Assembly: GCA_016179045.1 (NCBI GenBank)
Contig: JACOSL010000022.1
Location: 1 to 64,000 of the forward strand
Source of the DNA: Fimbriimonas ginsengisoli
GTDB lineage: Bacteria; Armatimonadota; Fimbriimonadia; Fimbriimonadales; Fimbriimonadaceae
Direction of reading: 5' to 3'
Length of the DNA stretch: 64,000 bases
The first letter of the stretch is position 1, and each line of letters begins with the position of its first letter. A program made the position numbers and the translations under genes. The notes under the pieces are model-generated. The model saw only the letters and a list, made by a program, of their open reading frames with translations, was not told the origin of the DNA and did not search any database. Below, in pieces: positions 1 through 64,000 of this stretch.

Positions 1-309
1 CTTGCAGGGATTTATGGGGGGGACTGGTTCGACACGGGCACGCTCGATTCGTTCCTTGCGAGCACGTCCTTTCTCTTGCGGGGCGGCCAGAGCATTGAGG
101 GGCGCGTAACGGGCAGGATTGGGAAGAACGTGGCGATCGGAGAAGAAGCAGAGGTGCAATGCGAATCGATCGAGGATTCGGTGGTGCTGTCAGAAGCAAG
201 GGTGAAGGTGGTGGGCGCCATTCGGCACGCCCTGATCGGCGGGGCGGTGAATCGGCAGAGCGACGTGATCGGCGAGCGAGTGTTCGGGGAGGAGGCCCTC
301 GCCGGATGA
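1..309 (+). CDS. Nucleotidyltransferase, C-terminal part (sugar-1-phosphate nucleotidylyltransferase family)
   Basis: Truncated at the left edge; about 102 C-terminal residues are visible. The segment begins with a GGDWFDTGTLDSFLAS stretch, resembling the conserved 'W.DTG....L..A' end of the catalytic domain of glucose-1-phosphate thymidylyl/mannose-1-phosphate guanylyltransferase enzymes. It is followed by repeated I-G-x-x-V type hexapeptides (residues about 32-85), expected for a left-handed beta-helix. The enzyme would activate a hexose-1-phosphate with an NTP for cell-surface glycan synthesis; which sugar and nucleotide cannot be told from this fragment. It overlaps the next gene by four bases (ATGA), so the two are translationally coupled. 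Confidence 0.7.
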   Translation, partial: LAGIYGGDWFDTGTLDSFLASTSFLLRGGQSIEGRVTGRIGKNVAIGEEAEVQCESIEDSVVLSEARVKVVGAIRHALIGGAVNRQSDVIGERVFGEEALAG

Positions 310-836
310 GGCTGTGCTTTTCTTGCGCCCTCGGCGTCTTGATGCTCGCCGGGTGCGAGCCGCGCGATCGGGATGAGGCGGCCAGTCAAGGCACGAAGGC
401 GCTTAAGCAAGTTGCGAGCGCCGCGCAGGACGCTTGGGCGGCGGCGAGCCGCCAATTCGGAAAGCTTAAAGACACCGATCCTAAGGAGGCCTTAGAGGCG
501 GCGCGGAAGCAGGCGGAGAGCGCGCGTGACCGCATTCAGGCGGTCGCGACCACGCCGGAAAACCGCAAGCGGCTGGCGGCGGCACAAGCGGAGATCGCCC
601 GACTCAAGGCGGCCATGGATGTGCAATCGCTGCAGGCTCAGTGGAAGGGGGCGGTCGAGAAGGCGCAAGCCGAGGGCAAAGTGGCCAAGGTCTCGGTTGA
701 AGACGCGAGTCGCAAGTTGACGCAGATCGACCAAAGCTTCCGTTCGATCAGCGACCAACTCGCAGAGGCGCGCCGCATCTACGAGGGCGCGGCCGAGAAG
801 TTGCGCCGCGCCTTGCGCGAGATCGATCAGCCTTGA
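306..836 (+). CDS. Lipoprotein with long helical/coiled-coil body
   Basis: The 176-residue product starts at the ATG that shares ATGA with the upstream stop. An N-terminal hydrophobic stretch ends in the lipobox LMLAGC (Cys about residue 17), so it should be cleaved and lipidated by signal peptidase II. The remainder is Ala/Lys/Glu/Gln-rich, with heptad-like patterning from about residue 60 to 170 and no cysteines, consistent with an extended coiled coil in the periplasm. No family is recognised. Coupling to a nucleotidyltransferase suggests an envelope role, but that is inference only. Confidence 0.75.
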   Translation: MRLCFSCALGVLMLAGCEPRDRDEAASQGTKALKQVASAAQDAWAAASRQFGKLKDTDPKEALEAARKQAESARDRIQAVATTPENRKRLAAAQAEIARLKAAMDVQSLQAQWKGAVEKAQAEGKVAKVSVEDASRKLTQIDQSFRSISDQLAEARRIYEGAAEKLRRALREIDQP

Positions 837-848
837 CAAGATGACAAA

Positions 849-892
849 GACGACGGGGACGAGCCAGAGGCGCGTCCCCGTAAATCGTCGTC
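849..892. terminator. Interrupted hairpin between convergent genes
   Basis: The inner stem GGGGACG (855-861) pairs with CGTCCCC (873-879), and the outer GACGAC (849-854) pairs with GTCGTC (887-892) across a bulge. It lies between two converging lipoprotein genes and could terminate both, but there is no U-tract on either side, so function is uncertain. Confidence 0.4.
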
Positions 893-902
893 AACGGGAT
901 GG

Positions 903-1043
903 CTAGCCGCCGGGTGCCTTGGCGTCGGCCCCAGCCTTCGCCCCCTTGTCCGCAGGTGCGGTCGTGTCGCTCCCGCCGCCACAGCCCGCAAGCAGCACGC
1001 CGAACGCGGCGAGCACCGTCAGGATGGTAAGAACCTTCTTCAC
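903..1043 (-). CDS. Very small lipoprotein
   Basis: A 46-residue product beginning at GTG (1043). This start was chosen over an upstream in-frame one because GGAGG lies 10 nt before it and because the peptide then begins with basic residues (VKKV), followed by a hydrophobic run and the lipobox LLAGC (Cys21). The mature part is only about 25 residues, rich in Gly, Ala, Lys and Asp (GGGSDTTAPADKGAK...), so it is probably a small unstructured lipid-anchored peptide. Function unknown. It lies downstream of ribBA on the same strand, separated by about 165 nt. Confidence 0.65.
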   Translation of the reverse strand: MKKVLTILTVLAAFGVLLAGCGGGSDTTAPADKGAKAGADAKAPGG

Positions 1044-1208
1044 TCTTGTGTGACCTCCATGTTGATTGCCGGTCGGAAACCTGGCAGCGGGCTGGCCCGC
1101 TCTGGGCGTTATACCCATATCCCAGGACCAGCGCCGCTTGCTAGACGAAAATGATCGTCACGTTCGGCTGGTGCTCATCGAATTTGCAAACCACAGCATC
1201 AAATCATG

Positions 1209-2423
1209 CTAAGAGCCCTTGGGGTCGGGCATCCAGTGGCCAAGCTTTTCGCGCTTGGTGTCGATGTAGCGCGCCCGGGGCTCGGCGTGCTCGGCGAGCA
1301 GGGGCACATGCTCGACGATTTCCAGGCCGTAGCCTTGGAGTCCAGACACCTTCTTTGGGTTGTTGGTCAAGAGCCACAGCTTGCGCAAGCCAAGGTCGGC
1401 AAGCACCTGGGCGCCGAGGCCGTAGTCGCGCAGGTCGGCCTTGAAGCCGAGCGCGTGGTTAGCCTCGACTGTGTCCATCCCCTTGTCTTGCAGCTCATAG
1501 GCCCGCAGCTTGTTCATGAGGCCAATGCCGCGTCCCTCCTGGGCGACGTAGAGCAGCACGCCGCGGCCCTCCTTCTCGATTTGGTCGAGCGCCATCTCGA
1601 GCTGATCGCCGCAATCGCATCGAAGCGAGCCGAGCAGGTCGCCGGTCAGACAGCTCGAATGGATCCTTGCGAGCACTGGCTCCTCGGTGCACACGTCGCC
1701 CTTGACGAGCGCCACGTAGGGCTGGGCATCGACACTTGTCTCATAGGCGAAGAGTTGGAAGTGGCCGAATTTGCTGGGAAAGTCGATCGGGCCCGCCACG
1801 CGGTTTACGAGCCGCTCGGTCTTGCGGCGATAAGCGATCAGGTCGGCGATGGTGACTATCTTCAGGCCGTGTCGCCCGACGTATTCCATCAGGTCGTCGA
1901 GCCTCATCATCGTGCCGTCCTGCGCGACGATTTCGCATCCGACCGCTACCTGTTTGAATCCGGCCAGCAAGCATAGATCGACCCCTGCCTCGGTATGGCC
2001 GGCGCGGCGTAGGACTCCGCCCTGCTCGGCCCGGAGCGGGAAGATGTGGCCGGGACGGGCGAGGTCGGCGGGCGTCGCTTTGTCGTCGCAAAACACGGCG
2101 ACCGTGCGCGCGCGGTCGTGGGCGGAAACGCCGGTGGTGGTGCCGTGGAGCGCGTCGACGGTTTCGCCCATGGCGGTGCCGAGGCGAGCCGTATTGTGTT
2201 TGGTCATCATCGGGATGCCCAATGTGGCGAGGCGCTCGGCGGTGGTTGGGATGAACGGCACGCCCCCGCCGTGCTTGATCATGAAGTTCATCGACTCCTG
2301 CGTGCAGGCTTCGCCCGCCATCAGAAGGTCGCCTTCGTTCTCCCGGTCGGGGTCGTCGACCACCACGACCATGCGGCCGCGTTTGAACTCTTCGATGGCC
2401 TCAGGGATAGAAGCAAATCGCAT
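1209..2423 (-). CDS. ribBA: Bifunctional 3,4-dihydroxy-2-butanone-4-phosphate synthase / GTP cyclohydrolase II
   Basis: A 404-residue fusion supplying both precursors of riboflavin. RibB half (about 1-200): acidic motif DDPDRENEGD (23-32), TTTGVSAHDR (about 95-104), and the RPGHIFPL and GHTEAGVDL segments that form the ribulose-5-phosphate site. RibA half (about 205-404): zinc ligands Cys258, Cys269 and Cys271 in SSCLTGDLLGSLRCDCGDQ, then AQEGRGIGL and the TNNPKK region. Length is typical of the family. One oddity is that residues 50-58 read KHGGGVPFI where most RibB proteins have an ARGLIC-like segment. A TAGAAT box lies 9 nt before the ATG and no Shine-Dalgarno is evident. No FMN riboswitch was found upstream. 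ribE lies 12 kb away on the other strand, so riboflavin genes are dispersed. Confidence 0.97.
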   Translation of the reverse strand: MRFASIPEAIEEFKRGRMVVVVDDPDRENEGDLLMAGEACTQESMNFMIKHGGGVPFIPTTAERLATLGIPMMTKHNTARLGTAMGETVDALHGTTTGVSAHDRARTVAVFCDDKATPADLARPGHIFPLRAEQGGVLRRAGHTEAGVDLCLLAGFKQVAVGCEIVAQDGTMMRLDDLMEYVGRHGLKIVTIADLIAYRRKTERLVNRVAGPIDFPSKFGHFQLFAYETSVDAQPYVALVKGDVCTEEPVLARIHSSCLTGDLLGSLRCDCGDQLEMALDQIEKEGRGVLLYVAQEGRGIGLMNKLRAYELQDKGMDTVEANHALGFKADLRDYGLGAQVLADLGLRKLWLLTNNPKKVSGLQGYGLEIVEHVPLLAEHAEPRARYIDTKREKLGHWMPDPKGS

Positions 2424-2432
2424 CTCAGGTTC

Positions 2433-2438
2433 ATTCTA
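2433..2438 (-). promoter_or_regulatory. Probable -10 box of ribBA
   Basis: TAGAAT on the minus strand, 9 nt before the ribBA ATG, implying a leaderless or near-leaderless transcript. A TTGACA lies upstream at 20 nt spacing, which is longer than ideal. Confidence 0.5.
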
Positions 2439-2483
2439 CGCTAGGTGGCCCCGGCATGTGTCAATGGGTGAGCCTAGGGCGCA

Positions 2484-2951
2484 TCAGCCCATCGAACCAA
2501 CGAGCCAAAGCAAGAAGCCGAGACCCAGGATCAACACGCAAAGATTAAATATGACCGCGGCCCGAGCGCCGCCCTCGCCCTTCTTCTGAGCTCTAAGCGC
2601 GAAGTACAGGCCGATAGACCCGCCAAGGATCGGCCCTCCGCACGAACATAAGAAGATGGAGCCCGCTCCGCTCACCCAGGCGATGATCAGGTCGTTCGAG
2701 GACCGCGGCTGGCTCTGGCTGGCCCCGAACCGCCCTGCTCGTGGGTAGGCGGCGTAGGGCCGGTCATCGGACGTCGCGTAACCCTCGAAGAGCCCAGGGA
2801 TTGCGGCGGCGGGAATCTGTGCGCCGTTCGGGTCGATCAGCAGGGTGGCGGGGGTGAGCCGCCCGTCGATCGCCCACTGGCGCAGGCCGTCGAGGTCGGC
2901 GGGGCCGTAGATCTTGCCGTCGTGCGCGATTACCGAATAGCGAGCTTCCAT
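2484..2951 (-). CDS. GYF_2-domain membrane protein
   Basis: A 155-residue protein. The N-terminal part (about 4-45, YSVIAHDGKIYGPADLDGLRQW...) matches the GYF_2/DUF4339 pattern 'W/Y......GPv....l..l...G.l...t.v'. A proline/serine linker follows. The C-terminal half has two hydrophobic helices flanking a short basic loop (ALRAQKKGEGGARAA), like DUF4190 small membrane proteins. The ATG at 2951 was chosen because the domain starts directly after it. It begins 25 nt after the stop of the DUF2339 gene and is probably co-transcribed with it. It would be an inner-membrane protein with a cytoplasmic peptide-binding-like domain; partner unknown. Confidence 0.75.
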   Translation of the reverse strand: MEARYSVIAHDGKIYGPADLDGLRQWAIDGRLTPATLLIDPNGAQIPAAAIPGLFEGYATSDDRPYAAYPRAGRFGASQSQPRSSNDLIIAWVSGAGSIFLCSCGGPILGGSIGLYFALRAQKKGEGGARAAVIFNLCVLILGLGFLLWLVGSMG

Positions 2952-2976
2952 GGAGCGCGGTGAACTCTTGTTTGCG

Positions 2977-4779
2977 CTACGCTGGAGGCTCGACCTCGGT
3001 TGCCGCATCCGGCGCGGAATCCCCCTCCGCCGATTGAGAGGAGCGCCAACGGATAGTCAGGTAGCCGCCCAGCAGCATCACCAAGCCAAGGACCAGGAGC
3101 AGGGCGACCCGGACGAGTTGCTGCACCCCCGCCAGGTCGATTGCGAGTACTTTGTACAGAGTCATGGCGAGCAGGAAATAGCTGGAGTTGCGCAGCGTCG
3201 AGGACTTGTACGCAAGCCCAAGGCCGAGTAGGGCCAGAGCGAACACGGACCAAGCCGCGCTCAGCCCGCCCGACTGTGTGGCATCGCCGCCCGCCCACCT
3301 TGAAACGACAAAGAAGCCCAGGAGGCTTGAGAAGAGCTGAGTGACGGACGCTGAGGCGCCTGCGCGCGTGTGCGCAGCCGCGCCGGCGAGGCACGCGCCG
3401 AGAAGAGCGCCCGCCGCCATCGACTGGCTAACAGCGCCGACAGGCGCCGCGAGCGAGATGAAGGCCGCTGCGCCAAGCGCCAGGTGCGTGCTCGATAGCC
3501 AACACACGTCCCGACGCCGAAAGCCCATCCCGAGCAGTGCAAAGGCAAGCGCGAGACCCGAGAATGCCCAGCCCGCCTGCTCTTGGTTGAGCCCGAACGG
3601 AGGAAGCAGCGTGCCTACGCAGATCGATGTCGCGGCCAGCCATCGCCCGGCCGGGGTCCGTATGCCGCAACCCAAGGCACACGCTACGCCGGCAAGACCG
3701 AAGGAGAATTCATGGATGGCGCCGGGCATGTCCGCCTGGATCAGCCAGGTGGAGACGGCGGCCACGAAGATCACAAGGGACACGAACACCGGCTCTCCAT
3801 CCCCCCAAGAGTCGGACTCCGTCTTGGCGAAAGCGACCGCAAACGTAAGCGCCATGATGTCGGCGTAGGCCACGCGGATCGACCACGAGGCGGGATTGCG
3901 CGAATCGCCCGACAGGAAAGCGACGGCGGTGAGTTCCGCGACGATCCACAGGAGGGCGATCGCACCCCGCCAGCCGTTACGGGAAAGGATCACGAGGGCG
4001 GGAGCGACGATGAGCGCTTCGAGCTCCGCGCTCGCGGTCGTGTCACCTCGCTGAAGGGGCATCCAGGCGGTGACGAAACCTCCCAGGAGGCCGATCCCGA
4101 TGAAAGTGCGCGAGCCGCTCATCGCGCCGTAGAGCATGCTCACCAGGCTCGTCGCCAGGCACAACGCCATCATCTGCTCGGCTGAATAGAGCCCGTGGTA
4201 GAGGTGCCCGGACGCGAAGCTGACGAAAAGCCCGCCCGCGCCCGTGCCCTTTAGCACCTCTCCAAACTGCTCTTGCTCCTTGTGCCGGATCAAGCCGAGC
4301 ACAAGGAAGAACAGGCTGAACGCGATCTCCGCTCCGAAAGCCATCGGCTGCGTGATGTAGCCGGCTTGATAGGCCCATACGCCGAAGAAGGCCAGCGCGG
4401 CGAGCACGAGCCCGGCGCCAACCCTCGGGAGGATTTGCGCGCCGATCACTTGGTCGGTGTCGCGGCCCTGCGTGGGTGCAGCGGGCGGCGGGGGCGGTTC
4501 CGGTTGCGATTCGGGCTCTTCAGCCTCCCATAGATCGACAGGCAGGATCGGCGGCGGGCCGACCTCGAATTGGGGCGGCGGAGCGGGTAGGACGGCCGGC
4601 TCGGAATCGTGCGGTGGGGGTTCGACTGGGACCGGAGGTGGCTCGGGCGGCGCAGCAGGGGTCGTGGGGGCCGCCGCGGGCGGGTCGCGCAGGGCGGCGT
4701 CGATGCTCTTTAGGGTTTCGTCGATGCTCTGCAGCCGCTGCAAGATCGGATCGTTTGCCGGGCCTTCGCTGGAAGTCAT
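2977..4779 (-). CDS. DUF2339 multi-pass membrane protein
   Basis: About 600 residues. The N-terminus carries a short helix (ILQRLQSIDETLKSIDAAL), then a roughly 90-residue region extremely rich in Pro and Glu, then about 16-18 hydrophobic helices. The C-terminal stretch with SSYFLLAMTLYKVLAIDLAG followed by an RV..LL.LGL.ML.GGYL helix is characteristic of DUF2339 polytopic membrane proteins, whose function is unknown. The ATG at 4779 (MTSSEG) is preferred, with AGGTG about 5 nt upstream; an in-frame ATG at 4800 is possible. Transcribed just after a polysaccharide deacetylase gene (39 nt gap) and before the GYF_2 gene, so this may be an envelope operon. Confidence 0.85.
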   Translation of the reverse strand: MTSSEGPANDPILQRLQSIDETLKSIDAALRDPPAAAPTTPAAPPEPPPVPVEPPPHDSEPAVLPAPPPQFEVGPPPILPVDLWEAEEPESQPEPPPPPAAPTQGRDTDQVIGAQILPRVGAGLVLAALAFFGVWAYQAGYITQPMAFGAEIAFSLFFLVLGLIRHKEQEQFGEVLKGTGAGGLFVSFASGHLYHGLYSAEQMMALCLATSLVSMLYGAMSGSRTFIGIGLLGGFVTAWMPLQRGDTTASAELEALIVAPALVILSRNGWRGAIALLWIVAELTAVAFLSGDSRNPASWSIRVAYADIMALTFAVAFAKTESDSWGDGEPVFVSLVIFVAAVSTWLIQADMPGAIHEFSFGLAGVACALGCGIRTPAGRWLAATSICVGTLLPPFGLNQEQAGWAFSGLALAFALLGMGFRRRDVCWLSSTHLALGAAAFISLAAPVGAVSQSMAAGALLGACLAGAAAHTRAGASASVTQLFSSLLGFFVVSRWAGGDATQSGGLSAAWSVFALALLGLGLAYKSSTLRNSSYFLLAMTLYKVLAIDLAGVQQLVRVALLLVLGLVMLLGGYLTIRWRSSQSAEGDSAPDAATEVEPPA

Positions 4780-4818
4780 GAGCGCACCTGCCAGCCGCAT
4801 TGTAGGCGAAATCGCGGG

Positions 4819-5646
4819 TCACCTAACGAGTCGGGCAGTTGCGCTGGACTCTAGTTCGCTTACCCTTACAAAGCGAAAGCCTTTCTTCTTGGCGTGCTCG
4901 ATGATCTGGGGCAGAACCAAGAGGGTCTGCTTCGCGCCGTCATGGAGGAGCACGATGCCGCCGTTCGAGAGCCGGTCGAGAGTTCTTTGCGCGATGACCC
5001 CGGTACCGGGGTCGGCGTAGTCGCCCGGATCGTCGGTCCAAAGCACGGTGGTCATGCCGACGTCGCGCCCGGCTCTCACCACACGCGCGTCGTAGTCCCC
5101 ACCGGGCGGGCGGCAGAACGCGGGATACTTGCCGGTGATGGACTTGATGAGGTCGCTGCAGGCCCTATATTCGGTGCGTGCCTCGTGGGTGGGGAGGTGG
5201 GTGAGGGTGACGTGGCTGAAGGTGTGGTTGCCGATCTCGTGGCCTTCGAGGGCCTCGGCATGGACGAGGTCGGGGTCGCGCTCGACCATGAAGCCGATCA
5301 CGAAGAACGTGGCTTTGACCTTCTCCTTGGCGAGGATGGCGAGCAGCGCGCGGGTGGTCTCGGGGTGGGGTCCGTCGTCGAACGTGAGCGCGATGATCTT
5401 CTCACGCGGGTTGCCCCGCATCAGAAGCGGAATCTGGCGACCCCTGCGCTTGTCACGCTCGATTTGGGCGGCGAGCTCCTCGGGGGAGCGGTAGTCCTCC
5501 TGCTGCGCCCTCCGCCAGTAGGAATCGAGGCGGTCTTCACGAGCGGGGTTGAAGACCCCGGGCCGATGGGCTACGTGCGGCCCGGGCGCCGTGATCTTGA
5601 CCTGCGACGCGGCCAGTAGGATGGGGAGGAGGAAGATGGCGACCAT
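4819..5646 (-). CDS. Polysaccharide deacetylase (NodB homology domain)
   Basis: A 275-residue secreted or membrane-anchored hydrolase of carbohydrate esterase family 4. An N-terminal hydrophobic segment (residues 1-14) serves as signal or anchor. A basic linker precedes the catalytic domain. NodB motifs are intact: TFDDG (88-92, catalytic Asp and metal-binding Asp), HEIGNHTFSH (136-145, two metal-binding His), RPPGGDY (179-185), a W-T-D-D segment and LLHDG near 240. It probably removes N-acetyl groups from peptidoglycan or a surface polysaccharide; substrate not determinable. Head-to-head with the FMN reductase gene across 68 bp, and first gene of a probable operon with the DUF2339 and GYF_2 genes. 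Confidence 0.92.
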   Translation of the reverse strand: MVAIFLLPILLAASQVKITAPGPHVAHRPGVFNPAREDRLDSYWRRAQQEDYRSPEELAAQIERDKRRGRQIPLLMRGNPREKIIALTFDDGPHPETTRALLAILAKEKVKATFFVIGFMVERDPDLVHAEALEGHEIGNHTFSHVTLTHLPTHEARTEYRACSDLIKSITGKYPAFCRPPGGDYDARVVRAGRDVGMTTVLWTDDPGDYADPGTGVIAQRTLDRLSNGGIVLLHDGAKQTLLVLPQIIEHAKKKGFRFVRVSELESSATARLVR

Positions 5647-5702
5647 CGAGGTAGGGACGAGCGGGTTGGCGCTTGGGGCCGCTCTTGCCGTGCCATCTGG
5701 TG

Positions 5703-5708
5703 TAGCCT
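5703..5708 (+). promoter_or_regulatory. Probable -10 box of the FMN reductase gene
   Basis: TAGCCT, 6 nt before a GTG start with no Shine-Dalgarno between them; fits the leaderless pattern seen repeatedly in this window. Confidence 0.4.
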
Positions 5709-5714
5709 TGGCGT

Positions 5715-6272
5715 GTGAGCAAGAGCCACAAAGTCGCCGTTCTCGTCGGAAGCCTGCGCAAGGGCGCCTACAGCAGGATGACGGCGAATGCCCTCATCGC
5801 ACTTGCGCCGCCGTCGCTCTCGCTCGAGATACTCGAAATCGGGCAGTTACCGCTCTACAACCAGGACCTCGACGAGTCACCGCCGGCGGCGTGGTTGGAG
5901 TTCCGGGAGCGCGTGGGGCAAGCCGAGGCGTTCTTGTTCGTGACTCCCGAGTACAACCGCTCGATGCCCGCGGCGATGAAGAACGCTATCGACGTCGCCT
6001 CGCGGCCCTACGGGCAGAGCGCTTGGAAGGGCAAGCCGGGGGCGGTGGTGAGTGTGTCGCCTGGCGCGATGGGCGGATTCGGAGCGAATCACCACCTGCG
6101 CCAGTCGCTCGTGTTCCTCGACGTGCCGACGATGTCGGTGCCGGAGGTGTACCTCGGGGGCGCGTCGAAGCTGTTCGACGAAGAGGGGCGGCTAATCGTG
6201 GACGCCACGCGGCAGTACTTGGAGAAGTTCATGGCCGCGTTCGCGGCTTGGGTTGGGAAGCTCGCTTCATAG
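5715..6272 (+). CDS. NAD(P)H-dependent FMN reductase family protein
   Basis: A 185-residue flavodoxin-like fold protein. The FMN phosphate loop GSLRKGAYSRMTANAL (about 12-27) and the TPEYNRSMPAAMKNAID signature (about 77-93) place it in the NADPH-dependent FMN reductase / chromate-quinone reductase (ChrR, YieF, azoreductase) family. Length is normal. It would reduce quinones or other electrophiles with FMN as prosthetic group in the cytoplasm; physiological substrate unknown. GTG start with a -10-like TAGCCT 6 nt upstream. Monocistronic: it is followed by an oppositely oriented tRNA. Confidence 0.93.
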   Translation: MSKSHKVAVLVGSLRKGAYSRMTANALIALAPPSLSLEILEIGQLPLYNQDLDESPPAAWLEFRERVGQAEAFLFVTPEYNRSMPAAMKNAIDVASRPYGQSAWKGKPGAVVSVSPGAMGGFGANHHLRQSLVFLDVPTMSVPEVYLGGASKLFDEEGRLIVDATRQYLEKFMAAFAAWVGKLAS

Positions 6273-6310
6273 GCCAGCGCATCATGCCACGACAAGTAGC
6301 CTGGCGGTCG

Positions 6311-6399
<89 letters not shown>

Positions 6400-6408
6400 G
6401 AGGGCGGA

Positions 6409-8475
6409 TTATGGCGCGGATGCGAGCCGCGATGCCACCGCCTCGACGCCCATCGGGCCTCGGGCGGACTGTTTCGAAACCCAGTACGCACCCGGTGCTC
6501 GCCCGCGCAGACCGGGCGCGACGGGGCCGAAAGCGGGTGCCACGAAGGCGGTCGGGGCGAGAGTAGCAAGGCGGTCGGCCAGCGCCTGGGCATCGGGCCC
6601 GACCGTGATCGCATAACCATTCCGCCGAATGTCGGCGAGCGCGCATGACGCGCCCGAAGCCTCGATGCTCATCAAAGGGCTGGTCGGGGCGCACAGCAGC
6701 CCGCCCAAGCGCGAGGCGACCGCGTTCGCCGCCTGGGTTTCGCGGGTCGAGTCCTTGCCTCCTGACAGAAGGCGGCCATAAGACGTGTTCAGGCGGACTA
6801 TCATCGCGGTGGCTGATTCGGAGACGTTGTCGGCAATCTCGGGAACGGATGGGGCTCCGCCTGCGGAAGGCCTTGAGAGTATGAAGACGCCCGGCGCGTC
6901 GCCGGCGAAGAGCGTTCGCGCCCGGCGCAGAACGGCCAAGCCGCTCTGCAACGTCACCACTCGGCCGGTGGCGAGATAGCCCTGGAGGGCGGCGTCGGCA
7001 TAGGCGAAGTAATCGCGCAGGTCGGCATCGCCGCCAGATGGGGCGAGGGAATGGGCCACGTCGTCGCCGGATCGGAAGGCTTCGAGTCGGTCGAGGAGGG
7101 CAAGAGCGTGCTCCAAACGCGGTTGATCCCCCCAGAGACGGGCCGCTTCGATAAGCCGCGCCGCCGCCAGCCCGTTCACCGCCATCAGCTTGGGGTTGGC
7201 GTACTTCGGGGGGCCGGGGGCATCGGCGCGAAGAAGATCGAGGACAGAATCCAACCACACACGGTTCGTAGCCAGCGCCTCGGGATCGGCCAGCCTCGGA
7301 ACCGCCTGCGGGTTGGCGCGGACGTCGAGCCCCAGCACCGCCCTTACCCGGTCGCGCTCCTTTGCATCCGGGACGATCGCGTAGAGCCGTTGCGGCGAAA
7401 AGCTCGAGCGGCGGCTTCTCGCGCGCGGACCCTCATCGCCGATCCGGCAGCCATACACCAGCCCATCCGAATCGAGAAACTCGCCGAGCAGAGAATCGAA
7501 GCCGCGCCGCGCGATCTCGGTGGCGAGACCGTCGTTCGCGAGCCGGCCGTAGAGGGCGAGCGCGCTCACCAGTTCGGCTTGAACCGTCGCAACTTTATCG
7601 AACTCAACCTGCTTCCAGTCGGCGGAGGCCGCCTGGCGGAAGAATCCGCCATCGACCCAATCCACTATGGGTGAGCGGAGCATCGGCCCGACCGCCCGGC
7701 GCGCCGCGTCGAGCCGGCCATTGGCGAGCAGGAGCCGAATGGCGATGGGGCTGGGCCGTTGCGCTCCGCCTTGGGGGAACCCGCCGTTGGCGGGATCGAT
7801 CTTGCCTTCAAGCGCGTCGAGAGCCGCCACCACTGCGGCTTGCTTCATCTCGCCCGGTTCTGATTCCGCTTGATCCGTGGCTTGAGCCTGGGCCAGTTTC
7901 GACGGGACGCCGGGCGAGGCACGCAACTCTTCGAAGCCCCTGCGCGCTTGGACTAGGCGCGCGAGCAGCTCCCGGCGATCGAATTTCGGCTCGCCAGGTA
8001 CGCGTCCGATGAAGTCGAAGGGCTTCCCTTCAGGATCGAGAATCCAGATCTGCATGCCGACTTCAAATGGCACGTCCAGCCTGAGGCGCGAAACGGGCAG
8101 GAACGCGTTGAGCCAGTCGGGGCGGTCCTGGCCGTCGACGCGAATACACAGGAAGCTGCGGTCGAGATAGTTCTGGATCTGGCTGCCGGAGAGGCATTCG
8201 TGATCGAGATCGCGCGCGGCTTTGCACCAGCTTGCCGCGATCATGAGCAGGATGGGCCGGTCGAGGCGTCGCGCCTCGGCGAAAGCCTCGGGCGAGGCGG
8301 TACGCCAGTCGATCCGCTGCCCGGCCGCCGCGCGGAGGGATTCGGAAGCTTCCGCGCCGAGTCGGTTGAGCTTCGGGGGCGGGATCGCGGGCTGCAAGAT
8401 TCGTGCGGCGAGCCCGGCAAGCGCGAGTACGCCGACCACGGCTGCGGTCACCGCGAACGCGGGGCGGAACGTCAT
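6409..8475 (-). CDS. DUF255/YyaL-like protein with degenerate thioredoxin motif
   Basis: A 688-residue protein starting at ATG 8475, with a TTG one codon earlier as alternative. An N-terminal membrane anchor (about 7-27) is followed by a thioredoxin-like domain. IDWRTASPEAFAEARRLDRPI...RVDGQDRPD aligns by eye with the DUF255 pattern 'vdW..W..eAf..A....kPI......VDreerPD'. The family normally has a CHWCHVM redox motif; here the equivalent stretch is SWCKAARDLDHE (about 83-94), with a single Cys, so classic dithiol chemistry is lost. The rest (about 200-688) is Ala/Leu/Arg-rich helical sequence compatible with the alpha/alpha barrel of YyaL/SSP411 proteins. Function unknown. The stop lies 9 nt before tRNA-Ser. 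Confidence 0.75.
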   Translation of the reverse strand: MTFRPAFAVTAAVVGVLALAGLAARILQPAIPPPKLNRLGAEASESLRAAAGQRIDWRTASPEAFAEARRLDRPILLMIAASWCKAARDLDHECLSGSQIQNYLDRSFLCIRVDGQDRPDWLNAFLPVSRLRLDVPFEVGMQIWILDPEGKPFDFIGRVPGEPKFDRRELLARLVQARRGFEELRASPGVPSKLAQAQATDQAESEPGEMKQAAVVAALDALEGKIDPANGGFPQGGAQRPSPIAIRLLLANGRLDAARRAVGPMLRSPIVDWVDGGFFRQAASADWKQVEFDKVATVQAELVSALALYGRLANDGLATEIARRGFDSLLGEFLDSDGLVYGCRIGDEGPRARSRRSSFSPQRLYAIVPDAKERDRVRAVLGLDVRANPQAVPRLADPEALATNRVWLDSVLDLLRADAPGPPKYANPKLMAVNGLAAARLIEAARLWGDQPRLEHALALLDRLEAFRSGDDVAHSLAPSGGDADLRDYFAYADAALQGYLATGRVVTLQSGLAVLRRARTLFAGDAPGVFILSRPSAGGAPSVPEIADNVSESATAMIVRLNTSYGRLLSGGKDSTRETQAANAVASRLGGLLCAPTSPLMSIEASGASCALADIRRNGYAITVGPDAQALADRLATLAPTAFVAPAFGPVAPGLRGRAPGAYWVSKQSARGPMGVEAVASRLASAP

Positions 8476-8959
8476 CAACGGGGATTGTGGCTGTTTCCGG
8501 ACTCCATAGCGTGCCTTGCCGGGCCCCGGCTTACACTTGCGAGGCCAGTTGGTCGCGCTGCCTGATTGGTCCGGCCCCGCGGTCCTCTGCTAGCACGTGA
8601 GCGGCCCGGATGAGATCGCAACTACGGGCAACCTCCGCCTTGCGGCGGAGCGCCACCCCCGCTTCGGCTTCGCCTCAGCCGCCCCCGCCGTGTGGCAGGG
8701 GCGGGCTATTTTTCTTTGGTTCGCTCGTCCCGATTGCATCGGGACTCGCTCACCGTTTCATTTGCGGGACGCCATCCTTGGCACCCCCGCGGAAATTCGC
8801 GCATCGGAAGCACGATAGGCGCGAGACAGCGGATTCCAACGGGGCTTCCTGGGATTGTCCACACACATCGACGTGGCTCACCTAGCGTCGGTATCTCATC
8901 GATCCCGTGGCGACTCTGCTCTCTCCAGCCCCAACCGCATATTGCCGATGGAAAGGGGG
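8476..8959. other. Intergenic region, 484 nt, largely a palindromic repeat
   Basis: No credible gene. About 8480-8620 shows nothing recognisable. 8629-8785 is a modular palindromic repeat (separate entry), and 8800-8959 has no clear structure apart from the weak small-ORF start at its end. Confidence 0.6.
8629..8785. repeat. Modular palindromic intergenic repeat, copy 1
   Basis: Contains hairpins CTCCGCC/GGCGGAG (8633-8639/8644-8650), GCCCCCGCC/GGCAGGGGC (8681-8702) and GTCCCGAT/ATCGGGAC (8727-8734/8738-8745). It ends with CTCGCTCACCGTTT and a GGGACGCCATCC block. The same blocks in the same order recur at about 40761-40917, and parts recur at 23230-23345 and inside alaS. This is a dispersed repeat family. 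Confidence 0.75.
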
Positions 8960-9142
8960 ATGGAGATCAGCGGCGCCAAGGCGACCGAAGCGGCAATGCA
9001 GCCGATCGCGACCAGCGATCTCGCGCGGGCCAGACTCCAGGCGATGCTTCTCCAAAAAAGCCTGCGGGCCCAGCAGCAGCAAGGCGAGGAGCTTTCCCGA
9101 TTGGCCGAAGGCAAGGGCCAGGTTATCGACCTTCGCGTGTGA
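8960..9142 (+). CDS. Small YjfB-like (putative motility) protein
   Basis: About 60 residues if started at ATG 8960 (MEISGAKA...); an in-frame ATG at 8948 would add four residues, and neither has a convincing ribosome site. The pattern, with a short hydrophobic-polar N-terminus and then an amphipathic helix (LARARLQAMLLQKSLRAQQQQGEEL) ending in VIDLRV, resembles the small YjfB family annotated as putative motility protein. It has no cysteines or membrane segment. Assignment rests on overall look and size only. The next gene begins 31 nt downstream with its own -10-like box. Confidence 0.45.
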   Translation: MEISGAKATEAAMQPIATSDLARARLQAMLLQKSLRAQQQQGEELSRLAEGKGQVIDLRV

Positions 9143-9159
9143 AGGAGGGCCGCGGCAGG

Positions 9160-9165
9160 TACACT
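9160..9165 (+). promoter_or_regulatory. Probable -10 box
   Basis: TACACT, 8 nt before the GTG at 9174, in a short gap with no other start signal. Confidence 0.45.
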
Positions 9166-9173
9166 GGCCCTCA

Positions 9174-9431
9174 GTGAGCCAGAAGCCGCTCCCGAAACCC
9201 AACTGGGTTAAGAACACCTACTTTTGGATTGCCGGGCTCCTTTTGCTCCTGAGCTTGGTCGGATTCGTCGGCGGCGAGGGCACGATCCGCGATCCGGGCC
9301 AAAAACGAGAAAGCGGCCTTGCGGTGCTCTACGTGGCGGCGGCAGGACTGATGCTTGTGAACGGGCTGATCAGCCATCGGCAGACGATTCAGCACTATTC
9401 CGAGCAGGAGGCGGCGACAGACACCCCATGA
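9174..9431 (+). CDS. Small two-helix membrane protein
   Basis: An 85-residue protein from GTG 9174. Two hydrophobic segments (about 14-34, TYFWIAGLLLLLSLVGFVG, and about 49-65, LAVLYVAAAGLMLVNGL) are separated by a short charged loop, with polar ends. No family recognised. The start was chosen for the TACACT box 8 nt upstream; the longer in-frame extension runs back through the previous gene in another frame. The stop overlaps the ATG of the next gene (ATGA), so the two are likely co-translated. Confidence 0.65.
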   Translation: MSQKPLPKPNWVKNTYFWIAGLLLLLSLVGFVGGEGTIRDPGQKRESGLAVLYVAAAGLMLVNGLISHRQTIQHYSEQEAATDTP

Positions 9432-9655
9432 TCACGTGCAAATGCGGCAAGACGCTCGATAAGATTCCCGACTGGATGGCGTCGATCACGGTCGACTTCA
9501 TCTGCAACAACTGTCCAAACCGGCAGGCGAAGAATCTGCCGTTCGTGACGATCGAGGCGGAGCCGCCAAGCATTTCGAAGCTTGCCGCGCAGAGGGTTGA
9601 GGGCGACGCCCACGAAGAGCCGGTCGAAGACGGGCACGCCGAAGGCGCGGTTTAG
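9428..9655 (+). CDS. Small zinc-ribbon-like protein
   Basis: A 75-residue protein. Cys4 and Cys6 (ITCKCGK) and a CNNC pair near residues 27-30 (FICNNCPNRQ) form a C-x-C...C-x2-C arrangement that can bind zinc. The C-terminal half is acidic and low-complexity. ATGA overlap with the upstream two-helix membrane protein suggests a shared function. Its stop overlaps that of the opposing gene at TTAG (9652-9655). Function unknown. Confidence 0.6.
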   Translation: MITCKCGKTLDKIPDWMASITVDFICNNCPNRQAKNLPFVTIEAEPPSISKLAAQRVEGDAHEEPVEDGHAEGAV

Positions 9656-9900
9656 GCTGCCCGAAGCCGCGCGCCTCGCAACATCCACTCGCGGGGGGTT
9701 GCGTGGATGCCCAACGCCTCGGCGCAGGCGATTTTGAGTGTGCGCTCGCACCACGACGAACCCTCGATGAGGGTCACGTGGGCCATAAGTTGCCCATTGC
9801 ATTGCCACACGGATGCGTCGACCACGTCGGGCTGAGCCAGGAGAAAGGCTTCGATCGGTTTCGTTGAGACGGCGTCAGCAAGAGCGTATTCGCTGGGCAC
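9652..9900 (-). CDS. Small hypothetical protein resembling the AMP-binding C-terminal domain
   Basis: An 82-residue product from GTG 9900, 31 nt downstream of ispE on the same strand. The pattern IEAFLLAQPDVVDASVWQC...AHVTL...LKIACAEALG...TPREW resembles the roughly 75-residue C-terminal lobe of acyl/aryl-CoA ligases ('ie..L..hp.V..a.V......l.A.v'). It lacks the catalytic lysine region and any adenylation core. It could be an orphan domain or an unrelated small fold. Function unknown. Confidence 0.55.
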   Translation of the reverse strand: MPSEYALADAVSTKPIEAFLLAQPDVVDASVWQCNGQLMAHVTLIEGSSWCERTLKIACAEALGIHATPREWMLRGARLRAA

Positions 9901-9931
9901 GTTGGATAAATCGGCGAGCTTTCTCGAAAAG

Positions 9932-10756
9932 TTAAGGGTCGAGGCGTTCGATCGCCAGGCACTCGGCTCGATCCAGAGTTCTTACGAGCCAGCATCGGTG
10001 CGGGGCGATGGGATCGATGCTCGCCTTCATTTCCGTGGCTTCCCTTTCGGACGAGAGGAAGCCGTACACCGCCGAACCGGAGCCGGTGAGGCCGGCCGGG
10101 CTTGCCCCTGCCCCGCGCAGGGTGTCGAGGAGCCGCAGGCTGGCTTCGGGCGCGACCGCTTCGAAGTCGTTGTGCCCTTCCGTCGGCGCATTGGGCGGCC
10201 ACGGGCGGGGCGGGGCGGAATCGAGGCGGGCATAGGCGGGCGCGGTCGGGCAGCCCTCGTCGGGTCGCGCCACAACTGCCCAGCGTGGCGGCGCGTCTGG
10301 AAGTGGCGTGAGCCGCTCGCCGTAACCATCGCCGAGGGCTTTGCCTCCGATCAGGAAGAAGGCGGTATCGACGCCGATCGCCTTAGCGATGCCGCGCGCT
10401 AGGTCTGGGTCGAGCCCGAACTGGGCCACAAGGAATCGAAGCAGGCCGGCTGCATCCGAGCTTCCGCCGCCCAATCCGCTTTCGGGCGGGATGCGCTTGG
10501 TCAAGCGAATGCCGAGACTTGGCAGGCGGAGAGCCTCGGCGGCGAGGCTGAGGGTCTTGGTTAGGCTGGTCGCTGCGGGCAGGTCGGGCCAGTCGCATTC
10601 GATCTCGGGGACCTGCGCGTTCGTATCGATCTCAAGTTCGTCGAACAGGGAGACCGCCTGCAACACCGTGCGGACCTGATGGAGGCCACAGGCGTCCTTG
10701 GGACCAACGGCAAGGGACAGGTTGAGCTTTGCGGGGCATGGAACCCGGAACCTCAT
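9932..10756 (-). CDS. ispE: 4-diphosphocytidyl-2-C-methyl-D-erythritol kinase
   Basis: A 274-residue GHMP-superfamily kinase that phosphorylates CDP-ME at the 2-hydroxyl in the MEP (non-mevalonate) isoprenoid pathway. Motif 1 is CPAKLNLSLAVG (about 7-18); the ATP-binding glycine loop PPESGLGGGSSDAAGLL is at about 90-106; catalytic Asp lies in GVDTAFFL (about 127-134); motif 3 is LTGSGSAVYG (about 222-231). The family usually has D(I/V)PFF, so the DTAFF here is a mild variation. The ATG overlaps the end of the upstream membrane-protein gene by four bases. Isoprenoid precursors would feed menaquinone and undecaprenyl synthesis. Confidence 0.96.
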   Translation of the reverse strand: MRFRVPCPAKLNLSLAVGPKDACGLHQVRTVLQAVSLFDELEIDTNAQVPEIECDWPDLPAATSLTKTLSLAAEALRLPSLGIRLTKRIPPESGLGGGSSDAAGLLRFLVAQFGLDPDLARGIAKAIGVDTAFFLIGGKALGDGYGERLTPLPDAPPRWAVVARPDEGCPTAPAYARLDSAPPRPWPPNAPTEGHNDFEAVAPEASLRLLDTLRGAGASPAGLTGSGSAVYGFLSSEREATEMKASIDPIAPHRCWLVRTLDRAECLAIERLDP

Positions 10757-11577
10757 GGCTTGGGCTCGGAGGTGTCGCCCGTCAGAGAACCTCCACCTTC
10801 GGGAAGGGGAGGGCGTTCAGACCGGATGCCCTGAGACAGAGGTGGCAAGTCCAGTTCCTCGAGCGCCTTGTCTATAGATTCGAGTTGCAGCTTGGCCTCC
10901 TGGATAGTCTGGAGAAAATCGCCGTGATCGAGTTCGGGCGGGCGGCCGGCGAGGCGGTAACTGAGCATCTTCATCCGAAGCGTGTCGAGCGTCGTAATGA
11001 ACACCGCGCTTTGGGCCTCGGCGCGCTCGACCCCCACCATCACCCCGGCGTACTGCTGGCGATATTCGGCGATGTTGCGATCGGCGAGTTGGTAAAGCTC
11101 CTGGCTCTTCTGATCGGTCGGTCGGGCAGACCAAGCGGGCGGGCTGCTGGCGAGCGATCTCTCGGTTCGGTGCACTTCGAAGCTGGTAAGGTCGGCGCGG
11201 CGAAGCGCGCGGTATAGGGCGCGGGCGGTCGTCCGAATCGTATTGGGCATTTCTTCGAATGCGGCCAGCTTTTCGCGCTGCATCCGGCGCAGAACCTCCT
11301 CGAATCGCACCAGGCGGTCTTGGCATCCGTCCCACAGGTCGCGGAATCGCTTGTCGATGAAGCGCCGTTGGACGCTGGCGCTGAAGGCGCCGGCAAACAA
11401 GGCGGCAAACCCGGCGGCGACAATTACCCAAGCCCGCCCAAACGGGTTGGTCCAGGCCAGAAGAAGCAGGATGGAGATCAATGCGCTGCGCCAGGGCGAA
11501 AAGAGTTCGCGCCAGAACAGCACGCGGTCTTGCCGTTCCACCTCGTCTCGCGCTTTCAATCGTTTGAGAACCACCAC
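10753..11577 (-). CDS. Hypothetical membrane protein with helical cytoplasmic domain
   Basis: A 274-residue protein from a GTG that directly abuts the gatA stop (TAG then GTG). Two hydrophobic segments (about 30-44 SALISILLLLAWTNP, and 48-66 AWVIVAAGFAALFAGAFSA) are followed by about 180 residues of charged helical sequence with coiled-coil character and a proline-rich tail. No family recognised. Its position between gatA and ispE, joined by zero-gap and four-base overlap, indicates one operon, but gives no functional clue. Confidence 0.7.
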   Translation of the reverse strand: MVVLKRLKARDEVERQDRVLFWRELFSPWRSALISILLLLAWTNPFGRAWVIVAAGFAALFAGAFSASVQRRFIDKRFRDLWDGCQDRLVRFEEVLRRMQREKLAAFEEMPNTIRTTARALYRALRRADLTSFEVHRTERSLASSPPAWSARPTDQKSQELYQLADRNIAEYRQQYAGVMVGVERAEAQSAVFITTLDTLRMKMLSYRLAGRPPELDHGDFLQTIQEAKLQLESIDKALEELDLPPLSQGIRSERPPLPEGGGSLTGDTSEPKP

Positions 11578-13032
11578 CTAGGGCACCGGAGGGCGTCGGT
11601 GAGCCTCGGGAAGAGCTTGCTCGACGGAGTAGGCGATTTGCAGAAGCCGCTCGTCCGCCATCGCCGGCCCCACGAGTTGCAAACCGACGGGAAGGCCGCC
11701 GGAGAAACCGCAGTTGAGCGAGACCCCCGGATTGCCACCGAGATTGGCGGGAATGGTGCAGTAGTCGAGCAGCTTGAGGGCGAGCGGGTCTTTAGAAAGC
11801 TCGCCGATCTTGAAGGCGACGACGGGGCTGGTGGGCGAGAGGATCGCGTCGCAGCCCTGAAACACCGCGTCCATCTCGCGCCGCATCCGGCTGCGGACTT
11901 GTTGCGCGCGCAGGTAGTAGGCGTCGTAATAGCCGGCGGAGAGGGCGTAGGTTCCGATCATGATCCGCGCCTTGACCTCATGGCCGAAGCCCTCGGCGCG
12001 CGTGCGCTCCACCACCCCTACATGCTCGGCGCCCTCTTCGGCCCGGGGGCCGTAGCGCACGCCGTCGAAGCGGGCGAGGTTGCTGCTCGCCTCGGCGGGG
12101 GCAATGATGTAGTAGGTCGTGACGCCGTACACAATGCTCGGCATCGACACTTCGCCGAACGCAGCCCCTTCGCGACGGAGCGTTTCGATCGCGGCCTGGA
12201 CCTGCTCGAGCACGCCCGGCTCGTTGGAATCCGAAAACAACTCTTTAGGTAGCGCGAACCTGACGCCCTTGAGCGAACTCTTCTTCAACCCGTCGGAGCG
12301 GATGGTGGAGTCGGGGAGCGAGGTGCTGTCCCGCGGATCGTGGCCGGTGACGACCTCGGCAAGCAGGGCGGCGTCCTCGACGGTTCGGGCCAAGGGGCCG
12401 ATCTGGTCGAGGCTCGAGGCAAAGGCCACCAGACCATAGCGCGAGCATCGCCCGTAGGTCGGTTTGAAGCCGACCACTCCGCAGAGCGCGGCGGGCTGGC
12501 GGATCGAACCGCCCGTGTCGGAGCCGAGGCCGAGCGGCGCCATTTCGGCGCAGACCGCCGCCGCCGAGCCGCCCGAACTGCCTCCTGGAGACCGGGTCGG
12601 GTCCCAGGGGTTTCGGGTGACTTGAAAGGCGCTGTTCTCGGTGGAAGTTCCCATCGCGAACTCGTCCAGGTTGGTCTTGCCGAGGATGGGCATGCCCCCC
12701 GCCTTCAGGCGGCTGACGACGGTGGCGTCGTAAGGAGGCACGTAGCCCTTGAGGATTTTGGAGGCACAGGTGGTCTCCAGTCCTTCGGTGGAGAGATTGT
12801 CTTTGACCGCCACCGGCACTCCAGCGAGCGGCCCGGCCTCTCCGCTATCAATTTTCGCCTGGGCTGCGCGAGCTTGGGCGAGAGTCTGATCAGCGTCCAC
12901 CTTGAGGAAGCAGCCATAGCCCTCGTCGAGCGAGGCGATCCGGCCCAAGCAGGCTTGCGCAACTTCGACCGCGGAGACCTTGCGGGCGGCGATCTCGCGG
13001 GCGATCTCCGCCGCGGAAAGGCGCGTGATCAT
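11578..13032 (-). CDS. gatA: Asp-tRNA(Asn)/Glu-tRNA(Gln) amidotransferase subunit A
   Basis: A 484-residue amidase-signature enzyme, normal length. The catalytic Lys lies in VPVAVKDNLS (about residue 76), and the Ser-cisSer region in the Gly/Ser-rich loop SPGGSSGGSAAA (about 149-160) and GSDTGGSIRQPAA (about 173-185). It generates ammonia from glutamine for GatB, which amidates mischarged Glu-tRNA(Gln) or Asp-tRNA(Asn). gatC lies immediately upstream (6 nt gap). gatB is not in this window, so the complex is encoded at two or more loci. Confidence 0.96.
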   Translation of the reverse strand: MITRLSAAEIAREIAARKVSAVEVAQACLGRIASLDEGYGCFLKVDADQTLAQARAAQAKIDSGEAGPLAGVPVAVKDNLSTEGLETTCASKILKGYVPPYDATVVSRLKAGGMPILGKTNLDEFAMGTSTENSAFQVTRNPWDPTRSPGGSSGGSAAAVCAEMAPLGLGSDTGGSIRQPAALCGVVGFKPTYGRCSRYGLVAFASSLDQIGPLARTVEDAALLAEVVTGHDPRDSTSLPDSTIRSDGLKKSSLKGVRFALPKELFSDSNEPGVLEQVQAAIETLRREGAAFGEVSMPSIVYGVTTYYIIAPAEASSNLARFDGVRYGPRAEEGAEHVGVVERTRAEGFGHEVKARIMIGTYALSAGYYDAYYLRAQQVRSRMRREMDAVFQGCDAILSPTSPVVAFKIGELSKDPLALKLLDYCTIPANLGGNPGVSLNCGFSGGLPVGLQLVGPAMADERLLQIAYSVEQALPEAHRRPPVP

Positions 13033-13038
13033 GGGCGC

Positions 13039-13329
13039 CTAATCCTCGATGATCGTGGGCACGACGAACAGCCCCGCGCGGGTGAGGGCGCTGTTGCGCA
13101 AAGCTTCAGAGCGCGGCATGGATGGCAGGGGCGAATCCTCCGCCCAAACGTTCTGGAGGGAAACCGCGTGCGATTGGGGTTCGATGCCGCGCGCGTCGAT
13201 GCCCTGGATGTCGGCGAAATGGCCCAGTAGCGCGTTCAACTCCCCCTGCAATGCAAGCACCTCGGCTTCGTCCAGCTCCAGCCTAGCAAGGCGGGCGACG
13301 TGGCGAACCTCATCCAGGCTGATGGGCAT
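13039..13329 (-). CDS. gatC: Asp-tRNA(Asn)/Glu-tRNA(Gln) amidotransferase subunit C
   Basis: A 96-residue protein with the family's N-terminal pattern ISLDEVRHVARLARLELDEAEV and the QGELNALLGHFADIQGID helix, then a typical extended tail (DSPLPSMPRSEALRNS) that wraps around GatA. It stabilises the GatCAB complex. A TAGAAT box lies 7 nt before the ATG, so gatC probably begins its own leaderless transcript even though the sigma-factor gene ends only 46 nt upstream. Confidence 0.94.
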   Translation of the reverse strand: MPISLDEVRHVARLARLELDEAEVLALQGELNALLGHFADIQGIDARGIEPQSHAVSLQNVWAEDSPLPSMPRSEALRNSALTRAGLFVVPTIIED

Positions 13330-13336
13330 GACTGGG

Positions 13337-13342
13337 ATTCTA
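13337..13342 (-). promoter_or_regulatory. Probable -10 box of gatCA
   Basis: TAGAAT on the minus strand, 7 nt before the gatC ATG, in the 46-nt gap after the sigma-factor gene. Confidence 0.5.
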
Positions 13343-13375
13343 GCACAGGCTAATTGAATTGCCGGGACCGCGGCT

Positions 13376-13981
13376 CTAGCCCTGCCGGGGGAAGCCGACG
13401 CCCTTGCGCTGCAGGATTTCCCGCAGCAGCTTGCGTCCGCGGTGGATGCGCGATCGCACCGTTCCCACCGTGGTGTGTTGGGCCTGAGCTATCTCAAAGT
13501 AGCTGAGCTCCTCCAGGTCGCAAAGCACGATGGCGGTGCGATAAACCTCAGGGATTTCCGCGAGGGCGGATTGCAGCTCCCTGCGGAACTCTTCCTGGAT
13601 CGCGAGATCGTCCGGGAGCGGGCCATCGGCGGGAATGGCGAGTTCGTGGGTCTCGCCGTCGTGGCCGCTGAGCATATCGCTCAGCCGATCCGCCTTGCGG
13701 ATCGGGTTCTCGCGGCGGCGCGTGTCGAGATACGCGCGCTGCATGATCCGAAGGAGCCAATTGAGGAACGGACGCCCGGGCAGGTAGCTTTCAAAGCCCT
13801 TCCAAGCCTTTACGAGCGTGTCTTGATACAGGTCTTCGGCGTCGGATCGGTTGCGGGTCAGTTGGAGGGCCATTGAGTAGGCGCGGGTTTTGGAACCATC
13901 CACCATCGACTGGAAGCGGCTCTCGCTGTCGCGCAGATGCGGCTCGGTCCTTTGCTCTCGATCAGGGTGCGTGGTCGGCAT
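13376..13981 (-). CDS. ECF-type RNA polymerase sigma factor
   Basis: A 201-residue sigma-70 family protein. Region 2 (RAYSMALQLTRNRSDAEDLYQDTLVKAW...SYLPGRPFLNWLLRIMQRAYLDTRRR) contacts the -10 element and polymerase clamp. Region 4 (LAEIPEVYRTAIVLCDLEELSYFEIAQ...TTVGTVRSRIHRGRKLL) is the -35 helix-turn-helix. The ATG at 13981 was chosen over an upstream in-frame extension because GGAAGGA lies 3-9 nt before it. No anti-sigma gene is adjacent; it stands head-to-head with a small hypothetical gene. Target regulon unknown. Confidence 0.93.
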   Translation of the reverse strand: MPTTHPDREQRTEPHLRDSESRFQSMVDGSKTRAYSMALQLTRNRSDAEDLYQDTLVKAWKGFESYLPGRPFLNWLLRIMQRAYLDTRRRENPIRKADRLSDMLSGHDGETHELAIPADGPLPDDLAIQEEFRRELQSALAEIPEVYRTAIVLCDLEELSYFEIAQAQHTTVGTVRSRIHRGRKLLREILQRKGVGFPRQG

Positions 13982-14078
13982 GAGTCCTTCCGGCGCGGTC
14001 TCCATAGGGATGACAGGTCTGGGGCGCTCGACAGTTCCCGGATGGGCCGGGTGGTACCGTCTAATCGAAACAGAAGCA

Positions 14079-14444
14079 ATGCGGTTCATTCTCATTACCA
14101 TCGATCCTGAGGTGGAGGCGGCGGCGCGCGAAGGGTTTCATCCAAGCGACCGCTGCGACGTTTACTCTTCATGGGCGAAGGCGCTCGACGCGGCGGCGGG
14201 GGCGGACCTGATGTTCGTCGACCAGCTCGCCACGCTCAAGGAGGCGCACAAGATCGCGGGCTACGAGCGCTTCGCGGAGGCTAAGATGAGCCATCGAACG
14301 GCAGCCGAGGTGCCTCTCGTGCTGATTTCGCCCCCGGTCGGGTACGACCTGGATTTCGTCGTGGGCTGGCCGGATTTCGCGATAGGAAACATCCAGCATC
14401 CGGTGAGCGCGAAGATCTTTCGGCGAGCCTCGACCTGGGTATAG
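14079..14444 (+). CDS. Hypothetical protein of 121 residues
   Basis: Soluble 121-residue product. It begins MRFILITIDPEVEAAAREGF, then shows alternating hydrophobic strands (ADLMFVDQL, EVPLVLISPP) and helices. This looks like a small alpha/beta fold somewhat reminiscent of a response-regulator receiver, but the acidic pocket and conserved Lys of receivers are not clearly present. It ends 5 nt before ribE and is probably co-transcribed with it. It is divergent from the ECF sigma gene across about 97 nt that must hold both promoters. Function unknown. Confidence 0.65.
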   Translation: MRFILITIDPEVEAAAREGFHPSDRCDVYSSWAKALDAAAGADLMFVDQLATLKEAHKIAGYERFAEAKMSHRTAAEVPLVLISPPVGYDLDFVVGWPDFAIGNIQHPVSAKIFRRASTWV

Positions 14445-14449
14445 GAGCT

Positions 14450-15028
14450 ATGTTCACGGGAATCGTCGAGCGGGTGGGGTCGGTGGTCTGGCTTGAAGGC
14501 GGGCGTCTCGCAGTGGACCCAGGTGATGGGTTCGAATGCGCGGTGGGCGAGAGCGTGGCCGTTAACGGCTGCTGTTTGACGGTCGCATCGGTCGAGGGCG
14601 GGCTGCAGTTTGACTTGAGCGCGGAGACCATGCGCCGAACGAGTGTGGGAGGCTTGAAGCCCGGATCCAAGGTGAACCTCGAACGCGCGGTGCGGGCAGA
14701 CGGGAGGTTTGGCGGGCACTTTGTGCAGGGACATGTGGACGCGGTCGGCACGCTGGTCTCACTCGAGCGGAAAGGCGAAGGGGCGGTGGCGCGCTTCGAG
14801 GCGCCCACCGAGTTCGCGCGCTACTTGGTCGACAAAGGCTCGATCGCGGTGGACGGCATCAGTCTGACGGTTGTGCGGCCTTCAGGCGGCTGCTTCGAGG
14901 CGTGGGTGGTGCCGCATACCCTTGCGGCCACCAACCTCGCCGCGCGCAAGGCGGGAGACTCGGTCAATTTGGAGTTCGACATCATGGCGAAATACGCGGA
15001 GAGGCTACTAGGGCTGGGGCCGAGTTGA
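14450..15028 (+). CDS. ribE: Riboflavin synthase, alpha subunit
   Basis: A 192-residue protein made of two homologous lumazine-binding barrels. Barrel 1 starts with the invariant MFTGIVE, with VNGCCLTV and a GSKVNLERA motif. Barrel 2 begins at GHFVQGHVD (about 89-97), with GSIAVDGISLTV and DSVNLEFDIMAKY. It catalyses dismutation of two 6,7-dimethyl-8-ribityllumazine molecules to riboflavin. AGGAG lies 2-6 nt before the ATG. Its stop TGA overlaps the TTG start of the following acyl-CoA ligase gene (TTGA). Confidence 0.96.
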   Translation: MFTGIVERVGSVVWLEGGRLAVDPGDGFECAVGESVAVNGCCLTVASVEGGLQFDLSAETMRRTSVGGLKPGSKVNLERAVRADGRFGGHFVQGHVDAVGTLVSLERKGEGAVARFEAPTEFARYLVDKGSIAVDGISLTVVRPSGGCFEAWVVPHTLAATNLAARKAGDSVNLEFDIMAKYAERLLGLGPS

Positions 15029-16754
15029 AGACGGCAATCGGCGACGCGAGTCATGGCCGACAGACTGGGGAGCCGCGCTCTCTCGCCGATCTCTTGCGAC
15101 GATCCTGCTCGCGTTGGCGCGACAAGGCCGCGATGCTGCTTCCAGGCAAGGATGGCTGCGAGGCGATCTCGTACACGCAAGTGTGGGGGTTGGTCGGTCG
15201 TTACGCGGCGGTGCTTTCCGAGGAAGGTCTACGGGCCGGCGACCGCGTGTGCATCTTCGCCGAAGGCTCGCACGAATGGGCGCTCGCGGATTGGGCGGCG
15301 CGCACGCTTGGGGTGGTCGTCGCACCCATCTATCCCACCTTGCCCGCCGATCAGGCGCAATACATCGTTCAGGATTGCGGAGCAAAGCTGGCGATCGCGG
15401 GTTCGGCAGAACTGGCGGCCAAGCTGAGCGGTGTGCCGATCCTGCTCCTCAGGGGACCCGGCTCGTTGGTAGAGCGGGCGGAGGCGGTGGTGGTCGATGA
15501 GAAGGCCTGGAACTCCTCCATCGAGGCGATCGAGCCCGGAGACGTTTCCACGATCATCTACACGAGCGGCACGACCGGGTTGCCGAAAGGCGCGATGCTC
15601 TCGAACCGAGCTTGCGGCTGGGTGTGCGGCGCGATTCTGAACAACATTCCGCTTAGCGAGGCCGACACGTTCTTTTCGTTTCTGCCGATGGCGCACGTAT
15701 TCGAGCGAATCGACGGCCAAATCCTGCCCTTGTCGCTCGGCGCGACCGTCGGCTACTGCCGCAGTCTGATGAGCATGGCGGGCGACCTGCAGAAGGTGCG
15801 CCCGACCGTGATCCTGTGCGTGCCCCGTGTCCTCGAGGCGTTGCAGGAGAAGGTGCTCGACGGCGTTCGGAAGAGCCCGCCGATGCGGCGGCGCTTGTTC
15901 GCGCTTGCGTTGGCGCAGGGCGCGAGACGGTTCTATGGCAAAGCCGCCCCCTTGTTTTGGTTGACCGACCGACTCGTAGGGCGCAAAGTGCGAACTGGGC
16001 TTGGCGGGAGGCTGCGGCTTCTCGTCGCGGGCGGGGCGGCGCTACCCGCCTCGGTGGCGGAGTTCTACGGCGCCTTCCGGCTGACGATCCTGCAGGGCTA
16101 CGGGCTGACCGAGACGTCTTCGGGCGTGGCGGTGAACCACCCGGATCGCAACAAGTTCTGGACGGTGGGCGAGGTACTTCCGGGAATGGAGTGCGAAATC
16201 GCCCCCGACGGAGAGATTCTGTTCCGCGGGCCGGCGTGCATGGAGGGCTACTACAACCTGCCGGAGGAAACTGCGGCCGCGATCGACGATCAGGGCTGGT
16301 TCCACACCGGGACATCGGCGAGTTCGAAGGCAAGCACCTCAAGATCACCGACCGCAAGAAGGACCTTCTCGTGCTGAGCAACGGCAAGAACGTCGCGCCC
16401 CAACCGATCGAGAACAAACTGCGTGCTTTGCCGCATGTTCAGGAGGCGGTGGTACTTGGCGACGGCATGGAGTTTTGTTGTGCGCTGATCGTGCCTGCAT
16501 TCGACGGGGTGCGTGCGGCGTTGGGCCTGCCGCCCGGGGCCCGGCTGAGCGAGAGCGCGGAAGCCAGGGCGTTAATCAAGAGGGAGATCGACGGGGTGAA
16601 CAAGACACTGGCGAGCTTCGAACTCGTCAAGAAGTTCATGCTGCTCGACGCGATGTTCACGATCGAATCCGGCGAGTTGACGCCCACGCTGAAAGTGAAG
16701 CGCAAGGTGGTGCGGGAGCGGTACGCCTCCTTGATAGAGGGTATGCGGGGTTGA
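15025..16754 (+). pseudogene. AMP-dependent acyl-CoA ligase (long-chain type), interrupted by one frameshift
   Basis: The first 430 codons from TTG 15025 read as an ANL adenylating enzyme: P-loop YTSGTTGLPKGAM, PMAHVFER, GYGLTETSS, and WFHTG. At about 16308-16312 the frame must shift by one base: the expected WFHTGDIGEFEG reads WFHTGTSASS and stops at 16377, while the adjacent frame continues with DIGEFEG, KITDRKKDLLVLSNGKNVAP and a normal C-terminal lobe to 16754. Restoring one G gives a protein of about 576 residues, the usual long-chain acyl-CoA synthetase size. Because the rest is intact, this may be a sequencing or assembly error or a very recent mutation. It would activate fatty acids to acyl-CoA. 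Confidence 0.85.
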
Positions 16755-16779
16755 GGGGCAGGGATCGGGCTGGGTAGGC

Positions 16780-18285
16780 ATGGAGCACGCGCGCAGCCCT
16801 AGCGAACCGTGGCCGCCCCTCAAGCCGGCTTATCGTCCGCTGCCGGCCGACCCCGGTTATGACCCGCCCCGGCCCGACCGATGGCTCATGCGCTGCGAAC
16901 ATCTGAGCGCGGACCTGGGCCGGTTCGAGGAGGCGCTGGCCGCCCTCGACCAGGAGCCGAGCCTGCAGAACCGGTTGCGGCGTATTTGCATGCCCCACGC
17001 CTATCGAACCGACGAAGAGATCGATGTTTGGCGGGCCCGGTTTCTGGAGGAGCTCGATCGCTTTTCGTCCAGCGGGTTCGACCCACAAGAAGCCTACGCG
17101 GCCCTTGGGTACTTCAACACGTTTGCGGTCGCCTATCAGAATCGCGACGTCCGGCCGCTTCTGGAACCCCTTGGCCGGTTCCTGGTTGAGCGCATCGGCA
17201 CGCCCGCCTTGCCCGATCTCAGCGAGGCGATCGAGCCGCGACCTCGCGAAGGCAAGCTCAAAGTCGGCTATATCAGCGCCAATCTCCGCGGCAACCAGGC
17301 CTCGCGGTGGGCGCAAGGCTGGGCGGCCAATCACTCGGATGAGATCGAGACCTACGCGTTCCACCTTGCCGCCGAAAGCGATGCGGGCACGACCCAATGG
17401 GCTGATACTGTGAACCACTTTTATCACATTCCCAGGCGCTACCCTGCGGCAGCCCGCTTCATCAAGGACCTCGAACTCGATGCGCTGATCTACACCGACC
17501 TCGGCATGGATGGCCGCGCGTACCAGTTCGCGTGCCTCCGCCTCGCCCCGGTGCAGTGCACCGCGTGGGGGCATCCGGTTACGAGCGGGCTGCCGACCAT
17601 CGATTTCTACATCTCATCGGAACTGATGGAGCCCGAGGGGGCCGATGAACACTATTCGGAGCAGCTGGTTCGGCTGCCTGGGACCGGCCAATGCTGGCGG
17701 CGGTTCGAGCCCGAACTCTCACAAAGGACCAGAGAGGAGTTTGGGTTGCCGACGAAGGGGCCGCTCATTCTGATGTGCCACAACACGATGAAGTGCCTGC
17801 CCTGCTTCGATCGGCTGTACCAGGAGATCGGCGAGCGCCTTGGCGCGCCGATCGTGCTCGTCGAATCGGTTACCAGGGGTTCCGATGAGGTCCTCAAGGA
17901 GCGGTTCGCCGCGCTCAAGATCAAGACCCATTGGCTGCGGCGAATCCGCAATGGGAACGATTACTATCGGCTTCTGCAGCTTGCCGACGTAACCCTCGAC
18001 CCGCCCGAGTGGAGCGGGGGCAACACGGTCGTCGAGACGCTCCTCATGGGCTCGCCCGTGATCACAATGCGCGGCCGGTTCATGCGGGGGAATCTGGCGG
18101 CGGCGTTCAACCAAGTCGCGGGGGCTCCCGGGCTCATCGCGTCCGATCCGGACGACTACGTGGACTTAGCTTGCGACTTCGAGCGGCAGAAGCGGGCGAT
18201 GGCGGGGCTGAATGTGGACGCCCTATTCGAGGACAAGCGCCCGGTTCAGGCATTGGACGAGTTCTTGATGGGCCGGCTGAGATAG
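16780..18285 (+). CDS. OGT/SPINDLY-type glycosyltransferase (glycosyltransferase family 41), without TPR repeats
   Basis: A 501-residue protein. The C-terminal two-thirds match the bacterial O-GlcNAc transferase-like domain: KLKVGYISANLRG (about 160), LAPVQCTAWGHPVTSGLPTIDFYISS (about 255-280), HYSEQLVRLPG, and DVTLDPPEWSGGNTVVETL (about 403-421), which contributes the nucleotide-sugar site. The N-terminal 130 residues are helical but show no clear TPR repeats, unlike most family members. It would transfer a sugar, probably from a UDP donor, to protein Ser/Thr; target unknown. Located 25 nt after the ligase gene and 5 nt before a secreted protein gene. Confidence 0.88.
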   Translation: MEHARSPSEPWPPLKPAYRPLPADPGYDPPRPDRWLMRCEHLSADLGRFEEALAALDQEPSLQNRLRRICMPHAYRTDEEIDVWRARFLEELDRFSSSGFDPQEAYAALGYFNTFAVAYQNRDVRPLLEPLGRFLVERIGTPALPDLSEAIEPRPREGKLKVGYISANLRGNQASRWAQGWAANHSDEIETYAFHLAAESDAGTTQWADTVNHFYHIPRRYPAAARFIKDLELDALIYTDLGMDGRAYQFACLRLAPVQCTAWGHPVTSGLPTIDFYISSELMEPEGADEHYSEQLVRLPGTGQCWRRFEPELSQRTREEFGLPTKGPLILMCHNTMKCLPCFDRLYQEIGERLGAPIVLVESVTRGSDEVLKERFAALKIKTHWLRRIRNGNDYYRLLQLADVTLDPPEWSGGNTVVETLLMGSPVITMRGRFMRGNLAAAFNQVAGAPGLIASDPDDYVDLACDFERQKRAMAGLNVDALFEDKRPVQALDEFLMGRLR

Positions 18286-18290
18286 TGGCG

Positions 18291-19319
18291 ATGCTCAAGT
18301 CTCCTCGGGCGGCACTGATTCCGGCTTTGCTAGCAATTGTCGGCACGGCTCTCTGCCAGGAGCCCGCCGACACACGGGTGAAGGAGGCGATCCGCAAGGT
18401 GCTCCTTGAATCACTCAATGTGCGTGACCTTAGCTTGCCGAAATCGAAGCTGGCGGCGAAAGTAGCGCGGGGCGGCAGAGAGTCACGGATATTCGAGCCG
18501 CCGTGGGAGGGTGACTTGGTCACCCGAGTTCAAGGCTCTGCTCACGAGTGGGTCGTCATGGTTGCATCGATCACGGGCGACTTGGGGATGCACGCGAAAG
18601 CCTATTGGCTGGGTGCGCCAAGCGGCCGACTCATGGCCACCGCTATCCCATACGACAAGAACACGCTGACCGGCCCGCTGATCGGCGAGTGGCGGCATCA
18701 CGGCGACTATCTCATCGGGGTCGGAATCATCGCCGCGTTCCATTCTCCGACCTGGCAGGACGGGGACATTCGGGTATTCACGGTTGGCCCTTCGGGCTTG
18801 GTGCTTCGCCAGAGCATTCGCCTCGATTTCGCGGGTTCGTTACGGTTCGCGTCAGCGTCGTCGGACGACGTTGTGGGCAGTAACCGGCAAGAATTCCAGA
18901 GCATAACGGGCAGGCACCTAGGTCTTACCCGCGACATCCATTGGCGATTCTCGAGCGGGCGGTACCGCGTGGCCCTCAGCCGCATCGTCCACGACGAGCT
19001 CTGGGCCCTTGACCGCCTCGTCACCGCGGTCAAACTTCGCCAATTCAGCCTACAGAGACGGATGATCCCCGGTCCTTCTTCGCGCCGACGGTGGCTGGTG
19101 AAGCAGATCTGGGAGTGCATCCGCGATGATAGGCTCTTCATCGACCCGGATGCGCCCGCGGGCGCGGTCGGCCTTTGCAATCCGTTCAAAGCCGACGGAA
19201 ACCGCAAATTCTGGCTGCGCTTACGGGTTCGAGGAGGCGTCTGGGTCGTCGATTCGGATTTCCAGGGTGTGACCTCGCGGGTCTGTGACGGTGACGATCT
19301 TCAGGCGGCCGGACGATAG
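18291..19319 (+). CDS. Secreted hypothetical protein
   Basis: A 342-residue protein starting at ATG 18291; an in-frame GTG at 18285 is possible. Signal peptide of about 24 residues (MLKSPRAALIPALLAIVGTALC, cleavage near Q/E). The mature protein is mixed alpha/beta with many Trp and Arg residues and no recognised domain. Its central part (DLVTRVQGSAHEWVVMVASI...GDYLIGVGIIAAFHS...DIRVFTVGPSGL) looks like successive beta-strands, as in propeller-like or heme/lipid-binding proteins, but no motif is diagnostic. Directly follows the glycosyltransferase gene, so it is a possible substrate or partner (inference). Confidence 0.7.
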   Translation: MLKSPRAALIPALLAIVGTALCQEPADTRVKEAIRKVLLESLNVRDLSLPKSKLAAKVARGGRESRIFEPPWEGDLVTRVQGSAHEWVVMVASITGDLGMHAKAYWLGAPSGRLMATAIPYDKNTLTGPLIGEWRHHGDYLIGVGIIAAFHSPTWQDGDIRVFTVGPSGLVLRQSIRLDFAGSLRFASASSDDVVGSNRQEFQSITGRHLGLTRDIHWRFSSGRYRVALSRIVHDELWALDRLVTAVKLRQFSLQRRMIPGPSSRRRWLVKQIWECIRDDRLFIDPDAPAGAVGLCNPFKADGNRKFWLRLRVRGGVWVVDSDFQGVTSRVCDGDDLQAAGR

Positions 19320-19352
19320 TTGTCGGGGCAATCCGGGCCACCGTCCGACAAC
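19319..19352 (+). terminator. Perfect 8-bp hairpin downstream of the secreted-protein gene
   Basis: GTTGTCGG (19319-19326) pairs with CCGACAAC (19345-19352) around an 18-nt loop directly after the stop codon. No U-tract follows; instead short GTTCGACT-like direct repeats (19364-19382) precede the next promoter. Confidence 0.4.
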
Positions 19353-19397
19353 CGCTCGACCATTGTTCGACTATCGTTCGACTGCCGTCCCGCTAGG

Positions 19398-19403
19398 TAG
19401 TCT
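19398..19403 (+). promoter_or_regulatory. Probable -10 box of the dgcA-like gene
   Basis: TAGTCT, 6 nt before the GTG start of the dipeptide-epimerase-type gene; no Shine-Dalgarno. Confidence 0.45.
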
Positions 19404-19409
19404 TCCCCC

Positions 19410-20462
19410 GTGATCCGCGCGACCTTCCGCCTCCTCGAACTCCAAAAGCTCTACCCCCTCACGATCAGCAGGGGCACGATGAGTTCGAGCGAAAACCTCT
19501 TCGTGTTTCTCGACGATGGCGCCCGTACCGGAATCGGCGAGCTGTCGCCTGCAACCTCTTCGGCGTGGACGGCGGCGCGCGGCAAGCAGCAGCTCGAAGG
19601 CTTTTGCGCGGACTGGGACCTTGGCGGCCGCGCGATCCACGAAACCTATGCCGAGATGCGTCGGCGCGAGATCGATCCGCCCGCGATGGCGGCCCTCGAC
19701 GTTGCGCTTTGGGACCTGTTCGGCAAGCGGTGCGGCCAGCCGCTCTACCGGGTGTTTGGGCTGCCGTTGCCGACCGAACCGACGAGCGTCACCATCGGCA
19801 TCAATCCGCCGGAGGTGATCCGCGAACGAGTGCCGGAAATTCTTCGAGATTGCGGGGCCAAGTGCCTAAAGATCAAGCTCGGCTGCCCGGACGGGGTGGA
19901 GCGGGACAAGGAGAACTTCGAAGCGGCGCGCGAAGGCGCGCGACCGTTTGGCGCGAGGCTGCGGGTGGACGCGAACGGGGGCTGGTCGGTCGGTGACGCC
20001 AAGATGATGCTCGCCTGGCTCGCCGAGCGGGGCGTCGACTATGTAGAGCAGCCTCTGCCGGAAGGGCAAGAGGCCGACCTGCCGCGCATATTCGAGGGAC
20101 GACCGCTGCCGATCTTCGTGGACGAATCGTGCCGCTTCTCGCAGAGCGTGCCCAAGGTGGCGGGGGCGGTGGATGGGGTGAATCTCAAGCTGATGAAGTG
20201 CGGCGGGCTCACCGAGGCGCTGCGCATCGTGGCGGCGGCGCGGGCGCACGGGCTGCAGACGATGATCGGCTGCATGAGCGAATCGTCGGTGGCGATCGCG
20301 GCGGGCGCCCACATCGGCGGGCTTTTCGACCACATCGACCTCGATTCGCACCTCAACCTCAACCCCGACCCGGCCAACGGCGCGCCGATCGATTTGCGCG
20401 GGGTCATCATGCCCACCGACGCCCCTGGGCATGGGTCGGAACTCGTCGCCGTTCATGCTTGA
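19410..20462 (+). CDS. Enolase-superfamily epimerase (L-Ala-D/L-Glu epimerase type; DgcA-like)
   Basis: A 350-residue member of the muconate-lactonizing/dipeptide-epimerase subgroup. Catalytic Lys pair: K154-I-K156 in KCLKIKLG and the second Lys near 260 in VNLKLMKCGG. Metal ligands: D187 (RVDANGGW), E213 (YVEQPL), D238 (FVDES). The D-x-D signature near 310-312 (HIDLDSHL) is that used by Ala-Glu epimerases for the alpha-ammonium group. It overlaps the DUF1611 gene by 8 bp. This pairing is known for DgcA/DgcN, which converts N-acetyl-D-glutamate to its L form in D-glutamate catabolism. It therefore acts either on L-Ala-D-Glu from murein or on N-acetyl-D-Glu. Confidence 0.88.
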   Translation: MIRATFRLLELQKLYPLTISRGTMSSSENLFVFLDDGARTGIGELSPATSSAWTAARGKQQLEGFCADWDLGGRAIHETYAEMRRREIDPPAMAALDVALWDLFGKRCGQPLYRVFGLPLPTEPTSVTIGINPPEVIRERVPEILRDCGAKCLKIKLGCPDGVERDKENFEAAREGARPFGARLRVDANGGWSVGDAKMMLAWLAERGVDYVEQPLPEGQEADLPRIFEGRPLPIFVDESCRFSQSVPKVAGAVDGVNLKLMKCGGLTEALRIVAAARAHGLQTMIGCMSESSVAIAAGAHIGGLFDHIDLDSHLNLNPDPANGAPIDLRGVIMPTDAPGHGSELVAVHA

Positions 20463-21483
20463 TCGCTCGCTTCCGCTCGCGATCACGATGGAAGGGGCGT
20501 TGGGCTTGCCATTTGGGAAGATGGGCTATGGGGTGTTGCGGTATTCGCCGAACCCGATCGCGTGTCTGATCGATTCGACCCATGCGGGGGAGGACCATCG
20601 CCCGCTGAGCGGCATCGAGCGGCCCTGCCCGGTGGTGGCGAGCGTGCGCGAGGCGGCCGATCTGGGCGCTCGGGTGCTGGTGTTGGGCATCGCCCCGCCC
20701 GGCGGGCTGATCCCGGCCGAGTGGCTCCCTGGCATCGACGAGGCGGTGCGCCTCGGCCTTTGCGTGGTGAATGGGCTGCACGACCGGCTTGCGCCGCGCT
20801 ACCCGTCGCTTAGCCCTGGGCAATGGATTTGGGATATCCGGGTCGAACCGGAGGGGCTGGGCGTGGCGAAGGCGGAGGCGGCGGGGCTCGCCAACCGCCG
20901 GGTGCTGATGATCGGCACCGACATGGCGGTGGGCAAGATGACGGCGGGGCTGGAGATGCATCGGGCGGCTCTGGCGCGGGGGATTCGGGCCGAGTTCGTC
21001 GCGACCGGCCAGATCGGTATCACGATCATGGGGCGGGGAGTGCCGCTGGACGCGGTTCGTGTGGACTACGCCGCGGGGGCGATCGAGCGGGAGGTGATGG
21101 CCGTTCGCGATGCGGAGCTCGTGATCGTGGAGGGGCAAGGCGCGCTGATCCACCCCGGCAGCAGCGCCAACTTACCGCTCTTGCGTGGCGCGTGCCCAAC
21201 CCATTTGGTGCTCTGCCATCGGGCGGGCGCGACGGGGCTGATGCGCCTGCCGCATATCAAGATTCCGCCCTTGCGGGACTACTTGCGGCTGTACGAGGAG
21301 CTTTCCGAGGCTTGCGGCACGTTTCCTCGGGCGCGTGCTTGCGCGGTGGCGCTCAATACTGCAGGGCTATCGCACCAGGCGGCGCTGGAGGCGGCGCAGG
21401 CGATCGAGGACGAGACGGGGCTGCCGTGCGTCGATCCCCTGCGCCACGGAGCGGAGCCGTTGGTGGATGCGGTGCTGGCGTGA
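20455..21483 (+). CDS. DUF1611 P-loop protein (DgcN-like N-acetyltransferase)
   Basis: A 342-residue protein: N-terminal Rossmann-like region (DLGARVLVLGIAPPGG, about 70-85) and C-terminal P-loop domain with GTDMAVGKMTAG (about 156-167), plus LVIVEGQGALIHPG and HRAGATGL. This is the DUF1611 architecture; characterised members (DgcN) acetylate D-glutamate before epimerisation by DgcA. Start ATG 20455 lies inside the epimerase gene (8-bp overlap), a strong sign of coupled expression. It would act in the cytoplasm. D-Glu acetylation rather than another amino-acid modification is inference from family and context. Confidence 0.82.
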   Translation: MLDRSLPLAITMEGALGLPFGKMGYGVLRYSPNPIACLIDSTHAGEDHRPLSGIERPCPVVASVREAADLGARVLVLGIAPPGGLIPAEWLPGIDEAVRLGLCVVNGLHDRLAPRYPSLSPGQWIWDIRVEPEGLGVAKAEAAGLANRRVLMIGTDMAVGKMTAGLEMHRAALARGIRAEFVATGQIGITIMGRGVPLDAVRVDYAAGAIEREVMAVRDAELVIVEGQGALIHPGSSANLPLLRGACPTHLVLCHRAGATGLMRLPHIKIPPLRDYLRLYEELSEACGTFPRARACAVALNTAGLSHQAALEAAQAIEDETGLPCVDPLRHGAEPLVDAVLA

Positions 21484-21499
21484 CGTGTCCGGAGCAACG

Positions 21500-22195
21500 C
21501 TAACGCCTTGCCGCGACGAGCAGCTTCAGCCACTTCTTCGCGCCGAGGTAGTCGGTGGACACGCCGCCCTTGCCGCTGCTGCTGTGCACGAAGTAGCCGT
21601 TGCCGAGGTAGATGCCGGTGTGGCCGACCTTGCCTCGGCGGCTGTCCCAGAAATACAGCCGGTCGCCCGACTGCAAGTCCTCGAGCCTGAGGATCGGCTG
21701 GCCCACGCTGACCTGCTCGGCGGCGGTGCGTGGCAGGCTCACCCCGATCGCACCGTAAATCTGTTTGACGAACCCCGAGCAGTCGATTCCGGTCATCGTG
21801 CTGTTGCCGCCCCACTGGTAGGGCGCGCCGACGAAGTTCAAAGAGTACTGGGCGAGGGCGGAGCCGTTGCGGGACGCCACGCTCGGGCCGGGGCGGGTAG
21901 CGGGCACGTCGGCGGTGACATCGTAGGGTAGCTTCGCAACCTTATCGGCGGGCACGTAGCCGTAAACGCCGTTTTGCAGCAGCACCCTAAGCCAGGCCGC
22001 GCTGCGGCTGGTCTGGACTACCACGTACTCGTAAGGCTTCAGATGGTAATAGACGCGGGATCGCGTCGTGGACGAGGCGTAGATGTTTGTGGACGCGGTG
22101 GACTGACCGAGCTTGCCGATGACCTGACGCTCGGCAAAGGCGCACGCGCACGCGGCAAAGAGGGCGGCAAAGGCGAAGAGCCGGGCGGGGCGCAT
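21500..22195 (-). CDS. Secreted SH3-NlpC/P60 cell-wall hydrolase
   Basis: A 231-residue protein from ATG 22195 with AAGGA a few bases upstream. A signal peptide of about 21 residues (MRPARLFAFAALFAACACAFA) is followed by a bacterial SH3 domain (about 30-88, TNIYASSTTRSRVYYHLKPYEYV...GVYGYVPADKV) and a C-terminal NlpC/P60 domain with triad Cys139 (IDCSGFV), His192 (KVGHTGIYLG) and His204 (YFVHSSSG). It cleaves gamma-D-Glu to diamino-acid bonds in peptidoglycan stem peptides outside the inner membrane. It converges on the epimerase/DUF1611 pair with a 16-nt gap; those enzymes could process its D-Glu-containing products. Confidence 0.93.
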   Translation of the reverse strand: MRPARLFAFAALFAACACAFAERQVIGKLGQSTASTNIYASSTTRSRVYYHLKPYEYVVVQTSRSAAWLRVLLQNGVYGYVPADKVAKLPYDVTADVPATRPGPSVASRNGSALAQYSLNFVGAPYQWGGNSTMTGIDCSGFVKQIYGAIGVSLPRTAAEQVSVGQPILRLEDLQSGDRLYFWDSRRGKVGHTGIYLGNGYFVHSSSGKGGVSTDYLGAKKWLKLLVAARR

Positions 22196-22257
22196 GGTCC
22201 TTAGAAGGTTATCTACCTGAATTATCGGTTCGAAGGTGCCCGCAAACAAGCGGGAGG

Positions 22258-22947
22258 CTAGGCGGCCGCCTTCGCCGCGCAAAGAGCCCGCAGGATGAGA
22301 AGGCCGTCGTCCGAACCCAAGATCTTGCGGGTGGCGCGCTCGGGATGGGGCATGATGCCGAGCACGTTGCCCTTCTCGTTCAAGACGCCCGCGATGGCGT
22401 GGGTCGCCCCGTTCGGGTTGGCATCCTCGGGCGATTCGCCAGGGCCGGGCACGTAGCGGAAGGCGATGCGGTCTTCGTCCTCCAGGCGGCAGATAGTGTC
22501 GGGATCGGCGACGTAGCGGCCCTCCAGGTGGGCGATGGGCATGCGGAGCGTCTTGGTAACCCCTCGCGTCCAGAAGCTGCTTCGGTTCACGGCTTGGAGG
22601 TGCACGTCGCGGCAGAGGAACTTCTGCTTCGCGTTGGCCATCAGCGCGCCGGGAAGCAGGCCCGCCTCGCATAGGATTTGGAAGCCGTTGCACACGCCGA
22701 TTACGGGGCGGCCCTCGCGCGCGAACCGCGCCACCTCGTCGAGGATCGGCGCCCCCGCGGCCATCGCCCCGCAGCGCAGGTAGTCGCCGTAGGTAAACCC
22801 GCCGGGTAGGAGGGCGGCATCGTAGCCCCTCAGCGAGTGGTCTTCGTGCCAGACGTATTCGGCATCGATATGCGCATCGTCGCGCAAGGCGTGGAGGGCG
22901 TCCTGGTCGCAGTTGGCGCCGGGGAAGCGGATGACGGCGACCTTCAC
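22258..22947 (-). CDS. purQ: Phosphoribosylformylglycinamidine synthase, glutaminase subunit
   Basis: A 229-residue class I glutamine amidotransferase starting at GTG 22947 (VKVAVIRFPGANCDQD). Nucleophile Cys in GVCNGFQIL (about residue 86) and the His-Glu pair in MPHPERA (about 210). It supplies ammonia to PurL for conversion of FGAR to FGAM, purine step 4. GTG overlaps the purS stop in GTGA, so PurS and PurQ are co-translated; the small-PurL three-subunit form of the enzyme is implied. purL itself is not in the window. Confidence 0.96.
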   Translation of the reverse strand: MKVAVIRFPGANCDQDALHALRDDAHIDAEYVWHEDHSLRGYDAALLPGGFTYGDYLRCGAMAAGAPILDEVARFAREGRPVIGVCNGFQILCEAGLLPGALMANAKQKFLCRDVHLQAVNRSSFWTRGVTKTLRMPIAHLEGRYVADPDTICRLEDEDRIAFRYVPGPGESPEDANPNGATHAIAGVLNEKGNVLGIMPHPERATRKILGSDDGLLILRALCAAKAAA

Positions 22948-23177
22948 GCCACCACCTCCACGCGGTAATCCTCGATCACGGGGTTGGCGAGGAGCTTGTC
23001 GCACATCTCTTTGACTCGCGCCTCGCTGTATGGGTCGACCTGAAGCTCGATGAGCTTGCCGATGCGCGCCTCTTCCAGTTCTTCGTAGCCTAGCTTCTGG
23101 AGCGCGCCCGCCACCGTGCGTCCGGCGGAATCGAGGAGCGAGGGTTTGAGGGTCACGTACACCCGCACCTTGGTCAT
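22944..23177 (-). CDS. purS: Phosphoribosylformylglycinamidine synthase subunit PurS
   Basis: A 77-residue protein of expected size with the family pattern VRVYVTLKPSLLDSAGRTV, LQKLGYEEL..ARIGKLIELQVD and MCDKLLANPVIEDYRVE. PurS bridges PurL and PurQ and permits ammonia channelling. It is the first gene of the purSQ pair, with TAGGTT touching the ATG and a TATGTC a little further up. The region upstream is a repeat-rich spacer, with no other gene between it and the thioredoxin gene. Confidence 0.95.
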   Translation of the reverse strand: MTKVRVYVTLKPSLLDSAGRTVAGALQKLGYEELEEARIGKLIELQVDPYSEARVKEMCDKLLANPVIEDYRVEVVA

Positions 23178-23229
23178 AACCTAGTTTGACATACCGGGCG
23201 GGCGGTGCGGAGTCACGCTACATCTGGCG

Positions 23230-23345
23230 CGCCACCCTCCCCTTACCCCTCCCTCAAGGGAGGGGACAACTTCATTGGCTCGCTCGCGCCCTCCGGGCGC
23301 TCGCTCACCTCTGTTGTTCGCAACGCCATCCTGGGCGTTGCTGGA
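23230..23345. repeat. Modular palindromic repeat, partial copy
   Basis: Shows CCCCTCCCT/AGGGAGGGG (about 23247-23267), GGCTCGCTCG with a GCGCCCtccGGGCGC palindrome, CTCGCTCACC, and an AACGCCATCCTGGGCGTT end. The layout is the same as at 8629 and 40761, with different stem sequences. Confidence 0.6.
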
Positions 23346-23348
23346 AAA

Positions 23349-23389
23349 GCCATGCACGGCCACTGCAAGGCCATGCAAAGCCATTGCAG
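23349..23389. repeat. Four imperfect 10-11 bp tandem repeats
   Basis: Units GCCATGCACG, GCCACTGCAAG, GCCATGCAAA and GCCATTGCAG lie head to tail, about one helical turn each, just downstream of the palindromic repeat. Confidence 0.55.
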
Positions 23390-23536
23390 AGCGATCCCCA
23401 ACAATCACCTCCATCCGACCTCAGCGAGCCTGCGGTCGACTTCCCCCTGCGCGGCAAGGGGAAGATGGGGAGGGCACGCTCCATCGTGCCCGAAGCGGGT
23501 GCAAGTCTCCACCTGTTCGGAGGAGCACCCCTTGTT

Positions 23537-24646
23537 CTAGCGGGCGGGTGGCTCTTTGTCGTTCATCATGCGGGTGAGAGTCTTCTGGTAGTCGGCCTTG
23601 TCCGCTTCGCCGGCGGCGGCGAGCGCCTTCGCCTCGGTTTCGACCGCCTTGCCCTTGTCGCCGGTAAACCAATACGCCCAGGCGAGGGTGTCGAGGAACG
23701 CCGCCTCTTGCCCTTTGCTTAGTTCGACCGCACGCGATGCCGCCTTCAGCGCCGCGAAGCCGTCTCGCTTCTCAAGCTTCGCCGCCGGGTCCACGATGAA
23801 CCAGGCGAAGTTGTTGAGAAGGGCGGCTTGATCCCAGCCCATCTTCATGATCTCCGCGCCCTTGGCGGTGGCCTTATCCTTCTCGCCGGTAAACGTGAAG
23901 ATCTGGTAACGCGCGAAGTCGGTGGTGAACTTGGCCTGAGGCGCGAGCGCGTCGAGGTCGTCGCACGCCTTGAGCGCGGCGGGGTAATCCTTGGCTTTCA
24001 TCGCCTTGTTGAGGCTAAGGGTGGCCTCGCGGATGGGCTTCTGGGCCCCCATCGCCTTCTTGATCTCGGCCAAATTGTCGCCGAACTCCTTCTGGAAGGC
24101 GGCAAGGTCCCACTTGCCGTCCACGATCTGGGTGAGGGGTCCGTCGAGCTCCATCGGGTGGCCGATCCAGGCGACCTGTCGGTTCTGGTCGATCACGAAC
24201 GCGGTGGGGATGCCGCGCTGCATGGCGGCTGCCATCCAATCCTTGGCCATCACGCCCTCGCGGCCTTCAGAGCCCTTGAGGTCGTCCATCGCGATGTTGT
24301 AATCCATCTTGTCGCCCATCTGCTGAACGAACGGCTCGACGTCGCTTTGCTTGGTTTCCCAGACGCTGACTCCCACGAAGGTCGCTTTGCCCGCGAACTT
24401 CTTGCTCAGGTCGGTAAGGTGGGGGATAGAGACACGGCAGGGCCCGCACCACGTGGCCCAAAACTCGACCACATAGACCTTGCCTTTCTCGAAATCGGCG
24501 ACGGGGGTGCCTTTAACCCACTTCGAGATCGTCATGGCGGGGGGCGCGTCGCCCGGCATCAGGGTTGCGATGCGTTCCGCCTTTTGGGCGAAAGTGGCCG
24601 CCGCGCTCAGCAGCAGCGCCGTCGAAATAAGGGTTCGATACCGCAT
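23537..24646 (-). CDS. Secreted TlpA/ResA-like thioredoxin with helical repeat C-terminus
   Basis: A 369-residue protein from ATG 24646. Signal peptide of about 20 residues (MRYRTLISTALLLSAAATFA). The thioredoxin domain carries the intact redox motif W66-C-G-P-C70 inside YVVEFWATWCGPCRVSIPHL, and the cis-Pro region GIPTAFVIDQNRQVAWIGHP. C-terminal about 150 residues are Ala-rich helical pairs resembling TPR/Sel1-like repeats (KDYPAALKACDDLDALA, EAAFLDTLAWAYWFTGDKGKAVETEAKAL). It probably reduces disulfides or delivers electrons outside the cytoplasm; client unknown. A TACTGT box lies 5 nt before the ATG. Confidence 0.9.
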   Translation of the reverse strand: MRYRTLISTALLLSAAATFAQKAERIATLMPGDAPPAMTISKWVKGTPVADFEKGKVYVVEFWATWCGPCRVSIPHLTDLSKKFAGKATFVGVSVWETKQSDVEPFVQQMGDKMDYNIAMDDLKGSEGREGVMAKDWMAAAMQRGIPTAFVIDQNRQVAWIGHPMELDGPLTQIVDGKWDLAAFQKEFGDNLAEIKKAMGAQKPIREATLSLNKAMKAKDYPAALKACDDLDALAPQAKFTTDFARYQIFTFTGEKDKATAKGAEIMKMGWDQAALLNNFAWFIVDPAAKLEKRDGFAALKAASRAVELSKGQEAAFLDTLAWAYWFTGDKGKAVETEAKALAAAGEADKADYQKTLTRMMNDKEPPAR

Positions 24647-24651
24647 ACCTA

Positions 24652-24657
24652 ACAGTA
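24652..24657 (-). promoter_or_regulatory. Probable -10 box of the thioredoxin-like gene
   Basis: TACTGT on the minus strand, 5 nt before ATG 24646. Confidence 0.4.
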
Positions 24658-24705
24658 CCGGCAAACCGGCCAATTAGTTCGCGGCGGCTGGGCCCCTGTT
24701 CGGCG

Positions 24706-25851
24706 TCAGCCGAGCCGTGCCAGTGCCGCGAGGGTCTCCTCGATGAGATCGTCGGGGTCTTCGAGCCCGACCGAAACGCGCAGCAACGTCGGCGTGATGC
24801 CTTTGGCCAGCCGCTCGTCCTCGGTGAGGGCGGCATGGGACATGGCAGGCGGGTAGCTCACGAGCGTTTCGACTCCGCCAAGGCTCGCGCCCACGCGGAA
24901 AAGCGGCGAGCCTGCGAATAGGCGCTTGGCCTGATCGGGCGTTCCGTCGAGGTCGAAGGCGAGCATGCCGCCGAAGCAGCGCATCTGCCGCTGGGCGATT
25001 TCGTGCTGGGGATGGCTGGGCAAACCCGGATAGTAAACCGCACGCACCTTCGGGTGAGCAGAGAGAGTCTGCGCCAAGACGCGGGCGTTCGAGGCGTGCC
25101 TCTTCATGCGCAGTTCCAGGGTCTTGATCCCGCGCTGAACCAGCCAGCAGTCGAACGGGCCGGGGATGCCGCCCGCCGCCTTGGCGAAGGCGAGCATCTT
25201 CGCGGCTAGATCGGGATCGTTGGTGGCAAGTGCTCCGCCGGTCACGTCGCTGTGGCCGCCGAGGTACTTGGTGGTCGAGTGCATCACCAGGTCGGCGCCC
25301 AGCGCGAGGGGGCTCTGGCCGAAGGGCGTCGCGAACGTGTTGTCCGCCACCGACACGATTCCTAGGCGCTTCGCCTCCTTGGCTAGGCTTGCGATGTCGG
25401 CCAGGCGCAACACGGGGTTGGTGGGCGATTCAAAGATGGCAAGCCGCGAGTTCGGCCGCGCCGCATTCGCGAAGGCTTCGGGATCGCGCGAGTCGAACTC
25501 GGAGACTTCGATGCCTAGCGCGGCCAGGTGCGTATGAGCGTAGAGAAGGGTCCCGCCGTATACGTCCGAGCCAACGAGCAAGTGGTCGCCCGGCCTCAGG
25601 ATCGAGCACGCGGCGGCGATGGCGGCCATCCCGCTCGCAAAGCAGGTGCAGTGCGCGCCGCCTTCGAGCGAGGCAATAGTGGCTTCGAGCGACGCGCGGT
25701 TCGGGTTGCTATAGCGCGTGTACTGAAACTCGGGCGGCTCGTCGATAGCCCCCCATTCGAAGACGGATGTTTGGAAGATCGCCTCGGCGACGGGCCGGGC
25801 ACCCTCGGCCGCTTGGAGGCCGGTGTGAATCGCGCGCGTGGAGAAGCGCAT
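24706..25851 (-). CDS. Cystathionine gamma-synthase/lyase family PLP enzyme
   Basis: A 381-residue enzyme of the Cys/Met-metabolism PLP family. Substrate/PLP features: YTRYSNPNRASLEATIASLEGG (44-65), SGMAAI, SDVYGGT, ESPTNP (141-146), ADNTFATP (169-176) and the Schiff-base Lys195 in HSTTKYLGGHSD. The start at 25851 (MRFSTRAIHTG) is the family's normal beginning; the longer in-frame extension is repeat-derived and rejected. It could be MetB, MetC, cystathionine gamma-lyase or O-acetylhomoserine sulfhydrylase; these cannot be separated by eye. TAACAT lies 5 nt before the ATG. Confidence 0.93.
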   Translation of the reverse strand: MRFSTRAIHTGLQAAEGARPVAEAIFQTSVFEWGAIDEPPEFQYTRYSNPNRASLEATIASLEGGAHCTCFASGMAAIAAACSILRPGDHLLVGSDVYGGTLLYAHTHLAALGIEVSEFDSRDPEAFANAARPNSRLAIFESPTNPVLRLADIASLAKEAKRLGIVSVADNTFATPFGQSPLALGADLVMHSTTKYLGGHSDVTGGALATNDPDLAAKMLAFAKAAGGIPGPFDCWLVQRGIKTLELRMKRHASNARVLAQTLSAHPKVRAVYYPGLPSHPQHEIAQRQMRCFGGMLAFDLDGTPDQAKRLFAGSPLFRVGASLGGVETLVSYPPAMSHAALTEDERLAKGITPTLLRVSVGLEDPDDLIEETLAALARLG

Positions 25852-25856
25852 AACCG

Positions 25857-25862
25857 ATGTTA
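25857..25862 (-). promoter_or_regulatory. Probable -10 box of the Cys/Met PLP enzyme gene
   Basis: TAACAT on the minus strand, 5 nt before ATG 25851. Confidence 0.4.
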
Positions 25863-25883
25863 CTCGCCCAGAGCCTCGGCGTG

Positions 25884-25975
25884 CCTCGGAACCGCCCCCG
25901 CCGCGTCGGACTCGGCGCCCCCCTCCTCCCCCGGGACCGGTCGAGGCAAGAGGGGGAAGGCGGAGGAGGCACATG
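25884..25975. repeat. GC-rich palindromic repeat, left of the small membrane protein gene
   Basis: Contains GGAACCGCCCCCGCC (25888-25902) and a CCTCCTCCCCC...GGGGGAAGGCGGAGGAGG quasi-palindrome. The same 15-mer recurs at 26353-26367 on the other side of the gene. Confidence 0.5.
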
Positions 25976-25987
25976 CCCTCGCCGAGC

Positions 25988-25993
25988 TAAAAT
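25988..25993 (+). promoter_or_regulatory. Probable -10 box
   Basis: TAAAAT, 5 nt before ATG 25999; the most AT-rich hexamer in a very GC-rich stretch. Confidence 0.5.
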
Positions 25994-25998
25994 AGGCT

Positions 25999-26352
25999 AT
26001 GGCGCGCAGGCGATCGCTTTGGCCCAGCTTTGCGAAGTGGGTGCTGATTCCGCTCGCGATTTGGGCTATCGGCTACTTCGCGATTGGGCCGATGGTCGGG
26101 GGCCGCCTAGATGAGCCCGCGACGCGCGTGCTTGGTGGCGACGAGCCTGCTTTTGCCCCCGAGCCGGCCAAGGCAGAGTCGGCCAAGCCCACGAAGGCGG
26201 CCAAGACGCGGAAGTCGAGGAAGTCGAAAGGCCCAGAGGTCGACGTTGTCGCCAAGCGAGAGCCCGCCGCCGAGCCCCCTCCGATGGATGCCGATCCGGT
26301 CATCGTTCCCGCCCTGCCCGACGAGGGCAGCGGCGGTGGCACGGGCAACTAG
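25999..26352 (+). CDS. Small single-pass membrane protein with Lys/Ala/Pro-rich tail
   Basis: A 117-residue protein: short basic N-terminus (MARRRSLWPSF), one hydrophobic helix (about 14-33, WVLIPLAIWAIGYFAIGPMV), then a low-complexity tail rich in Ala, Lys and Pro (AKPTKAAKTRKSRKSK) and acidic residues near the end. N-in/C-out topology is likely. No domain recognised. The gene stands alone, flanked on both sides by copies of a GC-rich palindromic repeat, with its own TAAAAT promoter element. Confidence 0.65.
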   Translation: MARRRSLWPSFAKWVLIPLAIWAIGYFAIGPMVGGRLDEPATRVLGGDEPAFAPEPAKAESAKPTKAAKTRKSRKSKGPEVDVVAKREPAAEPPPMDADPVIVPALPDEGSGGGTGN

Positions 26353-26420
26353 GGAACCGCCCCCGCCTCGCCGGAGCTCGCAGCCCCTCCTCCGGGCTTT
26401 GCCCGCAAGATGGGGCAGGC
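26353..26420. repeat. GC-rich palindromic repeat with CGGGC/GCCCG hairpin
   Basis: Starts with GGAACCGCCCCCGCC, shared with 25888-25902, and ends with the hairpin CGGGC-TTT-GCCCG (26393-26405). It lies between two converging genes and may act as a terminator. Confidence 0.5.
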
Positions 26421-26422
26421 AG

Positions 26423-27181
26423 CTAGATTCCGAAGAATGCCTTAGCCGTACGGGTGGTGGCGCTTTCCACCTCTTCGGGTGTCGTTACGAGAGCTTGGGC
26501 GAGCCCGTCACAGATCAACGACAAGTAGGCCGGGTGGTTTGTCTTGCTTCGATAAGGCACGGGGGGCATGAACGGGCTGTCGGTCTCCAGAACCAGGCGA
26601 TCCAGAGGAACGGCGCGCACCAGCTCGCGCAGGGCCTCCGACTTGGGATAAGTGATCGGCCCATCGACGCCGAGGATCCCGCCCAGGGCCAGGGCCCGCC
26701 TGGCATGGTCGAGGTCGCCCGAAAAGCAGTGAAACAGGTAGCGGCCGGAGCCCCGAGCCTCGAGAACGGTCAGCAGTTCGTCGTACGCCTCTCGGCAATG
26801 AAACACGATGGGCTTGTCGAGCCGGGCGGCCAGGTCGAGCTGGGCGAGCAGCGCCTGCATTTGCATGTCGGGCGGCGTGTCCTTCCAGTGGAAGTCCAGG
26901 CCGATTTCACCGATCGCCACAGCTTTGGGTCGCCGCGCCAGCGCTTCGATTTGGGAGAGCCAGCCCTCGGGCGCTTCACCCGCCGTGTTTGGGTGCATCC
27001 CGACGACGGCATGAACCTCCTCAAAGGAATCGGCCAATCGGAGCGCGGCCTCACTCGACTCGAGATCGATTCCCACGACCACGAGCGCCTCCACTCCGGC
27101 CACCCGGGCCGCCTCGATCTCTGCTGCGGGATCGGGAAAGGCGTCGGGAAAATTGAGGTGGCAGTGAGTGTCGATCAGCAC
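26423..27181 (-). CDS. tatD: TatD-family metal-dependent DNase
   Basis: About 252 residues from GTG 27181 (VLIDTHCHLNF); a TTG at 27205 would add eight residues. It has the TIM-barrel hydrolase metal sites: DTHCHL (His pair), GEIGLDFHW (Glu), KPIVFHCREA (His), YLFHCFSGD (His) and LETDSPFM (Asp). Family members are 3'-5' exonucleases or AP-endonucleases in DNA repair and fragmentation. The start lies 6 nt before the end of the mogA coding sequence, so it is coupled to the molybdopterin genes although functionally unrelated. Confidence 0.95.
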   Translation of the reverse strand: MLIDTHCHLNFPDAFPDPAAEIEAARVAGVEALVVVGIDLESSEAALRLADSFEEVHAVVGMHPNTAGEAPEGWLSQIEALARRPKAVAIGEIGLDFHWKDTPPDMQMQALLAQLDLAARLDKPIVFHCREAYDELLTVLEARGSGRYLFHCFSGDLDHARRALALGGILGVDGPITYPKSEALRELVRAVPLDRLVLETDSPFMPPVPYRSKTNHPAYLSLICDGLAQALVTTPEEVESATTRTAKAFFGI

Positions 27182-27663
27182 GCGCCGGGCTCCGCCACCG
27201 GGCAAGGCTCGCCGGCAAGGCCGGTCAAGATAGGGCCAAGCAGGGGCGCAACGGCCTCAACACCCTGACGGGCGCCGGCCGGCGAGCCGGGCAGGTTGAC
27301 CACGAGGCAATTGCCGAGCACCCCCGCGATCCCGCGCGAAAGGTGGCTGAACGGGGTGTGGTCGAGCCCGCGCAGGCGAATGAGCTCGCTGAGGTTGTCG
27401 GCGCGGCGATCCAGCACATCGGCGGTGGCCTCCGGGGTCAGGTCGCGGGGTCCGAAGCCGGTGCCGCCTGCGGTGAACACCGCTGAGCAGGTTCCGGCAA
27501 GTTCCCTTATCGCCCGGCGGATCGCGGCGGTTTCGTCGGGCACCAGGCGGGTGGCGAAGTCGTCGTAGCCCAGGGCGCGGAGCGCCTCGATGACGGCGGG
27601 GCCGCTCCTATCGGTGTCGCGGGTACGGGTGTCGCTGACGGTTACGACGCCGATCTTCGCCAA
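27175..27663 (-). CDS. Molybdopterin adenylyltransferase (MogA/MoaB family)
   Basis: A 162-residue protein beginning at TTG 27663, chosen because GGAGG lies about 9-13 nt upstream and the sequence then starts AKIGVVTVSDTRTRD, as in the family. Motifs for MPT and nucleotide binding: TAGGTGFGPRDLTPEA (64-79), SRGIAGVLGNCLVVNLPGSPAGARQG (110-134). It adenylylates molybdopterin before molybdenum insertion. The start sits 22 nt inside the moaC coding region, so moaC-mogA-tatD form one operon. It cannot be assigned to MogA versus MoaB with certainty. Confidence 0.93.
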   Translation of the reverse strand: MAKIGVVTVSDTRTRDTDRSGPAVIEALRALGYDDFATRLVPDETAAIRRAIRELAGTCSAVFTAGGTGFGPRDLTPEATADVLDRRADNLSELIRLRGLDHTPFSHLSRGIAGVLGNCLVVNLPGSPAGARQGVEAVAPLLGPILTGLAGEPCPVAEPGAC

Positions 27664-28109
27664 GGGGACTTGCCTCCGGATTTTTCGACGAGCCTCACGC
27701 CATCGATGGTGAGATCGGGATCGACTCCTTTGAGCATGTCGATCAGGGTGACGGCAGCGACCACAACAGCCGTGTACGCCTCCATCTCGACCCCGGTGGG
27801 CGCGGTCGTGAGGGCTTCGGCGGTGACGTGCAGCCCGCCGTCCTCTAGCCGGACTTGCACCGCCAAGTGGCTGAGCGGTACGTTGTGGCACAGGGGGACC
27901 AACTCCGAGCAGCGCTTGCCGCCCTGGATGCCCGCGATCTCGGCGGTCGTGAGAGCATCGCCCTTCGGCAGGTTGCTCAGCGCCTCGCGGTGGGCCGGAA
28001 GCAACCTGACCCAGCCTTCGGCTCGCGCGACCCGTTGGCTGGGCGTCTTGCCGCCGACGTCGACCATGCGCACGCTGCCGTCTGCGGCGATATGGCTCGC
28101 CCCGCTCAT
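27642..28109 (-). CDS. moaC: Cyclic pyranopterin monophosphate synthase accessory protein MoaC
   Basis: A 155-residue protein of expected size. MVDVGGKTPSQRVARAEG (about 15-32), SELVPLCHNVPLSH (about 68-81, where VPLCH...LSH matches the conserved IPLCHPL.LTH) and PTGVEMEAYTAVVVAAVTLIDMLK (about 104-127), with a KSGGKS tail. With MoaA it converts GTP to cPMP in molybdenum cofactor synthesis; moaA is not in the window. TACACT lies 6 nt before the ATG. Confidence 0.95.
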   Translation of the reverse strand: MSGASHIAADGSVRMVDVGGKTPSQRVARAEGWVRLLPAHREALSNLPKGDALTTAEIAGIQGGKRCSELVPLCHNVPLSHLAVQVRLEDGGLHVTAEALTTAPTGVEMEAYTAVVVAAVTLIDMLKGVDPDLTIDGVRLVEKSGGKSPWRRSAS

Positions 28110-28115
28110 GCAGGG

Positions 28116-28121
28116 AGTGTA
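28116..28121 (-). promoter_or_regulatory. Probable -10 box of moaC-mogA-tatD
   Basis: TACACT on the minus strand, 6 nt before the moaC ATG and 8 nt after the priA stop. Confidence 0.45.
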
Positions 28122-28128
28122 CTTGCGC

Positions 28129-30549
28129 TTAGAGCATCGACTGGGGATCGACGTCGATCAGAACGTGGACACCTTTGGGCGCGAAATCGGCCAGCGCCGC
28201 CCCCACAGGCTCGACCGAGGCCGACGGCGGCAGTTTTAGCAAGACGTGGCGTCGCCACCGGTTTTGCAGGCGTTCTAGCGCACATTCCACTGGGCCGAGA
28301 ACTTCGACCCCTTCGAGGGCGGACAACAGGGCGGCAGCCTCTTGCGACGCGCGCCCTACGTCTTCGCGCGATGGTCCGCTCAGGATCACGTTCACGAGGC
28401 GTCGGTAGGGCGGATAGCCCGCCTCTTCGCGCTCGGCGCGGACGGCCTCGTAGAAGCCGAGGAAATCGTGGCGGCGAGCCGCGTCGATCGCGACGTGGTC
28501 GGGGTTGAAGGTCTGAAACAGCACGAGGCCGGGCGCCTTGCCCCGCCCCGCGCGTCCGGCCACCTGCGATAGCAGCTGAAACGTGCGCTCGGAGGCGCGA
28601 AAATCAGGCAAGTTGAGGGACACGTCCGCCGCGATCACGCCGACGAGCGTCACTTTGGGGAAGTCGAGTCCCTTCGCCACCATCTGAGTGCCGACGAGCA
28701 CGTCGAGGCTGCCCGATCGGAACCCGGCAAGGATCTCTTCTAGCGCGCCCCGCCGGCGGGCCACGTCGCGATCCAGTCGTGCCACCCGCGCTTTGGGAAA
28801 TGCCAAGCGCACCGCCTCTTCCACCTTCTCTGTGCCAATGCCGAGGGGGCTGATCTTGTGGCCCCCGCATTGGGGGCACTTGGTCGGAATCGGCGCGGAA
28901 TGGCCGCAGTGATGGCAGCGCAGCCTCATGATGCGACGGTGATAGGAGAGCGACACCGCGCAGCGGGGGCAGAGTGCTCGGTATCCACAGTCGCGGCAAA
29001 TGAGAAAGGGCGCGTAGGCCCGACGGTTGAGGAAGAAGATGGCCTGCTCATCACGATCGAGGGTCGTTTGCAGCCGTTCGGAGAGCTCATCGGTAAGGAT
29101 CGCGGGATGGCCCGCTCTATAGCCCTCGGTTAGATCGCGGACGTGAACCTCGGGCAGGCGCGCATCGGCTGCTCGCTCGGGAAGCGACAGCAGGGTTAGG
29201 CGCTCATGCTCGGCTTCGTAGAAGCTCTCGATGCTTGGCGTGGCCGAACCGAGCACGTATGGACAACCGTGGCGCTTGGCGAGGAATTCGGCCAGACGAC
29301 GCGCGTGATACCGGGGGGCCGACTCCTGCTTGTAGCTCGACTCGTGCTCCTCGTCCAGCACGATGAGGCCAAGGTTCGCAAGCGGCGCGAAGAGCGCGCT
29401 ACGAGCCCCCAGCACGACGGGCGCGTCGCCGGAATGAACGCGCAGGTAGTTGTGAAGGCGCTCGACCGGGGGCAGTTCGCTGTGCAGAACCGCCACGCGA
29501 CGCCCGAAACGCTCGCGCAATGAGGAAATGGCCTGGGTGGCGAGGGCGATTTCGGGGACCAAGTACAGCACCTGGCGCCCGGCGCGCAGAGCCTCGGCGG
29601 CTGCCCTAAGGTACACCTCGGTCTTGCCGCTGCCGGTCACGCCAAAGAGCAGGAAGCCCCTTGGTTCCCGATTGGCGATGCTCTCAACCACCGCGTCGAT
29701 CGCCAATTGCTGGTGACGGTTGGGGGTTGGCGGCTTGTAACCCGGCTTGGGGTCGTGTTCGACCTGCTCGAGCAACCCGGCCTCGATTAGCGCCCGCACA
29801 GTTGTGTCGGTCACCCCGCTGAGAGCCTTGATTTCTCCTGCCGTGAGCCGCGCATCCTCCGCCGCCTGCAGCCGCATGATCGTGAGGGCTTGAGCTGGCT
29901 TGCGCTTGCTTTCGCCGGCAAGAAACCGCTCGATTTGGCCTTCGTCGGAGGTCAGACGGAACAATCGTTCCTCGGTGCCTTTCGATGGCGATGGAGGCAG
30001 CAGGAGGGTCTGCTCGGCTATCCCTGCCTCTTGCAGCTGCTTGAGCGCCTTCAGGATGCCTGCAGGCAAGGGCTTGCGCTTCGGGGGACGAAACGTGCCA
30101 CCGCCTTCGCGCAATGAGCGTAGGACTTCGTCCTGCACCGGCGACTCGCCGCGCGCATCGGCGCGCAGCAGCCGCCAACCTTTCGTCAACCGATCGCGGA
30201 CGCCGGGGGGAGCGGCTGCGGAGAGCGCGACCGGGAGAGGGCAGAGGGTCTCAGTCGCCACGAAGCGAACTAGATCGAGGGTGGGACGTGGCAGCCCGAG
30301 ACCCTCGACCCGGCCCAAGACGCCCTTAAGCCCGGCAATCGGGAATCCAAGGCGATCTTCGGCCGCTTCGTACAGGTCCGCGACGAAGCCAAGGGTAGAG
30401 CGTGGACCCAGTGGCACGAAGACGGCGTCGCCCAGGCTGAGAGAAGGCTCGGCCCGATAGGTGTAAATGGCCTCGCGCCCGGCGGAGCGCGCATCGATCA
30501 CCACGTCCGCAACCCACGCGGTCTTAGCCACTGGTTCAGCCGTCTTCAA
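28129..30549 (-). CDS. priA: Primosomal replication restart helicase PriA
   Basis: An 806-residue superfamily 2 helicase. The N-terminal DNA-binding part is about 1-250; Walker A is GVTGSGKTEVY near residue 300; the DEEH box is in LIVLDEEHESSYKQ. The zinc module has eight Cys in CRDCGYRALCPRCAVSL and RCHHCGH...KCPQCGG. Helicase motifs V-VI are VGTQMVAKGLDFP and QVAGRAGRG. It reloads the replisome at stalled forks. The only plausible start is TTG 30549, with TACGCT 9 nt upstream. The fused MFS/spermidine synthase gene ends 24 nt upstream. Confidence 0.96.
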   Translation of the reverse strand: MKTAEPVAKTAWVADVVIDARSAGREAIYTYRAEPSLSLGDAVFVPLGPRSTLGFVADLYEAAEDRLGFPIAGLKGVLGRVEGLGLPRPTLDLVRFVATETLCPLPVALSAAAPPGVRDRLTKGWRLLRADARGESPVQDEVLRSLREGGGTFRPPKRKPLPAGILKALKQLQEAGIAEQTLLLPPSPSKGTEERLFRLTSDEGQIERFLAGESKRKPAQALTIMRLQAAEDARLTAGEIKALSGVTDTTVRALIEAGLLEQVEHDPKPGYKPPTPNRHQQLAIDAVVESIANREPRGFLLFGVTGSGKTEVYLRAAAEALRAGRQVLYLVPEIALATQAISSLRERFGRRVAVLHSELPPVERLHNYLRVHSGDAPVVLGARSALFAPLANLGLIVLDEEHESSYKQESAPRYHARRLAEFLAKRHGCPYVLGSATPSIESFYEAEHERLTLLSLPERAADARLPEVHVRDLTEGYRAGHPAILTDELSERLQTTLDRDEQAIFFLNRRAYAPFLICRDCGYRALCPRCAVSLSYHRRIMRLRCHHCGHSAPIPTKCPQCGGHKISPLGIGTEKVEEAVRLAFPKARVARLDRDVARRRGALEEILAGFRSGSLDVLVGTQMVAKGLDFPKVTLVGVIAADVSLNLPDFRASERTFQLLSQVAGRAGRGKAPGLVLFQTFNPDHVAIDAARRHDFLGFYEAVRAEREEAGYPPYRRLVNVILSGPSREDVGRASQEAAALLSALEGVEVLGPVECALERLQNRWRRHVLLKLPPSASVEPVGAALADFAPKGVHVLIDVDPQSML

Positions 30550-30558
30550 GCAGAGCCC

Positions 30559-30564
30559 AGCGTA
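30559..30564 (-). promoter_or_regulatory. Possible -10 box of priA
   Basis: TACGCT on the minus strand, 9 nt before the TTG start. Confidence 0.35.
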
Positions 30565-30573
30565 CTCAAGAGT

Positions 30574-32805
30574 TCAGTGCTTCTGATCGAAGCGGAGCGA
30601 TACGAGGATGTTGGAGTAGTCGTCGGTCCAGGCGCGAATCCCCGGCTCGGTCTTCGCGACGCGCCAGTCGGGATCGGTGGCGAGCGGCTTGAGGGCATCC
30701 CAACTCCTGGCGACCATGACGTAGATGGAGGCGCTCTCCATGTTTGCCTTGCGCAATGGCGTGAGTCCGAGGTCTTCGCACGTTAGCGCGACTGCGCCGA
30801 TGTCCCGAGCGATGGCGGCAACCTCGGGCTCCAGGCGCAGATATCGGTTCGAGATATGTACGGACAGGATGCCGTCGGGGCGCAGCTTCGAAAGGTACAT
30901 GCGAACAGCCTCTTCGGTCATCAGGTGGACGGGAACCGCATCGGAGGAAAAGGCGTCCAGGGCGATGAGCCCGTAATTACCCTGCGACGAGGCGAGACGG
31001 AGGCGGGCATCTCCGAGAATGACCTTCACGTTGGCCGGACAGTCCCGCAGGTAGGTGAACAGCCTCGGGTCGCGCGCCATGCGCTCGATGCTCGAATCGA
31101 TCTCGTAAATGTCGAGGTTGCTGCCTGGGCGAGCGAAAGCAGTCAACGTTCCCGCGCCAAGGCCCACGATGGCGTACTGGTCGAAGCGACCCGTCGGCCC
31201 GAACTGCGTCCAAATGCGGCCCATCCCGCTCCGCTTGCCGTAATAGGTGATCGGCCGCCTCGATAGGATGGGGTCGGTGAACTGGGCTCCGTGCAGGGTC
31301 GTGCCATGAACAAGTCGGTGCGTGCCCTGCCAAGAGGTGACCACGTGCACTCCAAAGAAGTTTCGTTGAGCCAGCAGCAGCGTTTCCTCGGGCTTCAGCG
31401 TGGTCGCCATGCCAAGCGCGGCCATGGCGGCGGCAAAGGTCAGGGCATAGCGAATCGGCCTCAAGACGACCACGAATAGGCCGACAGCGCCGATCCATGC
31501 CCAAAGGTCAAGTTGGCCCAAGGACGCAATCTTGAGCGGCCCGCCGCCGATTCCGTTAAGGGCGGAGAATGCGGCGACGCCGACCAGCACGGGCCAAACC
31601 ACGTCCAGCACGAGCGACCGCCTCGGGCGGGCAGCGAGTCCGATCGCGACGAGGCACGCGGCGAGGGCGACGGGATACTCGGAGAGGCTGACGAAGGTCA
31701 GCGGAGCTACGATGGCAGCGAAAAAGCCACCCAAGACTCCGCCAAGCGAAATCCAAAGATAGAACTCGGTTAAGTGGGTCGGCGAAGGGCGGCTCCGACC
31801 GACTTCGCTGTGGCATCCCAACATGACCACGAAGGCGCAGATCAAGTGCATCGGCACGATGACCGAGATGGGGCCCGATCGATCGAAGCCGAACGCGAAG
31901 GCGGGTAGGGCCGCCGCCATCAGGGCGAAGATCCGAGTCGCGGTTGGGCTCAGCCAGGGGCGGTCGGCGAAGGCGATGATGTAGGTGATCAGATAAAGGG
32001 AGAGGGGTGCAACCCAGAGGAGCGGGATAGGCGCAACATTGGTCGTGAGGTAGCCGGTCACCCCTAAGAGCAAAGCGCTGGGGCCGGCGGTAAGAAATAT
32101 CCAAAGCAGCCGGCGACGCCAAGTCGGGGCGACATCATCTGCGATGGGTGCCGATTCGATCGCCGCATTGCCTGCTGACTGTGGAACTCGGTTGAGAGCG
32201 ATAGCGCAGGCCAGAACCAGGCCGGTCAGCGCGACATAACCGTAGCTCCAATAGCGGCTTTGCTCGTCGAGGCGGTAGAGCCGCTCAAACCACGATGGGT
32301 AGCCGATGAGGGCGACCATGCTCGCGAGATTGCTCGCTTGGTAGAGGAAATATGGGTTGAGCGCTCGCGGGTGGTTCGTCTGGCTAAACCAGCGTTGAAG
32401 GGTGGGGGCCCCCGCCGAAATCGCAAAGAAAGGCAAGCCCACGCCTGCCAGCAGCATGAGCAGGAGCATCGGCAGGGGCTGGGCAAGCACGCCGTGCGGA
32501 TTCGTCGCTAAGGCGGACTCATAGACCGAGCGGAGCTTTTCGGGCATGCCGATCGGTAGCACGAGCAGCCCGATGCCGAGCACGCCGACGTGCAGCCAGG
32601 CTTGGCGCCGCGCGCCCAGTTTTCGGATGGAGAGGTGGGCATAAAGATAGCCCAGCAGCAAGATCAGTTGGAAGAACAGCAGCGAGGTGTTCCAGACCAG
32701 AGGCGAGCCGCCAAAGGTGGGCAGAAGCCGCTTGGCGATCAGCGGTTGAACCAAAAACAGGAGACCCGAGCCGAGAAAGATGGTGGCTGTGAAGAGCCAA
32801 CGCAT
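30574..32805 (-). CDS. Fused MFS transporter / spermidine synthase-like protein
   Basis: A 743-residue protein. Residues 1 to about 490 form some 12-14 hydrophobic helices, beginning MRWLFTATIFLGSGLLFLVQPLIAKRLLP, the standard opening of this family. The C-terminal about 220 residues are a Rossmann methyltransferase-like aminopropyltransferase domain: GLGAGTL (SAM-type glycine loop), DIYEIDSSIERMA (acidic strand-2 end), ILGDARLRL, and LIALDAFSSDAVPVHLMT. Such fusions are widespread, but their polyamine synthase activity is unproven. Inner membrane, with the synthase domain on the cytoplasmic side. Confidence 0.9.
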   Translation of the reverse strand: MRWLFTATIFLGSGLLFLVQPLIAKRLLPTFGGSPLVWNTSLLFFQLILLLGYLYAHLSIRKLGARRQAWLHVGVLGIGLLVLPIGMPEKLRSVYESALATNPHGVLAQPLPMLLLMLLAGVGLPFFAISAGAPTLQRWFSQTNHPRALNPYFLYQASNLASMVALIGYPSWFERLYRLDEQSRYWSYGYVALTGLVLACAIALNRVPQSAGNAAIESAPIADDVAPTWRRRLLWIFLTAGPSALLLGVTGYLTTNVAPIPLLWVAPLSLYLITYIIAFADRPWLSPTATRIFALMAAALPAFAFGFDRSGPISVIVPMHLICAFVVMLGCHSEVGRSRPSPTHLTEFYLWISLGGVLGGFFAAIVAPLTFVSLSEYPVALAACLVAIGLAARPRRSLVLDVVWPVLVGVAAFSALNGIGGGPLKIASLGQLDLWAWIGAVGLFVVVLRPIRYALTFAAAMAALGMATTLKPEETLLLAQRNFFGVHVVTSWQGTHRLVHGTTLHGAQFTDPILSRRPITYYGKRSGMGRIWTQFGPTGRFDQYAIVGLGAGTLTAFARPGSNLDIYEIDSSIERMARDPRLFTYLRDCPANVKVILGDARLRLASSQGNYGLIALDAFSSDAVPVHLMTEEAVRMYLSKLRPDGILSVHISNRYLRLEPEVAAIARDIGAVALTCEDLGLTPLRKANMESASIYVMVARSWDALKPLATDPDWRVAKTEPGIRAWTDDYSNILVSLRFDQKH

Positions 32806-32866
32806 GGCGGGTTAGCGCGGGAAAAGCCATCTTATCCCATGCCGGGGCGTCGTCGCATAAGTAGGG

Positions 32867-33367
32867 TCAGCTCTTCTTGTCGAGCTTCTTCAGGATTTCG
32901 CCCTGCTTCAGACCTGCTTTCTCGGCGAGGGCGACCAGCACCTCGTTTTGCTGCTCGAGGTGGTGGAGGATGCGCTGCACCTCCTCTTCGGCCTTGACGT
33001 TGATTTCAAAGTCGCTTTCCGCCCGTCGCTCGGAATGCCTGCCCTGCAAGTTCTGGCCCACCATGATCAGCGGCATCAGAAGAATCTGAATCACGTTGCT
33101 TATCAGCAAATAGGCCACGAAAGCGGGGAACGGGTCGAACGACTTGAGGCCGACGCTCGGGAGCTCGGAGGCGATGATGTTGTATCCGCACCAGATCACC
33201 GTCCAGGTGAGGATGATGAGAAAGAAGCCCATGGTGCCGACGCGGTCGGTGATCACCATCGCCAGCCTTTCCAGTCCGCTGAGGTTCTCTTTGTGCTCTT
33301 TGTTGACGTTGCGCACGGCAGTGTGTTCTTGGTTGTTCATATCGCTTGAGACGAGCCGGGAGGGCAA
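32867..33367 (-). CDS. DUF1003 membrane protein
   Basis: A 166-residue protein (157 if started at ATG 33340). DUF1003 pattern: an acidic/basic N-terminus (NVNKEHKENLSGLERLAMVITDRVGTMGFF), two hydrophobic helices (GFFLIILTWTVIWCGYN, and PAFVAYLLISNVIQILLMPLIMVGQNLQ) and a C-terminal helical tail (EEEVQRILHHLEQQNEVLVAL). Function unknown; sometimes annotated as cyclic-nucleotide-binding-protein-like. TTG 33367 is the preferred start because TACCTT lies 8 nt upstream. Divergent from alaS across a 29-bp gap with overlapping -10 boxes. Confidence 0.88.
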   Translation of the reverse strand: MPSRLVSSDMNNQEHTAVRNVNKEHKENLSGLERLAMVITDRVGTMGFFLIILTWTVIWCGYNIIASELPSVGLKSFDPFPAFVAYLLISNVIQILLMPLIMVGQNLQGRHSERRAESDFEINVKAEEEVQRILHHLEQQNEVLVALAEKAGLKQGEILKKLDKKS

Positions 33368-33375
33368 CGGGTGGC

Positions 33376-33385
33376 AAGGTACCCT
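33376..33385. promoter_or_regulatory. Overlapping divergent -10 boxes (DUF1003 gene / alaS)
   Basis: The AAGGTACCCT core gives TACCCT (33380-33385) for alaS, 11 nt before its ATG, and TACCTT (reverse of 33376-33381) for the DUF1003 gene, 8 nt before its TTG. The two hexamers share two base pairs at a GGTACC palindrome. Confidence 0.4.
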
Positions 33386-33396
33386 TTGAGCCTGCG

Positions 33397-36300
33397 ATGA
33401 CCGTCCGCGACCTGCGCGAGAAATACCTGGCGTTCTTTCAGTCGAAGCAGCACGATCTGTTTCCGTCGGGTTCGCTCGTCCCTTACGACGTGACCGGGCG
33501 GCTCGACGAGAGCCTGCTCTTCAACGGGGCGGGGATGGTGCAGTTCAAGCCCTATTTTAGGGGGGTGGTGAAGCCCAAGAACCCGCGCATCACGACGGTG
33601 CAGAAGTGCGTGCGCACGGGAGACATCGAGACGGCGGGCGACCTCACCCATCTCACATTTTTCGAGATGCTTGGCAATTTCTCGTTCGGCGACTATTTCA
33701 AAGACGTGGCGATCGCCTATTCTTGGGAGTTCATCACGGCGGCGGAGTGGCTAGGGCTCGATCCGAACCGAGTTGCGGTAACCGTGTTCGAGGAAGACGA
33801 CGAGGCCTACGGCGAGTGGGAGAAGCATTATCGGGCCGAAGGCATCGATCCGGCTTCGCGCATCTTCCGGTTGGGGGAGGAGACGAACTACTGGCCGGCG
33901 GGGGCGTTTTCGAGCGGCCCACCGGGTCCCTGCGGGCCGAATACGGAGATGTTCTACTGGACCTCGGGAGACGCTCCCTCTGGTTCGTATGGGAAGGAGC
34001 AGTTCGTGGCCGATGAGGCGGGCGGGAAGTGGCTGGAGTTCTGGAACGACGTGTTTATCCAGTTCGAGTGGCAAGGGTCGTTACGCAATCCCGAGCGGCC
34101 GGGCGATGGGTATGTGAAGGAGGGGATGCTGCCCCTGCCGTTCCAGAGCGTGGATACGGGGATGGGGCTGGAGCGGACGATCACGGTGCTGAACGGCAAG
34201 CGCGACATCTACGACAACGACGCGTTCGCGCCGATTCTGCGGAGGATCGAGGCGATCTTGGGTGGGTCATTCAAGTACGGTGCGGGCAACACGGTCTACG
34301 AGGAGACAGGCGGAGGCAGCCTACAGCCCTTTGCTGTCGTCCTGGATAGAGATTCCGCTGCGAGGGTTGTCGCCGATCACATCAGAACCGCAGCCTTTTG
34401 CATCGCCGACGGAATAATTCCGGGGAATGCAGGTCGCGGCTATGTTCTGCGCCGGCTGATCCGTCGAGCTGTGCTGAAAGGCCAGCGTGTGCTCGGATTC
34501 GCCCAGCCGTTCTCCCACGAAGTGTTCGAGGGCGTTATCGAGGCAATGGGCGGGTACTACAAAGAGCTTTCGGAGCGGCGCGACGTCATCGTGGAAACAT
34601 TGCGAAACGAAGAGGCGTTATTCCGGCGCACCGTTCACACCGGAGCCTCCATCCTGCGATCCCACATTGTCGACCTGGTGGCCGAGGCGGGGCTCAAAGA
34701 AGAGGGCAGTATGCTCCTCAGCAAGCCACTCCCGGTCAAGCCGCGTAAGTTGCCGGGCGTCGTCGCTTTCAAGCTCTACGACACCTTCGGATTTCCGCTC
34801 GAAGTCACCCAGGAGCTTTGCGCAGAGGCAGAGATCGAGGTCGACACCGAGGGCTACGAGAGAGCGATGCACGAGGCTCAGGAGCGATCACGCGGCGCAT
34901 CTGGCATGGATACGGTCTACACCTCAATTTCTGTAAAGGTGGCGATCGGCGAAGCGAGCGCGCTCGTCAAGGCAAACGACCCATCGGTCGCGGTCGACTC
35001 GCACCCGACGGCAACGCGGTTTTTAGGCTACGAATCGCTCGTGGCGAAGGCGCGAATCGTCGAGACGCGGCCCCAAGTGGACGGAGCGGGCCAGGCGACG
35101 GGCGAGTTGTTGCTCGCGCTCGACCAGACGCCGTTCTATGCCGAATCGGGCGGCCAGGTCAGCGACACGGGGGTGCTCATCGGCGACGGCTTCGAGCTGA
35201 AAGTGGTCAATCTCGCGCGGCACGACGGGGTGCTCGTGCATCGGGCCGAGCCCGTCGCGGGATCGTCCGGAACTCCTCCCCTTCAAGGAGGGGGAGGGCC
35301 TGTGAGTCCCGATCTGATCGGGACGAACAGGGGTGGAGGTTCTGATGGGGAGCACGGGCTAAAGCCCATGCCACCCGAAGTCGCCGCTTTGGTCGGCCAA
35401 GAGGTGCAAGCCCGGGTAGACGCTCCCCGCCGCCGAGCGACGCAGCGCAACCACACCGCGACCCACCTGCTTCACGCCGCGCTCCGCCAGGTGCTGGGCA
35501 AGCATGTGACCCAAGCGGGCTCGTACGTCGGTCCCGACCATCTGCGGTTCGACTTCACCCACGGCAAGGCGATGAGCCCTGCCGAGGTAGCGGAGGTCGA
35601 ACGCATCGTCAACGCCCAAGCGCTCGAGAACCTCGACGTGAAAACCTACCCCGATCTGCCGCTGGCGGAGGCCAAGGCGCGCGGGGCGATGGCGCTGTTC
35701 GGCGAGAAGTACGGCGAGGTCGTGCGGATGGTGGAGGTGGGCGATTTCAGCCGCGAACTGTGCGGCGGCACCCACGTTCGCACGACGGGCGAGATCGGGC
35801 TGTTCAAGATCAGGAGCGAGGGTAGCGCGGCGAGCGGGGTGCGGCGCATCGAGGCTCTGACCGGCGAAGAGGCCTATGCATGGGTGCTGGAAGCCGACCG
35901 GCGGTTGCATGAGGCGGCGGGCTTGCTCAAATCGAACCCGGCCGAGGTGGTGCACTCGCTTGGCGCGCTGCAAGAGGCGTTGAAGGAAGAGCGGCGGCGG
36001 CGCGAGCGGGCGGAGGCGGCCCTCGTGCGCGGAAGTGTTACTACGCAACACATCGCTGGAAAGGCGAGCATTGTGGCTGAAACCATTCTCGTGGGTGATG
36101 TGAAGCTCTGGACTCGCAAGTTCCAAGATCTCGACCCGAAGACGGTAGCCTCGGCGGTGGACGAGCGCGTTGCTTCCGATCCGAGCCTGGTCGCGCTGGC
36201 GGCGGTGGTGGCGGATGGCAAGGTGCAGATCATCTGCAAGGCGGGAGCAGGCGCCCTCGCCAAGGGCGTTCACGCGGGCCGCTTGGTGGGCGAAGTGGCC

Positions 36301-36423
36301 AAGATCTGCGGCGGCGGCGGCGGCGGCCGGCCCGATTTCGCCACCGCGGGCGGGCGCCTGCCCGAGAAGGTGGACGAGGCGCTGAAGGCGGCGGCCGGCG
36401 TCGTCCGATCTCAGATGGGCTGA
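33397..36423 (+). CDS. alaS: Alanyl-tRNA synthetase with extra internal segments
   Basis: A 1008-residue class II synthetase, about 120 residues longer than usual. Catalytic core: FNGAGMVQFKPYF, FFEMLGNFSFGDYFK (motif 2 region) and GRGYVLRRLIRRA (motif 3 region). Editing domain: HTATHLLHAAL, with CGGTH (about residue 789). C-terminal domain ends in a Gly-rich GGGGGGRPDFATAGG. ATG 33397 (MTVRDLREKY) is the family-like start; an in-frame start 51 nt earlier is rejected. Two insertions stand out: about 25-30 residues near 440-465, and residues 623-658 (35263-35370), where the DNA is a palindromic intergenic repeat read through in frame. It charges tRNA-Ala and deacylates mischarged tRNA. Confidence 0.96.
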   Translation: MTVRDLREKYLAFFQSKQHDLFPSGSLVPYDVTGRLDESLLFNGAGMVQFKPYFRGVVKPKNPRITTVQKCVRTGDIETAGDLTHLTFFEMLGNFSFGDYFKDVAIAYSWEFITAAEWLGLDPNRVAVTVFEEDDEAYGEWEKHYRAEGIDPASRIFRLGEETNYWPAGAFSSGPPGPCGPNTEMFYWTSGDAPSGSYGKEQFVADEAGGKWLEFWNDVFIQFEWQGSLRNPERPGDGYVKEGMLPLPFQSVDTGMGLERTITVLNGKRDIYDNDAFAPILRRIEAILGGSFKYGAGNTVYEETGGGSLQPFAVVLDRDSAARVVADHIRTAAFCIADGIIPGNAGRGYVLRRLIRRAVLKGQRVLGFAQPFSHEVFEGVIEAMGGYYKELSERRDVIVETLRNEEALFRRTVHTGASILRSHIVDLVAEAGLKEEGSMLLSKPLPVKPRKLPGVVAFKLYDTFGFPLEVTQELCAEAEIEVDTEGYERAMHEAQERSRGASGMDTVYTSISVKVAIGEASALVKANDPSVAVDSHPTATRFLGYESLVAKARIVETRPQVDGAGQATGELLLALDQTPFYAESGGQVSDTGVLIGDGFELKVVNLARHDGVLVHRAEPVAGSSGTPPLQGGGGPVSPDLIGTNRGGGSDGEHGLKPMPPEVAALVGQEVQARVDAPRRRATQRNHTATHLLHAALRQVLGKHVTQAGSYVGPDHLRFDFTHGKAMSPAEVAEVERIVNAQALENLDVKTYPDLPLAEAKARGAMALFGEKYGEVVRMVEVGDFSRELCGGTHVRTTGEIGLFKIRSEGSAASGVRRIEALTGEEAYAWVLEADRRLHEAAGLLKSNPAEVVHSLGALQEALKEERRRRERAEAALVRGSVTTQHIAGKASIVAETILVGDVKLWTRKFQDLDPKTVASAVDERVASDPSLVALAAVVADGKVQIICKAGAGALAKGVHAGRLVGEVAKICGGGGGGRPDFATAGGRLPEKVDEALKAAAGVVRSQMG
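35263..35370. repeat. Palindromic repeat inserted in frame within alaS
   Basis: A 108-nt (36-codon) segment containing an imperfect CTCCTCCCC...GGGGGAGG hairpin, GTCCCGAT-CTG-ATCGGGAC (35306-35324) and GGGCTAAAGCCC (35356-35367). The GTCCCGAT/ATCGGGAC arms are identical to those of the intergenic repeat at 8727-8745. The encoded peptide is Gly/Pro/Ser-rich. Confidence 0.75.
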
Positions 36424-36611
36424 CATCGCGTCTAGCCAGTCCCTTGCGCTTAACGCTCCACTCCACCGAGAGGGGGATCGCTTCTTCAGCTTGCGCGCCC
36501 TCTTTCGCGAATTGCATGTGAGCCTTCCCGATGCCCAGCCACCCGCCGGACCACCGGGGCAAGAGGCAGAGGGCAGCAGGTAGGCTTTGCCATCCCCCGC
36601 CCCGACGACGC
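36424..36611. other. Spacer between alaS and ftsE
   Basis: 188 nt with no supported gene. Contains TAGGCT at about 36571, which could be a -10 for ftsE, about 35 nt from its GTG. A minus-strand frame here reads plausible protein (EEAIPLSVEWSVKRKGL) but lacks context, so it is not called. Confidence 0.4.
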
Positions 36612-37316
36612 GTGAGCAATCCCGCCTCTCCTTATATCGTTTTCGAGAACGTCGAAGTCCGGTACTCGCCATTGGTGAGGGGGCTTTGCGGGGCCACGCT
36701 CCGGATCGAGCGCGGCGAGTTCGTGTTCTTCGTCGGGCGCACGGGGGCGGGCAAGAGCACCCTCCTGAAGCTGCTGACGCGAGAGGCCGCGCCCACGAGC
36801 GGAAAGGTCACGCTGGCGGGGATCGACCTAGGTCGGCTGCGAGAGCGCGAGATCCCCGCGCTTCGACGCCAGATGGGGATCATTCCCCAGGATTTCGCCC
36901 TCTTGCCGCGCAAGCGCGTCTGGGAGAACGTGGCTTACGCGATGCGCGCGGTGGGGGCTACTCGAAAGGAGGTACGGCGGCGAGTCCCTGCGATTCTCGA
37001 ACAGGTCAACATCGGGCACAGAGCGGACGCATTCCCGCATCAGCTCAGCGGCGGCGAGCAGCAGCGAGTGGCGATCGCGCGCGCCCTCATCAACGATCCT
37101 CCGCTCCTTCTCGCCGATGAGCCGACGGGGAACCTCGACCCCGAGCACTCGCTTGAAATCATGCAGATTCTCGCCCGGCTCAACGAGCGCGGCACGACTG
37201 TGCTCGTCGCCAGCCACGACGTGCTCACGGTGGCGAAAGTGAACCGCCGCATCGTGACGGTTGAGGGCGGGCAGGTGACGAGCGATTCGAAATCGGAGGC
37301 GCCCGCACGTGTTTGA
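36612..37316 (+). CDS. ftsE: Cell-division ABC transporter ATPase FtsE
   Basis: A 234-residue ABC ATPase from GTG 36612. Walker A GRTGAGKST (about 49-57), Q-loop IIPQDFALL, signature LSGGEQQR (about 145-152), Walker B LLLADEPTGNLD (about 168-179) and H-loop VLVASHD. The sequence VFENVEVRYSP at the start and the PHQLSGGEQQRVAIARALI segment are FtsE-like. FtsEX recruits or activates a periplasmic murein hydrolase at the septum. It overlaps ftsX by 8 bp, and a hydrolase-activator gene follows in the same operon, which supports FtsE over other ABC ATPases. Confidence 0.94.
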   Translation: MSNPASPYIVFENVEVRYSPLVRGLCGATLRIERGEFVFFVGRTGAGKSTLLKLLTREAAPTSGKVTLAGIDLGRLREREIPALRRQMGIIPQDFALLPRKRVWENVAYAMRAVGATRKEVRRRVPAILEQVNIGHRADAFPHQLSGGEQQRVAIARALINDPPLLLADEPTGNLDPEHSLEIMQILARLNERGTTVLVASHDVLTVAKVNRRIVTVEGGQVTSDSKSEAPARV

Positions 37317-38184
37317 CCGCCTAGAGTTTTTGTTTGGCGAGGCGACCATGGCCTTGCGGCGCAACGTGCTGATGGCGCTGGCCGCGATAACGACGGTGGC
37401 GGTCTCCCTGTTCTTGATCGGGGGGCTGGGATACGTGTATTTTCGGATCGACGAATATGCGCGCACCTTGCCGGGCAAGCAAGAGATGCGGGTCTTCCTG
37501 CGCTCGGGGGCGCCATATGCCCAGATCACGGAAACGGCCAAACAAATTCGGGCGATGCCGGGGGTGGCGAGCGCAGTTTGGATGCCCAAAGAGAAGGTTT
37601 GGGAGAAGGAGCGCCTGCAGCATCCCGACCTGACCGAAGGGATCGAGAACCCGTACCCGGATGCGTTCAAGGTGACGCTGAGCGATCTTTCCTCGGCGGG
37701 GAAAGTGGCGGGCGCGATTCGGGCGATGCCCGCTGTCGAGCCCGCGGGCGGGGTCGTCTATCTCGAGAAGGAGCTCGAATTCATCGACCAAGCGATGCGG
37801 GTGGTGCGCTGGCTGGGCTCGGTGTTCGGGTCGTTGCTTTTCGTTACGGGCGGGGTGCTGATCTACAACGCGATTCGGCTGACGATTCTCTCTCGGCGCG
37901 TCGAGGTGCGTATCATGCAGCTCGTTGGAGCGACGAGGCTGACGATCCGGGCGCCGTTCGTAATCGAGGGCATCGTGCAGGGGGCGCTCGGGGGAGCGCT
38001 CGCCGCCCTGATGGTACTGGCCAGCCATCAGGTCTTCGCCCGGTTCATCGAGAGCCTTAAGGCGGACGTGACTTCGCCTCCGTTTCCCCTGGGCCTCGCC
38101 TTGGCCGGGCTGAGCCTTGCGGGCGCTACGTACGGGTTGCTTTGCTCGGTGGTCGCCGTTCGCTCGCCGATGAGGCTGCAGTGA
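37309..38184 (+). CDS. ftsX: Cell-division permease-like protein FtsX
   Basis: A 291-residue protein with the FtsX topology: a TM helix near 20-45 (VLMALAAITTVAVSLFLIGGLGYVYF), an extracytoplasmic domain of about 120 residues (EMRVFLRSGAPYAQITETAKQI...), then three TM helices (about 170-195, 215-245, 260-285). No ATPase or transport motifs, as expected. It transmits FtsE ATPase cycles to a periplasmic murein hydrolase. Overlaps ftsE (8 bp) and the downstream M23 gene (GTGA, 4 bp). Confidence 0.94.
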   Translation: MFDRLEFLFGEATMALRRNVLMALAAITTVAVSLFLIGGLGYVYFRIDEYARTLPGKQEMRVFLRSGAPYAQITETAKQIRAMPGVASAVWMPKEKVWEKERLQHPDLTEGIENPYPDAFKVTLSDLSSAGKVAGAIRAMPAVEPAGGVVYLEKELEFIDQAMRVVRWLGSVFGSLLFVTGGVLIYNAIRLTILSRRVEVRIMQLVGATRLTIRAPFVIEGIVQGALGGALAALMVLASHQVFARFIESLKADVTSPPFPLGLALAGLSLAGATYGLLCSVVAVRSPMRLQ

Positions 38185-39332
38185 CGCGTCTGGCACGAGC
38201 GGGCTGTTTTGGGGTGGCACTGGCTTTAGGGCTGGGCGTTGCCGCTTCCGATCCCACTCAGAAGCCCCATTCCAAGCCAAAGCGGCCGCTTCACGATTTG
38301 CAAAGCGACCTGAGCCGGGTGCGCGCGCGCAAGCAAAGGGTGAGGGCGGAACTTCGGAAAACCAAGCGGAAGGCTTCGCTTGTGCTTACCGATCTCCACG
38401 CGGTCGATGCGCGGCTGAGCAAGCTCGAAGGCGATCTTGCGGACACAACCGATCGGCTCTCGACCTGCCGAAGCGACCAGCGGCAAGCGGCGAACGATCT
38501 GGCCGATACGACCAAGCAACTCGAAATGAGCCGCGAGCAGGTACGCACGAGGATGAGAAGGCTCTACATGCAAGGCGACGCCTCGTTCGTCAGCGCGCTC
38601 ATGGGTTCGACGAGCGTGGGCGATTTGGCCGCGCGCAAGTTCCTGTTCGAAAAGATTGCGGAGAAGGATCGCTCGGTTTTCGACGACTACCGGAAGCTTC
38701 GGGCCGAGCAGGCGCAAGAAAAGCGTCGCATCGACTCGCTAACCGATCGAACGGGCAGGCTGATGGCGATGCAGCAGAGCCAAGAGGTCGATCTCCAAGA
38801 CGCGCGGACGCAGAAGAAGCATTACCTGGGTGAGCTTCAAGGGCGTATGGGCGAGCTTCAGGAGCTTCTCGACCAATTCGAATCGGATGAGCGCGAGATC
38901 GCCGCCCAGATTCAGGGTTACACGGGGAAGGTGACCTTGCCTCCGTTCACCGGGCGACTCAGCGCGCCGATCCGGGCACGGCGGGGCAGCGGATTCGGCA
39001 TGCGCTATCACCCGATCCTACATATTTGGAGGCTGCACGCGGGGGTCGATTTCGGCGCGCCCACCGGCACGCCGATCAAGGCGGCGGCGGATGGGGTGGT
39101 GATCTCGGCGCGCACCATGCGCGGGTATGGCAACGTGGTCATCATCGACCACGGGGGCGGGCTTTCGACGGTGTACGCCCACTGCTCGCAGTTTGTGGTG
39201 ACGGGCGGGGAGCGGGTGCGGAGGGGCCAGACGATCGCGGCGGTGGGCTCGACCGGGCTTTCGACCGCGCCTCATCTGCATTTCGAGGTGCGGGTGAACG
39301 GGCATCCCGTGAATCCGGTCAACAGGCTTTAG
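38181..39332 (+). CDS. EnvC-like murein hydrolase activator / M23 peptidase
   Basis: A 383-residue secreted protein from GTG 38181. N-terminal signal (CFGVALALGLGVAA), a long coiled coil (about 35-245, Arg/Lys/Glu/Gln-rich: LHDLQSDLSRVRARKQ..., LADTTDRLSTC, RRIDSLTDRTGRLM) and a C-terminal M23/LytM domain. LytM metal ligands appear present: RLHAGVDFG (H-x3-D, about 285) and HLHFEVR (HxH, about 365), unlike the degenerate EnvC of E. coli, so it may be catalytic itself. Coupled to ftsX by a GTGA overlap; it should bind the FtsX periplasmic loop and split septal peptidoglycan. Confidence 0.92.
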   Translation: MTRLARAGCFGVALALGLGVAASDPTQKPHSKPKRPLHDLQSDLSRVRARKQRVRAELRKTKRKASLVLTDLHAVDARLSKLEGDLADTTDRLSTCRSDQRQAANDLADTTKQLEMSREQVRTRMRRLYMQGDASFVSALMGSTSVGDLAARKFLFEKIAEKDRSVFDDYRKLRAEQAQEKRRIDSLTDRTGRLMAMQQSQEVDLQDARTQKKHYLGELQGRMGELQELLDQFESDEREIAAQIQGYTGKVTLPPFTGRLSAPIRARRGSGFGMRYHPILHIWRLHAGVDFGAPTGTPIKAAADGVVISARTMRGYGNVVIIDHGGGLSTVYAHCSQFVVTGGERVRRGQTIAAVGSTGLSTAPHLHFEVRVNGHPVNPVNRL

Positions 39333-39558
39333 GGGGGTGTTGGAGCGGGTCTCGGCAAGAGCCCATGCAAGGGCGAGGCTATCGCGACATCCTTGGCTCC
39401 TCCAGCCCCAGGTGCCGAGGCTGGAGGAGGTGGTCCAGCGCGCGCCGCGTCTGAGTTGAGGATGTGCCTTCTATGTGATCGAGAACGAACTCACGAGGGC
39501 ATACCGCCGCGGACACCCACCCCCGCCCCCTCCCTGCTGTTGCGACCGGGGAGATGGG
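39333..39558. other. Spacer between envC-like gene and IS
   Basis: 226 nt. Holds the strong hairpin CCTCCAGCC (39399-39407)/GGCTGGAGG (39419-39427), a terminator candidate for the ftsEX operon without a U-tract. A C-rich arm at 39514-39535 mirrors a G-rich arm beyond the IS. No gene. Confidence 0.5.
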
Positions 39559-40694
39559 TGACAGATGTTCGGAGACATAGGTTACACATCTTTGTAGTCT
39601 CTGAGGTCGAGGGTGGCGATGGTCCGGGCGAAGAAGCGAACCTCGAGGAGGTGCTCGTCGAGCTGCTGTAGTGCGACCGACCATGCCTGGATCGTGCACT
39701 TTGCGCAGATCCCATCCCGAGTCGTATTCAGGTTCGCTCGGAATTGCGGGAAAGCCACGATCGGACGGTGTGTAGCGCTCAATTGGAGCCTGCATCGCAA
39801 GCGCCTCGTGGGGGCGCACATGGTTGTAGCAGTGGCGAAAGGCGTCGAAGGCCTCTTGGCATTCCAGCAGGGTGCGAAAGACCCTGCCTTGCAGCGCTTC
39901 GAGCTTCAAGGTGCGGTGGAAGCGCTCGAGCTTGCCTTGAGTTTGTGGATGGTAGGCGCGGCCGTGCCAGAGCTCGACCCCGAGCTTCGTCAGCCACACC
40001 CCAAGGGGCGTCAGGCCATGCTCGGCCTCAGAGCCCCAGGGAGGGCCGTTGTCGCACAGAATTGCCCACGGCAGGCCGTAGCGCTCGAACACCGCGGCGA
40101 GGCGCCCCTTGACGGTCTGGGTCTTTTCGTCCCCGCACGCCGCCACGCAAAGCGCATACCGCGAGCAGTCGTCGAGCATGGTCAGCGGGTGGCATCTTGC
40201 CTCCATGGTCGCAAAATGCCCTTTGAAGTCCATCTGCCAGAGCTGGTTGGGTTCGGGGTGCTCGAAGCGCTGCCAAGGGCCGGCCGGCATCGGCACGAGG
40301 CGCTGCACGCCGTTTCTTTTGAGGATTTGAACCATGGTGCTTGGGGCCGGGATCCCGCCCAGCCCTTGCCTGACAAGGTGGGAGCGCAGCTTGCGGGCGC
40401 CCCAACCCGGATGCTCGGCCGCTGCTCCCAGCACCGCCGCCTCCACTTCAGGAAGGGTCTTGTTCGGACTGGTCCTCGGCCTGCGGGAAAGGTCTTCCAA
40501 CTCCTGCCTCGATCGCCACTTGTATCCGGTCTTGCGGCTGACCCCAAAACGATGGCACAACAGGCGGAAGTTCACACCCTCTTTGCCCGCCATCGACACG
40601 AATTCAACTCGGCATTCTTTCACGGCTCGGTTATCCCAGGGCATGTGTTAACCATGTCCCCGAACAGGTGCAACCTATGTCTCCGGTCTATACA
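39559..40694 (-). mobile_element. IS481-type insertion sequence, probably inactive
   Basis: About 1.14 kb. The left end reads TGACAGATGTTC-GGAGACATAGGTT-ACAC. The right end, reverse-complemented, reads TGTATAGACC-GGAGACATAGGTT-GCAC, sharing 13 identical bases. A second related copy, TGTTCGGGGACATGGTTAACAC, lies just inside the right end (about 40645-40666), so true ends may instead be 39567 and 40666. No clear target-site duplication is seen. It carries one DDE transposase gene that is frameshifted near its 3' end. Confidence 0.75.
39582..40644 (-). pseudogene. IS481-family DDE transposase, frameshifted near the C-terminus
   Basis: From ATG 40644: N-terminal helix-turn-helix (VNFRLLCHRFGVSRKTGYKW), then the rve integrase core with D (LWQMDFKGHF), D (AILCDNGPPWGS) and E (HPQTQGKLERFHRTLKLE), all intact for about 315 residues. 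After LRKVHDPGMV (about 39680) the frame runs on uninterrupted but as meaningless sequence to 39379, past the IS end. The neighbouring frame supplies the expected end, VALQQLDEHLLEVRFFART..LDLRDYKDV, with TAA at 39582 inside the terminal repeat. One base must be removed at about 39676-39682. The C-terminal barrel also looks shorter than usual, suggesting a small deletion. Related elements depend on this domain, so activity is doubtful. Confidence 0.8.
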
Positions 40695-40760
40695 GAGGGA
40701 GGGGGTAGGGGGAGGGTGAAGAGTTGCGAGCCTGAATGTCGCCTCGTCACATTGGTCCAT

Positions 40761-40917
40761 AACCTCCGCCTGCCGCGGAGCACCACCCCCCGCTTCGGTT
40801 CCCTCAGCGGCCCCCGCCGTGTGGCAGGGGCTTAGTATTTTCTTTGACTCGCTCGCCCCGTCCCGGGTCTCGCTCACCGTTTTTGTCGTGGGACGCCATC
40901 CATGGCGTCCCCTGAGG
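40761..40917. repeat. Modular palindromic intergenic repeat, copy 2
   Basis: Matches copy 1 (8629-8785) block by block: ACCTCCGCC...GCGGAG, CCACCCCC.GCTTCGG, CCCGCCGTGTGGCAGGGG (identical), TATTTT.CTTT, CTCGCTCACCGTTT, GGGACGCCATCC. It lies just beyond the IS. Confidence 0.75.
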
Positions 40918-40944
40918 ACGGATGGTGGGCGCTTGGGGCGGCCA

Positions 40945-42336
40945 TCATGGCGGCGGCGGGCAGGCTGCGATGACGTCGTCGCTGTGCTCGATGCCCTTCT
41001 TCTTGAGTTCCGATCGAGTCAGCCCGCCGTCGTCGCGCCGGTCGTGACCAACGCTGTAGATTCTGATCGAGCCGTTGACGGAAACGAGTCGCAGGGGCTT
41101 CTTGGTGAAGGGGTCAGTCCAGTTGCCTGGGATGTCCTCGATCCGCTTGGGAAGGGCGCCGGTCTTCGCCTCGACAATCAGGGCCCTGACCAGGGCTTGG
41201 GTCGCGCGCTTGTCGGCTGTGTGGCGCACGATTGCTACGCCAGATTGGCTGAACAAGGAAAGCATGGTTTCTTCGAACGTGTAGCTTGCGCGAAAAGGCG
41301 TTGAGATCCTGTCGATGATCTGGTCAAGAGCCTTCGATTGTGCCTCGGGGTCTTCTGAATGCTCGTCGAGCCGCTGCTTGGCTTCGAGCCAGACCTGAAC
41401 GTGCCTCGCAGCGAACGCCCTACTCAAAGGATCCCTTGGGAGACCGGTGCGAACGAGTTTCGAGGGATCGAGCTTCGGTAACGAGCCCCCGGAGTCGTCG
41501 TCGGACTGGCCGGTTTCCTTCGCCCTCCCGTATTGAGGTAGGTTCCGTATCGCGGCGAGGCCCTCATACATGTTGCCCCGGAGCGAGAAGGCGAGATTGG
41601 GCTCGCCCTTGAACTGATCGAACAGCGCGTCGAGACGGCCCAAGGCATCGGCTCGATTCCTAAACAGGGTGGCGCACCGCCTAACCCGGTCGAGCGTGAT
41701 GGACTTGCAAGCGATATCCACCAACATCGAGATCTGGGTGGGCTCCTTGCCCGCCAAGAGTCCAAGTCGCCAGGCATGGATGAGGTCTTCGAAGCATCCG
41801 TCCACGTCACCAATGGCGGCCCGTCGCTCTGCCCGGATGGCGAACACTTTCGTGAAATCCTTTAGCCCCTTGTACTCGGCAAACACCAAATCGGGTCCCA
41901 GATCCCAGTCTCGCTGGAAGTCGACGCCGGGCTTATCGGCCGCCGGAGCCGCCAACTTCAGCGCGGGCCCGAATTGTTGCAGCCCGCCGTCCAGCGCTTT
42001 CGTGTCGCCCGCCTTGAGTGCGTCGAAGAGCGGCCGTACTTTGCGCGCCAGCTTCTTGGATTCGTAGAGCGCGATCGCCTGACGCAGTATGGGTGCCGCA
42101 TTGTCGTTGGGCGCGACCGGCGGGTTGGGCTGCAAGTCCTTGGCTTCCCACGGAAGCCCCGCTTTGCGATAGGCGATCGCCGCCTCATCGGCTTCGCGAG
42201 CGGCGGGTCCGATGTCGAGCGGGCCGCAGCCGAAGTAGAGTGCGCCCGACCCTCCGCCGCCGCATACCACGAGGATCGTCGCGACGATCCAAATCGTCAC
42301 GCGCAATGCTTTCGGCATCCTCTTCCGAGCTTTCAT
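40945..42336 (-). CDS. Hypothetical membrane-anchored protein
   Basis: A 463-residue protein: basic N-terminus and one TM helix (about 12-32, VTIWIVATILVVCGGGGSGAL), then a large helical extracytoplasmic region. The C-terminal part, GALPKRIEDIPGNWTDPFTKKPLRL...SIRIYSVGHDRRDDGG, resembles the tail found on many pseudopilin-like or Planctomycetes-type hypothetical proteins ('DPf.gkpl.Y.....g..iYSvG.D..DdGG'). No enzymatic motif seen. TAGAGT lies 12 nt before the ATG. An in-frame ATG at 42318 is an alternative start. Confidence 0.7.
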   Translation of the reverse strand: MKARKRMPKALRVTIWIVATILVVCGGGGSGALYFGCGPLDIGPAAREADEAAIAYRKAGLPWEAKDLQPNPPVAPNDNAAPILRQAIALYESKKLARKVRPLFDALKAGDTKALDGGLQQFGPALKLAAPAADKPGVDFQRDWDLGPDLVFAEYKGLKDFTKVFAIRAERRAAIGDVDGCFEDLIHAWRLGLLAGKEPTQISMLVDIACKSITLDRVRRCATLFRNRADALGRLDALFDQFKGEPNLAFSLRGNMYEGLAAIRNLPQYGRAKETGQSDDDSGGSLPKLDPSKLVRTGLPRDPLSRAFAARHVQVWLEAKQRLDEHSEDPEAQSKALDQIIDRISTPFRASYTFEETMLSLFSQSGVAIVRHTADKRATQALVRALIVEAKTGALPKRIEDIPGNWTDPFTKKPLRLVSVNGSIRIYSVGHDRRDDGGLTRSELKKKGIEHSDDVIAACPPPP

Positions 42337-42388
42337 GCCGCTATCAACACTCTACAGCCATTCTCGTGGGCGTGAGCGTCCGAAACCG

Positions 42389-42790
42389 CTACAAATCCAC
42401 TCGCTTCACCTTCAGATTCGGAACCGGCAGCAGCGTTTCGTCGCGAATCGCGGGGGTGGTGCTGGGCCCGAGGATTTCCTGGATTCGCTGCTCCGCGTCG
42501 CGGATGTAATCGCCCACCTGCTTTTCCAGGTCGATCCGAATTTCCTCCATATCCTCCAGCAACTTGAGAATCAGCTCGACCCCGGCCAGATTCACGCCCA
42601 TCTCTTGGGTCAGGCGCTGGATTCGCCTCACCCGCAGAATGTCGGCCTCGCTGTAGAGCCGGTTTTTCGCCCCGGCCCGCGAGGGCGCGACGAGGCCGAG
42701 CCGCTCGTATTGACGGAGCGTCTGCGGATGCACGCCGCACAGCCGCGCCGCCACCCCGATCATGTAGACCGGCTGGTTGTCGGTTCTCAT
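42389..42790 (-). CDS. hspR: HspR-like MerR-family heat-shock repressor
   Basis: A 133-residue protein from ATG 42790, overlapping the cbpA/dnaJ stop in ATGA. The MerR-type DNA-binding domain, MIGVAARLCGVHPQTLRQYERLGLVAPSRAG..RLYSEADI (about 9-50), is close to actinobacterial HspR, followed by the helix LTQEMGVNLAGVELILKLLEDME. HspR represses chaperone operons through HAIR elements and is relieved on heat stress. Co-translation with a DnaJ-type gene fits that. Only a half-site (CCTTGAGC on the minus strand, about 43751-43758) is visible upstream of the operon. Confidence 0.9.
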   Translation of the reverse strand: MRTDNQPVYMIGVAARLCGVHPQTLRQYERLGLVAPSRAGAKNRLYSEADILRVRRIQRLTQEMGVNLAGVELILKLLEDMEEIRIDLEKQVGDYIRDAEQRIQEILGPSTTPAIRDETLLPVPNLKVKRVDL

Positions 42791-43719
42791 GCCGCCGGGC
42801 CCTCCAACTCCGCCAATTGCCGAAGCAAGCGGCGCTGATCTTCGCTGGGCCGCTTCGGCACCGTGACCTTCACCTTCGCCATCAGGTCGCACCGCCCGCC
42901 CTGCAGGCGCGCTATCCCCTGCCCGGCAAGCCGAAAGGTCTGGCCGCCCTGAGTGCCTTCGGGAATCTTCATCGTGACGGTGCCGCGCAAGGTGGGCACG
43001 CGGATCTCGCCGCCAAGGGCGGCGGTGGTGAACGGCACCGGCACCTCCACCTCCAGGTGGTCTCCAACCGCCCGGAACTTTGGATGGGTCGCCCAGTGGA
43101 CGGTAACGAACAGATCGCCCGCCCTGCCGTTTACGCCCGCCGAGCCTTTGCCGGGCACGCGTAGCTTCTTGCCGTCCTCGATGCCGGCCGGGATGCTCAC
43201 CTCGACCTTCTTAGTCGTCGGCACACGAGTGACACCATCGCGGGCACGCGCGGCGTCGATCGTCTGGTAAGTCAGCATTCGCTTGGAGCCCTTGTCGATC
43301 TCTTCGAGGGGCACGTCGACCACCTTGTCCACGTTCTGGGGACCGATTTCGTCGAACCCAAAGCGAACGCCGCCGGGCGCCGCTCGCCCCGCGCCACCGA
43401 ATATCTGCTCGAACACCGAGCCGATGCCCCCTTCGTGCCCAAATTGGAATTCGAAGCCGCCATCGCCCGGACCCGGCCCGCCGCCAAAGTTCTTAGCCGC
43501 CTCCCAGTTCTGGCCGTACTGGTCGTACAGCTTGCGCCGTTCGGGATCGCCGATCACCTCATAGGCCTGGCTGATCTCCTTGAACTTGGCCTCTGCGCTC
43601 TTGTCGTTCGGATTGACGTCGGGATGGAGCTTACGGGCAAGGCGGCGGTAGGCCGACTTGATTTCCTTGTCGTCCGCTCCGCGCTTGACGCCCAGCACTT
43701 CGTAGAAGTCTCTTGCCAT
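42787..43719 (-). CDS. DnaJ/CbpA-type co-chaperone without zinc finger
   Basis: A 310-residue protein. J domain at residues 4-70 with the HPD motif (H32-P33-D34), then a short Gly/Phe-rich linker (FGGGPGPGDGGFEFQFG), directly followed by the two-lobed substrate-binding C-terminal domains (PTTKKVEVSIPAGIEDGKKLRVPGKG, VPVPFTTAALGGEIRVPTLRG). No CxxCxGxG repeats, so it is CbpA-like rather than canonical DnaJ. It stimulates DnaK ATPase and delivers clients. dnaK and grpE are not in the window. TATACT lies about 30 nt upstream of the ATG with an AAGGG Shine-Dalgarno, so this gene has a normal leader. Confidence 0.93.
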   Translation of the reverse strand: MARDFYEVLGVKRGADDKEIKSAYRRLARKLHPDVNPNDKSAEAKFKEISQAYEVIGDPERRKLYDQYGQNWEAAKNFGGGPGPGDGGFEFQFGHEGGIGSVFEQIFGGAGRAAPGGVRFGFDEIGPQNVDKVVDVPLEEIDKGSKRMLTYQTIDAARARDGVTRVPTTKKVEVSIPAGIEDGKKLRVPGKGSAGVNGRAGDLFVTVHWATHPKFRAVGDHLEVEVPVPFTTAALGGEIRVPTLRGTVTMKIPEGTQGGQTFRLAGQGIARLQGGRCDLMAKVKVTVPKRPSEDQRRLLRQLAELEGPAA

Positions 43720-43868
43720 AGCCCTTGCCGCTTCAATTACCTGACAGTATAACGCTCAAGGCCGCGTAAGGGTTTCTCGGGACGCAGGCCGTTCGGCTGA
43801 AGGCCAAAACGCGAAAATGGGTTGGAAGTCCGTGTAACTTTGCCCAGGCCTCCCCAATAATCCCATTC

Positions 43869-44720
43869 GTGGACCTGGCCAGCCTTGAAATCAAGATCGC
43901 GCGCAGCGAGAACCTGCCCGTGCTGCCTCAGATCGTCACCTCCGTCATCAAGATGGCCGACGACCCCGACGCCTCGCCGCGCCAGATGGAGCGGCTGATC
44001 GAGCACGAGCCCGCGATCACGGCCAAGATTCTGCGGGTGGCCAATTCCGCGTTCTATGCCATGGACCCGGTGCCCACGATCGGACGGGCGATCGGCGTGC
44101 TTGGGATGAACTCGATCCGGTCCCTGGTCGTGAGCGTGGCTTACCAGCAGTTCGTGTCCACCAAGGCGGTGAGCACGCGGTTCGACCGGTTCGCGTTTTG
44201 GCAGCACAGCCTGGCCACCGCCATCGGCAGCCGAATTCTCGCCAAATTGCTCTTGCCCGCGCGCGCGGAGGAAATCTACGGGGCGGGAATGATGCACGAC
44301 GTGGGAATTTTGGTCATCGATCGCTTCTGCCCGGACGAACTGGACGAGTGCATCGCGGTAGCGAACGAGCAAGGGATCTCCCTTTGCGAGGTCGAGCGGC
44401 ACACCTATGGCTACGACCACGCCGAGGTTGGCGGGCTCCTCGCCGAACGTTGGGGTCTGAGCGGGATGCTCCCCACCGTGATCGGCCTCCACCATCGCCT
44501 TCAGTCTGCAACCGAGCACGAGGAGGCAATCGCGCTCGTGTCCATCGCCAACACGGTTGCCCACCAAGCGGGGTTCACGAACCAGTTGAGGAAGTGCGTG
44601 GAAGATTTCGATCCCGCCGCCCGCATGAAGATGGACATCGCCGACGAGCAGCTCGATGTGATCAAGGCGGTCGTCACGCAAGAGGTCGCCAAGGCGCAAG
44701 AGGCCTTCCAGATCAAGTAG
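43869..44720 (+). CDS. HDOD-domain signalling protein
   Basis: A 283-residue protein that is essentially one HDOD domain, starting at GTG: LPVLPQIVTSVIKMADDPDASPRQMERLIEHEPAITAKILRVANSAFYA (about 18-66) and AIGVLGMNSIRSLVVS (about 76-91). The later part keeps MHDVGILVIDRFCPDE and IGLHH as HD-like remnants. HDOD proteins act in output or regulation of two-component, c-di-GMP and chemotaxis systems; no catalytic activity expected. Divergent from the dnaJ-like gene; its end is 3 nt from the converging lyase gene. Confidence 0.9.
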   Translation: MDLASLEIKIARSENLPVLPQIVTSVIKMADDPDASPRQMERLIEHEPAITAKILRVANSAFYAMDPVPTIGRAIGVLGMNSIRSLVVSVAYQQFVSTKAVSTRFDRFAFWQHSLATAIGSRILAKLLLPARAEEIYGAGMMHDVGILVIDRFCPDELDECIAVANEQGISLCEVERHTYGYDHAEVGGLLAERWGLSGMLPTVIGLHHRLQSATEHEEAIALVSIANTVAHQAGFTNQLRKCVEDFDPAARMKMDIADEQLDVIKAVVTQEVAKAQEAFQIK

Positions 44721-44723
44721 CGC

Positions 44724-46121
44724 CTATGCGCCCGGGATGCCCGGCTCGGTAAGCAGCGCTGGGTCGAGCGCCTTCTTCAACGTCTCTTCATCCAGCAGGC
44801 CCCGCTCGCGCACCACTTCGGGAATGGTCTTGCCTTCGGCGAGCGCCGCCTTGACCACCTCCGCCGCCACCTCGTAGCCTACGAACGTGTTGAGCGCCGT
44901 AGCAAGCGATGGCGAGGTCTCCGCGTAGCGGCGGCATCGCTCCTCGTCGGCTCGTATCCCGACCACGCAGTTGTCGGTAAACGTGCGGAGCGTGTTGGTC
45001 AGGATTTGCAGGGCGAACTGGGCGGCAAAGGCCATGCCCGGCATCATCACGTTGAGTTCAAGCTGTCCGGCCTGGACGCAATAGTCGATCGTCTGGCACT
45101 GGCCGAGAACTTGAAACAGCACGATGTTGAGGTTCTCGGCCATGCTCGGGTTGACTTTGCCGGGCATGATGGAAGAGCCGGGCTGCACTGGGGGTAGCAA
45201 GAGCTCAGCGAGGCCAGTCAGCGGGCCAGAGCACATGAGGCGCAGGTCGTTCGCAATGCGGGTGAGCTCAAGGCAAAGAAGGCGAAGGCTGGCGGCGAGG
45301 GCGCCCATAGCCAGGTTGCTCTGCATCGCCTCGCGCAGATCGGGCGCGATTCTAAACGGGATGCCGGTGGCCTTGGCGAGCCGCTCGGCCACCATGAACC
45401 GGTATTTGGGGTGGGTGTTCAGCCCGGTGCCCACCGCGCTCCCGCCGATGCCGAGCTCTTCCAGCTCGCTTGCCGCGTAGTCCAGCCAGCGGCGGGCGCG
45501 TCTCACGCAGGCGGCGTAGGCTGCGAACTCCTGGCCGAGCCGGATGGGTACGGCATCTTGAAGATGGGTTCGCCCCGACTTGAGAATTCGGTCAAACTCC
45601 GTCCCTTTCCGTTCGAGCGCCGAGGCCAGATGGTCGACTGCCTTGAAAAGCTCCGCAAGCATGAGCCGGGCCATGATGCGCATCGCGCTAGGGAAGGTGT
45701 CGTTGGTCGATTGCCCGAAATTTGGATGATCGTTCGGGTTCACCTTGCGATATTCGCCCAGCTTCCCGCCCAAGATCTCCTCGGCCCGGTTGGCGAGCAC
45801 CTCGTTGCAGTTCATGTTGAGGCTTGTGCCCGCGCCCATGTGAAACACGTCCACTGGAAACTGATCGCGCAGCTTGCCCGATAGGATCTCGTCCGCAGCC
45901 TGCACGATCGCCCGGCCGATCTCAGCGCTTAGGAGGCCAAGTTCGAGGTTCGCCTCGGTGCAGGACTTCTTGAGCAGGATATAGGCATCGATCATCTTCG
46001 GGTGTTCAGTCAGGCCCGAGATGGGGAATAGCAGTCGGCTCCGCTCCGCCTGGCTGCCCCAATAGGCTCCTGCGGGCACGCGCACCTCGCCGAGGCTGTC
46101 CTTTTCGATGCGGAAGTCCAT
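44724..46121 (-). CDS. Aspartase/fumarase superfamily lyase, probably aspartate ammonia-lyase
   Basis: A 465-residue enzyme. Three superfamily regions: GAGTSLNMNCNEVLANRA (about 96-113), RTHLQDAVPIRLGQEF (about 184-199) and the signature GSSIMPGKVNPSMAE (about 315-329) with the catalytic Ser loop. AGTS-NMN and QDAVP are more like aspartases than class II fumarases (SGTQ/QDATP), and the tail (LLDEETLKKALDPALLTEPG) also fits AspA. It would interconvert aspartate and fumarate plus ammonia; fumarase activity is the main alternative. TATCCT lies 7 nt before the ATG. Confidence 0.88.
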   Translation of the reverse strand: MDFRIEKDSLGEVRVPAGAYWGSQAERSRLLFPISGLTEHPKMIDAYILLKKSCTEANLELGLLSAEIGRAIVQAADEILSGKLRDQFPVDVFHMGAGTSLNMNCNEVLANRAEEILGGKLGEYRKVNPNDHPNFGQSTNDTFPSAMRIMARLMLAELFKAVDHLASALERKGTEFDRILKSGRTHLQDAVPIRLGQEFAAYAACVRRARRWLDYAASELEELGIGGSAVGTGLNTHPKYRFMVAERLAKATGIPFRIAPDLREAMQSNLAMGALAASLRLLCLELTRIANDLRLMCSGPLTGLAELLLPPVQPGSSIMPGKVNPSMAENLNIVLFQVLGQCQTIDYCVQAGQLELNVMMPGMAFAAQFALQILTNTLRTFTDNCVVGIRADEERCRRYAETSPSLATALNTFVGYEVAAEVVKAALAEGKTIPEVVRERGLLDEETLKKALDPALLTEPGIPGA

Positions 46122-46128
46122 GCTTTGC

Positions 46129-46134
46129 AGGATA
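46129..46134 (-). promoter_or_regulatory. Probable -10 box of the aspartase-like gene
   Basis: TATCCT on the minus strand, 7 nt before the ATG at 46121. Confidence 0.45.
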
Positions 46135-46141
46135 CCGGCGG

Positions 46142-46675
46142 TTAGCTTGGGCTGATCGTCGCGGTCAGCGTGATCGCGCCCGCCTTCGATTCGACCGACT
46201 TCATTTGGGCCGGCACGGGCAGCTGGGCGGAGTCTAGGATCGGATTAAGGCTGGCGAGTTGGCTCGCCACGACCCCCATGGCCATCGGGAGCGACACGGA
46301 TTGCAGCACCGCGACCAGACGCGCCTCGTCTTGGATGACCAAGCGCAAAATGATGCGTACCCGTGCCACGAACACCATCTGCACGGAGACGTCGATGACG
46401 ACCAGACCATCGTCCGCCTTCACCGCAAACTGGCCAAGGTTGGAAGGCGAGCTTGCTTCCAGAAAGGCGGCGAGGCTGGCCGCGGAGAGGACGGCCTTCA
46501 GCGAGCCAGGCGAGGAAAGGCTGAGAGAGAAGGGCGACGGGGCCACCCGCAAGCCTTGGCCCCTCAACTCCAGGCGGTCGAGCACGAGGCCATTCGGTAG
46601 GCGAACTTCAGTGAGAGTCGCATCGACCTTGCCCGCCTGAAAAGTCGAGTCGGTCTGGGTCGAATCGGCCGCCAT
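46142..46675 (-). CDS. DUF2993-like protein
   Basis: A 177-residue, mostly beta protein with the DUF2993 feel (LmeA/YlxX-type): VDATLTEVRLPNGLVLDRLELRGQGLRV, then LKAVLSAASLAAFLE...ADDGLVVIDVSVQ...VRIILRLVIQDEARLV. No signal peptide or cysteines. Starts directly at the base after the mqnC stop (no gap), so the two are co-transcribed. DUF2993 proteins are linked to envelope lipids in Actinobacteria; the role here is unknown. Confidence 0.65.
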   Translation of the reverse strand: MAADSTQTDSTFQAGKVDATLTEVRLPNGLVLDRLELRGQGLRVAPSPFSLSLSSPGSLKAVLSAASLAAFLEASSPSNLGQFAVKADDGLVVIDVSVQMVFVARVRIILRLVIQDEARLVAVLQSVSLPMAMGVVASQLASLNPILDSAQLPVPAQMKSVESKAGAITLTATISPS

Positions 46676-47773
46676 CTAGGCTACCAACTCATAGCGCGTA
46701 TTCCGGCGCGCGGGCTCGTACCCGGCGCCCCGAATCAGCCGCTCGAACTCGGCCGCATCGACGATGAACTTGTCGCCGGCAGCGGAGACCACGTTCTCCT
46801 CGATCATCACCGAGCCGAAATCGTTCGCCCCGTAACCCAGCGCGGTCTGGGCGATCTTCGGCCCTTGGGTGAGGATCGAAACCTGGAGGTTGTCGATATT
46901 GTCGAGAAACAGCCGGGCGACCGCCACCGTTCGCAGGTAGTCGGCGGCGCTTGCCTTTCGCGGGATCGGCAGTTGCGTGTCCTCAGGTTGGAAGTTCCAG
47001 GCCACGAACGCGCGGAATGGCGAGCACTCGTCCTGAAGGTCGCGCACGCGATCGAAGTGCTCCACCCTGTCTTCGAGCGTCTCCACGTGCCCGAACATCA
47101 TCGACGCCGTCGAGCGGATGCCGAGCCCAGCCGCAACCCGCATGCATTCGAGCCATTCGACGGTCGAGTCCTTGAACGGAGCAATCTGTTTGCGCACGCG
47201 GTCGACGAGGATTTCGCCGCCCGCGCCGGGGATCGAATGCAACCCCGACGCTTTGAGGCGCTCAAGGCATCTCTCCAGGCTCAGCTTCGAGATGTGGGCG
47301 GTGTAGAGGATTTCCGCCGGGCTGAGCGCGTGCAGGATCACCTCGGGAAAGCGCTCGAGAATTTTGGAAAAGATCTGCTCGTAGTAGTCGATCTTCAGCT
47401 TCGGGTTGAGGCCGCCCTGGAAGAGAATCTCGACGCCGCCCTTGTCGACCGTGTCTCGCACCTTGTCGAGAATGTCGTCGTCGCTCAGCAGGTAACCCTC
47501 GTCGTGCCCGGGAACTCGATAGAATGCGCAGAACTTGCACCGGACCCAGCACACGTTGGTGTAGTTCAAGATGCGGCCGATCACGTAGGTGACGCTGCGT
47601 CCTGGAACCCGGCGTTGACGCTGAAAATCGGCGAGCGCCGCAAGCTCGGGCAGGTTTGGATGCCGGTACAGGAGCAGGGCGTCCTCGCGGTCGAGCCGCC
47701 GTCCCGCATAGACCTTGTCGGCCACCAGGTCGATAGCGGCGGATCGCGACAGATTCGGCACAAGGATCGCCAT
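46676..47773 (-). CDS. mqnC: Cyclic dehypoxanthinyl futalosine synthase
   Basis: A 365-residue radical SAM enzyme. The [4Fe-4S] cysteines C75, C79 and C82 lie in VCWVRCKFCAFYRVPG. Diagnostic MqnC segments: GGEILVDRVRKQIAP, TASMMFGHVETLEDRVEH, LQDE...FVAWNFQPEDTQL, GYGANDFGSVMIEENVVSAAG. It cyclises dehypoxanthine futalosine, so menaquinone is made by the futalosine pathway. ATG 47773 (MAILVPN) was chosen because TAGAAT lies 8 nt upstream; the longer in-frame start overlaps the divergent rqcH gene. Other mqn genes are not in this window. Confidence 0.94.
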   Translation of the reverse strand: MAILVPNLSRSAAIDLVADKVYAGRRLDREDALLLYRHPNLPELAALADFQRQRRVPGRSVTYVIGRILNYTNVCWVRCKFCAFYRVPGHDEGYLLSDDDILDKVRDTVDKGGVEILFQGGLNPKLKIDYYEQIFSKILERFPEVILHALSPAEILYTAHISKLSLERCLERLKASGLHSIPGAGGEILVDRVRKQIAPFKDSTVEWLECMRVAAGLGIRSTASMMFGHVETLEDRVEHFDRVRDLQDECSPFRAFVAWNFQPEDTQLPIPRKASAADYLRTVAVARLFLDNIDNLQVSILTQGPKIAQTALGYGANDFGSVMIEENVVSAAGDKFIVDAAEFERLIRGAGYEPARRNTRYELVA

Positions 47774-47780
47774 TCGACTG

Positions 47781-47787
47781 TATTCTA
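47781..47787. promoter_or_regulatory. Overlapping divergent -10 boxes (mqnC / rqcH)
   Basis: TATTCTA: read on plus it gives TATTCT, 7 nt before the rqcH GTG; read on minus it gives TAGAAT, 8 nt before the mqnC ATG. The start codons are only 20 bp apart. Confidence 0.6.
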
Positions 47788-47793
47788 CTTCCC

Positions 47794-49440
47794 GTGAGCG
47801 TTGCCGCCGAGACCGGGAGGCCCAGATCATGGCGCATTCCCTTCGACAGCCTTTGCCTTGCCGCAGTGGTTTGCGAGTTGCGCGCGCTCGTGGGCGCGCG
47901 CATTCAGCGGGTCCTCATGACAGATCCGCACACTCTGGTTTTGGCCGCCTATGGCCACGGTTCGGAGCGTTGGCTGCTGTTGAGTTGCCATCCCGAGTTT
48001 GCCCGCGTACACCTCATAGCGCGCCGGCCCGTCGCGGTCGAGCCAACGCCTTCGCTCGTGCAGGCGCTGCGCGCCCGCGCGGTGGGGGCGCGGTTGTTGA
48101 GGATCGAGCAGATCGGCTTCGACCGCATTCTTGAGATCGGCTGGGAGGGGGCGGAGGGGGCGCACACGCTGATCGCCGAGTTGATGGGCAAGCATTCCAA
48201 TCTGATCCTAGTCGAGGCTGCGGGCAAGGTAGTCGCTTGCGCGCATCGGGTGCCACCCGCCAAGAGCCGCCGACCAATCGTGCCGGGACAGCCGTACCTT
48301 CGCCCGCCCTTCGCGCCAAAGGCGTCCTTGCTCAAGGCAGCCGACGGCGACGACCTGAGCGGCCTGGAGGGCGCCTCGCCCTTCTTGGTCGCGCTGCTAG
48401 CCGCTAAGCGGGCTGCCGGCGAGCCGGATGCGCTCGCACAGCTTGCAAACGTCGGGCGTAGCGGATCGTGGAGGCCAGTTGTGAGCCCGGGCCACGGCGT
48501 GTACCCGGTCTCTGTCGCCGCGTTGGGCATTCCAGAGCATCCGCGCGAGAGTCTTTCCGAGGCCCTTGAGGCGCGGTTCGCGGAGGAGATCGCACAGAGC
48601 CGCTCGCATCCGCTGAAATCCACCCTGCTTGCTCAGCTCGGGCGGGTCAAGCTTGCGAGGGAAGTAGCGCTAGCAGGGGTGCGCGAAGCGGAACTGGGAA
48701 GTTCTCGGGCGGCCCGTCTTCAGCGCATGGGGGAGCTGATCCTGTCGGGGCTAAGCGCCATCCCGACAGGGGCGGCCGAGTTTCAGACTCTGGACTACGA
48801 GGGATCTCCGATACTGATTCCCCTCGACCCGCAACTAGACGCAAAGGAGAATGCGGCCAAGCTCTTTGAGCGAGCCAGGCAGGCCAAGGCTCGGGCGAAA
48901 GGGTTGAAGGGCCAGGAGGATCGGCTCGCGTCCGACCTCGAAGCCATTATGGCTCTTGAAAATCGAGTCGCGGAGGCAGACGGTATCGAAGGACTCGAGG
49001 AGCTTGAACGCGAGGCACGCGTGCGCAGGTGGCTGCAGCGTGAGGTCACCGCAGGCCCCAAGGCTGATCGGCCTTACGGCGGCCATCGAATTCGGGAACT
49101 TCTCGGGCCGGGGGGTGTGCGTGTGCTTTATGGCGAGAACGCTACGAGCAACGACTATCTCACGACCCGCGTGGGCCGGCCCTCCGATTGGTGGCTGCAT
49201 GTTCGCGGCTCCACAAGCGCACACGTCCTAATACCAACAAACAATCAGCCCGACCGAATAGCTCCAGAGGCTCTCGAGTTCGCCGCCTTGATTGCGGCCC
49301 GAAACTCGCCTTCTCGGCACTCGTCGCTCGTCGCCGTGGATTGCACCTTGCGCAAGCACGTTCGCAAACCGAAGGGGGCGCCCACCGGCGCCGTGCTTTA
49401 CACGCACGAGAAGACCCTTCACGTCCGACCCGCAGTTTAG
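47794..49440 (+). CDS. rqcH: NFACT / RqcH-type ribosome quality-control protein
   Basis: A 548-residue protein from GTG 47794. NFACT-N domain (about 15-190: FDSLCLAAVVCELRALVGARIQRV...ELMGKHSNLILV), HhH region and coiled coil (about 270-430: REAELGSSRAARLQRM, KLFERARQAKARAKGLKGQEDRLASDLEAI), and C-terminal NFACT-R (SNDYLTTRVGRPSDWWLHVRGSTSAHVLIP, KGAPTGAVLYTHEKTLHV). RqcH binds stalled 50S subunits and adds C-terminal Ala tails that target nascent chains for proteolysis; old annotations call it fibronectin-binding protein. Its stop overlaps the converging gene at TTAG. Confidence 0.92.
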   Translation: MSVAAETGRPRSWRIPFDSLCLAAVVCELRALVGARIQRVLMTDPHTLVLAAYGHGSERWLLLSCHPEFARVHLIARRPVAVEPTPSLVQALRARAVGARLLRIEQIGFDRILEIGWEGAEGAHTLIAELMGKHSNLILVEAAGKVVACAHRVPPAKSRRPIVPGQPYLRPPFAPKASLLKAADGDDLSGLEGASPFLVALLAAKRAAGEPDALAQLANVGRSGSWRPVVSPGHGVYPVSVAALGIPEHPRESLSEALEARFAEEIAQSRSHPLKSTLLAQLGRVKLAREVALAGVREAELGSSRAARLQRMGELILSGLSAIPTGAAEFQTLDYEGSPILIPLDPQLDAKENAAKLFERARQAKARAKGLKGQEDRLASDLEAIMALENRVAEADGIEGLEELEREARVRRWLQREVTAGPKADRPYGGHRIRELLGPGGVRVLYGENATSNDYLTTRVGRPSDWWLHVRGSTSAHVLIPTNNQPDRIAPEALEFAALIAARNSPSRHSSLVAVDCTLRKHVRKPKGAPTGAVLYTHEKTLHVRPAV

Positions 49441-50939
49441 CGTCGGAGCGTGTAGAAGAGCGGTTCGTTGGTGACCAATTGGCTGAGCGTCTCGCGGTTC
49501 GCGTGGTCGAGCTGAACGACGATGGGAGCGGTGAGGATCGCCGCTACGACCCCAGTAATGGCGATGCACGATCCGAAAGAGCGGAGGGCCATCGACAGCA
49601 CGAGCGTGGTTCGCAGGCGTTGTGCGAAGGCCCAGAGAGGCGCTGCGAGGGCAACGAGGCCGACGATCAGCAGACAAAGGCCCGCTACCATCGGCGGGCC
49701 AAAGGCGACATCTCGCGGGTAGTCGAGTGCGGTCAACACCTGTTCGGAGGCGGTCGTGCGGAGCACGAAATAGAGGGTGAGCAAGGCCACGAAGGTAAGG
49801 CCCAGCAGCCCGATCATAAACGACCCGCTAAGGCCGAGAGCTAGACCGGCAAGTGGCAGTAGTGTCAAGGCGTAGGCCAACAGCGCCAAGACGACGCCAA
49901 CTGAGAAGACCGTTGGATATCGAAATACGGCCTGCAAGCGGTCGGATCGTGGGATCGCCGAGCCCAAGGAGAAGGCCAGCAAACCAAAGACGGCCGTCAG
50001 CAGGAGCGCGCTTGGTAGGGCTGCGAGCACGACGGACTGGAAGCCAAGCTGGTTGGCGAATTCATCCGAGTCTGGGTACGCGACCGAGGCGAGGTAGTTG
50101 TCGTTCTGGCGATAGATGATGTTCAGCTCAGACGCAAACTGACCGAACCCAGCCTCGCGCAGCCTGTTAATGAGGTCGTAACGAGCAAGGAGCTGCCGGT
50201 GGACGCTTCGTACGGTGCGGGAACTTACCGTGCGGCAAGCCTCCTCCACGATTTCCGCGCCGACTCTGCCCGCGCGAAGCGACTTCGCACCATCGCGTAT
50301 GAGGCTGCCGTGCTTAGCGACGACGTAACGAAGAAGCAGACCATCTTTCGAGTCCATCTTCGCTTGGTCGGCAACGTGGTGGAGCAGCTGCTGGATCGCA
50401 ACTGCGGGCGCATCCGATCGGTCGAAGTAGACGCGGGCATAGGGCCAAGCCTGGGATGAGCCAGCCCTAGTCTCGATTGCCAAGCGTTCCTTTTGCAGGC
50501 GATCCGTCTGGACGTCGTTCCAGGTGCGGCACGATTGGGCGTCTCGCAGGGCCTGAAGCGATTCTTGCGGTTTGCCCAATTCGGAGAGAAACAGAGCGGT
50601 CATTTCCCGCCAATAAGCGTTCTCAGGTTGGGCACGGGTGGCGGCCCGGGCAACTTCGAGGACGCTGAGAAGCTCAGTCCGCTGTAGCTGACTGTTCGAT
50701 AGTTTACGGCTGAGCATCCGCTCGGCCGCCGAATGCATCCAAATGCCGCCGTCATAGAGGGTTGTCGGCCTTGGCAGTACGGTGGGGGCGCTGGGGTGGC
50801 TGCGGGCCGCCGGCCTGGCGAGCGTTGCTCTAAGCGGAACCAAGGCAGCCGTCATATATGGACGGGACGCCGGATGAACGAACAGAGTTAGAATAGCGCC
50901 GCCGGCCGCGCCTATGAGCGCCCGACCGACGGTATTCAT
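49437..50939 (-). CDS. Hypothetical multi-pass membrane protein
   Basis: A 500-residue protein. One N-terminal hydrophobic segment (LIGAAGGAILTLFV), a helical extracytoplasmic region with one TPR-like stretch (AYWREMTALFLSELGKPQESLQALRDAQ, about 108-135), then about 6 TM helices in the C-terminal half (ALPSALLLTAVFGLLAFSLG onward). No recognised family. Six nt downstream of the anti-sigma gene on the same strand, so it probably belongs to the sigma operon. Its stop shares TTAG with rqcH. Confidence 0.75.
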   Translation of the reverse strand: MNTVGRALIGAAGGAILTLFVHPASRPYMTAALVPLRATLARPAARSHPSAPTVLPRPTTLYDGGIWMHSAAERMLSRKLSNSQLQRTELLSVLEVARAATRAQPENAYWREMTALFLSELGKPQESLQALRDAQSCRTWNDVQTDRLQKERLAIETRAGSSQAWPYARVYFDRSDAPAVAIQQLLHHVADQAKMDSKDGLLLRYVVAKHGSLIRDGAKSLRAGRVGAEIVEEACRTVSSRTVRSVHRQLLARYDLINRLREAGFGQFASELNIIYRQNDNYLASVAYPDSDEFANQLGFQSVVLAALPSALLLTAVFGLLAFSLGSAIPRSDRLQAVFRYPTVFSVGVVLALLAYALTLLPLAGLALGLSGSFMIGLLGLTFVALLTLYFVLRTTASEQVLTALDYPRDVAFGPPMVAGLCLLIVGLVALAAPLWAFAQRLRTTLVLSMALRSFGSCIAITGVVAAILTAPIVVQLDHANRETLSQLVTNEPLFYTLRR

Positions 50940-50945
50940 CGTCCT

Positions 50946-51425
50946 TTACGGATCGAGGCGAACCGCGCTTGGCGAGGAGGCCTCGGTCGATGAAACGTCC
51001 CAGTCCAAAAGAAGGATCGGCAAGCCTTGGTGGGACATGCGAAGCAAGCGGGCATCCTGCCCGGACGGCCTGAAAACGGGCAATGTTGTGGAGCGCGATA
51101 CCATCTGCATCGCGGAAATGATCGCGACGCCCGCGATGGCAGCCCCGGTAAGCGCAGGCGACCAGTATCGCCATGTATCTCGGGCGGTCTGAACGCGCAG
51201 CTTACGTAGGACCCGCTCTTCGTACTGGGGTCGCACCTCTGGCTGGAGCGCCCCCATGCGGAGCAGATCGAGCGCGCTCGCCCCCTCGATCTCCCGCCTC
51301 TCGCAAGGACGGCACACCTCACGATGCAAAGCGAGGAAGTTGGCTTCGCGCGGCGACAGCTCCCGGTCGCCTTGCTCGTACATCAGACGCCGAAATTTGC
51401 CGCAACCGAAGACCCTCGTCTTCAC
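50946..51425 (-). CDS. Anti-sigma factor with zinc-type motif (ZAS-like)
   Basis: A 159-residue protein from GTG 51425, sharing GTGA with the sigma-factor stop. The cytoplasmic part has H34-x3-C38-x2-C41 (LHREVCRPCERRE), the H-x3-C-x2-C motif of zinc-binding anti-sigma factors, in an N-terminal domain of about 85 residues. One TM helix follows (about 88-108, SPALTGAAIAGVAIISAMQM), with a short extracytoplasmic tail. It would sequester the ECF sigma until an envelope signal releases it. Confidence 0.85.
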   Translation of the reverse strand: MKTRVFGCGKFRRLMYEQGDRELSPREANFLALHREVCRPCERREIEGASALDLLRMGALQPEVRPQYEERVLRKLRVQTARDTWRYWSPALTGAAIAGVAIISAMQMVSRSTTLPVFRPSGQDARLLRMSHQGLPILLLDWDVSSTEASSPSAVRLDP

Positions 51426-52012
51426 TCCGCCACCGCCTCGATCCAGAGCTTGCGGAATCGCTCCCGGGCGGTGTGGAGGCGCGAGCGCACCGTGCCCACG
51501 GGAACGTGCATGGCCTCGGCGACCTCTTCGTAGCTCAGTTGCTCCATTTCCCGTAATACGAGCGTGGTGCGGAGTTCGGCGGGGAGTTGGGTCAAAAGCC
51601 TCTCGACGACTACGCGATCCTCGACCGCGCCGCCGGAATGGGGTTGGATGGAATCGAATTCGACCACCTCGGGCCGCCTGGAGCGAAGCCGGTCCATGCA
51701 AAGCCGCACACAGATTCGGTAGAGGTAGCCGCTAAACGCGCGGTCGTCGCGCAGCTTCTGAATCTCTCGGAAAGCTTTGAGGAACGCGTCCTGGGAAACA
51801 TCTTCTGCTTCGTGGCGGTCGCGCAGGAGGTTGGTCGCGGTTCGTACGAGTCTTCCGCGGTGCCTCGAGATCAGGGCGGTCATCGCGGTCTCGTCGCCTT
51901 CGCGGCACCGGCACACCCATTGGCGCTCCCGGATAGCGGCCTCGGCCGCCCCTCCGGCAACGATTCTAGGCTGGAAGAAAGATGCAGCCACGTTCCCTAA
52001 CACATTGTACAC
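51422..52012 (-). CDS. ECF RNA polymerase sigma factor (RpoE-like)
   Basis: A 196-residue protein. Region 2 (GDETAMTALISRHRGRLVRTATNLLRDRHEAEDVSQDAFLKAFREIQKL...AFSGYLYRICVRLCMDRLRSRRPE) and region 4 (LTQLPAELRTTLVLREMEQLSYEEVAEAMHVPVGTVRSRLHTARERF). The GTG at 52012 is in the same frame; a later GTG at 51991, 12 nt after a TACAAT hexamer, could be the true start. Co-translated with the anti-sigma gene and divergent from an LptD-like gene across 85 bp, suggesting control of envelope biogenesis. Confidence 0.93.
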   Translation of the reverse strand: MYNVLGNVAASFFQPRIVAGGAAEAAIRERQWVCRCREGDETAMTALISRHRGRLVRTATNLLRDRHEAEDVSQDAFLKAFREIQKLRDDRAFSGYLYRICVRLCMDRLRSRRPEVVEFDSIQPHSGGAVEDRVVVERLLTQLPAELRTTLVLREMEQLSYEEVAEAMHVPVGTVRSRLHTARERFRKLWIEAVAE

Positions 52013-52084
52013 GACGTCTGGTCGATTGCTGCGCGTTCATTTTGCCTTTCTCGCGACGTAGCGAGGGACTACACGGCGTCTCGG

Positions 52085-52090
52085 TACACT
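52085..52090 (+). promoter_or_regulatory. Probable -10 box of the LptD-like gene
   Basis: TACACT, 7 nt before ATG 52098, in the 85-bp divergent region shared with the ECF sigma gene. Confidence 0.45.
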
Positions 52091-52097
52091 CCGCCCG

Positions 52098-53678
52098 ATG
52101 CCGCTGCCTTGGCTCTGGATCGGTACGCCGACGTTACCCCGCCTTCCCGAGCCGCCACGCCTAGAGCGGTCATCGCAGACTACTCGGATCGATGACGAGT
52201 TGGTCGTCACCTGGCATAAGCAAGAAATTGAAATAGCCAACGAGGGCGGAGTCCGGCAGGCACGACTGACGCGTTTCACCGGCGGCGTCGAGGCCACCTA
52301 CGGCCCAACCAAGATCATGGCAGATGAGTTGGTCCTGTACCTCCTTCCGAGCGAGAGGCATGGTGTCGCAACCGGCCATGTGCGCCTGATCGACCCCGAA
52401 GCGACCGCGTCCGCATCCCGAATCGAGTTCGATTGGCGTCAGAAGACGGGACGGGCCGACAACGTCGACGCCCAGATTGAAAACGTCATCATGAGAGCCG
52501 AGCGGATCGACATCCGACCTGGTCTGTGGCAGTTGACGAATGTGGTTGGCACGAACTGTTCGAGGCGGCCGCCCGTGTACGCCGTCTCGGCCGACCGGGT
52601 GGATATCCGCCCAGGCCACGCGGCGACGTTCCATAAGCCAACAATCCGAATCTTCAACAAGCCTGTGTTGACCCTTAAGAGGCACCAAGCGAGCCTCGAC
52701 CGACGCGCAACCGGCATCAGGCCGCCTTGGATTAACTTTAGACGAGGAGTGGGGCTCGGCCTGGCCTGGGACAACAGCGTGCTCCTAAACGACCAGACCG
52801 CCCTGGCGGCTGCCTTCGGGGCGTTCCCCAAGCATCATAGCGGCTACCGGATTCAAGTTGCCCGAAGCTGGGTCGATCCAGAACGCGCCGATCAACTCAT
52901 CACGCCAGCATCCGAGCTCAGCGAGCGCGCAGGGGTGAGCTACTTCGAGAACGTCGCGGTAGCAAGTCCCGACGCGGACGCCGCCTACCTGCGGCTGCCT
53001 CGAAAGGCTCTGAGCCTTGGCTCGTTCGTTGGTCTCGCCGCCTCGGGCCGTGACGAAGGAGCGGGTTACGGGAAGCCGTTGGAATTGGTTGGCGATTGGG
53101 GCGGCCCGCTAGGGTCGGCGGCTGGCTTCCTGGTGCAAGCGCGCTGGCAGAGGATTCGGCGCAACTACGATCCCATATATTCGCGCGAGGTCGTTCAGGC
53201 GGCGGTTGGGCTTAGACCGATCCCGATTTCCAGAAATTTGGATGTCACGCTAAGGGCCGACAGCGCCGGGTACTCGGGCGGCGGGACGAACTTCGCTTGG
53301 GCCCGCGGCTTGGCGGGCCTCTCGTGGCGGCCCTCAAAGCACCTGTGGTTGGCGCTGGCGGGAACGACGTCGAGCGAATCTGGCGCCGCCTTGTTTCCGG
53401 CGGACCAGCTCCCTGTTAAGCGCAGCCTAGCCGGTCGTGTGGACGTTGCCTTTGGCGGCTTCCGCCTGAGCCTCCTCAACAAGGTCGACCCATCCACGCA
53501 CGTTCGATTCGATCGCGAGTACTCGGTATCGCAAGTCATCGGCTGCGCCGAGGTCTATTCGCAGTTTCGGCGCTCGCCGAACGAATACAAGATCGGACTT
53601 CGACTGAGGCTGGAATCGTTCTTCGATGCCCTCCAGAGCCGCAAGACCAGGCGCAAGGGCGAGGCGGCCCCGCCTTAG
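52098..53678 (+). CDS. LptD/OstA-like outer-membrane protein
   Basis: A 526-residue protein. The N-terminal about 200 residues look like an OstA/LptA-type beta-jellyroll (ARLTRFTGGVEATYGPTKIMADELVLYL..., VATGHVRLIDPEATASASRIEFDW). They are followed by the LptD-like junction NCSRRPPVYAVSADRVDIRPGHAATFHKP...NKPVLTL (about 152-195, similar to 'C....p.w.i.a..v.i......a...n..i.i..vPv...P'). The C-terminal part is strand-rich with aromatic and Gly residues, as a beta-barrel. It is shorter than proteobacterial LptD (about 780) and no signal peptide is obvious. It would place lipopolysaccharide or a similar lipid in the outer membrane. Stop overlaps the next gene at TTAG. Confidence 0.75.
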   Translation: MPLPWLWIGTPTLPRLPEPPRLERSSQTTRIDDELVVTWHKQEIEIANEGGVRQARLTRFTGGVEATYGPTKIMADELVLYLLPSERHGVATGHVRLIDPEATASASRIEFDWRQKTGRADNVDAQIENVIMRAERIDIRPGLWQLTNVVGTNCSRRPPVYAVSADRVDIRPGHAATFHKPTIRIFNKPVLTLKRHQASLDRRATGIRPPWINFRRGVGLGLAWDNSVLLNDQTALAAAFGAFPKHHSGYRIQVARSWVDPERADQLITPASELSERAGVSYFENVAVASPDADAAYLRLPRKALSLGSFVGLAASGRDEGAGYGKPLELVGDWGGPLGSAAGFLVQARWQRIRRNYDPIYSREVVQAAVGLRPIPISRNLDVTLRADSAGYSGGGTNFAWARGLAGLSWRPSKHLWLALAGTTSSESGAALFPADQLPVKRSLAGRVDVAFGGFRLSLLNKVDPSTHVRFDREYSVSQVIGCAEVYSQFRRSPNEYKIGLRLRLESFFDALQSRKTRRKGEAAPP

Positions 53679-53884
53679 GCCGCTTCCGAAGTGCTGACGG
53701 GCAAGGCGGACTCGATGCGGTCCAGGTGAATTTCGCCAGCATCCGTTACGAGGCACGGACCGTAGAGCGGAACGAACTGGACTTGGTATACGAATACGGT
53801 GTCCGTCAGGACTTCGCCTTTGCGGTTGCGCCAACAAACGAACACCTGTCGATCTACCAGCCGCCTCGCATCGTTGATACCCAT
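53675..53884 (-). CDS. Small hypothetical protein
   Basis: About 69 residues from ATG 53884 (a TTG at 53899 would add five). Sequence DRQVFVCWRNRKGEVLTDTVFVYQVQFVPLYGPCLVTDAGEIHLDRIE suggests a compact beta-barrel-like fold, perhaps SH3/PilZ/KOW-like. No membrane segment. It converges on the LptD-like gene with shared TTAG stop codons, as seen at three other convergent pairs, which supports it being real. Function unknown. Confidence 0.55.
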   Translation of the reverse strand: MGINDARRLVDRQVFVCWRNRKGEVLTDTVFVYQVQFVPLYGPCLVTDAGEIHLDRIESALPVSTSEAA

Positions 53885-53992
53885 AACGCTACCCGCCAAC
53901 TCAATGGGCTTCTGCCAGGGTAGGTTTGCTCCCCCACCCGGTCGTTTTGCCAGTCGTCTGCTCGCCGGGGGCTAAACTTGCGTTGATCGCGG

Positions 53993-55918
53993 ATGGCTAT
54001 CAAGCTCAGTGAGCAGCAGTGTCAGAACCTCGACCTGGCCATGCGCCGGGAGTGGCTGCTCACGAACGGATTGGGCGGCTTCGCGATGGGCACTCCAAGT
54101 GGGATCAACACGCGCCGCTACCATGGATTGCTCGTCGCAGCCGTGCGCCCGCCCACCTACCGGATGGTTCTGCTCGCCTCGATGGACGCGTTCATCCAGA
54201 CGGACGGGAATCCGGTGGGGCTCTCGGCCAACCAATATCCGGGAGCAATCTATCCGGACGGCTACCTGTACCTCCGAGGCTTTTCAGTCGAGCCCAACGT
54301 TGCGGTTTGGCGATACAAGACCGCCGAGGCGGAGATCGAGCGCAAGCTCATCATGCACGCAGGGCACAACGCCATCACGATCTCTTATCGCAATTTGGGC
54401 TCAAGATCGGTGCTGCTGACGTTGAGGCCCCTCGTTTGCCATAAGTTTTACCACTCGAATTTTGGCGCTTCCGGCGACTACCCGCAGCGTCTGGACTATT
54501 CGAAGGCGTCCACGCTTGTCAGCCATGACGGCATGGACTTGACCATCGGCCACCCAGGGGCTCGCCGATCACCTGTTCAGGGCTGGTACTACCGGTTCGA
54601 GCATGTGCGCGAAGCAGAGCGCGGCCTCGACTCCAGGGACGATCTGTATTGCCCGTGCGAACTGGCTTACGAATTGGCGCCCGGAGAGCAGGCGATTGTG
54701 ACCGCCTCGGATGAGCGAGAGACCAAGCCGGCCGAGTCCGAATCATCGGTAGCCCCCCGAGGCAGCTTGGCCGACCAACTGCGAGAGGCGGCAGGGCAGT
54801 TCTTGGTCCAGACTCCGGCCCGCACCTCGATCATCTCGGGATACCCGTGGTTTACCGACTGGGGTCGAGACACAATGGTCGCAATCCCCGGCATTTGCCT
54901 TCACACCGGGCGGTTCGCGGAGGCTCGCGCTATCATCGACGCGTTCATTGGCGCGATGAGCGAGGGCCTCATCCCCAACAGGTTCGTCGAGGAAGGTGAG
55001 GCGCCGGACAACAACACCGTCGACGCGACCCTTTGGATGGCGAACGCCTTACACCGGACCTTGGAGGCGGAATGGGACGAACCCTTCGCGAGGCGTTGTC
55101 TCGACGCCCTGCGCGAGGTGCTCGCGTGGCACCTGAAGGGAACGATGCATGGCATTCGAGTCGATCCCGAAGACGGTCTGTTAACCCAGGGCGAGCCTGG
55201 CCTGCAACTGACGTGGATGGATGCCAAGGTGGGTGAGTGGGTGGTCACCCCCAGGCACGGTAAACCGGTGGAGGTGAACGGACTTTGGGTGAACGCGCTC
55301 CGGGTCGGCGAGTGGCTCGCTTCACGCCTAGGCGTTGACGGCGCGCCATTTGTGCGTGCCGCTGAGGCGGCGGAAGCGAGCTTTGATGCCAAGTTCTGGC
55401 ACGAGGGCCGCGGCCATTATCTGGATACTGCCGATCCCGCCGACGCCTCACTGAGGCCAAACCAGTTGATCGCCATGTCTTTGCCGTTCGGGCCGGCAAA
55501 GAGGAACCACGCCCTCAAGGCCCTGGAGGTAGTCACACGCGAACTCCTCACCCCGGTCGGTCTGCGCACCCTCGGGCCATCGGAGAGTCATTATCTGGGT
55601 CGGTTCGGCGGTCCGCTGTCAGAGCTGGACGCGGCCTACCATCAGGGCACGGTTTGGCCGTGGCTGCTCGGCCCCTATATCAGCGCCCTGGTTCGGCTCA
55701 CCGGCGACCGCGCGCGTGCCAGGCGCGTCCTCGGCAACGCCAAAGAGATGCTGCTTGAATACGGGCTAGGAGGGATTTCCGAAGTGTACGACGGAGACCA
55801 GCCGCACCAGCCGGGCGGCTGCCCATGGCAAGCTTGGAGCGTCGCCGAGATCCTTCGAGCTTGGATCGAAGATGCCCAGGGCGAAGCTCAATCTTCAGAG
55901 AAGATGAATGCTAAGTAG
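53993..55918 (+). CDS. Glycogen debranching enzyme (amylo-alpha-1,6-glucosidase, GH133-like)
   Basis: A 641-residue protein. The N-terminal GDE_N-like domain (REWLLTNGLGGFAMGTPSGINTRRYHGLLVAA, about 19-50) is the typical opening of archaeal/bacterial debranching enzymes. The C-terminal (alpha/alpha)6 barrel carries GYPWFTDWGRDTMVAIPG (about 283-300, acidic catalytic region), PNRF...NNTVDATLW, and YHQGTVWPWLLG (about 548-559). It hydrolyses alpha-1,6 branches left on glycogen. TAAACT lies 14 nt before the ATG. It overlaps the converging zinc-ribbon gene by 31 bp. No other glycogen genes are nearby. Confidence 0.94.
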   Translation: MAIKLSEQQCQNLDLAMRREWLLTNGLGGFAMGTPSGINTRRYHGLLVAAVRPPTYRMVLLASMDAFIQTDGNPVGLSANQYPGAIYPDGYLYLRGFSVEPNVAVWRYKTAEAEIERKLIMHAGHNAITISYRNLGSRSVLLTLRPLVCHKFYHSNFGASGDYPQRLDYSKASTLVSHDGMDLTIGHPGARRSPVQGWYYRFEHVREAERGLDSRDDLYCPCELAYELAPGEQAIVTASDERETKPAESESSVAPRGSLADQLREAAGQFLVQTPARTSIISGYPWFTDWGRDTMVAIPGICLHTGRFAEARAIIDAFIGAMSEGLIPNRFVEEGEAPDNNTVDATLWMANALHRTLEAEWDEPFARRCLDALREVLAWHLKGTMHGIRVDPEDGLLTQGEPGLQLTWMDAKVGEWVVTPRHGKPVEVNGLWVNALRVGEWLASRLGVDGAPFVRAAEAAEASFDAKFWHEGRGHYLDTADPADASLRPNQLIAMSLPFGPAKRNHALKALEVVTRELLTPVGLRTLGPSESHYLGRFGGPLSELDAAYHQGTVWPWLLGPYISALVRLTGDRARARRVLGNAKEMLLEYGLGGISEVYDGDQPHQPGGCPWQAWSVAEILRAWIEDAQGEAQSSEKMNAK

Positions 55919-56406
55919 AGGCTCAGGGCGTAAAGCGGCACGAGGCTGACGAGCGCGAGCGGAACGAAGTGGTAGACGTGATGCTGGCGGCTCAGCGTCG
56001 AGAAAAAGGAAACCCGCATGAGGATCATCAAGATCGCCACGCCGCAGAAATAAGGCATCCACGACTGAGCCCAACCCCACTCCTTTAACATGCCGATTGC
56101 AAAGAGAGTCTGAGCGAGGCCAAGCACACCGAAGAGAGGGCTCTCTGAACTGACCTCGGAGTGCAATGGCATGTAGAACGCGGCGAGGCCCACGAAAGCT
56201 GCCCCCAGAAGTATGAGGAGCCAGGCGCAAATCGAATGCGCGATCTCCTTCCAGCTTGGCCTCTCGATCCTCTTGTCTGCGTGCAGGATCGTCACTCCCT
56301 CCATGCTGATCGGCTCATGCTCGATGGCCTCTGCCCCGCATTGGCCGCAGTGGCGTGCGCCAGGCGCGAGCAGGTGATGGCACTTCGGACAGTGAAGGTC
56401 CTCCAC
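55888..56406 (-). CDS. Zinc-ribbon membrane protein
   Basis: A 172-residue protein from GTG 56406. An N-terminal zinc ribbon (CPKCHHLLAPGARHCGQCG, C-x2-C...C-x2-C, residues 6-24) is followed by a linker and four hydrophobic helices (about 55-75, 85-105, 118-135, 145-168). Ribbon-plus-TM proteins are common and mostly uncharacterised. The start was chosen because the ribbon begins right after it; the longer in-frame extension runs into the dnaE upstream region. Its 3' end overlaps the debranching-enzyme gene by 31 bp. Confidence 0.75.
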   Translation of the reverse strand: MEDLHCPKCHHLLAPGARHCGQCGAEAIEHEPISMEGVTILHADKRIERPSWKEIAHSICAWLLILLGAAFVGLAAFYMPLHSEVSSESPLFGVLGLAQTLFAIGMLKEWGWAQSWMPYFCGVAILMILMRVSFFSTLSRQHHVYHFVPLALVSLVPLYALSLYLAFIFSED

Positions 56407-56516
56407 GGCCCCATTATGCCCTTCGCGAATCGGTCTAGTTGGGCGCTTCGCCGGGCCTCGCGTCTCCGTCAGAATATGTGCCGAGAGGCGCGTTCTAGCC
56501 GCCGCTCGATTCCCGA

Positions 56517-59500
56517 ATGCCCAGTTCCTTCTGCCACATCCATAACCACACCGAGTACAGCCTCCTCGATGGCGCGAACCGAATCCCATCGATGGTCGCG
56601 CGCGCCAAGGAATTGGGAATGGACTCCCTGGCTATCACCGATCACGGGGTTATGTTCGGGGTCATGGAGTTCTACTTCGAGTGCAAGGCGCAAGGGATCA
56701 AGCCGCTGCTCGGGGTGGAGGCCTACGTGGCTCCCCAGGGCCGGCACAAGAGGACGGGCAGGGAAGAAAACCAGACCTACCACTTGCTCCTTCTTGCCCG
56801 CAATCTGCAGGGCTATCGCAACCTCTGCAAGCTCAGCTCGATTGCCGCCCTCGAAGGCTACTACTACAAGCCGCGAATCGATCACGAGGTCTTGCGGCAG
56901 CACTCGGAGGGTCTGTTCGGGACGAGCGCCTGCCTTGGCTCGGAGATATGCCAGGCGCTGCTGCGCGACGACTATGCGGCCGCCAATCGCCTCGCGGGGC
57001 TCTATTCGGAAATCTTTGGCGAGGGCAATTTCTTCATTGAACTGCAGGATCACGGCCTGCCCGAGCAGGCGCGAATCCGCGAGCCCCTCATCCGAATCGC
57101 TTCCGACTTGAAACTGCCGCTGGTCGCGACCAACGACGCCCACTATCTGTGCAGTGGCGACGCCAAGGCTCACGACGTGCTCCTCTGTGTGCAGACAGGG
57201 GCTCTCGTTGCCGACGAAAAGCGGCTGAAGTTCGGGGCCGACAGCTTCTATCTGAAGTCTCCCGACGAGATGCAGGCCCTGTTCGGTGAGACTCCCGAAG
57301 CTCTCGAAAACACCTTACGCATCGCGGACCTATGCGACGTTGAACTAGGCAAGCAGCACGCGCGAATGCCCGAGCCGGAGCTGCCCGACGGCGAGACTTC
57401 ACGGACCTATCTTCGCAAGCTTGCGACTGAGGCACTGCCGAGTCGGATCGCAGGCGCCGACGAGCCCGCTCTGAGACGCTTGGACTACGAGCTCGACGTG
57501 ATCGAGCGCACCGGCTTCGAGGACTACTTCCTGCTGGTGCGCGAATTCGCGCTGGCGACGCGTGAGCGAGGCATCTACTTTGGGGTGCGGGGGTCGGCGG
57601 CGGGTTCGCTCGTTTCGCATTGCCTCGGTATCACCGACGTCAATCCCCTCGAATACGGGTTGACCTTCGAGCGGTTCTTGAATCCGGAACGCGTGTCGAT
57701 GCCCGACATAGACATGGATTTTGAGGACGCGCGGCGGGATGAGATCATCCAATGGGTGTCCCAGAAATACGGTGCCGACCACGTGGCGCAGATTGTCACG
57801 TTCGGCACCATGGGTGCAAAGGCGTCGATCAAGGATTGCGGCCGCGTGCTCAACGTGCCTCCACAGGAGACCGACCGCATTTGCAAGACGATCCCGTCGC
57901 TTCCGGGCTGGACTCTGGCGCGGGCCTACAAAGAGTCCGCCGAGTTTCGCCAGATGGTGGACGGCGATCCGAAGGTGCGCAGCCTCGTGGAGATGGCCAA
58001 GTCGGTCGAGGGCCTGGCGCGACACTGTGGTGTTCATGCGGCTGGGGTGGTCATCAGCCGCGAGCCCCTCGCCGAACACGTGCCCTTGTATCGCAGCAAC
58101 GATGGGCAGCCGATCACCGCCTACGAGATGGGCATCCTCGAGAAGATCGGCCTGCTCAAGATGGACTTTCTAGGTCTATCGAATCTCACCGTGCTCGCCA
58201 AGACGGTCGAGAACATCCGTCGCCGCGGCAAGGGCGATGTGGACGTGAAGACCCTCCCGGACGGCGATTCCAAAACCTACGACATGCTGGCCCGAGGAGA
58301 AACCATCGGCGTCTTCCAACTTGAGGGCGGCGGGATGACCCGCTATGTCCAGCAACTCAAGCCTCAGAGTGTGCGCGAACTCGCGGCGATGGTGGCGCTT
58401 TACCGCCCGGGCCCGATGGAGCACATCCCCAGGTTCATCGATGCCAAATTTGGCCGGGCCGAAGTCGAAGTCCTCGACGAGCGGATGCGGCCGATCCTCG
58501 AGGAAACCTACGGCGTGATCGTGTACCAGGACCAAGTTCTCCAGCTTGTGCAGGCGCTGGCCGGATTCTCCCTCGGACGCGCGGACATTCTGCGGCGCGC
58601 CATGGGGAAGAAGGACGCCAAGGCGATGGCGAGCATGAAGAAGGAGTTTTTGGCGGGCGCGGCCGAGAACGGCACCGCGTCCGAGACGGCGGAGAAGGTG
58701 TGGGAGCTGCTCCTGCCGTTCGCGGGCTATGCGTTCAACAAGGCGCACGCGGTCTGCTACGCCCTCCTCGCCTACCAAACCGCTTACCTAAAGGCGAACT
58801 ATCCGGTGGAGTACATGGCCGCCCTGCTTGCCGCCTACCGCGCCAAGGAGGATCGGGTCGTCGCGAGCATCGAGGAATGTCGACGACAGCGAATCCCCAT
58901 CATGCCGCCGGACGTGAACTCCTCGGGGGTCGATTTCATCATCGAGGATCACCCCATGGCCAAGGAGGGCGCGATTCGCTTCGGCCTTGCCGCCATCAAA
59001 GGCGTTGGCGAAGGAATCGTGGAGGCGATCCTTGTAGATCGCGCCGAAAACGGCCCTTACCGCCATCTCTGGGAGTTCTGCGAACGCCTGCGCCCGGAGG
59101 GGTTGAACCGAACCGCGGTCGAGGCGCTCGTGCGCGCAGGCGCTTTCGACGGAATCGACCCCAACCGGGCCAAGTTGCTTGCCGTCGTCGATGCAGGGGT
59201 GGCCTATGCGGACGCCGCGAACCGTTCCAAGGAGGCCGGTCAGGATTCCCTGTTCGAGGGTGGCGCAGCCCCGGAAGGCAGGCCGCAACTGCCGGAGTTG
59301 CCGTCTGTGCCGATGCCCCAGCGAGGTGAAATCCTCGCGATGGAGAAGGAAGTGCTGGGCATCTACGTTTCGGATCACCCGTTGCGGGGTCTTGAGCGCA
59401 CGCTGGCCGAAGCGGCCAGCCAAAGCTGTTCACAGGTCACGGAGCTAGAGGAACAGACCACGGTGAGACTTGCGGGAGTGATCGCGAGCTTGCGCACGAT

Positions 59501-60008
59501 GATCACGCGCGCCAAGGGCGAGAAGATGGCCGCCTTCACGCTCGAAGACTTTTCCGGACAAGCATCGGTAATCGCATTCCCGAGCGTTTACGCCCGTCTG
59601 GGTGCCTTGATCGTCAAGGACAAAGCGGTGCAGATTTCCGGGGTGGTGATGCACCGCGAACGGCTTGGCAATGGCGGTGAGCGCACGATCGAGATTCGGC
59701 TTGAGGGGATTCGGTTTCTCGAGCCCGCACTCGACCTCGCCGATCCTGAGCCGGCGGCGGGCGCCGTGCTTATACGGCTGCGAACGGCCACCGAGCCGCA
59801 ACTGAGGTTGCTGAGGACGGCGCTGGAGCGCCATCCTGGGTCTTACAACGTGCGCGTCCAGGTCTTGCCCACCGATAGGCATCGTGCCTTTCTTGCGATG
59901 CCTCTCGTGGAGCCGACAGAGGCTCTGCAACTCGAAATCGCGGCCGCCTTAAGCGGCGCCGAAGTCGTGTTCGAGCATCGCGAGGGCAGCTTAGCCGCAT
60001 CCGCTTAG
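56517..60008 (+). CDS. dnaE: DNA polymerase III alpha subunit
   Basis: A 1163-residue replicative polymerase of the DnaE type. N-terminal PHP domain (FCHIHNHTEYSLLDGANRI, AITDHGVMFG, LLGVEAYV). Polymerase core with catalytic acids in PDIDMDFEDARRDE (about 397-410) and a further Asp near YRPGPMEHIPRF/YGVIVYQDQ (about 630-670). Then a helix-hairpin-helix region, and an OB domain near the end (TTVRLAGVIASLRTMITRAKGEKMAAFTLED). Length is normal. The gene lies alone with about 110 nt upstream and no clear promoter. Downstream 43 nt separates it from a secreted-protein gene. Confidence 0.96.
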   Translation: MPSSFCHIHNHTEYSLLDGANRIPSMVARAKELGMDSLAITDHGVMFGVMEFYFECKAQGIKPLLGVEAYVAPQGRHKRTGREENQTYHLLLLARNLQGYRNLCKLSSIAALEGYYYKPRIDHEVLRQHSEGLFGTSACLGSEICQALLRDDYAAANRLAGLYSEIFGEGNFFIELQDHGLPEQARIREPLIRIASDLKLPLVATNDAHYLCSGDAKAHDVLLCVQTGALVADEKRLKFGADSFYLKSPDEMQALFGETPEALENTLRIADLCDVELGKQHARMPEPELPDGETSRTYLRKLATEALPSRIAGADEPALRRLDYELDVIERTGFEDYFLLVREFALATRERGIYFGVRGSAAGSLVSHCLGITDVNPLEYGLTFERFLNPERVSMPDIDMDFEDARRDEIIQWVSQKYGADHVAQIVTFGTMGAKASIKDCGRVLNVPPQETDRICKTIPSLPGWTLARAYKESAEFRQMVDGDPKVRSLVEMAKSVEGLARHCGVHAAGVVISREPLAEHVPLYRSNDGQPITAYEMGILEKIGLLKMDFLGLSNLTVLAKTVENIRRRGKGDVDVKTLPDGDSKTYDMLARGETIGVFQLEGGGMTRYVQQLKPQSVRELAAMVALYRPGPMEHIPRFIDAKFGRAEVEVLDERMRPILEETYGVIVYQDQVLQLVQALAGFSLGRADILRRAMGKKDAKAMASMKKEFLAGAAENGTASETAEKVWELLLPFAGYAFNKAHAVCYALLAYQTAYLKANYPVEYMAALLAAYRAKEDRVVASIEECRRQRIPIMPPDVNSSGVDFIIEDHPMAKEGAIRFGLAAIKGVGEGIVEAILVDRAENGPYRHLWEFCERLRPEGLNRTAVEALVRAGAFDGIDPNRAKLLAVVDAGVAYADAANRSKEAGQDSLFEGGAAPEGRPQLPELPSVPMPQRGEILAMEKEVLGIYVSDHPLRGLERTLAEAASQSCSQVTELEEQTTVRLAGVIASLRTMITRAKGEKMAAFTLEDFSGQASVIAFPSVYARLGALIVKDKAVQISGVVMHRERLGNGGERTIEIRLEGIRFLEPALDLADPEPAAGAVLIRLRTATEPQLRLLRTALERHPGSYNVRVQVLPTDRHRAFLAMPLVEPTEALQLEIAAALSGAEVVFEHREGSLAASA

Positions 60009-60066
60009 ACTGGATCGGCAAACACAGAGGCCTCGAACGTCGTCGAATGCTATGGAAGGTCCAATC

Positions 60067-60876
60067 ATGTTTAGTCGCTTTGCTTCAAGCCTTGTAGCCG
60101 CGCTCTTAGGCGCGTTGAGTTTTGCCCAGGATCAAAAGCCTTTGGGTCTCGACCTGCCGCAAGGGGATCAAACCGGCGGCTACGCGGCAACCTCCGAACA
60201 CCAGAAGCTGTTCGACGAGAAGACGCTCGAGACGGTTCGGGGCAAGGTGATCGGCATCGTAACATCGCCGCCAGCCCTGAACATGGACGAGGCCACCAGT
60301 CTGCTTGTGAAGGGATCGGGCGGGGTTACGTTGGTGGAACTCGGCCCCCGTTGGTTCGTCGAGCGGCAGGAGCCCACGATCCACCTTAAGGACACGGTTG
60401 CCGTTACAGGCTCCCGCGTGAATCTGGCCGGTAGCACTTATCTGATTGCGGTTAAGGTCACGAAGGGCGATCAGACCATGGCCCTTCGCGAGAAGACCGG
60501 CGCCCCAACATGGGATGCGGCCCGCAGCGTTAACGAATTGCCAAGCGCGAGCTTCCACAAGCTGGAAGGCACCATCATCAACGTTCAAGATTTTCCGGCC
60601 GGAACCGATCCGACGAGCAGCGACCGCTCGGTGAGCGTGCAGACTCCCGACGGCGTGCTGACCCTCGTACTTGGCCCGACCTGGTTCGTCGCACGCCAGA
60701 ATTTTCAGCTAACCGTTGGCGATGCGCTCACGATCTACACGGGGGCGCCCATCCAGGTTGCGCCAGGCGTGTACGTCACCGCGGATCGGATTCGCCGGGG
60801 CGACGACTGGCTTATCATGCGTCACGACAATGGCCAGCCGGTCTGGAACACTTGGGTTGGGCCTCCGCCGGGTTAG
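60067..60876 (+). CDS. Secreted protein with an internally duplicated domain
   Basis: About 269 residues from ATG 60067, preferred over an ATG five codons earlier because AAGG lies about 8 nt upstream and the signal peptide then starts cleanly (MFSRFASSLVAALLGALSFA). Two similar halves: VRGKVIGIVTSPPA...VELGPRWFVERQEPTIHLKDTVAVTG...MALREKTGAPTW and LEGTIINVQDFPAG...LVLGPTWFVARQNFQLTVGDALTIYTG...LIMRHDNGQPVW. Each is probably an OB-fold-like beta domain of about 95 residues. Function unknown; extracytoplasmic. Converges on smc with shared TTAG stops. Confidence 0.75.
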   Translation: MFSRFASSLVAALLGALSFAQDQKPLGLDLPQGDQTGGYAATSEHQKLFDEKTLETVRGKVIGIVTSPPALNMDEATSLLVKGSGGVTLVELGPRWFVERQEPTIHLKDTVAVTGSRVNLAGSTYLIAVKVTKGDQTMALREKTGAPTWDAARSVNELPSASFHKLEGTIINVQDFPAGTDPTSSDRSVSVQTPDGVLTLVLGPTWFVARQNFQLTVGDALTIYTGAPIQVAPGVYVTADRIRRGDDWLIMRHDNGQPVWNTWVGPPPG

Positions 60877-63800
60877 GCGTAAGACAAGGCGGGCGTCCGA
60901 GCGGGGACGAGAGTGGACACCCCTGGCTCCTGCATCGTCACCCCTAGCCACACGGGCGCCGATTCGATCGTGGCCGGATTGTGGGTAACCACGATGAACT
61001 GGGTAGAGGCGCTGAATTCGCTCAGGACCTCTGCGAAGCGCTCCACGTTTCGCCCGTCGAGTGGTGCGTCGACTTCGTCGAGCACAACGAGGGGACTGGG
61101 CTTTACTCTGAGCAGTCCAAACAGGAATGCTATCGCGCACAGGGCCCTCTCGCCGCCGCTCAGCAATTCCAGCCGCTGAGGGCGCTTTCCGGGCAGTGTC
61201 AGGTCGATTTCGATTCCGCAATCCAGCACTTCGCCTGGATCGGTCAGGGTCAGCCGCCCTTCGCCCCCGCCAAAGAGCCTTTGGAACAGATCGGCGAACT
61301 CCACTTGAAGTCGCCCAAAGGTCTCGAGGAACCGGTCGCGAGTTAGTTGATCGAGCTCGCCGATGCTCGAGTGCAGTTGCGCGATGCTGCCAAGGATGTC
61401 TTGCCGCTGGCCGTCGAGGTCGTCGAACCGGGAGGTCAGCCGTTCGAAAGCGTCGATCGCCCCGAGGTTCACTTCGCCCATCGCCTTAAGCTCGCGTCGG
61501 AGTCGAGGCGCGAGCGACGCCGCATCGGATGGCAACTCGACGGTGGGCTCGCGGGCAAGGGCCTCGTCCTCGCCAATGCCATATTCCTCCAGCAGCCGCT
61601 CGGCCGCGGTGGCTCGCCGGCTTTCAGCCCGCGCCCGACCCAACTCCGCGGTGTGGGCGCTCTCGCTTGCGACCGTAGCCTGGTCGCGGGCCGCCCGTGC
61701 CTGTTCGGTCAGTTCGCCGCTGAGTCGCAAGCTCTCCGCCCGCCTGGTCTGCAATTCTGCCAGTTGACTGTCGGCTTCGGCGCGATTCACCGCCGCCTTG
61801 CGCGCGAGGTCGGTTTGGCGCGCGATTTCCTCACTGAGGCGCTCCTTCTCCGGCCCGAGCTTGGCGAGGCGGCGCTCGCGGTGGCTCTCGTCCTCCTGGG
61901 CTGCTTGGAGACGCCGGAGACAGGCCGCGGAGCGATCCTTCGCCTGCTGCAGCCTCGACTCCGCTTCCGCGATCCTTGCCGAGGCTTGCTCGATGTCGCT
62001 GTTCCCGGCGATGAGGGCTTGCAGTGCGTTATCGCGCACAGCTTGAAGGCCCGGGAGATCGGGCGACAGGGGAAGGCCCTCGGGATTCTTCTCAAGGCCG
62101 GCAAATTCGGCGGTGAGCCGGACATGCTCCTTCTTGGTGGCGGCAAGTTCGTGCTCGATGGCGCGCAAGTAGCCTCTCGCTTCGTCCAGCATCGCCCGAG
62201 CCTGCACTTCGTTAAGGCGAAGGGCGGCTTGGCGAACGGCAAGGGCCTCTGCTTCGGCGACGCGTGCGAGTTCACCGTCCTCCAGCTCCGTGATCGCATT
62301 CGCGAGGTCCGTCGCCGTGGATCCCAGGCCTTCTAACTCGGCACGGCGTCGGATGAAGCCGCCTCCTTGCCCGTTGGTTCGCCCCCCGGTTCGCGCGCCG
62401 CTGGCGAAGACCACCTCGCCTTCGAGCGTCACGGCTCGGTCCCATTCACCTGACCGTACGACTCGGTTCGCCGCCTTGGCATCCTGCACGATGGCGACCG
62501 AGCCGAGCAGCTCCTCGAAGATCGCGCGATGCTCTTCTGCAAAAGTCACGAGATCGCTTGCCCGCCCGATGAGGCCATCTCCCGGCTTGATATCTGCCCG
62601 CGCCAGGCCACGCCGATAAGCGCGCGGGTGGAACGTGGCGCGCCCCTTGCGGTGCTGCGTCAGCCAAGCAATGCCGCTGCTTGCAGCTTCCTCCGATTCC
62701 ACGATCAGATCGTTCGCGGAGCTTCCGAGCGCGATTTCGATGGCGATTGCTAGCTCGGCGGGCGCCTGAACGTAGTCCGCGATAGCACTGTAGCGGTGAG
62801 TCAGTTCCCCTCTCCCTGCTGCCGCGATGACCTCCTTGGGGCCCTGGCTTAACCCCTCGTGCGCTTCGAGAGTCGCCTCCATGCCGCGGATTCGACCATC
62901 GAGGGCGGACTTCTCGGCGAGTAGGTCCAGACGTTGGGTCGTCGATTCATCCGCTAGCTTGCCAAGTTCGGCCCGCGCCTGTTCAAGGGTAGCCGTCTCC
63001 ATGAGGACCTCCGCAACCCGTGATTGGGCCCCGTCCAATTGGGATCGCGCTTCCGTCAGGGCCTTGTCCAATTCAGGCATTGCCCGGTCGATGCCGGCGA
63101 GTTCCTGACGAATTTCCTGTGCTCGCTTAGTTCGATGCCGGGCCTCGACCTCGGCCTGAAGCCTCTTTGCGTGAGTCTGTCTAGCCGCCACGAGTTCGGC
63201 CTCAGCCGTCTCGAGGGCACGGCTCAGGGCTTCGGCTTGTCCCTTCGCGCCCGCCGATTCGAGCCGAATCCGTTCGAGCGCGAGGCCCGCCTGTTCGACT
63301 TCTGCTTCGAGCGCGTCCAATTCGGTCTGGGTCGTCCGCAGGCGCTCCGCGCCGGCTGCGCCCGCCTCGGAAAGCGTGACGCCCGCTTCGACCAGGCTCC
63401 TCACGCGCTCTTCTACGACCCGCATTTCGGCTTGGCAGCGCTCGATCGAGGTGATTGCATCCTGGCGGGCCTGGCGTGCTCGTTCTGCCTCGGTCTCGAG
63501 CTTTGCGAGGCTTTCGACGTGTTTCTTGGCCTGCGCATCCAAGCTCGCGGCGCGCCCGGAATGTTCGCGAGCCTGCCGCGCAGCCCCGCGCGCCCGCTCA
63601 TCGCAAGCCCGCATCTCCTTGGTGGCGGAGGCGAGTTCCCGAATCAACAGCCCGCTCTCAATCGTTCGGAGCGCATCTTGAGTAACCCGGTAGCGGGCGG
63701 CAACCTCGGCTTCTTCCCGCAGAGGCTCTCGCTGGACCTCCAGCTCCCGAAGGATGTCGTCGACGCGCGTCAGGTGCTCCCGTGCGGAGGCCATTCGTCG

Positions 63801-64000
63801 TTGCGCCTCGAGCTTGCGGGCTCGATAGCGCTGAACCCCCGCCGCTTCGTCGACCCACGCCCTCCGATCCTCGGGCGAGGCGGAGATCGCCTGGTCGATT
63901 TCTCTTTGGCCAACAATCGCGTAGCCTGCGCGCCCGAGGCCGCTGTCGGCAAGCAATTCGTGCACGTCCTTGAGGCGGCAAGGCTGGCGATTGATCAGGT
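60873..64000 (-). CDS. smc: Chromosome segregation protein SMC, N-terminus outside the window
   Basis: About 1041 C-terminal residues are visible, and the frame continues through the right edge (LINRQPCRLKDVHELLADSGLG...), so only the Walker A head lobe is missing. Order: lobe with QREIDQAISASPEDRRAWVDEAAGV, long Ala/Glu/Arg coiled coil, hinge (about 62600-62800: YSAIADYVQAPAELAIAIEIALGSSANDLIV, GRATFHPR), second coil, then the head with ABC signature LELLSGGERALCAIAFLFGLL and Walker B PLVVLDEVDAPLDGRN. It condenses and organises the chromosome with ScpAB. Its TAA overlaps the opposing gene's TAG. Confidence 0.95.
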   Translation of the reverse strand, partial: LINRQPCRLKDVHELLADSGLGRAGYAIVGQREIDQAISASPEDRRAWVDEAAGVQRYRARKLEAQRRMASAREHLTRVDDILRELEVQREPLREEAEVAARYRVTQDALRTIESGLLIRELASATKEMRACDERARGAARQAREHSGRAASLDAQAKKHVESLAKLETEAERARQARQDAITSIERCQAEMRVVEERVRSLVEAGVTLSEAGAAGAERLRTTQTELDALEAEVEQAGLALERIRLESAGAKGQAEALSRALETAEAELVAARQTHAKRLQAEVEARHRTKRAQEIRQELAGIDRAMPELDKALTEARSQLDGAQSRVAEVLMETATLEQARAELGKLADESTTQRLDLLAEKSALDGRIRGMEATLEAHEGLSQGPKEVIAAAGRGELTHRYSAIADYVQAPAELAIAIEIALGSSANDLIVESEEAASSGIAWLTQHRKGRATFHPRAYRRGLARADIKPGDGLIGRASDLVTFAEEHRAIFEELLGSVAIVQDAKAANRVVRSGEWDRAVTLEGEVVFASGARTGGRTNGQGGGFIRRRAELEGLGSTATDLANAITELEDGELARVAEAEALAVRQAALRLNEVQARAMLDEARGYLRAIEHELAATKKEHVRLTAEFAGLEKNPEGLPLSPDLPGLQAVRDNALQALIAGNSDIEQASARIAEAESRLQQAKDRSAACLRRLQAAQEDESHRERRLAKLGPEKERLSEEIARQTDLARKAAVNRAEADSQLAELQTRRAESLRLSGELTEQARAARDQATVASESAHTAELGRARAESRRATAAERLLEEYGIGEDEALAREPTVELPSDAASLAPRLRRELKAMGEVNLGAIDAFERLTSRFDDLDGQRQDILGSIAQLHSSIGELDQLTRDRFLETFGRLQVEFADLFQRLFGGGEGRLTLTDPGEVLDCGIEIDLTLPGKRPQRLELLSGGERALCAIAFLFGLLRVKPSPLVVLDEVDAPLDGRNVERFAEVLSEFSASTQFIVVTHNPATIESAPVWLGVTMQEPGVSTLVPARTPALSYA

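Follow-up and report, generated by a model that had tools for sequence, protein, structure and literature searches.

An in-frame mosaic of two unrelated palindromic repeats in the alanyl-tRNA synthetase gene of a Fimbriimonadaceae genome

REPs have been described in frame within genes, including tRNA synthetase genes of X. oryzae, E. litoralis, and S. alaskensis, and REP clusters can code for up to 82 residues (Di Nocera et al. 2013, PMC3733652). Most GTAG-20 elements of Opitutus terrae have GTGG, a variant of the GTAG tag (PMC3733652). Rickettsia palindromic elements (RPEs) also lie in frame (Ogata 2000, 2002; reviewed in PMC10969869), and intragenic copies are known for MITEs and other small mobile repeats such as ERIC and QMITE1 (PMC10969869). 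The phylum of the Fimbriimonadaceae is not mentioned in PMC3733652, and our literature search found no paper on such repeats in that phylum.

The window that we analyzed is a 64,000-nucleotide stretch (C21:1-64000) of a 2.27-Mb genome that is 92.7% complete, with 0.25% contamination, in 66 contigs. The nearest named relatives of this genome are Fimbriimonadaceae. The window carries alaS, whose open reading frame runs uninterrupted from the ATG at 33397 to the stop at 36423 and contains a repeat-derived insert. The gene and the parts of the insert are as follows.

33397-36423, + strand: alaS, encoding alanyl-tRNA synthetase (AlaS), 1008 aa, single copy (ORF, Pfam, genome search).
35263-35376, + strand: repeat-derived in-frame insert of 114 nt and 38 codons, residues 623-660, SSGTPPLQGGGGPVSPDLIGTNRGGGSDGEHGLKPMPP (no counterpart in AlaS of relatives, repeat edges from other genomic copies, AlphaFold low confidence).
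About 35263-35342, + strand: element A, a modular palindrome built from outer arms, a single CTCCCC..GGGGAG hairpin, and an inner hairpin that varies among copies (dispersed copies, 16-copy alignment, fold).
35306-35324, no strand assigned: inner hairpin of element A, GTCCCGAT-CTG-ATCGGGAC (genome search, ≤1 mismatch).
35343-35351, no strand assigned: 9-nt spacer between elements A and B, TGATGGGGA (read from the sequence).
35352-35376, - strand: element B, a 25-nt REP, GCACGGGCTAAAGCCCATGCCACCC, on the - strand GGGTGGCATGGGCTTTAGCCCGTGC, with GTGG ahead of the stem (exact repeat copy).

We found that the alaS insert is a mosaic of two unrelated dispersed repeat families in tandem, A and then B. 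Searching the genome with the insert segment returned matches to two separate parts of the query, its first ~80 bases and its last 25. Element A as the entire insert was ruled out, since the B repeat occupies 35352-35376. An earlier note on this DNA had described a palindromic repeat in frame in AlaS at 35263-35370 (108 nt, 36 residues) and implied a single repeat family. The repeat is present and free of stops, with its hairpin at 35306-35324. Two further hairpins that the note had reported are also there, CTCCCC...GGGGAG at about 35275-35297 and GGGC-TAAA-GCCC at 35355-35366, the latter being the core of the REP. The added residues are Gly/Pro rich, as stated there (18 of 38 are Gly or Pro). 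The extent had to be corrected to 35376, and the 3' part comes from a second family, a REP tied to the gene of a REP-associated tyrosine transposase (RAYT). That the insert has no stop is unremarkable, as 30% of mononucleotide shuffles are also open. The length of 114 nt was inferred from the repeat edges and the loop size; our AlaS comparison set consisted of Fimbriimonadaceae relatives from other genera.

The sequence of element B is GGGTGG-CATGGGC-TTTA-GCCCGTG-C, in which the stem has GTGG at its foot. It occurs at 30 places in the 2.27 Mb at ≤3 mismatches, 11 of them exact, compared with 0 for the reversed control, and the alaS copy is an exact repeat copy. The source genome has a single Y1_Tnp gene, on C27, which the NCBIfam model REP_Tyr_transpos identifies as a RAYT (96.5 bits; cut-off, 80). 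Within 0.8 kb of this gene, we found four B copies: three that start about 30 nt past the stop, and a fourth, inverted, about 40 nt ahead of the start. Element B thus has the features of REPs of the GTAG superfamily, namely, a short imperfect palindrome (20 to 40 bp) in many copies, a GTAG-like tetranucleotide, and inverted copies flanking a RAYT gene. On these sequence features, we classify it as a RAYT-associated REP of that superfamily.

Element B resembles GTAG-type REPs with a RAYT in its stem-loop, the GTGG before the stem, the flanking of the RAYT gene, and in-frame intragenic copies. In contrast to those REPs, the one in alaS is joined to the unrelated modular palindrome A, and the host belongs with the Fimbriimonadaceae. 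A further difference is that B is limited to the source genome among 85 of the family; it was not found in the 84 others at ≤2 mismatches, and we rejected it as a family-wide repeat on that count (0/84). The alaS insert is a well-supported addition to the in-frame intragenic REPs already reported, and its two-family mosaic in one essential gene is the most unusual feature.

Element A is present in the source genome (G000) in roughly 15 to 20 diverged copies of 71 to 86% identity, and its long relatives match with E values down to 4e-15. In an alignment of 16 copies, the outer parts TCCGGAA..CCTCCCC..GGGGGAGGG-CTGTGAG and CGAACAGGGGTGGAGG are constant and enclose a variable inner hairpin. The inner part is GTCCCGATNNNATCGGGAC or nearly identical in some copies, including that in alaS. 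The terminal inverted repeats are imperfect, with arms of 12 to 13 bp (GAACTCCTCCCC / GGGGTGGAGGTTC). GGGA stands on both outer sides of A in alaS (35259-35262 and 35348-35351) and is possibly, though weakly, a short target duplication; these flanks are found at the alaS copy only and are inconsistent over the other copies in the 16-copy alignment. Searched by itself, the inner hairpin occurs at 17 genomic places at ≤1 mismatch, compared with 0 for the control. One copy of the hairpin module lies upstream in the window.

8727-8745, no strand assigned: intergenic copy of the hairpin module, GTTCGCTC-GTCCCGATTGCATCGGGAC-TCGCTCAC (genome search).

This intergenic repeat had been proposed as kin of the alaS segment. 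The arms are indeed identical, but the link runs through the inner hairpin module of A alone. At 8727 the same hairpin sits within GTTC...TCAC flanks, and we rejected this repeat as a copy of element A. Among relatives, we found one partial match to A, in G054 (80% over 50 nt); a match in G025 falls in ordinary sequence and was discounted. Element A is thus essentially confined to the source genome. Its imperfect terminal inverted repeats and in-frame translatability recall MITEs and similar small mobile repeats. It may differ from MITEs in that no target duplication of constant length is evident over the A copies and in that no matching transposase emerged from a search that covered the RAYT family.

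We found a third dispersed family, element C, with 42 matches in the genome and one copy in the window.

23406-23464, + strand: element C, about 60 nt, intergenic copy, with no real gene spanning it (genome search).

Repeat counts are based on genome searches and on the loci around the matches. Coding copies were sought by codon usage, which detects in-frame copies, while out-of-frame, gene-breaking insertions escape it. Most of the 66 repeat clusters that we examined have no real gene across them. The earlier note had suggested a search for other genes with the repeat. Other genes do carry the repeats in frame, e.g., on C37 and C43. On C37, a protein that fuses a sugar-ABC binding protein to a permease has a clean in-frame insertion of C plus A, about 74 aa, and its relatives are without it. 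On C43, a conserved protein of ~700 residues has an in-frame insertion of A, about 34 aa, where relatives have an empty site. Two cases of coding B copies are less certain than these. One case, on C64 (L016 455-518), is an anti-sigma-factor-like protein with two in-frame B copies 39 nt apart in a Pro-rich part (AHGLKPLPP...SHGLKPMPP); the other is a small secreted-looking protein on C27. Neither Pfam nor NCBIfam named the host proteins on C43, C64, and C27.

A methyltransferase-like ORF on C50 (C50:14343-14691; L195 725-2164) contains C, A, and more C one after another in frame, about 110 residues. Its homologues align only ahead of this repeat-rich middle, and the insertion is likely only. 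At loci L021, L023, L007, and L198, differing palindromic repeats (the hairpin module, GGACGCCAT..ATGGCGTCC, A, and B) often lie ≤~100 nt apart, as if repeats insert near repeats.

The earlier note had compared the segment to RPEs while assigning it to a different repeat family. The comparison stands in the sense of working alike: the alaS insert is palindromic, dispersed, lineage specific, in frame in unrelated genes that include enzymes, and tolerated as extra peptide. Element B, however, is of the RAYT/REP kind. RPEs are about 150 bp and unusually often intragenic, whereas most of the 66 clusters here are intergenic, without the unusually high intragenic share of RPEs, and the insert is partly RAYT linked. 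The likeness is drawn from the description of RPEs rather than from their sequence, and we do not claim that the insert is an RPE.

AlaS itself appears intact. All three AlaRS domains, tRNA-synt_2c, tRNA_SAD, and DHHA1, were found by Pfam well over cut-off. The editing-motif residues H686, H690, C789, and H793 are invariant across 32 AlaS sequences, and codon usage is strong both 5' and 3' of the insert; thus, alaS looks like a working gene. We found one AlaS match in the source genome (92.7% complete), namely, alaS of the window. Because the gene is single copy and the editing-site residues are intact, AlaRS with the insert probably keeps working.

To locate the insert, we used alignments and structures, both of which the earlier note had suggested. 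The insert is missing from AlaS in other Fimbriimonadaceae. The connection from VLVH to VDAPRRR spans 16 to 58 residues in 48 relatives and 59 in the window AlaS; without the 38 insert residues it would be 21, equal to that in L171 and L177. In solved AlaRS structures, the flanking strands are joined by a turn of 4 to 6 residues (2zze 587-594; 2ztg and 3wqy, about 575-580). AlphaFold gave residues 632-655 a pLDDT of <50, predicting a disordered loop flanked by the confident strands 612-619 and 669-674; for the whole AlaS model, the mean pLDDT was 80 and the pTM 0.50, with the arrangement of domains uncertain. Based on the alignment to solved AlaRS and the low-confidence segment, the insert most likely forms a disordered loop on the surface of the beta-barrel ahead of the editing domain. 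By the note's own terms, its reading would fall if distant AlaS homologues conserved the segment as protein or if homologous intergenic repeats were absent elsewhere; we found neither, as relatives do not have the segment and such repeats exist elsewhere in the genome. In the same AlphaFold model, residues 293-315 (34273-34341) and 499-536 (34891-35004) are also of low confidence and may be further lineage-specific loops.

We propose that two non-autonomous palindromic repeats very probably inserted into alaS of this lineage and persisted because the frame was kept and the surface loop tolerates length. Since B copies flank the RAYT gene, the RAYT of the same genome most likely placed B in alaS. 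Element A, a separate modular palindrome, would have been placed by some other mobilizer. Frame-keeping insertions in a tolerant loop would alone have survived. Since this single-copy gene is presumably essential, every insertion step must have kept the frame, unless A and B arrived together. A with the spacer comes to 89 nt and B to 25; with these edges, which are too inexact to decide, the total of 114 is divisible by three and neither part is. Judging by the open frame, the insert would be translated as 38 Gly/Pro-rich disordered residues between two beta-barrel strands, and the insert-free allele would read HRAEPVAG-EVAALVGQEVQARVD. The finding brings palindromic repeats that are apparently translated to a genome of the Fimbriimonadaceae, and it shows that a loop in a single-copy essential enzyme can collect two unrelated repeat families. 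Cases of this kind could reveal protein loops that accept random peptide and serve as natural tests of whether a repeat-encoded peptide stays neutral or gains a role.

The frames in which the repeats are read bear on whether the peptide matters. The coding B copies in alaS, C64, and C27 all read HGLKPMPP or HGLKPLPP, and four of the six frames of B are open; these are three cases, too few to claim selection. The A copies of alaS and C43 share a frame over the inner hairpin (VSPDLIGTN and VNPALIGTN). We consider it unlikely that several repeat families keep adding peptide in filtered or favored frames (HGLKPMPP for B; VSPDLIGTN or VNPALIGTN for A), so that flexible linkers arise repeatedly and the one in AlaRS now changes the enzyme on its editing side. 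We give little credence to the idea that the peptide was retained since it changes AlaRS, e.g., in editing, tRNA binding, or contact with a partner. The insert does adjoin the editing domain, and the single frame of the coding B copies would fit a retained peptide. However, the residues are Gly/Pro rich and predicted to be disordered, the same peptides occur in unrelated proteins, and the B of AlaS still matches the repeat exactly and thus has no sign of later refinement.

The insertion of two repeats is also preferred over ordinary length variation of a permissive loop with incidental similarity to repeats, which we regard as highly improbable. Relatives vary widely in this loop (16 to 58 residues), and three of them, L032, L034, and L035, have 56 to 58 residues with no such repeat known there. 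This variation does explain why the site tolerates extra residues. As a full explanation it is refuted by the nucleotide matches, i.e., the exact 25-nt repeat with 30 copies against a control of 0 in the 3' part and E values down to 4e-15 in the 5' part.

Folding suggests another reading, in which the hairpins act at the RNA level by slowing ribosomes or being bypassed or removed, and so tune AlaRS synthesis. Few if any shuffles fold as well as the insert segment (z of -3.7 for RNA and -3.1 for DNA), and the predicted RNA fold is highly stable, at -56 kcal/mol. However, the open, in-phase frame means that no bypass or splicing is needed, we found no Rfam match in the alaS region, and the same families occur in unrelated genes and mostly between genes; thus, we hold this reading to be more improbable still. 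The least probable is an assembly or binning artefact, a repeat-driven false join inside alaS of a metagenome-assembled contig. Short-read assemblies do break and misjoin at dispersed repeats, and this genome consists of 66 contigs. However, the sequence on either side of the insert encodes AlaS in one shared frame, every expected segment is there, and contamination is 0.25%. In addition, other genes have the same kind of in-frame insert, and a false join would rarely preserve both frame and gene identity.

We also observed an exact B copy on C43 (C43:23477-23501; L150 1501-1525) where a gene for a DnaE-type polymerase with PHP and DNA_pol3_alpha domains begins. The sole start codon between B and the PHP domain is the ATG of B. 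The REP may therefore supply the start codon of this gene.
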